The notes under the pieces were generated by a model. The model was not told where the DNA came from, did not search any database, and was given only the letters and a program-made list of their open reading frames with translations. 36,357 bases of DNA from Desulfobacterales bacterium (GTDB taxonomy: Bacteria; Desulfobacterota; Desulfobulbia; Desulfobulbales; BM004). The position numbers and the translations under genes are program-made. The stretch's first letter is position 1. The number at the start of each line of letters is the position of its first letter. Of the stretch, positions 1 to 36,357 are shown in pieces. The DNA lies in NCBI GenBank assembly GCA_021647905.1, contig JAKITW010000020.1, positions 1 to 36,357 of the forward strand, given 5' to 3'.

Positions 1-124
1 AATTTCGTTCAAGATCAAGGATCGCGAAAAAAATAACCGGAGTCATATAAATGATATTACGAGGATTATTTTTTGAGCATGACGCCGAGATTGGGCGAAA
101 GGGCCATTTCTGGATGGGCACTAT
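1..124 (+). repeat. Family-1 palindromic repeat, copy A (truncated by window edge)
   Basis: This stretch matches the reverse complement of 12651-12802 and 14682-14834 over its whole length with only a few mismatches. The first bases visible are already inside the element, so its outer end lies outside the window. The match stops at the GGGCACTA end at about 124. Single-base length differences in the T-tract near 70-76 between copies break the short reading frame that crosses it, so the repeat is not conserved as coding DNA. Confidence 0.85.
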
Positions 125-319
125 CTATACAATCGCCGGCCATGCCGGAAAGGTTACAAAAAAATCAGCTGCAAACCATCCCGAGGTGCTGGTGAACTTG
201 TACGAAAAAAATTCGATCCGGTGGATGATTGTCTAATTTATATCACGTAAAGACATGAACTTCTTCTCGTTAAATTATTAACACATCATGTTGATAATTT
301 GTATTGACGGGTACTCCCA
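125..319 (+). other. Non-coding stretch with possible gene remnant
   Basis: An open frame leaves repeat copy A and continues to a stop at 236 (last residues IRWMIV). It starts only inside the repeat and has no ribosome binding site of its own, so it could be the 3' end of a gene cut by the repeat. I do not recognise it. The AT-rich part at 278-307 has a loose promoter shape (TTAACA, 18 bp, TATTGA) that could serve the toxin gene at 320. Both readings are weak. Confidence 0.2.
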
Positions 320-655
320 ATGCATATATCCTTTAAGATCAGAAAGCTGCAAAAAATATGCTCAAAAAGCCTTGAAGCCAAAAGGTATCTTGGCGCTAAA
401 TGTGGCCGCAAACTGCAACAGAGAATGATGGAGCTTAAAGCCGCTGAGACCCTCGCTGATATTTCTCGACTGCCGCCCGCCCGCTGCCATGAGTTGACCG
501 GCAACAGAGCAGGACAATTATCCGTTGATCTGGAACACCCTTACCGCCTTTTGTTTATCGTGGCCAATGATCCTCCCCCTGAACTGGAAAGTGGGGGCCT
601 GGACCGGGAAAGTGTCACAGAAATTGAAATCACTGAAATAGCAGACACGCATTAA
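320..655 (+). CDS. higB: HigB-like (RelE-superfamily) toxin
   Basis: The 111-residue protein resembles plasmid-maintenance killer toxins of the HigB/RelE fold, which are ribosome-dependent mRNA endonucleases. What is seen is the small basic N-terminal half, the segment LPPARCHELTG (about residues 51-61) and then GQLSVDLEHPYRLLF, which are typical of this subgroup. The gene lies 14 bp upstream of a helix-turn-helix antitoxin-like gene on the same strand, the usual toxin-first order of higBA. The Shine-Dalgarno sequence before ATG 320 is weak. Catalytic residues were not verified. The assignment rests on motif recall and gene order. Confidence 0.8.
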   Translation: MHISFKIRKLQKICSKSLEAKRYLGAKCGRKLQQRMMELKAAETLADISRLPPARCHELTGNRAGQLSVDLEHPYRLLFIVANDPPPELESGGLDRESVTEIEITEIADTH

Positions 656-669
656 AAGAGAGAGACGCC

Positions 670-1836
670 ATGGTGACCGCAAAGAAAAAATATGAATTTG
701 AACCGGATTATGCCGTTCCCCCGGGAGATACCCTGCTGGAGGTAATGGAATCTCTCGGAATGACCCAGAAGGAACTGGCGATCAGGGCTGGACTGACTGA
801 ACAGACATTGATTCGTATTTTCAAGGGTGAACAGCCGATTTCCTATGAAACCGCCAACCGGCTCGAACTGGTGACCAGAGTTCCGGCCCGGATGTGGAAT
901 AATCTCGAGGCCCAGTACAGAGAACAACTGGCCAAACAGGAAGAGCATAAACGGCTTGAGTCCAATATCGAATGGCTGAAAACTATTCCGACCAAGGAAC
1001 TCATAGAGAGAGGACATCTTGAAGCTGACAGGGACAAAGTGGCGCTTCTGCGGAAGACTCTGTCCTTTTTTGGTGTCAGCAGTGTGCAGGCCTGGCGGGG
1101 TATCTGGGAAAGACCGGCGGTGGCGGCAAGGAGGTCACCATGCTTCGAATCCCGGCCAGGGGACGCTTCCGCCTGGATCCGCCAGGGAGAACTGCAGGCC
1201 CGTGAAATTGAATGCAACTCCTTTGATAAAAAACGCTTCAAAAAGGCCTTGCAACAGATCAGGTCTCTGACCCGTGAACAACCCGCGGTATTCGAGCCGG
1301 AGATGAAACGGCTCTGCGCTGAAGCAGGAGTTGCGGTTGCCCTGGTCCGTGAAATGAAAAAGGTGCCGTGGAACGGTGCCACCAGGTGGTTGACGCCCCG
1401 TAAGGTCATGATTCTGCTCTGTCTGCGCGGCAAAGGAGAAGACAAATTCTGGTTTTCTTTTTTTCATGAAGCCGGACATGTATTGCATGACAGTAAAAAG
1501 GACCTGCTGATCAATGACGGCAGCCATGATGACCCGCGTGAAGAGCGGGCCAATCACTTTGCCTCGGAAATTCTGATTCCCGCCCGATACAACAACGACA
1601 TTCGCTTGTTCCGCTCAAAGGCGGAAATCATCAACCTGGCGGACGAACTTGGCATCTCCCCCGGTATCGTGGCTGGCCGTTACCAGTTTTTGACTGAAAA
1701 ATGGAACTTTTTTAAGGGGCTTATCCGCACCCTGGACTGGGCGTCTTCATATGACAAAGATTGTCGGTCTCGCAACAACCCGCTCGACGGACGTGATTCG
1801 TCTTGTAACTTGTTGATTTTATTGGGTGGCATTTGA
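670..1836 (+). CDS. higA: HigA-like XRE regulator fused to ImmA/IrrE metallopeptidase, tail inside a repeat
   Basis: The 388-residue protein begins with an XRE/HigA-type helix-turn-helix (about residues 15-80, including MTQKELAIRAGLTEQ). A zinc-peptidase domain of the ImmA/IrrE type follows, with the HEAGH motif in FFHEAGHVLH (about 268-277) and a downstream EERANHFASEILIP segment. In the HigA role it would bind and repress the upstream toxin and its promoter. ImmA/IrrE domains cleave partner repressors in other systems, so this one might control its own stability, which is inference. The start has AGAGAGA upstream of ATG 670. The last 25 residues or so are translated from the 106-bp repeat at 1760-1865, so the native C-terminus probably ended near FKGLIRTLDW and has been replaced. 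Confidence 0.8.
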   Translation: MVTAKKKYEFEPDYAVPPGDTLLEVMESLGMTQKELAIRAGLTEQTLIRIFKGEQPISYETANRLELVTRVPARMWNNLEAQYREQLAKQEEHKRLESNIEWLKTIPTKELIERGHLEADRDKVALLRKTLSFFGVSSVQAWRGIWERPAVAARRSPCFESRPGDASAWIRQGELQAREIECNSFDKKRFKKALQQIRSLTREQPAVFEPEMKRLCAEAGVAVALVREMKKVPWNGATRWLTPRKVMILLCLRGKGEDKFWFSFFHEAGHVLHDSKKDLLINDGSHDDPREERANHFASEILIPARYNNDIRLFRSKAEIINLADELGISPGIVAGRYQFLTEKWNFFKGLIRTLDWASSYDKDCRSRNNPLDGRDSSCNLLILLGGI

Positions 1837-1865
1837 AGCCTTTCGGGTTGTTACGAGTTCATCAA
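1760..1865 (+). repeat. Family-2 106-bp MITE-like repeat, copy 1
   Basis: This copy is identical to the reverse complement of 23528-23633 except for about one base. Its ends form inverted repeats: CTCGCAACAACCCG near the left and the complement of CTCGTAACAACCCG near the right. No reading frame is conserved. It overlaps the 3' end of the higA-like gene and supplies its stop codon. Confidence 0.9.
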
Positions 1866-2215
1866 GATTAATTATGGTCAGGAAAACCAAACTTGAACTG
1901 ACTTGGACCGTTAGAAGATCGTTATTTACATAGTTAACAAAGTATGTTGCATTGCTTCCATTAATAATATTGGAGGAAACAGCATATGCCCCGTCACGCA
2001 AGATTAGATGCACCGGGGTAACGACTCACTGGGTGGCGACCACCTGTCGAGCACACTGACTTTTATCCATTATTTTTTGCATAACGCTACGCATGAGGTG
2101 CGGGGGCCAAAAGACTTGCCGCGCCAGCACCGCAGCAGATCTTCCCGTCACTCTCAATGCGATTGTTCGGGCTCTGCTTCATTAATAGTTTTCAGTTTCT
2201 TTTCTTGCGACTGAG
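1866..2215. other. Intergenic region with transposase relic
   Basis: Apart from the RAYT start relic at 1986-2021 I see no gene here. The AT-rich 1925-1970 stretch followed by GGAGG at 1971-1975 looks like the original promoter and ribosome binding site of that lost transposase. The 2022-2215 part shows no recognisable coding or structural signal. Confidence 0.4.
1986..2021 (+). pseudogene. Relic of the 5' end of a RAYT (Y1) transposase gene
   Basis: The frame reads MPRHARLDAPG and then a stop. MPRHxRxxxPG is the usual opening of REP-associated tyrosine transposases, and the complete copy at 4292 opens MPRHKRINVPG. A GGAGG ribosome binding site precedes it at the right distance. After codon 11 the similarity ends abruptly, so only the start of the gene survives. 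Confidence 0.6.
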
Positions 2216-2227
2216 ATGGTGGGAGAG

Positions 2228-3340
2228 ATGAGAAAATTAAAAGTTGTTCTGTTCATTACTTTAGGACTCATTTGTTTCAGCGCAACCGCATATGCGGCAT
2301 GGCAGATCCAGTATACGGGCGAGGCGGCCAGGATGTTCGGAAGCACGCCCAGGGGCAATTTTGCTACAGAGGATCAGTGTCGGGATTACTGGAGATCGCA
2401 GCCTGCTTTTGAACAAAATAATTCAAAATGTGTCGGGTATGATGAGCCTTCCCGCCAAACGCAGCAAGACAGTGGAAGAGGCGGATTCAGCTTCCGGGAT
2501 AACAATGCAAGGCAGAGACAGCAAGAGTTGAGGGAAGAGGCGGAACATCAACAGATGATCAGGCAGCAAAAGTTGAGGGAACAACAGGCCCGGGCAGAGT
2601 TTGAACGGGGCAAAAAGGAAATGCTTACGCAGCTTAAAGGTGGAAGCGGCGGAGAAGAACTCAGCCTCAAGGGCAGTGGAATTGGACTGGCGTTGAAACC
2701 TGGCAATACTCCGGCAAAAAACCAGGGTTCAACAAGTGAAGACCAATTGCAGCAAGCGGAACAGCGTCTCTCCGAACTTAGAGATGATGTCAAGGCGATG
2801 CAGTTCGCCCTGCAATTATATCGGGATGCTCTTTTACGGAACGTGACCTCCATGGATCGACAAGCCCGCGAGATCGGGAACATGAGCGACAAGATACTGA
2901 TTGATGGCATCAAATATTTTTACAGCATCGGTCCAAGCCGTTTTCTGAAATCAAAATTTAAATTTCTGAGCAAACACCAGCAGAAAAAATATGAAGAATT
3001 TATTGAACTAATTGAAGAGATTAAAGATAAAAAGGAGTTTTTGTCATGGCTTGTCAACTCACCTAATGACATCAAAAAATTGATCGCAGGCGCGGACATG
3101 CTGGCCGATGATACCATCCCGGGTTGGGGACATGTGAAGATGAATTTCAAAGCATGGTCATCTGCTGGCAAACAATGTGTCGCCTGGTTGGAAATCAACA
3201 GAATTGATCGAGGAACGGAGAATTATGCCCTGGAGATCAAAGCCATTTCTCTCCGGATGAAAAGAACGGTTGCAGAGATCAATTGCATGAAGCGTTGCAT
3301 GGCTGAATCGACTGATGGCTGTATTCAAAAATGCTCCTGA
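2228..3340 (+). CDS. Exported coiled-coil protein of unknown function
   Basis: I do not recognise a family. The protein (about 370 residues) has a signal peptide with a hydrophobic core (VVLFITLGLICF) and a likely cleavage after AYA. A Q/E/R-rich helical stretch around residues 95-130 and a second coiled-coil-like segment around 175-215 follow. The middle is lysine- and glutamate-rich. Near the C-terminus are clustered cysteines (CMKRCMAESTDGCIQKCS) that could form disulfides in the periplasm. An alternative in-frame ATG lies at 2216. The GGGAG at 2221-2225 is too close to 2228 to be decisive, so the start is uncertain by four residues. The next gene, 103 bp downstream, is also exported. Confidence 0.6.
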   Translation: MRKLKVVLFITLGLICFSATAYAAWQIQYTGEAARMFGSTPRGNFATEDQCRDYWRSQPAFEQNNSKCVGYDEPSRQTQQDSGRGGFSFRDNNARQRQQELREEAEHQQMIRQQKLREQQARAEFERGKKEMLTQLKGGSGGEELSLKGSGIGLALKPGNTPAKNQGSTSEDQLQQAEQRLSELRDDVKAMQFALQLYRDALLRNVTSMDRQAREIGNMSDKILIDGIKYFYSIGPSRFLKSKFKFLSKHQQKKYEEFIELIEEIKDKKEFLSWLVNSPNDIKKLIAGADMLADDTIPGWGHVKMNFKAWSSAGKQCVAWLEINRIDRGTENYALEIKAISLRMKRTVAEINCMKRCMAESTDGCIQKCS

Positions 3341-3443
3341 TAATCCGGATAGAAATAGAGCAGATCACAGCAAGTATTTTACACAGTAGAAAAACAGCCG
3401 GGACAGGTGGAAATATTTTAAAGAAACTTGAAGGAGATAAGAG

Positions 3444-4169
3444 ATGATGAGAATTGCCGTACTAAGTTTAACCATTGCTTTTTGTCTCGGCATTGGCCAT
3501 GCAGATGCTCAAAACATCTCCGATGAGGCGCGGCGTCATTTTGATCGCGGCATGGCCGCTGTGGAGATGGCAAAGTCGCCTGCGGATTATAAAGACGCAA
3601 TCAAAGAGTTTGAGAAGGCGGCAAGGCTGGCACCTGGTTGGGCTGATGTATACTACAACCTTGGAATGGTGCAGGAAAAAGCGAATAAATACGACGAAGC
3701 AGTAACAAGCTTCAGGAGATACCTACGGCTTGCTCCAAATGCAAGAGATGCTGAAACGGTAAAAAGTCTCATCAATAGGCTGGAGTTTAAAGCCCAAAAA
3801 ATATCGGAACAGGCTAAAATTCCAGCGCTATTGGTGGGAAAATGGCAGGGGTATGGTGGTGACTGTTGCGGTGGCAGGCAGCCAATGATACAATTTCGCA
3901 TCGTAAGTGACATGATAGCCGTCCGCATACCTGTGACTTGGGATGCCGACAGGGTACGCCGGACTGACTACAAGAGCTATCCGGTCGAAATAGAAGGGCA
4001 AACCATCCGTTTCGACTTTAAAGCCAAGCTACTGCTACGAGGATTGAATTCCACGAGCTATTGTAATATGCGATATGAGCTTAGACTGACCGATCCCAAC
4101 AGATTGGAGGGGAAGATGTTTCTAAATGACAACCCCGCCCGTAGGGTCAATTTCGGAAAAATGCCCTAA
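3444..4169 (+). CDS. Exported TPR-repeat protein
   Basis: The 241-residue protein begins with a signal peptide (MRIAVLSLTIAFCLGIGHADA, cleavage after ADA). About two tetratricopeptide repeats follow at residues 28-105, including YYNLGMVQEKANKYDEAVTS, then a short linker helix. The C-terminal domain of about 105 residues looks beta-rich, with paired cysteines (GDCCGG) and another Cys near residue 207. TPRs mediate protein contacts. The C-terminal domain is unfamiliar, and calcyclin/lipocalin-like folds are only guesses. AAGGAG at 3431-3436 lies seven bases before ATG 3444 and supports that start over 3447. No catalytic motif was seen. Confidence 0.65.
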   Translation: MMRIAVLSLTIAFCLGIGHADAQNISDEARRHFDRGMAAVEMAKSPADYKDAIKEFEKAARLAPGWADVYYNLGMVQEKANKYDEAVTSFRRYLRLAPNARDAETVKSLINRLEFKAQKISEQAKIPALLVGKWQGYGGDCCGGRQPMIQFRIVSDMIAVRIPVTWDADRVRRTDYKSYPVEIEGQTIRFDFKAKLLLRGLNSTSYCNMRYELRLTDPNRLEGKMFLNDNPARRVNFGKMP

Positions 4170-4225
4170 CTGATGGCGAAGCACGACAGAATTTGAGAAT
4201 TATGTATAGATAAATACATCCAGCC

Positions 4226-4255
4226 AAAGGGGACGGAGTTAGCTTAATAACTTAA
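4226..4255 (+). repeat. Left inverted repeat flanking the RAYT gene
   Basis: This 30-bp sequence contains GGGGACGGAGTTAGCTTAAT and recurs inverted at 5280-5310 with one mismatch. It contains a GGAG tetranucleotide of the kind found at the foot of REP hairpins, a general property of RAYT-associated repeats. Confidence 0.85.
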
Positions 4256-4291
4256 TTGACTTCATTGTTGTTGTGATGTTATCCTCTCAGA

Positions 4292-5296
4292 ATGCCACGT
4301 CATAAACGCATCAATGTTCCGGGAGCGATTCACCATGTCATTACCAGAGGGTTGAATCGTCAGAAGATTTTTCCAGGAGACAAGGACCGGGAAGATTTTC
4401 TTTCTCGTCTCGAAAAGGCACTTTCTCAAACCAGTTGTCACTGCTTGGCCTGGTCGCTCCAGTCGGATCACTTTCACCTTTTAATCCGCACCGACACAAA
4501 ACCTCTTGGCGATCTGATGCGCAAGGTCCTTTCCGGATATGCCATTGCGTTTAATCGCAGGCATCAACGGAGTGGTTATCTTTTTCAGAATCGTTATAAA
4601 TCAATATTGTGCCAGGAAGATGCATATCTCCTGGAGCTTGTTCGCTATATTCACCTGAACCCGGTTCGGGCCGGGATCGTAAAAAACATTGAGGAGTTGG
4701 GTGTATATCGTTGGACCGGCCATGGTGTTCTGGTAGGGCGCAGGCGGAGAAGTTGGCAGGATCGTGATGGTGTCCTTGGCCACTTTGCTGAGAAGAAGCG
4801 GGAAGCTGTAAACCGTTACCGGCAATTTGTATCTGACGGCTTCAACATGGGCAAGCGGAAAGAATTGACTGGCGGTGGCTTGGTACGAAGCGCCGGCGGC
4901 TGGCAAAGCTTGTTGGAAATGCGACGGGCAAAAGCGTACTGGCGTGGAGATGAGCGAATACTTGGTGACAGTGATTTTGTCGGCAATGTGCTCCAGGAAG
5001 CGGAAGAGGAATTAAGCCGGAAAGAGGAGTTGAAAAGACAGGGCTGGGATTTGCAACGGTTGGTGAATGAAGTGTGCCGACTCCTTGCAGTGGATGTCGA
5101 TGATTTGCAGAAAAAAGGCCGTGCCAATAACATCTCAATGGCCAAGGGGGTGATCTGCTATCTCGGGTATTATGAGCTTGGCATCAATGGGGCGGAACTG
5201 GCCAGGTTTTTTAATATTTCCAGGCCGTCTGTTTCAAAAGCGATTCAGCGGGGAGATAAATTTATAAAGAATAATGACCTTAAGGTATTAAGCTAA
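4292..5296 (+). CDS. REP-associated tyrosine transposase (RAYT, Y1/IS200-like) with DnaA-like C-terminal domain
   Basis: The 334-residue protein has the Y1 transposase fold. The opening MPRHKRINVPGAIHHVITRG and the HUH metal-site motif SDHFHLLI (about residues 63-70) are visible. The catalytic tyrosine is probably one of those in the segment FQNRYKSILCQEDAYLLE or in RYIHLNPVRAG just after it. Residues about 250-325 resemble the helix-turn-helix DNA-binding domain IV of DnaA, a known accessory domain in some RAYTs. The enzyme would nick and rejoin single-stranded REP-like hairpins. The gene is complete, and its stop codon lies inside the right flanking inverted repeat. It may act in trans on the palindromic repeats in this window, but that is inference. 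Confidence 0.88.
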   Translation: MPRHKRINVPGAIHHVITRGLNRQKIFPGDKDREDFLSRLEKALSQTSCHCLAWSLQSDHFHLLIRTDTKPLGDLMRKVLSGYAIAFNRRHQRSGYLFQNRYKSILCQEDAYLLELVRYIHLNPVRAGIVKNIEELGVYRWTGHGVLVGRRRRSWQDRDGVLGHFAEKKREAVNRYRQFVSDGFNMGKRKELTGGGLVRSAGGWQSLLEMRRAKAYWRGDERILGDSDFVGNVLQEAEEELSRKEELKRQGWDLQRLVNEVCRLLAVDVDDLQKKGRANNISMAKGVICYLGYYELGINGAELARFFNISRPSVSKAIQRGDKFIKNNDLKVLS

Positions 5297-5310
5297 CTCC
5301 GTCCCCTTTT
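5280..5310 (-). repeat. Right inverted repeat flanking the RAYT gene
   Basis: This is the inverted copy of 4226-4255 and includes the transposase stop codon. On the minus strand a small hairpin (CTTAA-TACC-TTAAG) overlaps its inner edge. Confidence 0.85.
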
Positions 5311-5371
5311 GCGCTGCACGGACACCGGTCGTTGTCCGAGGCGACATTCATATAAAACCAGTTTCCAACGC

Positions 5372-5400
5372 TTGACAGCGGCGCCTTGCAAGAATACATT
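5372..5400 (+). promoter_or_regulatory. Sigma-70-type promoter of the vapBC-like operon
   Basis: A perfect TTGACA (5372-5377), a 17-bp spacer and TACATT (5395-5400) lie about 54 bp before the antitoxin start. An AGGAGA ribosome binding site at 5441-5446 follows. Confidence 0.6.
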
Positions 5401-5453
5401 GTCAGGTGATGCGATACGCGGTTGCTTCATAACCCCGGAAAGGAGACAGGTAG

Positions 5454-5693
5454 ATGGCAATCAGTTTGAGAATTCCGGCTGACAAAGAAGAATTAATTCG
5501 GAAAGTTGCTCAGAAAACAGGCAAAACGAAAACAGCCGTAATTTTGGAGGCCGTTGATGCAAAATTAGGTCTGCAAAAAAACAGAAAGCAACTGATCCGG
5601 GAGCTTGCCGGCTGGATGCCCCATACTGAAGCGGAAGAATTAAGAGACTCCCTGCAAATTTTCAATCGGATCAACGAAGGGGACTGGGAGTGA
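5454..5693 (+). CDS. vapB: VapB-like ribbon-helix-helix antitoxin
   Basis: The 79-residue protein starts with a ribbon-helix-helix DNA-binding pattern (MAISLRIPADKEELIRKVAQ, then KTKTAVILEAVDAKLGL), as in CopG/VapB-type antitoxins. The acidic C-terminal half (TEAEELRDSLQIFNRINEGDWE) would wrap the toxin. AGGAGA at 5441-5446 sits seven bases before ATG. The stop overlaps the GTG start of the PIN-domain toxin by four bases, which indicates translational coupling. It presumably represses its own promoter at 5372-5400. Confidence 0.82.
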   Translation: MAISLRIPADKEELIRKVAQKTGKTKTAVILEAVDAKLGLQKNRKQLIRELAGWMPHTEAEELRDSLQIFNRINEGDWE

Positions 5694-6085
5694 GACTCGT
5701 TCTTGATACCAATATTTATTGTGATTATGCCGAGGGGGTTCCATCTGTTGTCGATAGCATCGCGGAATTCGGAGAAGAAATTTATCTGCCGGCAGTAGTG
5801 ATCGCTGAATTGACCTTCGGTTTTATGAATGGCACGAAGCAGGAAGACAATGAAAAAAAACTGCAACACATTATCGAGCAACTGCAAATTGAGATTATCG
5901 ATATAAACAAAGATGTTGCCAGAAAATACGCCCTCATTTACCTTCATCTGGTCAAAAAAGGGCGCAGGATTCCGATCAACGATGTGTGGATAGCGGCCTG
6001 TTGTATGAAAATAGGCGGCACCCTTCTCACAAGGGACAGTCATTTTGAAGCAGTTGAATTAATTGACCGTCTCCCCATAGAATGA
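5690..6085 (+). CDS. vapC: VapC-like PIN-domain ribonuclease toxin
   Basis: The 131-residue protein is a PIN-domain nuclease. The first acidic residue is in VLDTNIY (D6), a second in VVIAELTFG, and a third and fourth in PINDVWIAA and LLTRDSHF. These positions match the Mg2+-binding carboxylates of VapC toxins, which cut tRNA or rRNA. The start is GTG 5690, overlapping the antitoxin stop (GTGA). The operon ends before a strong hairpin at 6113-6143 that could terminate it too. All expected acidic positions are present, so the toxin looks intact. Confidence 0.85.
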   Translation: MRLVLDTNIYCDYAEGVPSVVDSIAEFGEEIYLPAVVIAELTFGFMNGTKQEDNEKKLQHIIEQLQIEIIDINKDVARKYALIYLHLVKKGRRIPINDVWIAACCMKIGGTLLTRDSHFEAVELIDRLPIE

Positions 6086-6112
6086 CAAGAGGGCCCCGGG
6101 GTCGGAAACAAA

Positions 6113-6143
6113 AAAAGGGTTACGCGATTCGCGTAACCCTTTT
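6113..6143 (-). terminator. Bidirectional intrinsic terminator between vapC and tRNA-Lys
   Basis: A 14-bp perfect stem (AAAAGGGTTACGCG / CGCGTAACCCTTTT) closes a 3-nt loop and is flanked by A/T runs on both sides. It follows the tRNA on the minus strand and vapC on the plus strand, so it can serve both. Confidence 0.85.
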
Positions 6144-6148
6144 ATATC

Positions 6149-6225
6149 TGGTGGGCCGTGTAGGAATCGAACCTACAACCTACTGATTAAGAGTCAGGTG
6201 CTCTGCCTGGTTGAGCTAACGGCCC
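6149..6225 (-). tRNA. tRNA-Lys (anticodon CTT), CCA encoded
   Basis: On the minus strand the sequence starts GGGCCGT and ends ACGGCCCACCA. The seven-pair acceptor stem is perfect, the D-arm has AGCTCA, and the T-arm has GGTTCGATTCC. The anticodon loop CTCTTAA gives anticodon CTT, so it reads AAG lysine codons. The CCA tail is encoded. The tRNA borders the AT-rich accessory island, a common integration point, but I found no duplicated attachment-site fragment. Confidence 0.97.
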
Positions 6226-6486
6226 TTGTGCTGCAAAAGAAGTCAGCTTTTTAGCATAAGTTGCCCGGCCCGTCAAGCAGATAACCGGACTCTTGCTTGG
6301 GGGCGGAGACTAGCGGCCGCGGGTGCGGTTGTTGAAGCGAAACAGGGGGGTTGGCCGCAGGGTAAAGCCTGTTCGTAGTATATTGGAGACGATCAAAAAA
6401 ATCAGGTGGATAGGTTGTTGGGACCTTTCAGCTTCAACCCTCAGCCCGACCATCTGGTATGTTTCATCCAAAAGGGGTGTTGTTCC

Positions 6487-7836
6487 ATGACTGATAACAA
6501 AAAAAATCCCAGGGACCCGGTCTGGTATCCCTTTACCCAGATGCAGGAGTTTCTCCATGGGTCGCCCTTTACCATTGCGGCGGCCGAGGGCTGCTGGCTG
6601 ATCGACGAAGCGGGCAACCGCTATCTGGACGGGGTTTCTTCCTTATGGACCAATGTGCACGGCCATCGCCATCCAATGATCGACGAGGCGGTCCGGACCC
6701 AGCTTGCCAGGGTGGCGCACAGCACCATGCTCGGTCTTACCCATCCCGGCGGCATCGAACTTGCCCGGCAATTGATCGAACTTGCGCCCGCTTCTCTCAG
6801 CCGGGTTTTTTATTCCGATTCCGGGGCCACCTCGGTGGAGATCGCCCTGAAGATGGCCTATCAGTACTGGCAGCTCAAGGGCGAGACCAGGCGGCATCTC
6901 TTCCTCAAGCTGGGCGAGGCCTACCACGGAGATACCATCGGCGCGGTCTCCCTGGGCGGCATGGACCTGTTCCACGAGCGGTTCGGCCGGCTGCTCTTTG
7001 ACACTATCACCATTCCCTGCCCCCATCTCTACCGCCACCCCTATGGGGATATCAGCGAGGAGGAGGCCGTGTCGCGCTTCTACGTTGATACCGGGAAAAT
7101 CATCGCCAGGTTCGCTGACCGGGCCTGCGCGGTGATAGTGGAGCCGATCATCCAGGGCGCGGCCGGGATGATCGTCCACCCCGAGGGTTTTTTGAGTCAT
7201 CTGCGGGAGTTGACCCGCAAACATGATCTGCTCCTGATCGTTGACGAGGTGGCGGTCGGTTTCGGTCGAACCGGCAAGATGTTTGCCTGCGAATGGGAGG
7301 GAGTGGAGCCGGACCTGATGTGCCTGGGCAAGGGGATCAGCGGTGGGTATATGCCCCTGGCCGCCACCCTGGCCAGCGAGGAAATTTTTTCCGCTTATCT
7401 GGGCGAGTTCGGCGAGCTGAAGACCTTTTTCCACGGCCATACCTATACCGGCAACCCCCTGGCCTGCGCCGCGGCCCTGGCCTCGCTCCAGGTGTTTGCC
7501 CAGGAAAGGACCCTGACGGACGAGGTGTTCGGGCCCAAGGCTGAAATATACGCCCAGGGCATGGCCCGGCTGGCCCGGCTCGACCATGTGGGCTCGACCC
7601 GGTATCGCGGCTTGATGGGCGGGGTGGAACTGGTCAGGGACAAGGCGAGCCGGGAACCCTATCCCTTTGCCGAGCGGATGGGCAACCGGGTGATTATCGA
7701 GGCCCGCAAGCGCGGGGTGATCCTCCGGCCCCTGGGCGACGTGATCGTGCTGCTGCCGCCGCTGGCCATATCGGTAAAGGAACTGGAGCAGTTGTTTACG
7801 GTCACCGAACAGGCGATTATGGCGGTGTGTTCTTAA
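6487..7836 (+). CDS. bioA: Adenosylmethionine--8-amino-7-oxononanoate aminotransferase
   Basis: BioA transfers the amino group of S-adenosylmethionine to KAPA to make DAPA in biotin synthesis, using pyridoxal phosphate in the cytoplasm. The 449-residue protein has the family opening RDPVWYPFTQMQEF, the substrate-pocket segment GVSSLWTNVHGH, the cofactor aspartate region LLIVDEVAVGFGRTG, and the Schiff-base lysine in LGKGISGGYMPL (about K282). HGHTYTGNPLACAAA follows, as in class III aminotransferases. I chose ATG 6487 because AAGGGGTG lies about eight bases upstream and the length fits. A longer frame reaches back to 6406 without support. No other biotin gene is nearby. A GGGGGCA heptad run follows the stop. 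Confidence 0.93.
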   Translation: MTDNKKNPRDPVWYPFTQMQEFLHGSPFTIAAAEGCWLIDEAGNRYLDGVSSLWTNVHGHRHPMIDEAVRTQLARVAHSTMLGLTHPGGIELARQLIELAPASLSRVFYSDSGATSVEIALKMAYQYWQLKGETRRHLFLKLGEAYHGDTIGAVSLGGMDLFHERFGRLLFDTITIPCPHLYRHPYGDISEEEAVSRFYVDTGKIIARFADRACAVIVEPIIQGAAGMIVHPEGFLSHLRELTRKHDLLLIVDEVAVGFGRTGKMFACEWEGVEPDLMCLGKGISGGYMPLAATLASEEIFSAYLGEFGELKTFFHGHTYTGNPLACAAALASLQVFAQERTLTDEVFGPKAEIYAQGMARLARLDHVGSTRYRGLMGGVELVRDKASREPYPFAERMGNRVIIEARKRGVILRPLGDVIVLLPPLAISVKELEQLFTVTEQAIMAVCS

Positions 7837-7856
7837 GGGGGCAGGGGGCAGGGGGG
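7836..7856. repeat. Heptad array GGGGGCA after bioA
   Basis: About 2.9 units of a G-rich 7-bp repeat lie directly after the bioA stop codon, followed by a unique spacer to the end of lolD. Confidence 0.6.
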
Positions 7857-7953
7857 AAACATCCGGAAATATAAACTCATATAATGTTTGGCAATGCTGA
7901 GCGCGTGCAGGTAAGCGACCGCAGGGAGACTCCGGGTGCGCTGCTGCCGAGCG

Positions 7954-8673
7954 TTATATCAGCCGGCCATCGGTCAGGGTGAGACAACGGTCCATCTGTC
8001 GGGCCAGGTCCAGGTTGTGGGTGACCATTACCGTGGACAGCGAGTACTGGTGGCCCATCTCCTGGATCAGGTCAAACACCTTGCGGCCGGTCTTGCTGTC
8101 CAGGTTGCCGGTGGGCTCGTCGGCCAGGAGCAGGGCCGGTTTCATGACCAGGGCCCGGGCCAGGGCCACCCGTTGCTGCTCGCCGCCGGACAGTTCGCCC
8201 ACCTTATGATCCATGCGGTTGTCCAGCCCGACCCTGGTCAGCACCTCCGCGGCCTCGCTTTCCACCCGTTCCAGGGGCCAGCGGGCGATCCGGCCCGGCA
8301 TGGTCACGTTTTCCAGGGCCGTGAATTCGGGCAGCAGGTGATGGAACTGGAAGACAAAACCAATGGTCTTATTGCGAAAGGCGGATAACTGCAGGTCGTT
8401 CTTACTGAACAGGTCCTGGCCATGGTAGCTGAGCGAGCCGCTGTCCGGCCGGTCCAGGGTGCCGAGGATATGGAGCAGGGTGGTCTTGCCGGTGCCCGAG
8501 ACCCCGACAATGGCCACCATTTCCCCCCTGGTCAGGGAAAGGTCCAGCCCGGTCAACACCTCGATCCGGTTGGTGCCGGTATCATAGCTCTTGCAGAGAC
8601 CCTGGGCGCGGAAGCCGTTGTCCGGCAGGGTCGGTGATTTTTTATCAACTGCGGGCATGGGTTTGTTACTCAT
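7954..8673 (-). CDS. lolD: Lipoprotein-releasing ABC transporter ATPase LolD
   Basis: LolD hydrolyses ATP at the inner membrane to drive extraction of outer-membrane lipoproteins by LolC/E to the carrier LolA. The 239-residue protein has Walker A (GVSGTGKTT, about residues 57-65), the Q-loop region [12 protein letters not shown], signature LSGGEQQR, Walker [14 protein letters not shown] and the switch histidine in [22 protein letters not shown] is typical of LolD rather than MacB. Its ATG overlaps the end of the permease gene by eight bases, so the two are coupled. The gene is last in the minus-strand lysS-lolC-lolD run. Confidence 0.92.
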
Positions 8674-9898
8674 AGCGCAGGGCCACCACCGGGTCCACCC
8701 GGGAGGCCTGCCAGGATGGGTAGAGGGTGGCGAGCAGGGTGATGAACACCGCTGATATCGCCACCATGGTTACATCCAGGGGCAGGACCTGGACCGGCAG
8801 GGTGGTCATCGGATAGACGTCGCCGGGCAGCTTGATGAACTGGTAGCGGCTCAGGAGCTTGCAGATGGTCAGTCCGCCGATAACCCCCAGGATCGTGCCG
8901 GACAGGCCGATGATCAGCCCCTGGTAGATAAAGATCCGCATGATCGAGGCCGAGGTGGCGCCCATTGATTTGAGTACTGCGATCTCCTTGCCCTTTTCCA
9001 TGACCACCATGATCAGGGTGGAGATGATATTAAAGGCGGCCACCAGCATGATCAGGGCCAGGACGATGAACATCGCGGTCTTTTCCAGCTTGAGCGCTGA
9101 GAAGAGGTTGTGGTTCATCGAGATCCAGTCCCGGGCCAGATAGCCGGGGCCGAGTTTTTTCTGGATCCGGCCGGCAATGGCCGGGGCCTGGTAGATGTCG
9201 TCCACCCGGATCTCGAGTCCGTGGACCCGGCCGCCGAGATCGAGGAACTGCTGGGCCGTGGCCAGGGAGACATAGGCCAGGGAGGAGTCATACTCGTACA
9301 TCCCGGAGGCAAAGATCCCCACCACCCGGCAGGTCCTGATCTGGGGGATGACCCCCATCGGGGTCAACGGCCCGTCGGCGGACAGGAGCCGCACCTTGTC
9401 ACCCATTCCCACCCGCAACTGCTCGGCAAGCTGTTTGCCGAGGATGATCCCCGGGATCCTGGTCCCCGGCCCGGCGGTCAGATCGGCAATCCGGCCCTTG
9501 GTCAACTGATGGTCCAGGGTGATCACCCGGCCGGCGGAATCCGGGTCGATGCCGCGGACCACCGCGCCGACGCCGCCCTCGCCCCAACTGGTGATCATGG
9601 TCTGGATATAGATATAGGGGGTCGCGGCCCGGACCCCGGCCACTGTTGTCACCTTTTCCAACAGGGCCTGGGGATCGGCGATCGGGCCGGCCTGGGCCTG
9701 CACCACCACATGGGAGTTGAACCCGAGGATTTTCTGGCGCAGCTCCTGGGTGAAGCCGGTCATCACCGCCAGGACCACGATCAGGGCCATTACCCCCAGC
9801 GCGACCCCGGAAACCGAAATCAGCGAAATAAGCGAGATAAAGCCCTGCCGTTGTCTGGCCCTCAGGTGGCGAAGGCTGACGAACCATTCGTATTGCAA
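8666..9898 (-). CDS. lolC: Lipoprotein-releasing ABC transporter permease LolC/LolE
   Basis: This is the transmembrane subunit that takes lipoproteins from the inner membrane and passes them to LolA. The protein (about 410 residues) has the MacB/FtsX-type layout. One N-terminal membrane helix ([21 protein letters not shown]) is followed by a periplasmic domain of about 200 residues and three C-terminal helices around residues 265-400, ending [16 protein letters not shown] prefer TTG at 9898 as start. It is preceded by GGAGA at good spacing and gives the family-like opening [14 protein letters not shown]. The frame extends to a TTG at 9910 with poorer context. Only one permease gene is present, as in species whose single LolC/E forms a homodimer. 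A palindromic REP-like hairpin lies just upstream. Confidence 0.9.
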
Positions 9899-9923
9899 GC
9901 TGCTCTCCAAAAGCCTTGTTTTC

Positions 9924-9970
9924 GGATGGACGGTACCCGGCCATCCCGGTAGTTGTTACCAGTCCGTCAA
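9924..9970. repeat. Solo REP-like hairpin related to family-3 repeat ends
   Basis: On the minus strand the right part reads TGACGGACTGGTAACAACTA then CCGGGAT, matching the end of the 26232-26384 element (TGATGGACTCGTAAGAATTA, CCGGGAT) at about 23 of 27 positions. A complementary arm (GGATGGACGGTA) starts at about 9926. It sits between lysS and lolC. Confidence 0.55.
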
Positions 9971-10004
9971 CCGTTGTTTAACCGCGGTTTCCCTTGCGCC
10001 TCTG

Positions 10005-11489
10005 TTATTTTTTCTCCGGCTTGAGATGCGGGAAGAGGATCACGTCGCGGATGGAGGGCGAGTCGGTGAGCAGCATCACCAGCCGGTCAATGCCGATGCC
10101 CTCGCCGGCCGCGGCCGGCATCCCGTATTCCAGGGCCCGGATAAAGTCTTCGTCCAGCACTGGATGGATCTCCTCGTCCTCGCCCCGTTCGGCGATCTGT
10201 TTTTCGAACCGCTGCCGCTGGTCCACCGGGTCGTTCAGTTCGCTGAAGGCATTGGCGATTTCCCAGCCGTTGATAAAGAGTTCAAAGCGGTCGGTCACCC
10301 CCGGGTCTTGTTCATTACGCCGGGCCAGCGGTGAAACCTCGGTGGGGTAGGCGGTGATAAAGGTCGGGTCGATCAGCTTCTCTTCCACCAGCAGTTCGAA
10401 GAGTTCCGTCTTGGCCTTGCCCGGCCCGGCGGTTGGTTCGAGGACAATACCCTTGTCCCCGGCCAGTTGGATGACCTGTTCCGGGTCGGCCAGCAACTCG
10501 GCCGGGATGCCCGCCACCTCGGTCAGGGACTGGTCCATGGTGAATCGCCGCCAGGGCGGGGCCAGGTCGATCTCCCGGTCCTGGTAGGTGATCTTCATCG
10601 AGCCGCACACCTCCTCGGCCAGCCAGGAGATCATCTCCTCGGTCAGGTCCATCATGTCATGGTAGGTGGCATAGGCCTGGTAGAATTCGAGCATGGTGAA
10701 CTCGGGGTTGTGGCGGGTGGACAGCCCCTCGTTGCGGAAGTTGCGGTTGATCTCGAATACCCGCTCAAAACCGCCGACCAGCAGCCGTTTGAGGAATAGT
10801 TCCGGCGCCACCCGCAGGAACAGGTCCATGGCCAGGGCGTTGTGATAGGTCTTGAACGGCTTGGCCGTGGCCCCGCCCGGAACCGGCTGCATCATCGGGG
10901 TTTCCACCTCCATGTAGCCGCGGTTGGTCAGATATTCCCGGACCAGGCGGATGATCTCCACCCGTTTGCGGAAGGTGTCCCGGACCTGGGGGTTGACGAT
11001 CAGGTCCACGTAGCGCTGCCGGTAGCGGATTTCAACATCGGTCAAGCCGTGGAACTTTTCCGGCAACGGCCGCAGGGATTTGGTGATCAGCCTGGCGCTG
11101 TCCGCCATGATGGTCAACTCGCCGGTCTTGGTCTTGAACAGTTTGCCGCGGAACCCGGCGATATCGCCGATATCCCACTTTTTGAACCGGGCATATGCCT
11201 CCGGCCCGACCACGTCCCGGGCCATATAAACCTGGATCCGGCCCGAGTCGTCCTGGATGTGGAGAAAGGATGCCTTGCCGAACCGGCGGAGGGCAATGAT
11301 CCGGCCGGCCACCTGGCAGATGAAGGCGTCCTCCTTGGGCTCGCCGGCGCGGATCTCGTTGCCATGGGGGAGTACGTCGATGATGTGCTCCGTGGGCCTG
11401 AAGTCGTTGCCATAGAGCGCAACACCCATTGCCTTGAGTTCATCGGCTTTCTGGCGGCGTTGCTTGAGAACCTGATTTAAATTATTCAT
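10005..11489 (-). CDS. lysS: Lysyl-tRNA synthetase, class II
   Basis: The enzyme charges tRNA-Lys with lysine. The 494-residue protein has an N-terminal OB-fold anticodon-binding domain (about residues 55-150, with [20 protein letters not shown]). The class II catalytic domain carries [13 protein letters not shown], motif 2 around [20 protein letters not shown] and motif 3 near [15 protein letters not shown] start at ATG 11489 ([12 protein letters not shown]). The frame continues to a TTG at 11513 without need. AAGGA is about 11 bases upstream. An intrinsic-terminator-like hairpin on the same strand lies just 20-57 bases before this ATG, so transcription may be attenuated or start very close to the gene. 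lolC follows after about 100 bp. Confidence 0.95.
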
Positions 11490-11508
11490 GGTAGATAACG
11501 TCCTTGTC

Positions 11509-11546
11509 GGCAAAAAACAAACCGCGGTCCGGGCCGGGACCGCGGT
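11509..11546 (-). terminator. Intrinsic terminator between metE-like gene and lysS
   Basis: On the minus strand a perfect 10-bp stem ACCGCGGTCC/GGACCGCGGT with a 6-nt loop is followed by TTGTTTTTT. It begins two bases after the metE-like stop. The T-run ends about 20 bases before the lysS start codon. Confidence 0.8.
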
Positions 11547-11548
11547 GG

Positions 11549-12637
11549 TTAGAGATATTTATGTCGTAATCCGTCTGCCAGGTCCCTGGTCAGGGCCAGG
11601 ACCCTTTCGGCCAGCTCCGGGGTGAGCGAGCCGGTGCCGCAACTGGGGGTAATCAGGGTGCGCTCCAGCAGAGCGGCCAGGTCCCAGTCCGGGTTTATCA
11701 ACTGGGCGGCCTGTTCCTCCCAGCGGGAGAGCAGCGACGCGGCCGTTTCCTTGCGGATATCCTCGGCCGCGCCGGTGGGCACCAGCCCCCAGGCGATGAG
11801 CCCGCCCCGCTTGAGAAAGGCGTGGGTCGCCTGCCGGCAGGTGATGAACCGGTCGAAATAATTATAGGCGTCAAAGCTCAGGATGTCGATGGTCGAGGTA
11901 AGGAGCATGTTCCAGTCGGTGTTGGCGCAGACATGCACCCCGGCCAGTCCGCCGGCCTGATGGATCGCCGCGACCATCTCGGTGAGATCCTGGACAATAT
12001 CCTCGCGGGAGACGCTGATAAAGGCGGAGGAGCCCAGGCCGGCCAGGGCCGGCTCGTCGATGAACAGGAGGACCGGCAGCTCGGGCCGGGCCTGTTTGAG
12101 GAAGCGGACCTGCCAGGCCGCCTTCATCGCCAGCCCCTTGACCACCAGGTCGCGGATGGTGGGATCATAGTATCCCAGCCGGTCGGTCTGGTCGTGGATG
12201 CCGGTGAGCTGGGTAAACGGCCCGGTGATCTGGGCCTTGAGCGCCACCAGGCCGGGCCGGCCGGCAACCGCTTCCTTCAGGGCGTAGATTCCCGGGGCCC
12301 GTTTTGAACTGGTGCGGAAGCAGGAGGAGAGCAGGCCCTCCTGGTCCTCGCTGAACCGGAGGTATTCCTCGTAGAATGCCAGCTGTTCCCGGGCAAACTC
12401 CTCGCCGTCAATGGCGAAACAGGTGCGCTCTTCGGTTTCGACCACCCCGGGAAAACCCTCCAGGAACTGGTTGAGCATCCCGCCGCCGGGCGTGGACGGC
12501 AATTGCGGCCAGATGGGGATCTCCGGGGTATGGGCAAGGATCAACTCCAGGGCCTGCTGAATATCGGTCAGGGGCAGGCTGCCGATCAGGGTCGGCCGGC
12601 CGGCCGGGAGCCATGTTTTTTGAGCAGTGTCGGTCAT
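11549..12637 (-). CDS. MetE C-terminal-domain-like (methionine synthase II-like) protein
   Basis: The 362-residue protein corresponds to the C-terminal catalytic barrel of cobalamin-independent methionine synthase, without the N-terminal barrel. Zinc-ligand candidates are the His and Cys of GVHVCANTDW and the Cys of ITPSCGTGSLTPE. The position where MetE has glutamate appears as aspartate in ILSFDAYNYFD. FIDEPALAGLG resembles the MetE substrate segment. Short core-MetE proteins with a corrinoid-protein or other methyl donor are known. The real donor here cannot be read from the sequence. Repeat copy B ends 13 bp before the start codon, and the ribosome binding site is poor. A terminator follows at once. 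Confidence 0.75.
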   Translation of the reverse strand: MTDTAQKTWLPAGRPTLIGSLPLTDIQQALELILAHTPEIPIWPQLPSTPGGGMLNQFLEGFPGVVETEERTCFAIDGEEFAREQLAFYEEYLRFSEDQEGLLSSCFRTSSKRAPGIYALKEAVAGRPGLVALKAQITGPFTQLTGIHDQTDRLGYYDPTIRDLVVKGLAMKAAWQVRFLKQARPELPVLLFIDEPALAGLGSSAFISVSREDIVQDLTEMVAAIHQAGGLAGVHVCANTDWNMLLTSTIDILSFDAYNYFDRFITCRQATHAFLKRGGLIAWGLVPTGAAEDIRKETAASLLSRWEEQAAQLINPDWDLAALLERTLITPSCGTGSLTPELAERVLALTRDLADGLRHKYL

Positions 12638-12650
12638 GGGGTTTACCGTA

Positions 12651-12802
12651 AGTTAGTGCCCCTCCAGAAATGGCCCTTTCGCCCAATCTCTGCGTCATGC
12701 TCAAAAAATAATCCTCGTAATATCATTTATATGACTCCGGTTATTTTTTTCGCGATCCTTGATCTTGAACAAAATTGCTCATTTCTGGACGGACACAAGT
12801 TA
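12651..12802 (-). repeat. Family-1 152-bp palindromic repeat, copy B
   Basis: This copy has inverted-repeat ends (AGTTAGTGCCC..TCCAGAAATGG and the complement of TAACTTGTGTCCGTCCAGAAATG) and an inner stem from AAAAAATAAT to TTATTTTTTT. It matches 14682-14834 and 1-124 closely. It occupies the promoter region of the metE-like gene. Confidence 0.9.
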
Positions 12803-13032
12803 TACAAAGGTATTGAAAGTCAGGCGGATATCACCTGTACTCTCAGGCTGATGGTGAAAAAAAATCCCGCGGAAATCGACAGGTTCTAAGGAGCCTGTCG
12901 GAGAATTACCTTTTACTGCGGCCGAGTCATAGTTGCGCAGTTCCTATCAATAATAGAGGTTTCTGTCAATGGGTCTCCTGGAAAAAGTGCCATTTGGCCG
13001 CGGAAGGCGAGGCGCGCCGGGGCAGGATGGTC
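12803..13032. other. Intergenic stretch with possible gene fragment
   Basis: From 12803 to a stop at 12889 a plus-strand frame reads KGIESQADITCTLRLM and then VKKNPAEIDRF, with protein-like composition but no start outside the repeat. It could be the tail of a gene destroyed by the repeat. I do not recognise it. A small hairpin (GACAGG..CCTGTC, 12879-12900) overlaps its end. Nothing further was identified up to 13032. Confidence 0.2.
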
Positions 13033-14379
13033 TTACCCGGGTTTCAACAGGCTGATCGACTCAAGATGATGGGTCTGGGGGAACATGTCCACGGGCAGGA
13101 TTTGTCGGACCCGGAAGCCGTGTCCGGCCAGGCCGGCCAGGTCCCGGACCAGGGTGGCCGGGTCGCAGGAGATGACGATCAGCCGGCTGGGCCGGAGCGA
13201 GGTCAGCAGCGGGATGATTGCAGCCGCGCCCTGCCGGGGCGGGTCCATGATAATCAGCGGAAAACGATCTTGCCGGTCAACAAGTTTTTGCACCCCGGCC
13301 GGTACTGCTGTTTTTTCAAAGTGACAGTTGTCGCGGCCGGCCAGCCCGGCATTACGTCCGGCACTGCGGATGGCGGAGCCCTGGCCGTCCAGGCCCAGGA
13401 CCCGGCCGGCGACCAGGGACAGGGGCAGGGAGAAGTTGCCCATGCCGCAGAACAGGTCAAGGACCTGGTCGTTACCGGTGATCCCGGCCCAGTTGAGCAG
13501 GGTGCTGATCATGTTTTCATTTTGAAGCAGGTTGACCTGGCAGAAGCCGCCGGCCTCCCAGGTCAGGGTCAGTTCAGGGCCGTTGGTAATGGCAGCAGGC
13601 AGGGAAAAGGAGAGGGTAATATCGTTGCCCTCGGCCCGGCTGCCATGCGGGTCAAAGAGGCCATGGTTGGCAACAATGAAAAAAAACCGGCCCAGCCCGG
13701 CGGTTGTTGCCAGCAACTCCCGGGCCTGGGCAAGATCGGCGGGCCGGGGCCGGCGACTGAAATGGGCCAGGGCCACCACATGGTTGCCGTTCGGGTCAAG
13801 GAGCAGTTCCAGGGTGGTGACCTGGTCCATGAACCGGGCCGGCAGCGGCAGGGAGTGGAGTTGGCCCAGCACCTGGTTGATCTCCGCTGCGGCCAGGGCA
13901 CAGGTTGAAACCGGCACGACCTGATGGGAGTGAAAACCGTGGAAACCGAGCCGGCCTTGGTTATCCACATGAAGCCGGATTCGCTGCCGGTAGCCGAAAT
14001 CCTGCGGTGATGCCAGGGGCGGCAGCAGTATCCTGTTGATGGCCTCCCGGCCGGCCAGGCTGCTTCGCTTAATGGTCTCCGCCAGTGCCGCGCACTTGAA
14101 CATAAGCTGGGCTGCCGGCGCCGCATGTTGAAAGTCGCAGCCGCCGCAGCGACCGTATAGCGGGCAGCGCGGCTCGATCCGTTGCTCCGATGGCTCCAGT
14201 ACCTCCAGCAGATCGGCATAAACAAAGTTTTTCTTATGCTGTCGGACCCGGACCCGGACCCGTTCCCCGGGCAGGACATGGCGGACCAGGGCTACCTTGC
14301 CGCCGGCCAGCCGGCCGAGCCCGTATCCGTTGCCAACCGGTTTTTCGATCAACAGGGTATGTTCAGGATATGCAGTCAT
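13033..14379 (-). CDS. rlmD: 23S rRNA (uracil-C5)-methyltransferase, TrmA/RlmCD family
   Basis: The enzyme methylates uracil C5 in 23S rRNA with S-adenosylmethionine. The 448-residue protein has an N-terminal TRAM domain (about residues 8-62) and an Fe-S cluster site with C72, C78 and C81 in RCPLYGRCGGCDFQH plus a later Cys near 168. The Rossmann methyltransferase domain has VLDLFCGMGNFSLPL, IIMDPPRQGA and the catalytic Cys in VISCDPATLVRDL. The C-terminal VDMFPQTHHLESI is diagnostic of the family. GAGGGG lies about five bases before ATG 14379. Which uridine (RlmC or RlmD position) cannot be decided. It is the first gene of the minus-strand series ending with lolD. Confidence 0.9.
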   Translation of the reverse strand: MTAYPEHTLLIEKPVGNGYGLGRLAGGKVALVRHVLPGERVRVRVRQHKKNFVYADLLEVLEPSEQRIEPRCPLYGRCGGCDFQHAAPAAQLMFKCAALAETIKRSSLAGREAINRILLPPLASPQDFGYRQRIRLHVDNQGRLGFHGFHSHQVVPVSTCALAAAEINQVLGQLHSLPLPARFMDQVTTLELLLDPNGNHVVALAHFSRRPRPADLAQARELLATTAGLGRFFFIVANHGLFDPHGSRAEGNDITLSFSLPAAITNGPELTLTWEAGGFCQVNLLQNENMISTLLNWAGITGNDQVLDLFCGMGNFSLPLSLVAGRVLGLDGQGSAIRSAGRNAGLAGRDNCHFEKTAVPAGVQKLVDRQDRFPLIIMDPPRQGAAAIIPLLTSLRPSRLIVISCDPATLVRDLAGLAGHGFRVRQILPVDMFPQTHHLESISLLKPG

Positions 14380-14408
14380 GGGGACCCCTCTTTTGCCGGT
14401 GCCTAGAC

Positions 14409-14600
14409 TGTTTACACCAAGAACCCTCCGGTGTAACCGTTCACCGGGGGTACGGATTTACGGTAATCTTATGCCCGTAAGCGTTTACCAGTGGCTTAGA
14501 TTCGTTCATTTGGGACTGCGAAGCATACTGGTGCTATTCGAGCAGGCCAGAATGGGCGAAGATGAGGTGCTGGTGAACGCTTACCCTCCGGTAACAAGAG
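14409..14600. repeat. Cluster of nested palindromes with GTAAsCGTTyACC motif
   Basis: GTAAGCGTTTACCAG at 14477-14491 is matched by its complement CTGGTGAACGCTTAC at 14570-14584 (14 of 15), making a 108-bp imperfect palindrome. Left of it is a hairpin CCGGTG-TAACCGTT-CACCGG at 14428-14447, and TTACACC/GGTGTAA pairs at about 14411-14436. No gene is visible in 14380-14993; the remainder is repeat copy C and the leader of the regulator. Confidence 0.65.
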
Positions 14601-14681
14601 GGGGGTCGTTGCGGAGCAGGGAATGGTTTGCCGGTTTTGGCCTGGCATCCACCCGTAAGCTCTCACATTCATCCCGTGACG

Positions 14682-14834
14682 AGTTAGTGCCCATCCGGAA
14701 ATGGCCCTTTCACCCAATCTCGGCGTTATGCTCAAAAAAATAATCCTCGTAATATCACTTATATGACTCCGGTTATTTTTTTCGCGATCCTTGATCTTGA
14801 ACGAAATTGCTCATTTCTGGACAGACACGAGTTA
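14682..14834 (-). repeat. Family-1 153-bp palindromic repeat, copy C
   Basis: This full copy begins AGTTAGTGCCCATCCGG and ends GGACAGACACGAGTTA. It is closely similar to copies A and B, with one extra T in the central T-tract relative to copy A. Confidence 0.9.
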
Positions 14835-14897
14835 CATCTGGGACGCCCGCTCACGGACAGTTGCATATTAAGAAGGGGGCCGGGGTGGACATTTTTT

Positions 14898-14934
14898 GCC
14901 TCTAGGGAGTATACTGGCATATTTCCGTAGAGGC
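14898..14934. promoter_or_regulatory. Inverted repeat upstream of the NtrC-type regulator
   Basis: GCCTCTAGGG and CCGTAGAGGC form a 10-bp arm pair with one mismatch around an AT-rich centre. It could be an operator or an RNA hairpin. A second hairpin CCGGGG-ATCAG-CCCCGG lies at 14960-14976, close to the ribosome binding site. Confidence 0.4.
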
Positions 14935-14993
14935 GGCCGCAAGAAAGGGGCGCACCGTTCCGGGGATCAGCCCCGGGGTAACCGCTGGAGACA

Positions 14994-16400
14994 ATGATTG
15001 CCATGGTAACAGAACAGCAGCCGATCAGAATCCTGGTGGTGGATGACGAGCATGCCCATCGCTACATGCTCTGTTCCATGTTTCAGGAATGGGGCTGGAA
15101 GGTGGAAGAGGCAAGCGACGGCGGCATGGCCGTGGAGGCGGTAATGGAGAAACCGTTTGACGCCATTCTGATGGATGTCCGGATGGCCAGGATGGACGGG
15201 ATGGAGGCGCTGAAGCGGATCCATTCCTATAACCCGGCCATCCCGGTGGTGATCATGACCGCCTACTCCTCGGTTGATTCGGCAGTGGCGGCGATCAAGA
15301 GCGGGGCCCACGACTACCTGACCAAGCCCCTTGATTTCGACCGGTTGCGGTTGACCATGGACCGGGCCCTGGAGCACCGGCAGGTGATCGAGGAAAAAAG
15401 CGGCCCGGAGGAGGAGGGCGGAAAGCTGGTCGACACGGCCGGGATCATCGGGACCTCGCCGGCCATCACCGAGCTGCTGGAGATGATCTCCTATGTGGCC
15501 CCCACCGAGGCCAAGGTGTTGATCATGGGGGAGAGCGGCACTGGCAAGGAATTGATCGCCTCGGCCATTCATCAGAACAGCGGCCGGCGCAATAACAAAT
15601 TTGTCACGGTGAACTGTGCCGCCATTGTTGAGAATCTGCTCGAATCGGAGCTGTTCGGCCATGAGCGGGGCGCCTTTACCGGGGCCGAGCGGCAGCGGGA
15701 GGGCAAGTTCGTCCTGGCCGACGGCGGCACCCTGTTCCTGGACGAGATCGGCGAGATGTCGCCGGCCATGCAGGTCAAGTTGCTGCGGGTCCTGCAGGAA
15801 CACGAGGTGCAGCGGGTCGGCGGCAGTGAGAATATCGGGGTCGATGTCCGGGTGGTGGCCGCCACCAACCGGATCCTGGAGGAGGAGGTGGCAAGGGGCG
15901 CCTTTCGCGAGGATCTCTACTACCGGTTGAACGTGGTCTCGGTGCAGGTCCCGGCCTTAAGGGAGCGGCAGGAGGACATTCCGCTCCTGGCCGATCATTT
16001 TCTGCGGAAGTTCGCGACCAAGAACCGGCGCAAGGTGGCCGGGATCACCCCGGGCTGCATGGATATCCTCCGTCATTATCCCTGGCCCGGCAATGTCCGC
16101 GAACTGGAAAACGTGCTGGAGCGGGGGGTGATCCTGATGCGGGGCGACTACCTGGACGAGGAGAGTCTGCCGATCGCGATCAAGAAATGGCTGGCCGAGC
16201 AGGACGGCCCGGTCGCTGCGGCCGAGGAGTTGCCCTCTTCCCTGATGGCGGCGGAGAAGCAGGTGATCCTGAAGACCCTTGAACAGACCGGCGGCAACAA
16301 GAGCGAGGCGGCCCGGCGGCTGGGGATCACCCGCAAGACCTTGTTGAATAAGCTGAACAAATATCAGGCCGGCCAGGATAGCGGCCATCCAGGATATTGA
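14994..16400 (+). CDS. Sigma-54-dependent response regulator (NtrC/ZraR type)
   Basis: The 468-residue protein is a two-component response regulator that activates sigma-54 promoters. The receiver domain (about residues 10-125) has the acidic pair in VVDDEH, phospho-acceptor D61 in ILMDVRM, T89 and K111. The AAA+ domain has Walker A GESGTGKE (179-186), the sigma-54-contact loop GAFTGA (226-231) and Walker B TLFLDEI. The Fis-type helix-turn-helix lies near 430-460 (GGNKSEAARRLGITRKTLL). ATG 14994 follows GGAG closely. ATG 15003 is an alternative. No histidine kinase gene is adjacent, so the partner and stimulus are unknown. No close -24/-12 promoter was found upstream. Confidence 0.93.
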   Translation: MIAMVTEQQPIRILVVDDEHAHRYMLCSMFQEWGWKVEEASDGGMAVEAVMEKPFDAILMDVRMARMDGMEALKRIHSYNPAIPVVIMTAYSSVDSAVAAIKSGAHDYLTKPLDFDRLRLTMDRALEHRQVIEEKSGPEEEGGKLVDTAGIIGTSPAITELLEMISYVAPTEAKVLIMGESGTGKELIASAIHQNSGRRNNKFVTVNCAAIVENLLESELFGHERGAFTGAERQREGKFVLADGGTLFLDEIGEMSPAMQVKLLRVLQEHEVQRVGGSENIGVDVRVVAATNRILEEEVARGAFREDLYYRLNVVSVQVPALRERQEDIPLLADHFLRKFATKNRRKVAGITPGCMDILRHYPWPGNVRELENVLERGVILMRGDYLDEESLPIAIKKWLAEQDGPVAAAEELPSSLMAAEKQVILKTLEQTGGNKSEAARRLGITRKTLLNKLNKYQAGQDSGHPGY

Positions 16401-16604
16401 CTAGAATCAGGGGCTATGTTAGTACAGTCCGCTATTAACCAGCATGGCTGGACCAAACTTTTGGGCCGCGGCCACAACCAACGATGAAAATCTCTCCGGA
16501 CAGCGAGCTTCGTCCGGCACGACTTTCATATAAAGATTTTTTTTATACCGGAACGGCGTTCCCCCGGAGCAGGACCGCCGGGCAGACCAAGGAGTTTGAA
16601 GGTA

Positions 16605-17909
16605 ATGCGTACTAATATCGTTCATATCGGCGCCGGTGAACTGACCTATGAGATCAGGAACATCGTCGATGTCGGTGAGAAGCTGCAGCAGTTGGGAATC
16701 AAGACCTATTGGGAGAATATCGGCGACCCGGTGGCCAAGGGCGAGGAGATTCCGGACTGGATGAAGGAGATTGTCGCGGAACTGGCCCGGGACAGCGCCA
16801 GCTACGGCTACAGTCCGACCCGGGGAATGCTCGCCACCAGGGAGTTCATCGCCCGGGAGACCAACAAACGCGGCAAGATCCAGATCAAAGCCGATGATAT
16901 TCTTTTTTTCAACGGTCTGGGTGACGCGATCAGCAAGATCTTCGGCATGCTCAAGCGGACCGCCCGGGTGGTGGTCCCCACCCCCAGCTATACCACCCAT
17001 TCCTCGGCCGAGGCGGCCCATGCCGCTGACCGGCCGGTGACCTACCGGCTGGATCCCGGCAATTACTGGTACCCGGATCTGGACGACCTGGAGAAACGGA
17101 TCAAGTACAACCCGGCGGTGGCCGGGATCCTGATCATCAATCCGGACAACCCCACCGGCGCGGTCTATCCAGAGGAGATCCTGCGCGGGATGGTGGAACT
17201 GGCCCGGCGCTACGACCTGTTCGTGGTCTGTGACGAGATCTACCACAACATCATCTATAACGGCCACCAGACCGTGCCCATGTCCGATATCGTCGGCAAG
17301 GTGCCGGCCATTGTCATGCGCGGTATTTCCAAGGAGATGCCCTGGCCCGGTTCCCGCTGCGGCTGGATCGAGGTCTATAACGGCCACCAGGATCCGATGT
17401 TCGAGCAGTATATCCAGTCGATCCTGAACGCCAAGATGCTGGAGGTCTGTTCCACCACCCTGCCGCAACTGGTCATGCCCAGGGTGGTCTCCCACCCCGA
17501 GTATCAGGGTCATCTCGACAACCGGATCAGGCGTTACGAGCGGTACTCCAATGTTGCCCACGACATATTGAGCAAGGTGGACGGACTGCTGGTCAACCGG
17601 CCCAACGGCGCCTTTTACATGAGCGTGGTTTTTGCCGAGGGGCGGCTCAGCCATCAACAGGCCCTGGCCATAGATAATGACGAGGTCCGTTGCCACGTGG
17701 AGTCACTGGTGAACCAGCCCGGGGTTTCCCTGGACAAGCGGTTTGTTTATTACCTGCTCGGCGCCACCGGGGTCTGCGTGGTGCCGCTCTCTTCATTTGC
17801 CACTGAACTACAGGGGTTTCGGATGACGCTGCTGGAGCGGGACGAGGTCCGGTTCGAGCGGATCTGCCGGAATATTGCCCAGGCCATTGAGCAGTACCTG
17901 GCCAGTTGA
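16605..17909 (+). CDS. PLP-dependent aminotransferase, class I/II (AlaA/AspC-like fold)
   Basis: The 434-residue protein is a fold-type I aminotransferase. It has the phosphate-binding region FNGLGDAISKIF, the substrate/cofactor asparagine in IINPDNPTGAVY, VVCDEIYHNI and the Schiff-base lysine in MRGISKEMPWPGSRCGW. The opening residues and SYGYSPTRGMLATREFIA resemble alanine/aspartate-type transaminases of Desulfobacterota. The exact amino donor cannot be told. I start at ATG 16605, ten bases after AAGGAG (16589-16594). The upstream TTG at 16596 is too close to that site. It stands alone between the regulator and grpE and ends in a clear terminator. Confidence 0.85.
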   Translation: MRTNIVHIGAGELTYEIRNIVDVGEKLQQLGIKTYWENIGDPVAKGEEIPDWMKEIVAELARDSASYGYSPTRGMLATREFIARETNKRGKIQIKADDILFFNGLGDAISKIFGMLKRTARVVVPTPSYTTHSSAEAAHAADRPVTYRLDPGNYWYPDLDDLEKRIKYNPAVAGILIINPDNPTGAVYPEEILRGMVELARRYDLFVVCDEIYHNIIYNGHQTVPMSDIVGKVPAIVMRGISKEMPWPGSRCGWIEVYNGHQDPMFEQYIQSILNAKMLEVCSTTLPQLVMPRVVSHPEYQGHLDNRIRRYERYSNVAHDILSKVDGLLVNRPNGAFYMSVVFAEGRLSHQQALAIDNDEVRCHVESLVNQPGVSLDKRFVYYLLGATGVCVVPLSSFATELQGFRMTLLERDEVRFERICRNIAQAIEQYLAS

Positions 17910-17930
17910 TCACGGTTTTTTTGTTACGGC

Positions 17931-17968
17931 AAGACCTCCCCGTCCCTTGGCGGTGGAGGTCTTTTTTT
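17931..17968 (+). terminator. Intrinsic terminator after the aminotransferase gene
   Basis: The stem AAGACCTCC/GGAGGTCTT, extended by CCG/CGG, is followed by seven Ts. Confidence 0.88.
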
Positions 17969-17982
17969 GTGTTCAGGCCTTC

Positions 17983-18011
17983 TTGACAAGGCTGGTAGGC
18001 ATACTTATTGT
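17983..18011 (+). promoter_or_regulatory. Promoter of grpE
   Basis: TTGACA (17983-17988), a 17-bp spacer and TATTGT (18006-18011) lie here. The block ATACTTATTGT at 18001-18011 recurs exactly, with the same spacing to a CTkGACw box, upstream of ftsH. Confidence 0.6.
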
Positions 18012-18136
18012 TGCACACAAATTGCCGATGCAATCAGTAAGTAAGTTCAAAACTTCTTGCGATAATTTTCAGCTACATGTCAGCAGTCGGTAGCGGTCCC
18101 GTGTTGGGGCGGGTCTGCCGGCGGAAAGGGGGACCG

Positions 18137-18706
18137 GTGACCAGGAAGCACAAGCACCAGCAGAAGCAGCAGCAGCAGCAGCAGGAAGAGGCTCCGGAAC
18201 GGGAAGAGGAAGCGCGGAGCGAGGATGCGGCCGCTGAACTGGCCGAGGTCCGGCAGCAGCTTGCGCAGGCCAACGACCAGTTGCTGCGGCTGGCAGCCGA
18301 GTTTGACAACACCAAGAAACGGCTGCAGCGTGAGCGGGAGGTCTCGCTCAAGTATGCCGAGGAAAATCTCCTGCGGGAGATTCTGCCCGGGCTTGATAAT
18401 CTGGAGCGGGCCATGGAACAGGCCCGGGAATCCAAGGAGGTGGAGACGCTCCTTGAGGGCCTGGAGATGACCCGCCAGGGGCTGCTTGCCACCCTGGAGA
18501 AGTTCGGGGTCAAACAGTTGCAAAGTATTGGAGAACCCTTTGATCCCAACCTGCACGAGGCCCTGACCATGGAGGCCAGCAACGAGGTTGCGGCCAACCA
18601 TGTGATCACCGAATTCGTCCGGGGCTATACCTATAAGGACCGGCTGCTGCGGCCCGCCAAGGTGGCCGTGTCCAGCGGCGAGGACGCTGGTGAAGACGAT
18701 GAGTAA
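18137..18706 (+). CDS. grpE: Nucleotide exchange factor GrpE
   Basis: GrpE releases ADP from DnaK in the chaperone cycle. The 189-residue protein has a charged, Q-rich N-terminus, a long coiled coil (about residues 40-100, including RLAAEFDNTKKRLQRE) and the beta-wing domain ending VAANHVITEFVRGYTYKDRLLRPAKVAV. I chose GTG 18137, which follows AAAGGGGGA at proper spacing. The frame runs back to ATG 18077 with no ribosome binding site and untypical residues. The N-terminus holds a pure run of six CAG codons (18167-18184) giving six glutamines. dnaK follows after 188 bp with its own promoter-like sequence. Confidence 0.93.
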   Translation: MTRKHKHQQKQQQQQQEEAPEREEEARSEDAAAELAEVRQQLAQANDQLLRLAAEFDNTKKRLQREREVSLKYAEENLLREILPGLDNLERAMEQARESKEVETLLEGLEMTRQGLLATLEKFGVKQLQSIGEPFDPNLHEALTMEASNEVAANHVITEFVRGYTYKDRLLRPAKVAVSSGEDAGEDDE

Positions 18707-18716
18707 AATCAATCCC

Positions 18717-18744
18717 TTGACTTTCCCGGGATCATGACCATTGT
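18717..18744 (+). promoter_or_regulatory. Candidate promoter of dnaK
   Basis: CTTGACT (-35 part at 18717-18722), a 16-bp spacer and CATTGT (18739-18744) resemble the grpE and ftsH promoters. About 150 bases of leader precede the dnaK start. Confidence 0.45.
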
Positions 18745-18894
18745 CTAGAACAGAAACAATCCCGGCTACTTCTAGCGCCCGCCGGGTTGCGGTAAAACAA
18801 TTTTTAAAATTTGATTCTGGATCACGGACGACATCACCGCTTGGAATGGTCCGTGGTTCCAAGAAAGCTTTGTCGAGCAAAAGGAGATAAGAAA

Positions 18895-20811
18895 ATGGGT
18901 AAAATAATCGGGATTGATCTGGGCACCACCAACTCATGTGTGGCGGTTATGGAGGGCGGTGATCCCAAGGTCATCGCCAACATGGAAGGAAATCGGACCA
19001 CCCCCTCGGTGGTGGCGTTTTCCGATAACGGGGAGCGGCTGGTCGGCCAGGTGGCCAAGCGGCAGGCGGTTACCAACCCGGTCAGAACCCTGTATGCGAT
19101 CAAGCGGCTGATCGGGCGGAAGTTCACCGATCAGGAGGTTACCAAGTCCATCCAGGTCAGCCCGTTCAAGATCGTCAAGGGCAAGAACGGCGAGGCCGCG
19201 GTGGAGGTGGACGGCAAGGTCTATACCCCGGCCGAGATCTCGGCCATGGTGCTCACCAAGATGAAGCAGACCGCTGAGGAGTACCTGGGCGAGACGGTCA
19301 CCGATGCGGTGGTCACCGTGCCCGCCTATTTCAATGACAGCCAGCGTCAGGCCACCAAGGACGCCGGCCGGATCGCCGGGCTCAACGTGCAGCGGATCAT
19401 CAACGAGCCAACCGCCGCCTCCCTGGCCTACGGCCTGGACAAAAAGGGCGAGGAGCGGATCGCGGTCTTTGACCTGGGCGGCGGCACCTTTGATATCTCC
19501 ATTCTGGAGATCGGCGACGGCGTGTTCGAGGTCAAGTCCACCAACGGCGATACCTTTCTGGGCGGCGAAGACTTTGATATGCGGGTGGTCAACTGGCTGG
19601 CCGACGAGTTCAAACGGGAGCAGGGCATTGACCTGCGTAGCGACAAGATGGCCCTGCAACGGTTGAAGGAAGAGGGTGAAAAGGCCAAGATGGAACTGTC
19701 CACCACCATGGAGACCACTATCAACCTGCCCTTTATCACTGCTGACGCCTCCGGTCCCAAGCATCTGAACATCAAGCTGACCCGGGCCAAGTTCGAGAGC
19801 CTGGTCGCTGATCTGATTGATCGCACCGAGGGCCCCTGCCTGACCGCCCTGAAGGATGCCGGCGTCTCGCCCGGCGATATCGACGAGGTTATCCTGGTGG
19901 GCGGCATGACCAGGATGCCCAAGGTTCAGGAAAAGGTGAAGCAGATATTCGGCAAGGACCCGCACAAGGGGGTCAACCCGGACGAGGTGGTGGCCATCGG
20001 CGCCGCCATCCAGGGCGGGGTGCTGCGCGGCGATGTCAAGGATGTTCTGCTCCTCGACGTTACCCCGCTTTCCTTGGGGATCGAGACCCTGGGCGGGGTG
20101 TTCACCAAGTTGATCGAAAAGAATACCACCGTGCCCACCAAGAAGAGTCAGATCTTTTCCACTGCCGCGGATAACCAGCCGGCGGTTTCGATTCTGGTTC
20201 TCCAGGGTGAGCGGGAGATGGCCGCCTATAACAAGACCATCGGCCGTTTCGAGCTGACCGATATCCCGCCGGCCCCGCGCGGGGTGCCCCAGATCGAGGT
20301 AACCTTTGATCTTGACGCCAACGGCATTCTCCACGTCTCAGCCAAGGATATGGGCAGCGGCAAGGAGCAGTCGATCAAGATCACCGCCTCCAGCGGCCTG
20401 TCCGAGGCGGAGATCAAGAAGATGCAGCAGGATGCCGAACTGCATGCCGAAGAGGACAGGAAGCGCAAGGAACTGGTCGAGGCCAAGAACCAGGCCGATT
20501 CCCTGATCTATGCCACCGAGAAAAGCCTCAAGGATCTGGGCGGCAAGGTTGATGCCGGAACCAAGGGCAATGTAGAGAGCGAGATCGCCTCCCTGAAGAA
20601 GGTGATCGAGGGTGACGATATCGAGGCCATCAAGAAAGGCACCGAGAGTCTGACCCAGGCCTCCCACAAGCTGGCCGAGATGATGTACTCCCAGGCCACG
20701 GCCGAACCGCCCGGCGCGGATGCGGGTGGCGCGGCCGGCGGCGAGGCCGGGGCCGGCAACGACAAGAAGGACGACGATGTGGTTGATGCCGACTTCGAGG
20801 AAGTGAAGTAA
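18895..20811 (+). CDS. dnaK: Molecular chaperone DnaK (Hsp70)
   Basis: The 638-residue protein is a full-length Hsp70. The ATPase domain opens [20 protein letters not shown] and includes [38 protein letters not shown] and [20 protein letters not shown]. Then come the linker [17 protein letters not shown], the substrate-binding beta domain, the lid helices and the C-terminal EEVxD-like end [12 protein letters not shown]. It binds unfolded segments in an ATP-driven cycle with GrpE (upstream) and DnaJ (not in the window). AAGGAG at 18881-18886 precedes ATG 18895, and that start gives the usual length. A G/A-rich heptad array begins two bases after the stop. Confidence 0.98.
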
Positions 20812-20812
20812 C

Positions 20813-20873
20813 GAGGACAGAGGACAGAGGACAGTAAAGAAAGGGTGCGGGGGACAGGGTGCAGGGGGCAGGG
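20813..20873. repeat. Heptad arrays after dnaK (GAGGACA and GGGKGCA types)
   Basis: Three GAGGACA units (20813-20833) are followed, after a short gap, by GGGTGCG, GGGGACA, GGGTGCA and GGGGGCA (from about 20843). All are 7 bp long but change in sequence. Confidence 0.75.
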
Positions 20874-20964
20874 AACTGCTGTACTGACAGTGGGAACGGC
20901 AACGGCTAAAAGGCTCGCGGGACGCGAATCACAGGTTCATAGGTCCCATAGGTCCTATCAGTTT

Positions 20965-21006
20965 CCGACCCCTGACTTCCGACCTCTGACCTCTGGTTTC
21001 TGAATC
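20965..21006. repeat. Heptad array of CYGACYY type before the dnaK terminator
   Basis: Six in-phase units run CCGACCC, CTGACTT, CCGACCT, CTGACCT, CTGGTTT, CTGAATC. The first bases just upstream also contain CATAGGTCC twice. Confidence 0.65.
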
Positions 21007-21010
21007 CCTG

Positions 21011-21056
21011 AAAAGGGGAGTGCGGAAAAAGGTTGCCCGCACTCCCCTTTTTTTTT
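21011..21056 (+). terminator. Intrinsic terminator downstream of dnaK
   Basis: A 15-bp perfect stem AAAAGGGGAGTGCGG / CCGCACTCCCCTTTT is followed by a run of Ts. It lies about 200 bp after dnaK, beyond the heptad arrays, and just before trpS. Confidence 0.88.
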
Positions 21057-21102
21057 AACATCCCGGCTTTGACAGAACTTTTTGCAAAACAAGGTGGGAC
21101 AT

Positions 21103-22068
21103 ATGAGAATCCTTTCGGGAATCCAGCCCTCGGGTCAACTCCATATCGGCAACTACTTCGGGATGATGCAGCCGATGATCCGCAACATGGAACGCGGCGA
21201 GCTGTACGTGTTCGTGGTCAACCTCCATGCCCTGACCTCGGTCCATGACCGGGACCGGCTGGCCCGGGGGACTCTGGAGGCGGCGGCGGATTTCATCGCC
21301 CTGGGGCTGGACCCGGAGCGCTGCATCTTCTGGGTCCAGGGCGATCTGCCCGAGGTGACCGAACTGACCTGGATACTCTCGACCCTGACCTCCATGGGGC
21401 TCCTGGAGCGCTGCCATTCCTATAAGGACAAGATCGCCAAGGGCATTGCCCCCAGCCACGGCCTGTTCTCCTACCCGGTGTTGATGGCCGCTGATATTCT
21501 CCTTTTTCAAGCGGAGCTGGTGCCGGTGGGCAAGGACCAGAAACAGCATCTTGAGGTGGCCCGGGACATTGCCCAGCGTTTCAACAATATCTTTGGCAAG
21601 ACCTTTGTGCTGCCCGAGCCGGCCATTGCCGAGGAGTCGGCCACCGTGCCGGGCCTGGACGGCCAGAAGATGTCCAAGTCCTACGGCAACACCATCCCCA
21701 TCTTTTCCACGGAAAAGGAATTGAAGAAAAAGGTGATGTCCATTATCACCGATGCTTCGCCGGTGGAGGCGGTCAAGGACCCGGACAGCTGCAACCTGTT
21801 CAAGATCTTTTCGCTGTTCGCCCCGGCCGGCCGGCTGGCCGAGGTCCGGAAACTCTATGTCCAGGGCGGCGCTGCCTACGGCTATATCAAGCTGGAACTG
21901 GTCGACCTGATCCGGGACTATTTCCAGGAGGCCCGGCAAAAGCGGGACCAGCTCCTCAAGGATCCGGGGTATCTGAAAGAGGTGCTGCGCCAGGGGGCGG
22001 ACAAGGCCCGGGAAAAAGCGCTTCCCACCCTGGAACTGGTGCGGGACAAAGTCGGGCTGCGCTATTGA
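21103..22068 (+). CDS. trpS: Tryptophanyl-tRNA synthetase
   Basis: This class Ic synthetase joins tryptophan to tRNA-Trp. The 321-residue protein starts MRILSGIQPSGQLHIGNYFG with the HIGN signature (residues 14-17). It has the tryptophan-pocket segments around SYPVLMAADILLF and VGKDQKQHLEVARDIA, and the KMSKS loop in LDGQKMSKSYGN. I chose ATG 21103, preceded by AAGGTGGG. A TTG at 21082 extends the frame without support. The length is normal for a bacterial enzyme of the short type. The gene is flanked by the dnaK terminator upstream and an ACCTGAC repeat patch downstream. Confidence 0.96.
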   Translation: MRILSGIQPSGQLHIGNYFGMMQPMIRNMERGELYVFVVNLHALTSVHDRDRLARGTLEAAADFIALGLDPERCIFWVQGDLPEVTELTWILSTLTSMGLLERCHSYKDKIAKGIAPSHGLFSYPVLMAADILLFQAELVPVGKDQKQHLEVARDIAQRFNNIFGKTFVLPEPAIAEESATVPGLDGQKMSKSYGNTIPIFSTEKELKKKVMSIITDASPVEAVKDPDSCNLFKIFSLFAPAGRLAEVRKLYVQGGAAYGYIKLELVDLIRDYFQEARQKRDQLLKDPGYLKEVLRQGADKAREKALPTLELVRDKVGLRY

Positions 22069-22084
22069 TTTAGAGGAGAGGTTT

Positions 22085-22153
22085 CAGGTGTCAGAAAAAA
22101 ACCAACATCGCCGACCAGAGTCAGGAGGTTAACCTGACACCTGACACCTAAAG
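22085..22153. repeat. ACCTGAC heptads and hairpins after trpS
   Basis: CAGGTGTCAG at 22085-22094 is complementary to the ACCTGAC, ACCTGAC, ACCTAAA run at 22132-22152. GTCAGG/CCTGAC pair locally at 22120-22138. The patch might act as a loose transcription end for trpS, but it has no T-run. Confidence 0.4.
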
Positions 22154-22187
22154 TACGCTTAAGTCGGATGAACCAAAAAAAAGTCGG

Positions 22188-23144
22188 CTAGATGTCGACC
22201 AGCTCCACCTCGAAGACCAGGGTGGCGTTGGCCGGTATCGCGCCGGGTACGCCTCGTTCGCCATAGGCCAGTTGCGGCGGGACGATCAAGGTTCTCTTCT
22301 CTCCTTTTTTCATGTCGAGCAGGGCCTCGTCCCAACCCGGGATCACCCGGCCCACCCCCACCTCAAACTTCAGCGGTTGACCGCGGTCAACCGAGCTGTC
22401 GAACTTCTGTCCGTTCATCAGGGTGCCGGTGTAGTGGGCCGAGATGGTGGCCCCGGACCGGGGTTTGTCGCCGCTGCCCTCTTGGAGCACCACGTACCGT
22501 AAGCCCGAGGGGGTGGTTATCGCATTGGGCCATTTTTCCTTGATCAGCGCCTCTTGTTCTTCCTGCCGAGCCCTGATTTTTTCCTCTTCCCGGCCGGCCA
22601 TTCCCGCCAGCAGCGCCTCAAAAGCGGCCTGATCGGCTTTAAATGCCCTGGCCCCGGTGCCGACCCGGATTATTTCAACCGTCTTGATGGTGTCGCCCTG
22701 GCGGATGGCGTCAACCACCTCCTGGCCGTCGGTTACCCGGCCGAAGACCGTGTGCTTGCCGTCCAGCCAGGGAGTAGGGACATGGGTGATAAAGAACTGG
22801 CTGCCGTTGGTGCCGGGCCCGGCATTGGCCATGGACAGGATGCCGGGGCGGTCATGTTTCAGGCTGGAATCGATCTCATCGGCAAAGGTGTAGCCGGGGC
22901 CGCCGGTGCCGGTTCCCTGCGGGCAACCGCCCTGGACCATGAAATCAGGGAGGACCCGGTGAAAGGTGAGTCCGTCATAGTAGCGCACCCGGCCGCGCTG
23001 GGAATCCTTGGTCCCCTCGGCCAGGCCGACGAAGTTGGCCACGGTGAGCGGTGTTTTTTCAAACTCCAGGGAAAGGATGATCTCTCCCCGGCTGGTTGTG
23101 ATTCTGGCATAAAGTCCATCTGTCAGAGAGTCTGTTGCAGGCAT
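22188..23144 (-). CDS. Dual-family peptidyl-prolyl isomerase: cyclophilin fused to FKBP
   Basis: The 318-residue protein carries two unrelated prolyl isomerase domains. Residues about 10-165 are a cyclophilin with [13 protein letters not shown] (R63 in the active site), [17 protein letters not shown] and W126. Residues about 205-318 are an FKBP with Y238, [29 protein letters not shown] and Y294. A charged helical linker (about 170-205, [18 protein letters not shown]) joins them. No signal peptide is present, so it should be cytoplasmic and help protein folding. AAAGGAGA precedes ATG 23144. The upstream extension to 23309 lacks a ribosome binding site and looks spurious. All checked active-site residues of both domains are present. 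Confidence 0.9.
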
Positions 23145-23527
23145 GTTATCTCCTTTTTCGTGAGTAAATTGTAAGCGCCCCGCAGTAACCAGACGGGGGT
23201 GCCGCCATTTTTTCCGGGTACTCGTTGCGTCTCTGGCAGCGGCCGGTTTCAACATTGAGCGGTCTCGGCATAAAGCAGACAGTTTACGCTTTTTTCCAGT
23301 GATCCGCAAGCCGTTTCAACCTTTCGGCACTGCCCGCTCTTTCTGGAAAAATCAAGGTTGCGGCCTGGTTGCTATCTGATTATCTATTGACGAATCGGCG
23401 GATTCCGGTTTAAATTAATCGTTTTTTTCTTGGCAATAACGGCGGGCTGAACAGTTGCGGATCATTCTGCCCGGATCGGCGATAAAACAAACGAACAGGG
23501 CGGGACCCGGAAGATTTTCCGCCAATG
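23145..23527. other. Divergent intergenic region
   Basis: No gene is supported between the isomerase and the 106-bp repeat. The plus-strand sequence TTGACG (23387-23392), 17 bp, TTAAAT (23410-23415) is a plausible promoter for waaA; its spacer contains GAATC/GATTC. Nothing else stands out. Confidence 0.4.
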
Positions 23528-23633
23528 TTGATGAACTCGTAACAACCCGAAAGGTTTCAAATGCCACCCAATAAAATCAACAAGTTACAAGACGAATCAC
23601 GTCCGTCGAGCGGGTTGTTGCGAGACCGACAAT
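23528..23633 (-). repeat. Family-2 106-bp MITE-like repeat, copy 2
   Basis: This is an inverted, nearly identical copy of 1760-1865. It starts TTGATGAACTCGTAACAACC and ends just at the first possible start codon of waaA, so it forms part of that gene's leader. Confidence 0.9.
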
Positions 23634-25047
23634 GTTACCGGGTCATGAAAAAGGTGCTTTAAGCGCGGGCATCGTGAGGGAAAATGATTTTCTGCGGAGC
23701 CGACAACACTTGATTTATGGATGCTACCAGCTTTTAAGCTGGCTTTTTTTTAGTATCAGTTTGCCGTTCTTTCTCATTTACAGCATCATTTCCGGTCACC
23801 ACCGGCAGGGCCTGGCCCAACGGCTCGGAATGGTGTCCGGAATCGGGACGCCGGATGTCGACTCGGTGCGGATCTGGCTGCACGCCGCCTCGGTGGGCGA
23901 GGTGCAACCGGCCCGGGCCCTGATCATGGAGCTTGAAAAAATGTTCCCTGACGCGGCCTTTATTCTCTCGGTGATGACCGCCCAGGGAATGGCGGTGGCC
24001 CGCAGGCAACTGGGTAACCGGGTCCGGTGCATCTACGCCCCGCTTGATTTGCCCGGGATCGTCGGCCGGGTGGCGGCAAGGATCCGGCCTGATGTCTATA
24101 TCTGCCTGGAGACCGAGCTGTGGCCCAATATTCTCAGACGGCTGCGCCGGAACGGCACCAGGTTGCTGCTCCTGAACGGCCGGCTGTCCCAGCGGTCTTT
24201 CCGCCGTTACCAGCGGGTGGGCCGGTTCATGAAGCAGGTGCTGGCCAACTTTTCGGCCATTGCGGTGATCAGCGACCAGGACGGGCAGCGGTTTATCGAC
24301 CTTGGCGCGGAACCGGGCCGGGTAACCGTGGCCGGCAATGCCAAGTATGACCTGGCCACAACCACCTTTTCCCCGGCAACCGCGGCCGTCTACCGGAGCC
24401 GGCTCGGCATTGGCGAGGGTACTCCCCTGCTGGTGGCCGGCAGCACCCATACCGGCGAGGAGGAGATGTTGCTGCCGGTGTATCGGGATCTTAAAAAAGA
24501 TGCCCGGTTGCGGGATCTGGTCCTGGTACTGGCGCCGCGCCATCTCCGGCGGTTGCCTGAAATCGAAATGCTGCTGCGGGAGCGCGGGATTGCCTTTGAG
24601 AAGTTGAGTTGGATCGAGGAACATGGCCGGAGCCGGGACGTGGTCCTGGTCGACGGGGTCGGCGACCTGGCCGGTCTCTACTCGGTGGCAACCTATGTGT
24701 TCTGCGGCGGCAGTCTGGTGGAGCGCGGCGGGCATAACATCATGGAGGCGGCTGTTTACGGTAAACCGGTTTTTTACGGGCCCCACATGAATGATTTTGC
24801 CGATGCAGTGCAACTGCTGGAATCGGTCCGGGCCGGCTTGCCGATCCGCGAGGCCCGGGAGATGACCGCGGCGATCATCCGTTTTCTGGATCACCAGGAG
24901 GAATACCGGGCCGCCGGGGTGCGGGCCGGGGAGATCGCCATGGCCCAGCAGGGTTCGGCCCGGCGGCAGGCCATGCTGGTCAAGGAGTTGCTGGACAGTT
25001 CAGAGGACAGAAGACAGATGACGGTTGGAAAGGCAAGGCAGAATTAA
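23632..25047 (+). CDS. waaA: 3-deoxy-D-manno-octulosonic acid (Kdo) transferase
   Basis: WaaA adds Kdo to lipid A precursor at the inner membrane, using CMP-Kdo. The protein (up to 471 residues) has an N-terminal membrane anchor (LLSWLFFSISLPFFLIY) and then two Rossmann domains of the GT-B type. Family segments are IWLHAASVGEVQPARALI with the catalytic glutamate, PLDLPGIVGRV, CLETELWPNILRRL, LLNGRLSQRSFRRY, AGSTHTGEEEMLL and GGSLVERGGHNIMEAAVYGKPV. The start is uncertain: ATG 23632 abuts the 106-bp repeat and has poor context, GTG 23674 is possible, and a TTG near 23710 gives the family-like LIYGCYQLLSW. The last 17 residues come from a heptad array, so the native end was probably near VKELLDS. 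Confidence 0.93.
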   Translation: MLPGHEKGALSAGIVRENDFLRSRQHLIYGCYQLLSWLFFSISLPFFLIYSIISGHHRQGLAQRLGMVSGIGTPDVDSVRIWLHAASVGEVQPARALIMELEKMFPDAAFILSVMTAQGMAVARRQLGNRVRCIYAPLDLPGIVGRVAARIRPDVYICLETELWPNILRRLRRNGTRLLLLNGRLSQRSFRRYQRVGRFMKQVLANFSAIAVISDQDGQRFIDLGAEPGRVTVAGNAKYDLATTTFSPATAAVYRSRLGIGEGTPLLVAGSTHTGEEEMLLPVYRDLKKDARLRDLVLVLAPRHLRRLPEIEMLLRERGIAFEKLSWIEEHGRSRDVVLVDGVGDLAGLYSVATYVFCGGSLVERGGHNIMEAAVYGKPVFYGPHMNDFADAVQLLESVRAGLPIREAREMTAAIIRFLDHQEEYRAAGVRAGEIAMAQQGSARRQAMLVKELLDSSEDRRQMTVGKARQN

Positions 25048-25100
25048 AAATGTAGAATGTAGAATTTAAAAAACCGTGAACCGCTGAACCGTGAACCTGG
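25003..25100. repeat. Heptad arrays at the end of waaA and before carA
   Basis: AGAGGAC, AGAAGAC, AGATGAC (25003-25023) lie inside the waaA frame. TGTAGAA occurs twice at 25051-25064. GTGAACC-type units (CGTGAAC, CGCTGAAC, CGTGAAC, CTGGAAC) occupy about 25074-25102. Confidence 0.6.
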
Positions 25101-25124
25101 AACCGCAACAGTAGGACATTATAT

Positions 25125-26234
25125 ATGAAAGCACTTGTCGCCCTGGAAGATGGCACTGTTTTTGAGGGGGAATCCTTTACCGGTCCTGGCGAGGCCGTCG
25201 GGGAGATCGTCTTTAATACCAGCATGAGCGGCTATCAGGAGCTGTTGACCGACCCCTCCTACAAGGGCCAGATGGTTACCATGACCTATCCCCTGATCGG
25301 CAATTACGGGGTCAATCACGAGGATATGGAATCGGACCGGATTCATCTTGATGCCTTTCTGGTCAGGGAGTACAACGCAATGCCGAGCAATTATCGGGCC
25401 ACCGGCAACCTGGCCGATTTCCTGATGGAGCATGGAATCCTGGGGGTGGAGGGGCTCGACACCCGGGCCCTTACCCGCCATATCCGGATCGTCGGCGCGA
25501 TGAAGGCGGTGGTCTCCACCGAGGACCTTGATCCGGTCTCCCTGGCGAACAAGGCCCAGACCTCGGCCGGGCTGGTCGGTCGCGACCTGGTCCGGGAGGT
25601 TACCTGCGCCAGGGCCTACGGCTGGACCGCGGACGGCCCCAGGCAAGGGGCTGGTTTCACCAGCGCCGGTCCCGGCCGGTACCGGGTGGTGGTCATGGAT
25701 TTCGGGCTCAAGTACAACCAGCTGCGGTTGCTGGCCGAGCGTGATTGCCGTATCCAGGTGGTGCCGGCCGGGACCGGCGCCCAAGAGATCCTGGCCCTGG
25801 AGCCGGACGGCATCTTCCTGTCCAACGGGCCCGGCGATCCGGCCGGGGTGGAGGGGGTGGTGGAAACGGTCCAGGCCCTGCTCGGCCGGAAACCGATCTT
25901 CGGCATCTGTCTCGGCCACCAGATCCTGGGGCTGGCCTATGGGGGCGCCACCTATAAGCTGAAGTTCGGTCATCGCGGGGTCAACCAGCCGGCCAAGGAT
26001 CTTGAAACCGGCAAGGTGGAGATCACCTCCCAGAACCATGGTTTCTGTGTGGACATGGACAGCCTTGACCCGGAGCAGGTGGAGCTGACCCATGTCAATC
26101 TCAACGATAACAGCGTTGAGGGGATGCGGCATCGACGGTTTCCGGCCTTTTCAGTGCAGTATCATCCGGAAAACGCCCCTGGTCCCCATGACACCCTTTA
26201 TCTATTTGACCGCTTCATAGCGATGATGAGCTGA
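25125..26234 (+). CDS. carA: Carbamoyl-phosphate synthase small subunit
   Basis: CarA hydrolyses glutamine and passes ammonia to CarB for carbamoyl phosphate, the precursor of arginine and pyrimidines. The 369-residue protein has the N-terminal CarA domain (GEIVFNTSMSGYQELLTDPSY, GVEGLDTRALTRHIR). The class I amidotransferase domain carries nucleophile C262 in IFGICLGHQILGLAYG, the oxyanion segment FLSNGPGDPAG and the His-Glu pair in VQYHPE. AGGA lies eight bases before ATG 25125. The stop TGA is the first three bases of the palindromic repeat at 26232. carB follows after 194 bp instead of the usual short gap. Confidence 0.97.
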   Translation: MKALVALEDGTVFEGESFTGPGEAVGEIVFNTSMSGYQELLTDPSYKGQMVTMTYPLIGNYGVNHEDMESDRIHLDAFLVREYNAMPSNYRATGNLADFLMEHGILGVEGLDTRALTRHIRIVGAMKAVVSTEDLDPVSLANKAQTSAGLVGRDLVREVTCARAYGWTADGPRQGAGFTSAGPGRYRVVVMDFGLKYNQLRLLAERDCRIQVVPAGTGAQEILALEPDGIFLSNGPGDPAGVEGVVETVQALLGRKPIFGICLGHQILGLAYGGATYKLKFGHRGVNQPAKDLETGKVEITSQNHGFCVDMDSLDPEQVELTHVNLNDNSVEGMRHRRFPAFSVQYHPENAPGPHDTLYLFDRFIAMMS

Positions 26235-26384
26235 TGGCGTCGTAACAATTCCGATCTACCGCGTCGTAGCGCATTTTTGTTCGCTCGGCATACCGTTATG
26301 TATGGCCTTACTCTCAAAAATACACTACTCCTTGTATATCGAAATTCTTACTTAGCCATCCCGGTAATTCTTACGAGTCCATCA
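26232..26384. repeat. Family-3 153-bp palindromic repeat between carA and carB
   Basis: The outer ends TGATGGCGTCGTAACAATT and AATTCTTACGAGTCCATCA are inverted. Inside, GTAGCGCATTTTTG pairs with CAAAAATACACTAC, GGCATAC with GTATGGC, and AATTCCGATCTAC with GTATATCGAAATT. The element can fold into one long hairpin. It supplies the carA stop codon and lies in the carB leader. Confidence 0.85.
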
Positions 26385-26428
26385 TGAGTTGATCTATTAA
26401 AAAATTCTGCCAGTTAATATAGATACCC

Positions 26429-29400
26429 ATGCCTAAACGAACCGATATCAAGAAGATCCTGATCATTGGCTCCGGCCCGATTATCATCAGCCAGGCCTGT
26501 GAGTTTGACTATTCCGGCACCCAGGCGGTCAAGGCCCTGCGCGAGGAAGGCTACGAAGTGGTGCTGATCAACTCCAACCCGGCCACGATCATGACCGACC
26601 CGGAACTGGCGGACCGGACCTATATCGAGCCGATCACCCCGGAGATGGTCGCCAAGGTGATCGAGCGGGAGCGGCCCGACGCCCTGCTGCCCACCCTGGG
26701 CGGTCAGACCGGGCTGAACACCGCCATCAAGGTGGCCGAGATGGGGGTGCTCGATAAGTTCGGGGTGGAGCTGCTGGCCGCCAACATCGAGGTCATCCGC
26801 AAGGCCGAGGGGCGGGAGGAGTTCCGGGCCGCGATGAGAAAGATCGGCCTCAAGGTGCCGGATAGCGTTATTGTCCATACCCTGGACCAGGCCCTGGCCG
26901 CGGGCGAGGAGATCGGTTTTCCCCTGATCGTCCGGCCCAGTTTCACCCTGGGCGGCACCGGCGGCGGGGTGGCCTATAACATGCGGGAACTGGCCGCCCT
27001 GGCCGGCAGCGGTCTGGATCTGAGCCTGAACAGCGAGGTGATGCTGGAACGGAGCCTGCTCGGCTGGAAGGAATATGAGTTGGAGGTGATGCGGGATTGT
27101 AAGGACAATGTGGTCATCATCTGTTCGATCGAGAACATGGACGCCATGGGGGTGCACACCGGCGATTCGATAACCGTGGCCCCGATCCAGACCCTGACCG
27201 ACCGGGAATACCAGCAGATGCGTAACGCCGCCATTGCCATTATCCGCGAGATCGGGGTGGAGACCGGCGGTTCCAATGTCCAGTTCGCGGTCAATCCGGC
27301 GGATGGCGAGATGATGGTGATCGAGATGAACCCCCGGGTGTCGCGCAGTTCGGCCCTGGCCTCCAAGGCCACCGGTTTTCCCATTGCCAAGATCGCGGCC
27401 AAGCTGGCGGTTGGCTATACCCTGGACGAGATTCCCAACGATATCACCCGGGAGACCTATGCCTCCTTTGAGCCCACCATTGATTACTGTGTGGTCAAGA
27501 TCCCCCGCTGGACCTTTGAGAAGTTTCCCGAAACCGAGGATCTGCTCACCACGGCGATGAAGTCGGTGGGCGAGACCATGGCCATCGGCCGGACCTTCAA
27601 GGAGGCCTTTCAGAAGGGGATGCGTTCCCTGGAGGTGGGCCGGATGGGTTTTGGTGACGACGGCCGGGGCGATCTCAGCCATCTGGACCAGGCGGAATTG
27701 AACCATGGGCTGATCACCCCCAATTCCCAACGGGTTTTCCATATCTACGAGGCCTTGAAACGGGGGATGCGGGTGGAGCGGCTTTATGAATTAACCGCCA
27801 TTGATCCCTGGTTCCTGCGTAACCTGGAGCAGTTGGTGGCCACTGAAAAAGAGATCCGTGCCGCCGGGTTCAACGGCCTGGCCCAAGGACTGTTGCGCAA
27901 GGCCAAACAGCAGGGGTTTTCCGATTTTCAACTCGGTTACCTCACCGGCACCACTGAGAATGACATCCGGGAGTTGCGGGACAAGCAGAAGATCAGGCCG
28001 GTGTTCAAGCTGGTCGACACCTGCGCCGCCGAGTTCGAGGCCTATACCCCTTACTATTACTCCACCTATGAGGTTGAGGATGAGTCGCGGGGCAGCGATA
28101 AAAAGAAGGTGATGATCCTGGGCGGCGGACCCAACCGGATCGGCCAGGGGATCGAGTTCGACTACTGCTGCGTCCACGCCGCCTTTGCCCTGGCCGAGAT
28201 GAACATCGAAAGTATCATGGTCAACTCCAATCCCGAAACGGTGAGCACTGACTACGATACCTCGGACAAGCTCTATTTCGAGCCCTTGACCCGGGAGGAT
28301 GTGCTCAATATCATCGATCAGGAGCAGCCGGACGGGGTTATTGTCCAGTTCGGCGGCCAGACCCCGCTCAACCTGGCGGTGCCGCTGGCCACGGCCGGGG
28401 TGCCGATCCTCGGCACCTCGCCCGATTCCATTGACCGGGCCGAGGACCGGAAACGGTTCCAGCAGTTCCTGCAGAAGTTGAATCTGCGGCAGCCGGCCAA
28501 CGGCACGGCCCGGACCATTGACGAGGCCCTGGCCGTGGCCCGGGAGATCGGCTACCCGGTGGTGGTGCGGCCCTCCTATGTGCTCGGCGGCCGGGCCATG
28601 CGCATTGTCTACAATGAGGCGGGGGTCCGTGAGTTCATGGGATCGGCAATGATCGCCTCTTCGGAACATCCGGTGTTGATCGACAAATTTTTAAAAGACG
28701 CCACCGAGGTGGATGTGGACGCGATCTGCGACGGCGAGACCACGATTATCGGTGGGATCATGGAGCACATTGAGGAGGCCGGCATCCATTCCGGCGACTC
28801 GGCCTGCGTGCTGCCGCCCCATACCCTGGCGTTGGAGTTGATCGAGGAGATCAAGGCGGCGACCCGGGCCATGGCCATGGAGCTGAAGGTGGTGGGCTTG
28901 ATGAACGTCCAGTATGCGGTCAAGGACAATGACCTCTATGTCCTGGAGGTGAACCCGCGGGCCTCCCGGACCGCGCCCTTTGTCAGCAAGGCCACCGGCG
29001 TGCCCCTGGCCAAGCTGGCCACCAAGGTGATGCTGGGGATGACGCTTGCCGAACTGGGGCTTACCAGGGAGGTGGAGATCAGCCACTGGGCGGTGAAGGA
29101 GGCGGTGTTCCCCTTTGACCGTTTTGAGAACGTTGATACCCTGCTCGGTCCGGAGATGAAATCCACTGGCGAGGTAATGGGGATCGACCAGGATCTGGGA
29201 CTGGCCTTTGCCAAGTCGCAGTGGGCCGCCGGGCAGAAACTGCCCCTGGCGGGCAATGTCCTGATCAGTGTGCGGGACAATGATAAACCAGCGGTCAAGC
29301 CGGTGGCCCAACGGCTGCTCGATCTCGGCTTCTCGCTGGTCGCCACTGCCGGCACGGCCGCATACTTGAACGATAACGGGATCCTCTGCACCCGGGTGAA

Positions 29401-29644
29401 CAAGATTTCCGAGGGCCGGCCCCATATCCTTGACAAGATCCAGGACGGCCAGATCCAGTGGATAATCAACACCTCCATGGGCTCAAGGACCACTGAGGAT
29501 TCCTACACCATCCGCCGCAGCGCCCTGGACTACCGCCTGGCCTATACCACCACCATTTCCGGGGCCCTGTCCATGGTGGGGGCCGTGGAGACCCTCAAGG
29601 GACAGACCCTGGAAGTCAGGGCGATTCAGGAGTATTTTGAATAA
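26429..29644 (+). CDS. carB: Carbamoyl-phosphate synthase large subunit
   Basis: CarB makes carbamoyl phosphate from bicarbonate, ammonia and two ATP. The 1071-residue protein shows the internal duplication of two ATP-grasp synthetase units. Each opens with a GSGPI/GGGPN-type loop ([19 protein letters not shown] near residue 10 and [18 protein letters not shown] near 562). Each carries a GGQT segment and the [12 protein letters not shown] or [11 protein letters not shown] phosphate loop. The C-terminal 130 residues form the allosteric MGS-like domain with [20 protein letters not shown] 26429 gives the expected [17 protein letters not shown] opening. No strong ribosome binding site precedes it. 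A terminator was not seen; ftsH follows after 284 bp. Confidence 0.98.
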
Positions 29645-29704
29645 GCGGAGCAGGGCGGCTTAAGACGATTTTCCCGCCAACCGCACCAACTCCGGGAATA
29701 TATT

Positions 29705-29734
29705 CTGGACTTTTGCTTATTCAATACTTATTGT
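29705..29734 (+). promoter_or_regulatory. Candidate promoter of ftsH
   Basis: CTGGACT at 29705-29711, 12 bp, then ATACTTATTGT at 29724-29734. The second block and the spacing are identical to the grpE promoter region. Confidence 0.5.
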
Positions 29735-29743
29735 AATTTGTTC

Positions 29744-29806
29744 AAGCCGGTCGCAGGCAGGCCTCCGTGCCCCGGAACGAGTCCGGGGCCTGGCTGCGGC
29801 CGGCTT
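29744..29806 (+). promoter_or_regulatory. Long hairpin in the ftsH leader
   Basis: AAGCCGGTCGCAG pairs with CTGCGGCCGGCTT (13 bp with one G-U), and inside it GCCCCGGA pairs with TCCGGGGC around a 5-nt loop. No T-run follows, so it is more likely a leader RNA structure or repeat than a terminator. The rest of 29645-29928 shows no gene. Confidence 0.55.
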
Positions 29807-29928
29807 CTTGCTTGGCCGGCGCGTTGCGGCCGGAACAACCTTGTCGTCCCTCTGGCAGCGGTCTTTTTAAGGGAAATATCGCGTACCGATGCCGGAATTA
29901 AAATGACCATGATTACTGGAGGCTGTTT

Positions 29929-31935
29929 TTGAATACTTTTTATAAAAATCTGAGCATGTGGCTGGTGATCGGGTTGACCGTGATTCTCCTGTTCAACCTG
30001 TTTAACAAGCCCCAGCTCCAACATGTCCAGATATCCTACAGCGACTTTATCAGCAACGTTAAGAGCGGGGCGATCAACCAGGTGGTGATCGAGGGAGATA
30101 AGATCACCGGAGCCCTTAAGGATGGCCAATCTTTTCGTACCGTTACCCCGCCCGATTCCGAGTTGATCCCGCTGCTGCGTGAATCCAACGTGGATATCAG
30201 CGTCAAGGAAAAGGAAGACACCCCCTGGTACGTCACCATCCTGGTCTCCTGGTTTCCGATGCTCCTTCTGATCGGGGTCTGGATCTTTTTCATGCGCCAG
30301 ATGCAGATGGGCGGCGGCGGACGCGGCGCTCTCTCATTCGGCAAGACCCGGGCCAAGCGGTTGGAGGCGGGCCACGCCAAGGTTACCTTCAAGGACGTGG
30401 CCGGTATCGAGGAGGCCAAGGAAGAGCTGTCCGAGATTATCGATTTTCTCAAGGACCCGCAGAAGTTCACCCGCTTGGGCGGCCGGATCCCCAAGGGGGT
30501 CCTGCTGGCCGGGGCCCCGGGTACTGGCAAGACCCTGCTGGCCAAGGCCATTGCCGGCGAGGCCGAGGTGCCCTTTTTCACGATCAGCGGCTCTGATTTC
30601 GTCGAGATGTTTGTCGGGGTGGGCGCCTCCCGGGTGCGTGATCTGTTTATCCAGGGCAAGAAGAACGCGCCTTGTATTATCTTTATCGACGAGATCGACG
30701 CGGTGGGCCGTCATCGCGGCGCCGGGCTCGGCGGCGGCCATGACGAGCGGGAGCAGACCCTGAACCAGCTCCTGGTGGAGATGGACGGTTTCGAGTCCAG
30801 CGAAGGGGTGATCATTGTCGCGGCCACCAACCGGCCCGATGTACTCGACCCGGCGTTGCTGCGGCCGGGCCGTTTCGACCGCCAGGTGATTGTGCCGATT
30901 CCGGATGTCAAGGGCCGGGAAATGATCCTTGGTATCTACGGGAGGCGGACCAAGCTGGCCGCGGACGTGGACCTGGCGGTTATCGCCCGCGGCTGTCCCG
31001 GTTTCACCGGCGCCGATCTGGAGAACATGGTGAACGAGGCCGCCCTGCTGGCGGCCCGCAGCAGCGCCGACCAGGTGACCATGAAGGACCTGGAACAGGC
31101 CAAGGACAAGGTGATGATGGGCGCGGAACGGCGCAGCATGATCATCAGCGACAAGGAAAAGGAGATCACCGCCTACCACGAGGCCGGTCACGCCCTGGTG
31201 GCCAGGCTGCTGCCCGGCACCGATCCGATCCACAAGGTGACCATTATCCCGCGCGGCAGTGCCCTGGGCCTGACCCAGCAACTGCCCATCGACGAGAAGC
31301 ATACCTATCCCAAGGGGTATCTGATCAGCCGGATGTGCATCCTGCTGGGCGGCCGGGTGGCTGAAGATCTTGTTTTCGGCGAGATTACCACCGGCGCGGG
31401 CAACGACATTGAGCAGGCCACCAATCTGGCCCGCAAGATGGTCTGCGAGTGGGGGATGAGCGACATGGGACCGCTCTCTTTCGGTAAAAAGGAAGAACAG
31501 ATCTTCCTCGGCCGGGAGATCGCCCAGCACCGCGATTACAGCGAGGACACCGCCATCCAGATCGACAAGGAGGTCAGGGACATGGTGTTCACGGCCCAGG
31601 AGACCGCGGAAAAACTGCTGTCCGGAAACATAGATCTGCTCAAGGCCATTGCCCGGGCCCTGCTGGATCAGGAAACCATTGTACTTGAGGATATCGAGGA
31701 GTTGATCAATGCCGGGTCCGGCCGCAAGGTGGATCCGGAACAACCGGCCAAGGAGCAGGAGGAGAAGCCGGTCGCCAAGGCCAGGGCCGCCAAGGCAGCG
31801 GTTGAGAAGCAGACCGCCGCGGCAGAGGCGGCGGCAGAGCCGCCGGCCGAAGAGCAGACCGTGGCCCAGGCCGGGACCAAGGCCGCCGGGCAGGGCGAGG
31901 ATGACGATATCGCCGGGAACGGGGCCCCGGCGTAA
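29929..31935 (+). CDS. ftsH: ATP-dependent zinc metalloprotease FtsH
   Basis: FtsH is a membrane-anchored hexameric AAA+ protease that degrades misfolded membrane proteins and regulators. The 668-residue protein has transmembrane helices at about residues 10-26 and 102-122 flanking a small periplasmic domain. It then has the AAA+ module with Walker A GAPGTGKT (195-202), Walker [17 protein letters not shown] and the SRH region [22 protein letters not shown], followed by the zinc site HEAGH (417-421). The start is TTG 29929: GGAGG sits six bases upstream, and it gives the family opening [13 protein letters not shown]. The C-terminal 60 residues are a low-complexity Ala/Glu/Lys tail. folP starts 76 bp downstream. 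Confidence 0.97.
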
Positions 31936-32011
31936 CAATGGCCGGATATGTCAACTCCGTCCGGTTGAAGGGACCGGGCCGGAGAGCGTAGCGCTTGAAG
32001 ATGAAAAAAAG

Positions 32012-32839
32012 ATGAATGCACTCCATCTCTCCGCCGCTGACCGGGTACGGGTGATGGGCGTCCTCAACGTGACGCCCGACTCCTTTTCCGACGGCGGCGG
32101 TTTTGTTTCCGAACCAGCCATTGTCGCCCGGGTGGAGGATATGCTCGGCGCCGGGGTGGATATCATCGATGTGGGCGGCGAATCTTCCCGGCCCTTTTCC
32201 GAGCCGGTTGCAGTGGAAGAAGAACTGGCCCGGGTCCTGCCGGCGATCCGTCTGATCCGCGCCCGTTCCTCCCTGCCGGTTTCCATTGATACCACCAAGG
32301 CCGAGGTGGCCCGCCAGGCCCTGGACCTGGGCGCTGACATGATCAACGATATCAGCGCCCTGCGTTTCGACCCGGAGATGGTCGCCCTGGCCGCAACCAC
32401 CGATGTGCCGGTGATAATCATGCACATGCAGGGTACGCCCCGGGACATGCAGCTTGATCCCCATTATGAAGACGTGGTCGCCGAGATCAATGCTTTTTTT
32501 CAGGAGCGGCTTGACTGGGCCGCGGACCGGGGGGTGGCCCGGCAACGGTTCATCCTTGATCCGGGTATCGGCTTTGGCAAGACCCTGGACCATAACCTGA
32601 CCATTCTCAAACACCTGGAGCAGTTCCAACAGCTGGGCCTGCCGCTTCTGGTCGGCCATTCCCGCAAGGCATTTATCGGTACGGTCCTGGGCATTGAGGA
32701 TGCGGCTGACCGCGATGTCGCCACCGCGGCGGTATCCGCCCTGTGCGTTGCCCAGGGGGTTGCCGTTCTTCGGGTCCACGACGTGGGCAAGACGGTTCAG
32801 GCGGTACGCATGGCCCGGGCGATAAGTATGGCCCAATAA
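32012..32839 (+). CDS. folP: Dihydropteroate synthase
   Basis: FolP condenses p-aminobenzoate with the pterin pyrophosphate in folate synthesis. The 275-residue TIM barrel has the pterin-binding signature VMGVLNVTPDSFSDGGGF, IIDVGGESSRPFSEPV, SIDTTKAEVARQAL, MINDISAL, IIMHMQGTPRDMQ, ILDPGIGFGKTLDHN and LVGHSRKAFIG. ATG 32012 fits the family length. The ribosome binding site is weak (GAAGATGAAAAAAAG upstream). A longer frame back to 31709 overlaps ftsH and is arginine- and proline-rich shadow sequence. Following ftsH is a common arrangement. The stop codon lies in the left arm of a long terminator hairpin. Confidence 0.95.
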   Translation: MNALHLSAADRVRVMGVLNVTPDSFSDGGGFVSEPAIVARVEDMLGAGVDIIDVGGESSRPFSEPVAVEEELARVLPAIRLIRARSSLPVSIDTTKAEVARQALDLGADMINDISALRFDPEMVALAATTDVPVIIMHMQGTPRDMQLDPHYEDVVAEINAFFQERLDWAADRGVARQRFILDPGIGFGKTLDHNLTILKHLEQFQQLGLPLLVGHSRKAFIGTVLGIEDAADRDVATAAVSALCVAQGVAVLRVHDVGKTVQAVRMARAISMAQ

Positions 32840-32876
32840 GAAACCTCCCGAATTACGGGAGGTTTCTTATTGGGCC
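32830..32876 (+). terminator. Long palindromic terminator at the folP stop
   Basis: A 21-bp perfect stem (left arm GGCCCAATAAGAAACCTCCC plus G) closes a 5-nt AATTA loop. The folP stop TAA is in the left arm. Its inner part CCTCCCG/CGGGAGG followed by TTTCTT can act alone. Convergent genes meet here, so it may work both ways. An 8-bp repeat (TTGAACGG/TTGAACGT/TTGAACGG) follows. Confidence 0.75.
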
Positions 32877-32907
32877 GTTTGAACGGTTGAACGTTTGAAC
32901 GGTTCTT

Positions 32908-35900
32908 TCAATGCGGGCTGGTCGCCTTTTTCAGCGGTACCGTGTACTCCAGGGTTTCGTCCGGCAGCAGGGCGTGGGTTCGTCTGACCCGGACCCGGAC
33001 CGACTCGCTGTCCTCCTTGTAGAGCATGATGATCTTCACGTCCTCAACAGCGGTCACCGGTTCATCGTCAATGGCGATGATGAGGTCGTTTTTTCTGATT
33101 CCTGTTTTTCCGGCCTGGCCATGGGGGCTGAGATCGGTCACCACTGCTCCGGCCCGGTCCGGTTCTTCGGAGAGCTGTACCCCGATCAGGGGCAGGGGCT
33201 TAAGCGAGGCCGGCGGGGAAAAGAAGTGGTAATCAGCCGTGGCCGGATCGATCTCCCGGCCGTCGTTGTTGACCACCACTGCCTGGGCGACATCCAGCCG
33301 GCGGGCCAGCCGCGGCGGGATCCCGGATTTTTTGTCCACATGCCCCTGACCGGCGATTACCACCATTCGATTATCGGGATGGCTGCTCAGGTATCGGGCC
33401 GCGGCCTCGGCCATGGTCTCGTCCCACAGGGCCTGGGCCTGGATAAAGCCGTTGAACCGGCCGCTGTCATCCGCGCCGGAGTGCATCTTGAAGAACGGGA
33501 TCAACCGGTCCCGGTAGCCGGGCAGGGACAGGTCCCGGTCCGCGGGGAGCGCGGCCCGTTCTTCAGGGGTCAGGGCCTTGAAGTCGCCGTTCTTGAACAC
33601 GCTGCCGACCACCTTTCTTTTCTGGTTCAAGGCAATGATCGGGATCTGGTGGCGCCGGGCAAAGTTGATGATTTCCCGGTAGAGCCGGTAGTCGAATCGC
33701 CACATGTCAAAGTAATTCGATTTTTTCAAGAATTCCCTTTCCTCGATCTTCAGGGCCAGATAGTCGTCCAGGACCTGTTGGGTGGAGCGGTCGAACATCT
33801 CCATCCCAATGGCCAGGGCGGGGTCGCGGGCAAACAGGGCCCGGATGATCCGGAGCTGCAGCTGGTGGTCCTGGTAGCTGGTGTGGTTTTCTCCCACATA
33901 GATCACCCGTTTGCCGGCCAGCTGGTCGATGATCGCGGAAAAGTCCAGGGCCCGGCTGGTCTTGATTCCAGCCGGCGGCGGGGCCACCGGGTAGCGCAGC
34001 CCATGTTCGGCCGCAATCTGTTTTTTTGTCCGGAGCCGGCCGCGGTCAAAGTGGAGAAAGCTGTACTTGCCGTAATGGCGGAGCTTGGCCAGGGCCAGGG
34101 CGGTCTCCTGCCTGGAAGCGGTTGACACCAGTATTGCCACCTGCCCGGGATTGAGCGGGTGGGGCCGGACGTCCAGGGTGAACCCCCCGGGCGGATGCAT
34201 GGCCCGGGCAAAGAGCGAGCGGCTGGTCCTGCCCTGGCCCAGGAAGAGCACCGCGTTGCTGGCCAGTTCCTTGGCTGCGGTATCACTGTCAGCCTCGTTG
34301 ATGATCGTGCAGCCGGTTTGTTGCAGATATTCGACCAGCGGGCCGAAACGGTCCGCATCGGTGTCTGCCGCGATTATCGCGATTTTGTTCTCAGCGCCGT
34401 CGAACCGGGACCAGCTGGGCGCAAGCTCGGCCGGCCCCTGGCTGCGGAGGATGTCCGCGTCGGGATCAAGGATCAGTTCCGCTGGAACCGCCTTGACCGG
34501 CAAAGATACCGGGGTCTCTTTGCCGGTCAGGGTCAGTTCTCTCCTGATATCGCCCTGGGGGGTGCGGATAACCAGCGGCACGGTCAGGTCATAGGGGGCG
34601 GCGGTCCCCTGGACCACCACAAAGCTGAGTATCGGCTGCCCCTTTTTTTCCTGGACCGTGATTTTATCGAGGTAAAGCTCCGGGATATCGGTCCGGGTCA
34701 GCCACTGTTCGAAAAGTTCCTTGAGATCGGTCTTGCCGGTCTTTTCAAAACTGGCGCGCAGGTCGGCCCAGCCGGCCGGCCGGTGCCGCATCCGGGTATA
34801 AAAATCGCGCAGGCCCGCATTAAAGGCCTGCGCGCCCAGCTTGTTTCTCAACAGGTGGAAGAAGAGCGCTCCCTTGCCATAGCCCACGGCCCGGATCTGT
34901 TCCCGGTTGCCGGCGCGGTCGTCGGCGCCGTGGAACCCGGCCAGGGTTATTGTATTGTCCGAATGGACATAGCTGCAGTATTTCAGTATCTGGTCCCGGC
35001 GGTAGCCCCGGTCCTCGCCCCGGTCCGCGGCCAGGGCATGGTCGGCAAGATAGGTGGTAAGCCCCTCGGCCCAGTTTCCGGAACCGTCCGCCACCCGGAC
35101 GGAGTTGCCCAGCCAGGCGTGCAGTATCTCGTGGCCCAGCGAGGTCCTGACGATAAAGGGCAGCCGCACCACTGCCTGGCCGAGCAGGGTGAAGGTGGGC
35201 ATGGCATAGCCGGTGGGCAGCCGGTTCTCGACAATGGCGAACCGCTTATAGGGATAGGGGCCGAGCAGTTTCTCGTACCTGGTCAGATATTTTTTCGCCT
35301 GGTCCCGGTAGCCCTTGGCCAGTTCCCGGTCTTCTTCAAAAAAATAACTGGCCAGGACAACGCCGCTGTCAAGGGTTTCCTCCTCCACCCGGTACGGGCC
35401 GGCCACCAGGTTGATCGAGTCAAGGGGATAGGGGAAATCAAATTGTACCTGCCGGAGACCCGGCGCCGGACCGGGCCCAATAACAATGGTCCTGGTCTCG
35501 GATATGGCCGAGAACCTGTCCGGGATAATAACCGTGAGCCGGAACAGCATCTCTTCCTCGGCCAGGGGCAGCCAGTGGCCGGTCAGACTGATCCCCTGCT
35601 CGCTGATCAGTTCAAGGGACGGACCCCGGTGCGGGTGCTGCCTCCCTGGTGTAGTTGATCTCGATCTCCTGGTCCTGGTCAGCGGCCGGTATCCGCAGTT
35701 GAGCCTTTTCCGGGTCAGCTTGCACCAGGACCCCGTTGATCCTGATCCCGGTGACCTTGAGCCCGTCAAGGTGGAGCGCCAGATCGCGGCCGGCCGGGAT
35801 CGTGATCCGGGAGACTGCCGAGAGCCGGTTTTGGTCGAGATCAAAAGCAACGGTAATATCCTGCCGGGGGACAGAGTCTGATGCGGCAACGGCTACCGGG

Positions 35901-35971
35901 GCAATGCAGAGAATAAGCATGATTCCTGTCCAGAGAAGAAGGGGGAGATGGATGAAACGTGGCATGGGCAT
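32908..35971 (-). CDS. M1-family aminopeptidase / ChaN-like / PDZ multidomain protein, frameshifted near the N-terminus
   Basis: The intended product is about 1,020 residues. It starts at ATG 35971 (AGGA six bases upstream) with a signal peptide (LLLWTGIMLILCIAPVAVAA) and an N-terminal beta domain, and this frame stops at 35612. Homologous-looking sequence continues in the +1 frame to 32908. It contains an M1 zinc peptidase site (HEILH, then E after 17 residues in NWAEGLTTYLADH), then a ChaN/Tiki-type domain (VIYVGENHTSYQDHQLQ, MEMFDRSTQQVLDDYL, GQGHVDKKSGIPPRLA) and a C-terminal PDZ domain (GVQLSEEP to PLKK). M1 enzymes trim peptides, and ChaN domains bind haem or metal. It is probably periplasmic. 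The single shift is near G4/C3 runs at 35615-35627. It may be a sequencing error, a fresh mutation or recoding. Confidence 0.8.
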
Positions 35972-36123
35972 ATCGTGTCCTGGCTATATTATGGATGACA
36001 AGCGGTTTGGTTTGCCTAAAAGCAGTATTACCCCGGGCAAAACGGATACCTGTTCCGCCATGGTCTACCATACCCGATTGTAAACATGAAGTATCGGTTT
36101 GTCAGCAACGACCGTGGGGGGGC

Positions 36124-36242
36124 AGAGGACTGAGGACTGAGGACAGAAGACAGAGGACTGAGGACTGAGGACTGAGGACAGGAGACGAGAGACAGAAGAC
36201 AGGAGACAGAGGACTGAGGACAGAGGACAGAGGGCGGAAGAC
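36124..36242. repeat. Seventeen consecutive 7-bp units, WGAGGAC type
   Basis: Starting at 36124 the sequence can be cut into 17 uninterrupted heptads: mostly AGAGGAC, TGAGGAC and AGAAGAC, with variants AGGAGAC, GAGAGAC, AGAGGGC and GGAAGAC. Nearly all end in AC and are purine-rich on this strand. The phase never slips over 119 bp. Confidence 0.9.
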
Positions 36243-36308
36243 GAAAAAAAAATCGTGGGCAATGAAAAAAAACATGGGGCAGTGATCCTGGTCCGGAATA
36301 TAATATTC

Positions 36309-36336
36309 CCTGACCCCTGACCCCTGACCCCTAAGA
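36309..36336. repeat. CCTGACC heptads near the window end
   Basis: Three exact CCTGACC units are followed by CCTAAGA in phase. The unit resembles the CTGACCT type found before trpS. Confidence 0.75.
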
Positions 36337-36357
36337 CCAGAAAACTGATAGCTCTCA

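Follow-up and report, generated by a model that had tools for sequence, protein, structure and literature searches.

The array of 17 heptads close to the right end of the window is the left arm of a larger dispersed element, which is non-coding and intergenic. The window, that is, the whole stretch of 36,357 bp that was analysed, comprises bases 1–36357 of contig C20 of a MAG (2.73 Mb, 118 contigs). We assign this MAG to Desulfobulbaceae or their vicinity, as its carbamoyl-phosphate synthase shares 83% identity with that of uncultured MAGs of the family. The account that we consider probable is that of a dispersed non-coding element formed by a purine arm, an A-tract linker, a 42-bp core and a convergent arm capable of forming a G-quadruplex, with the arms renewed in 7-bp units and the element perhaps dispersed by copying of the core with its arms.

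Anatomy and copies of the element

The left arm occupies positions 36123–36241 (plus strand). Read as C-first units, it runs without insertion or deletion as CAGAGGA, CTGAGGA, CTGAGGA, CAGAAGA, CAGAGGA, CTGAGGA, CTGAGGA, CTGAGGA, CAGGAGA (units 1–9), CGAGAGA, CAGAAGA, CAGGAGA, CAGAGGA, CTGAGGA, CAGAGGA, CAGAGGG, CGGAAGA (units 10–17). This frame begins one base before that of the initial annotation (36124–36242), the difference being immaterial. The description given there, 17 head-to-tail 7-bp units free of indels, holds: TRF reports period 7 with 15.9 copies (score 122), and the self-identity at lag 7 is 90/112, against a mean of 38.4 (s.d. 4.7, maximum 53) in 5000 shuffles. The self-identity is 0.73–0.76 at lags 14, 21 and 28, and 0.15–0.35 at the remaining lags. 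The strand is purine-rich, as had been noted, but it is not a homopurine tract, since C is present in all 17 units and T in six of them. As the left arm is thus not the homopurine mirror repeat expected of H-DNA, the triplex suggested for it is unlikely.

By BLAST, the array region matches 47 places in its own genome and the right flank (36236–36357) about 20 further places, while the left flank (35990–36125) has no match in this genome. When the copies are read side by side, the same order of parts recurs: a purine heptad arm, an A-tract with CAGTGGR heptads, the core AAAAAAYATGGRGCNNTGATCNTGGNCCGGAATATAATATTC, and a pyrimidine-rich heptad arm. The polarity and the order of the parts are common to nearly all well-preserved copies. 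In the reported copy, the left arm is followed by the linker CGAAAAAAAAATCGTGGGCAATGAA (36242–36266, plus strand), which, as judged from the comparison of copies, is a degenerate form of the A-tract and CAGTGGG heptad linker seen elsewhere. Then comes the conserved 42-bp core AAAAAACATGGGGCAGTGATCCTGGTCCGGAATATAATATTC (36267–36308, plus strand), defined by the alignment, the sequence model and the search of the genome. The palindrome GGAATATAATATTCC at the right edge of the core (36295–36309) is visible as a reverse-strand self-match (36309–36295) and is predicted to form a 6-bp hairpin. The right arm (36308–36332, minus strand), delineated by TRF, unit reading and a G-quadruplex scan, is (CCCTGAC)n on the plus strand and (GGGGTCA)n on the minus strand, and is inverted relative to the left arm. 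The inversion is loose in this copy, with 17 of 25 positions matching (six of 2000 shuffles are as good). The right-arm unit differs between copies and is uniform inside most of them, which would fit local renewal of each arm.

The search with the sequence model yielded 33 copies of the core in this genome (E≤1e-3); in an alignment of 22 core copies the mean column identity is 81%. A pattern search allowing at most three mismatches found 14 places, and the backwards control none. No convincing copies were found in the 242 other genomes of the order, with the reservation that the filters of this 243-genome search were stricter and recovered 25 of the 33 own copies, so that weak copies elsewhere could be missed. 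The partial match in G159 (23.9 bits) was treated as a chance one. The core is likewise absent from four named relatives and has no exact matches in viral contigs; the phage search produced no match, and the plasmid search nothing beyond short matches to CCCTGAC heptads. The core is thus lineage-specific.

Some copies contain two more dispersed repeats between the heptads and the core, one of 37 bp, GACCCTCCTTCGCCTGATGGCTACGGCGGGCAAGCAG, and its 68-bp relative, GACCCGCCTTCGCC...GTGGCAAGCAG (L098:7271–7307, L033:1258–1294, L216:2943–2979, L217:3166–3233, and others). The core copy at L019:2370 is cut off and fused to other sequence (taaccactcacaggg...ccctgtgagtgg), probably by a later insertion.

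A minus-strand G-quadruplex motif is present in 22 of the 33 right arms, compared with 0.007 expected per 120 bp; in the reported copy it spans 36308–36331. The left arm has no run of three G per unit. The predicted RNA fold of the whole element has z-scores of −2.2 and −2.1, with three of 200 shuffles folding as well, so the predicted excess over shuffles is modest, and no Rfam family matches the element at E≤1. The clearer structural potential lies in the right arm with its predicted minus-strand quadruplex, outside the array reported initially.

The right arm ends 25 bp from the end of the contig, and many further arrays are situated at contig ends (e.g. C7, C15, C22, C25, C47, C53, C60, C115), as might be seen if the length or sequence of the arrays had been collapsed or scrambled in a short-read assembly. 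However, many arrays and cores are found inside contigs, with consistent anatomy and unique flanks, and independently assembled related genomes have arrays of the same type. Hence we regard an assembly artefact as highly improbable, although copy numbers may be incorrect for the arrays at contig ends.

Heptad arrays at gene edges

In 952 kb sampled from the same genome without regard to repeats, 27 arrays have period 7 and 22 have period 14, a multiple of it, whereas every other period yields 0–7 arrays; the shuffled sequence yields none. The unit families of this genome include CAGAGGA/CTGAGGA, CCCTGAC, CCCTGCA, AAATGTG, AACCAAG and others; TAACTGA is absent from the families listed. Heptad arrays lacking the 42-bp core are found throughout the order as well as in cyanobacteria, with units varying by species. 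The 7-bp period, whose absence from related strains the initial annotation would have taken as evidence against it, is present in related species.

Four more arrays are located in the window. A GAGGACA array (20813–20834, plus strand) starts 1 bp past the stop codon of dnaK, and pyrimidine-rich heptad-like sequence lies between it and a conserved terminator; in the relatives L110 and L116 this terminator is recognisable and the array is absent there. An ACCTGAC array (22132–22149, minus strand) has an inverted counterpart, TTTCAGGTGTCAG, some 50 bp leftwards, directly after a tRNA synthetase gene. An AGGGGGC array (7836–7855, plus strand) abuts the stop codon of a gene for a bioA-type aminotransferase, and a short AATGTAG array (25049–25065) directly follows the stop codon of a kdtA-type gene. 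In the matching gene neighbourhood of L110 a different heptad, AAGTTAC, is found at two of the sites.

The arrays are situated at gene edges, in many cases directly past a stop codon. In the 952-kb sample, 32 of 36 arrays are outside coding sequence at 85% coding density (p=1e-22), and the remaining four sit at the 3' ends of ORFs. When read on the purine strand, 18 of 25 intergenic arrays lie nearer to the gene on their 5' side, or 22 of 29 if the four ORF-end cases are included (p=0.008). Of 32 core-family copies, 25 have an upstream gene that is directed into the element (p=0.002); the downstream gene is unbiased in orientation (14 vs 12). The genes were called with a simple hexamer-based caller, so single gene–array distances may be off. 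A coding repeat was ruled out, as the arrays are non-coding or found only at ORF 3' ends. The core contains TATAAT and was considered as a promoter; this was rejected, as no −35 partner is seen by eye and the downstream genes are oriented 14 vs 12. Three predicted genes have 3' ends running into a heptad array (L072:11800–11840, L098:7217–7273, L091:18659–18683), which in these cases would provide the C-terminus and the stop codon.

The gene beside the reported copy points away from the array, and the gene on the other side falls beyond the contig end. The former (32908–35971, minus strand) encodes an M1 peptidase/ChaN/PDZ protein and is apparently split into two frames near 35610–35640; the N-terminal part (35612–35971) is in the other frame, possibly because of a frameshift or an assembly error. 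A protein search for relatives of this M1/ChaN protein gave none.

Arrays that are neighbours within 220 bp, outside the core family, form 25 convergent, 6 divergent (p=0.0009) and 14 same-strand pairs. These counts pool the own genome, other Desulfobulbales and two cyanobacteria, the cyanobacterial share being small (7 convergent vs 2 divergent), and the stretches from relatives were chosen partly because they hold arrays. The spacers between inverted arms vary among species. A more general description of these observations would be that two convergent heptad arms grow inward from the gene edges of a spacer around a lineage-specific core, that some process copying 7-bp units keeps the C-x-G-x-x-G-x skeleton, and that the element is of a kind general to many bacteria, of which the present family would be the first with a defined multicopy core. 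We put this forward as a speculative reading.

Proposed unit turnover and possible constraint in the arms

Drift was analysed in the CAGAGGA family, with 53 heterogeneous arrays from the same genome, the left-arm units being chained at no more than three mismatches to CAGAGGA. Neighbouring units are mismatched at 15% of positions and 677 units contain 11 phase shifts, substitutions being by far the commoner change. Hence the perfect phase noted initially is a property of the reported array and not a universal one in its family. With growth in steps of 7 bp and few indels, the phase would be kept while the bases drift.

In arrays of at least eight units, identical variant units are clustered: 122 coincide at a lag of one unit, compared with 82.6±7.2 in unit shuffles, and 98 at a lag of two units, compared with 75.5±5.8. 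Such a pattern would arise if, following a mutation, single units or pairs of units were duplicated as a whole. Together with a higher-order repeat of 21 bp, that is, three units, in the L009 array and the 7-bp arrays of the relatives, this bears out the earlier suggestion of a copying mechanism working in whole units. The unit-order test for copying of whole arms between loci gave a mean pair score of 4.06 vs 3.56±0.06, a mean inflated by runs of equal units, while the best pair scored 15.4 and the best shuffle 15.9.

The alternative offered initially, a constraint on spacing, is disfavoured, as phase shifts do occur, the matching neighbourhood in L110 has another heptad, and rare indels with 7-bp duplication suffice. 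A spacing code is therefore not needed to explain the retained phase. The premise that slippage arrays are normally uniform was too strong: the right arms are uniform while the left arms of the same elements are not, and for Xanthomonas heterogeneous heptamers are already on record (PMC4692102).

We suggest that the arms would be renewed or changed locally by gain and loss of whole 7-bp units, by slippage during replication or by unequal recombination, while base substitutions would accumulate between the rounds of duplication. Recently expanded right arms would then look uniform, and older left arms mixed. The weakest links of this account are that the element would have spread by copying of the core together with the arms, that it would persist since it is mostly located just outside coding sequence, and that any effect would most likely be mild and exerted at mRNA ends, as structure of the 3' UTR or as a quadruplex beside the neighbour gene. 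A spacing-dependent code seems less likely than such a mild effect.

In the heterogeneous left arms, positions 1, 3 and 6 of the unit (C, G, G) are 97–99.6% constant, the variation falls on positions 2, 4 and 5, and gains of C are extremely rare. This pattern is not what one would predict from simple neutral substitution, although the sharing of units between arrays and the definition of the chains weaken this argument. The near-constant positions, together with the sense-strand location after stop codons, the folding energy of the whole element (z about −2.2) and the frequent quadruplex motif in the right arms, would also fit a regulatory or RNA element with selected 7-nt spacing, acting as tandem protein-binding sites on mRNA, a stabilising 3' hairpin, or a Rho/G-quadruplex switch; translational regulation was proposed for the TAACTGA arrays (MacGregor 2015, PMC4679880). 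We consider such selection quite unlikely, as the units differ widely between species, even within a matching gene neighbourhood, the left and right arms show no covariation on inspection of the copies, the folding excess is modest, Rfam has no match, and the genes beside the heptad arrays of the window have unrelated functions.

Relation to known dispersed repeats

According to Rehm 2015 (PMC4692102), the heptamers GGGAATC and GGGGA(C/T)T in Xanthomonas and Nostoc are perfect or heterogeneous, dispersed and intergenic, each Xanthomonas genome has 70–75 convergent inverted pairs, and the positions of the Xanthomonas unit are unequally conserved (1–4 and 6). The present arrays resemble those in being dispersed and over-represented in non-coding sequence (27 period-7 arrays in 952 kb; 32 of 36 outside coding sequence), in lying nearer to the 5' neighbour ORF (after its stop codon on the coding strand, or before an ORF on the non-coding strand), in forming convergent pairs (outside the core family, 25 vs 6 divergent ones), in being G-quadruplex-capable, here in the right arms only, and in unequal conservation along the unit. 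They differ in the unit sequences and in having several unit families in one genome. The left arm lacks a G-quadruplex unit of the GGGNATC/GGGGAYT type, and the units of the G-quadruplex-capable right arms are different ones; hence the element is a variant of the heptamer kind and not a member of that unit family. The 42-bp core between the arms, with 33 copies here, is not among the features given in the sections of that paper used for the comparison.

The TAACTGA direct repeats of marine Beggiatoaceae, cyanobacteria and Bacteroidetes (MacGregor 2015, PMC4679880) are also intergenic, their lengths differ between strains mostly by 7 nt, and in some species several heptamers are mixed within one intergenic region, which is a common feature with the present arrays. 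In BOGUAY one unit is dominant and mostly situated just before start codons, whereas here the units are varied and the purine arrays are mostly found after stop codons. According to the survey of Mrazek 2007, as cited in PMC4679880, heptamers are the most abundant category of long SSRs in most genomes, and slippage was proposed as their origin; the arrays reported there are simple, as far as that citation goes, while here they form a composite element with a core.

Thus the element closely matches the intergenic 7-base repeats of bacteria, a class that is known but little understood. It is a lineage-specific variant of this class, the new features being other units and a multicopy core between the arms. 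A literature search limited to open-licence papers turned up no account of heptamer repeats from Desulfobulbaceae. In bacteria, heptamer arrays have been on record for years with no agreement on their origin or role, and the present genome ties them to a defined multicopy core. The convergent gene-edge placement known from Xanthomonas holds here too, and convergent pairs are likewise seen in other Desulfobulbales and, as far as a small sample goes, in cyanobacteria. A loose observation thereby becomes a testable rule: why seven, why convergent, why at gene edges. The approximately 33 paired arms in one genome allow for comparison of age and turnover; the interest of the element as evidence for a new mechanism is limited until strains or long reads are compared.

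REP/BIME and MITE elements are short dispersed intergenic inverted repeats. The present element differs from them in that it has no fixed terminal sequence, no linked transposase was found, and its arms are heptad arrays of variable length. Still, its copy number, conserved core, inverted arms and intergenic placement would be consistent with a mobile non-autonomous element of the MITE or REP kind, whose arms or palindrome are recognised by a transposase, and the genome has four Y1_Tnp genes, one of them in the window, with the model of the REP-associated tyrosine transposase as the best NCBIfam match, below the cut-off. However, neither the core nor a heptad array is found in the stretches around the four genes, the Y1_Tnp gene of the window is flanked by an inverted repeat of its own, AAAGGGGACGGAGTTAGCTTAATA, unrelated to the core, and the right arm is built of different units in different copies, which speaks against recognition of the arms by their sequence. 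We therefore find a mobile element of this kind doubtful, and mobilisation by the RAYT/REP system was rejected, as the core and the heptad arrays are unlinked to any of the four genes.

The Y1_Tnp gene of the window (4292–5296, plus strand) encodes a protein similar to the REP-associated tyrosine transposase with a C-terminal DnaA-like stretch, and the repeat AAAGGGGACGGAGTTAGCTTAATA is situated just before and just after it. In the relative G035, heptad arms flank another repeat, containing GTCATTGCGAGCGGAGCGCGGCAATCC and its near inverse (L225:3540–3640 and 5645–5880).
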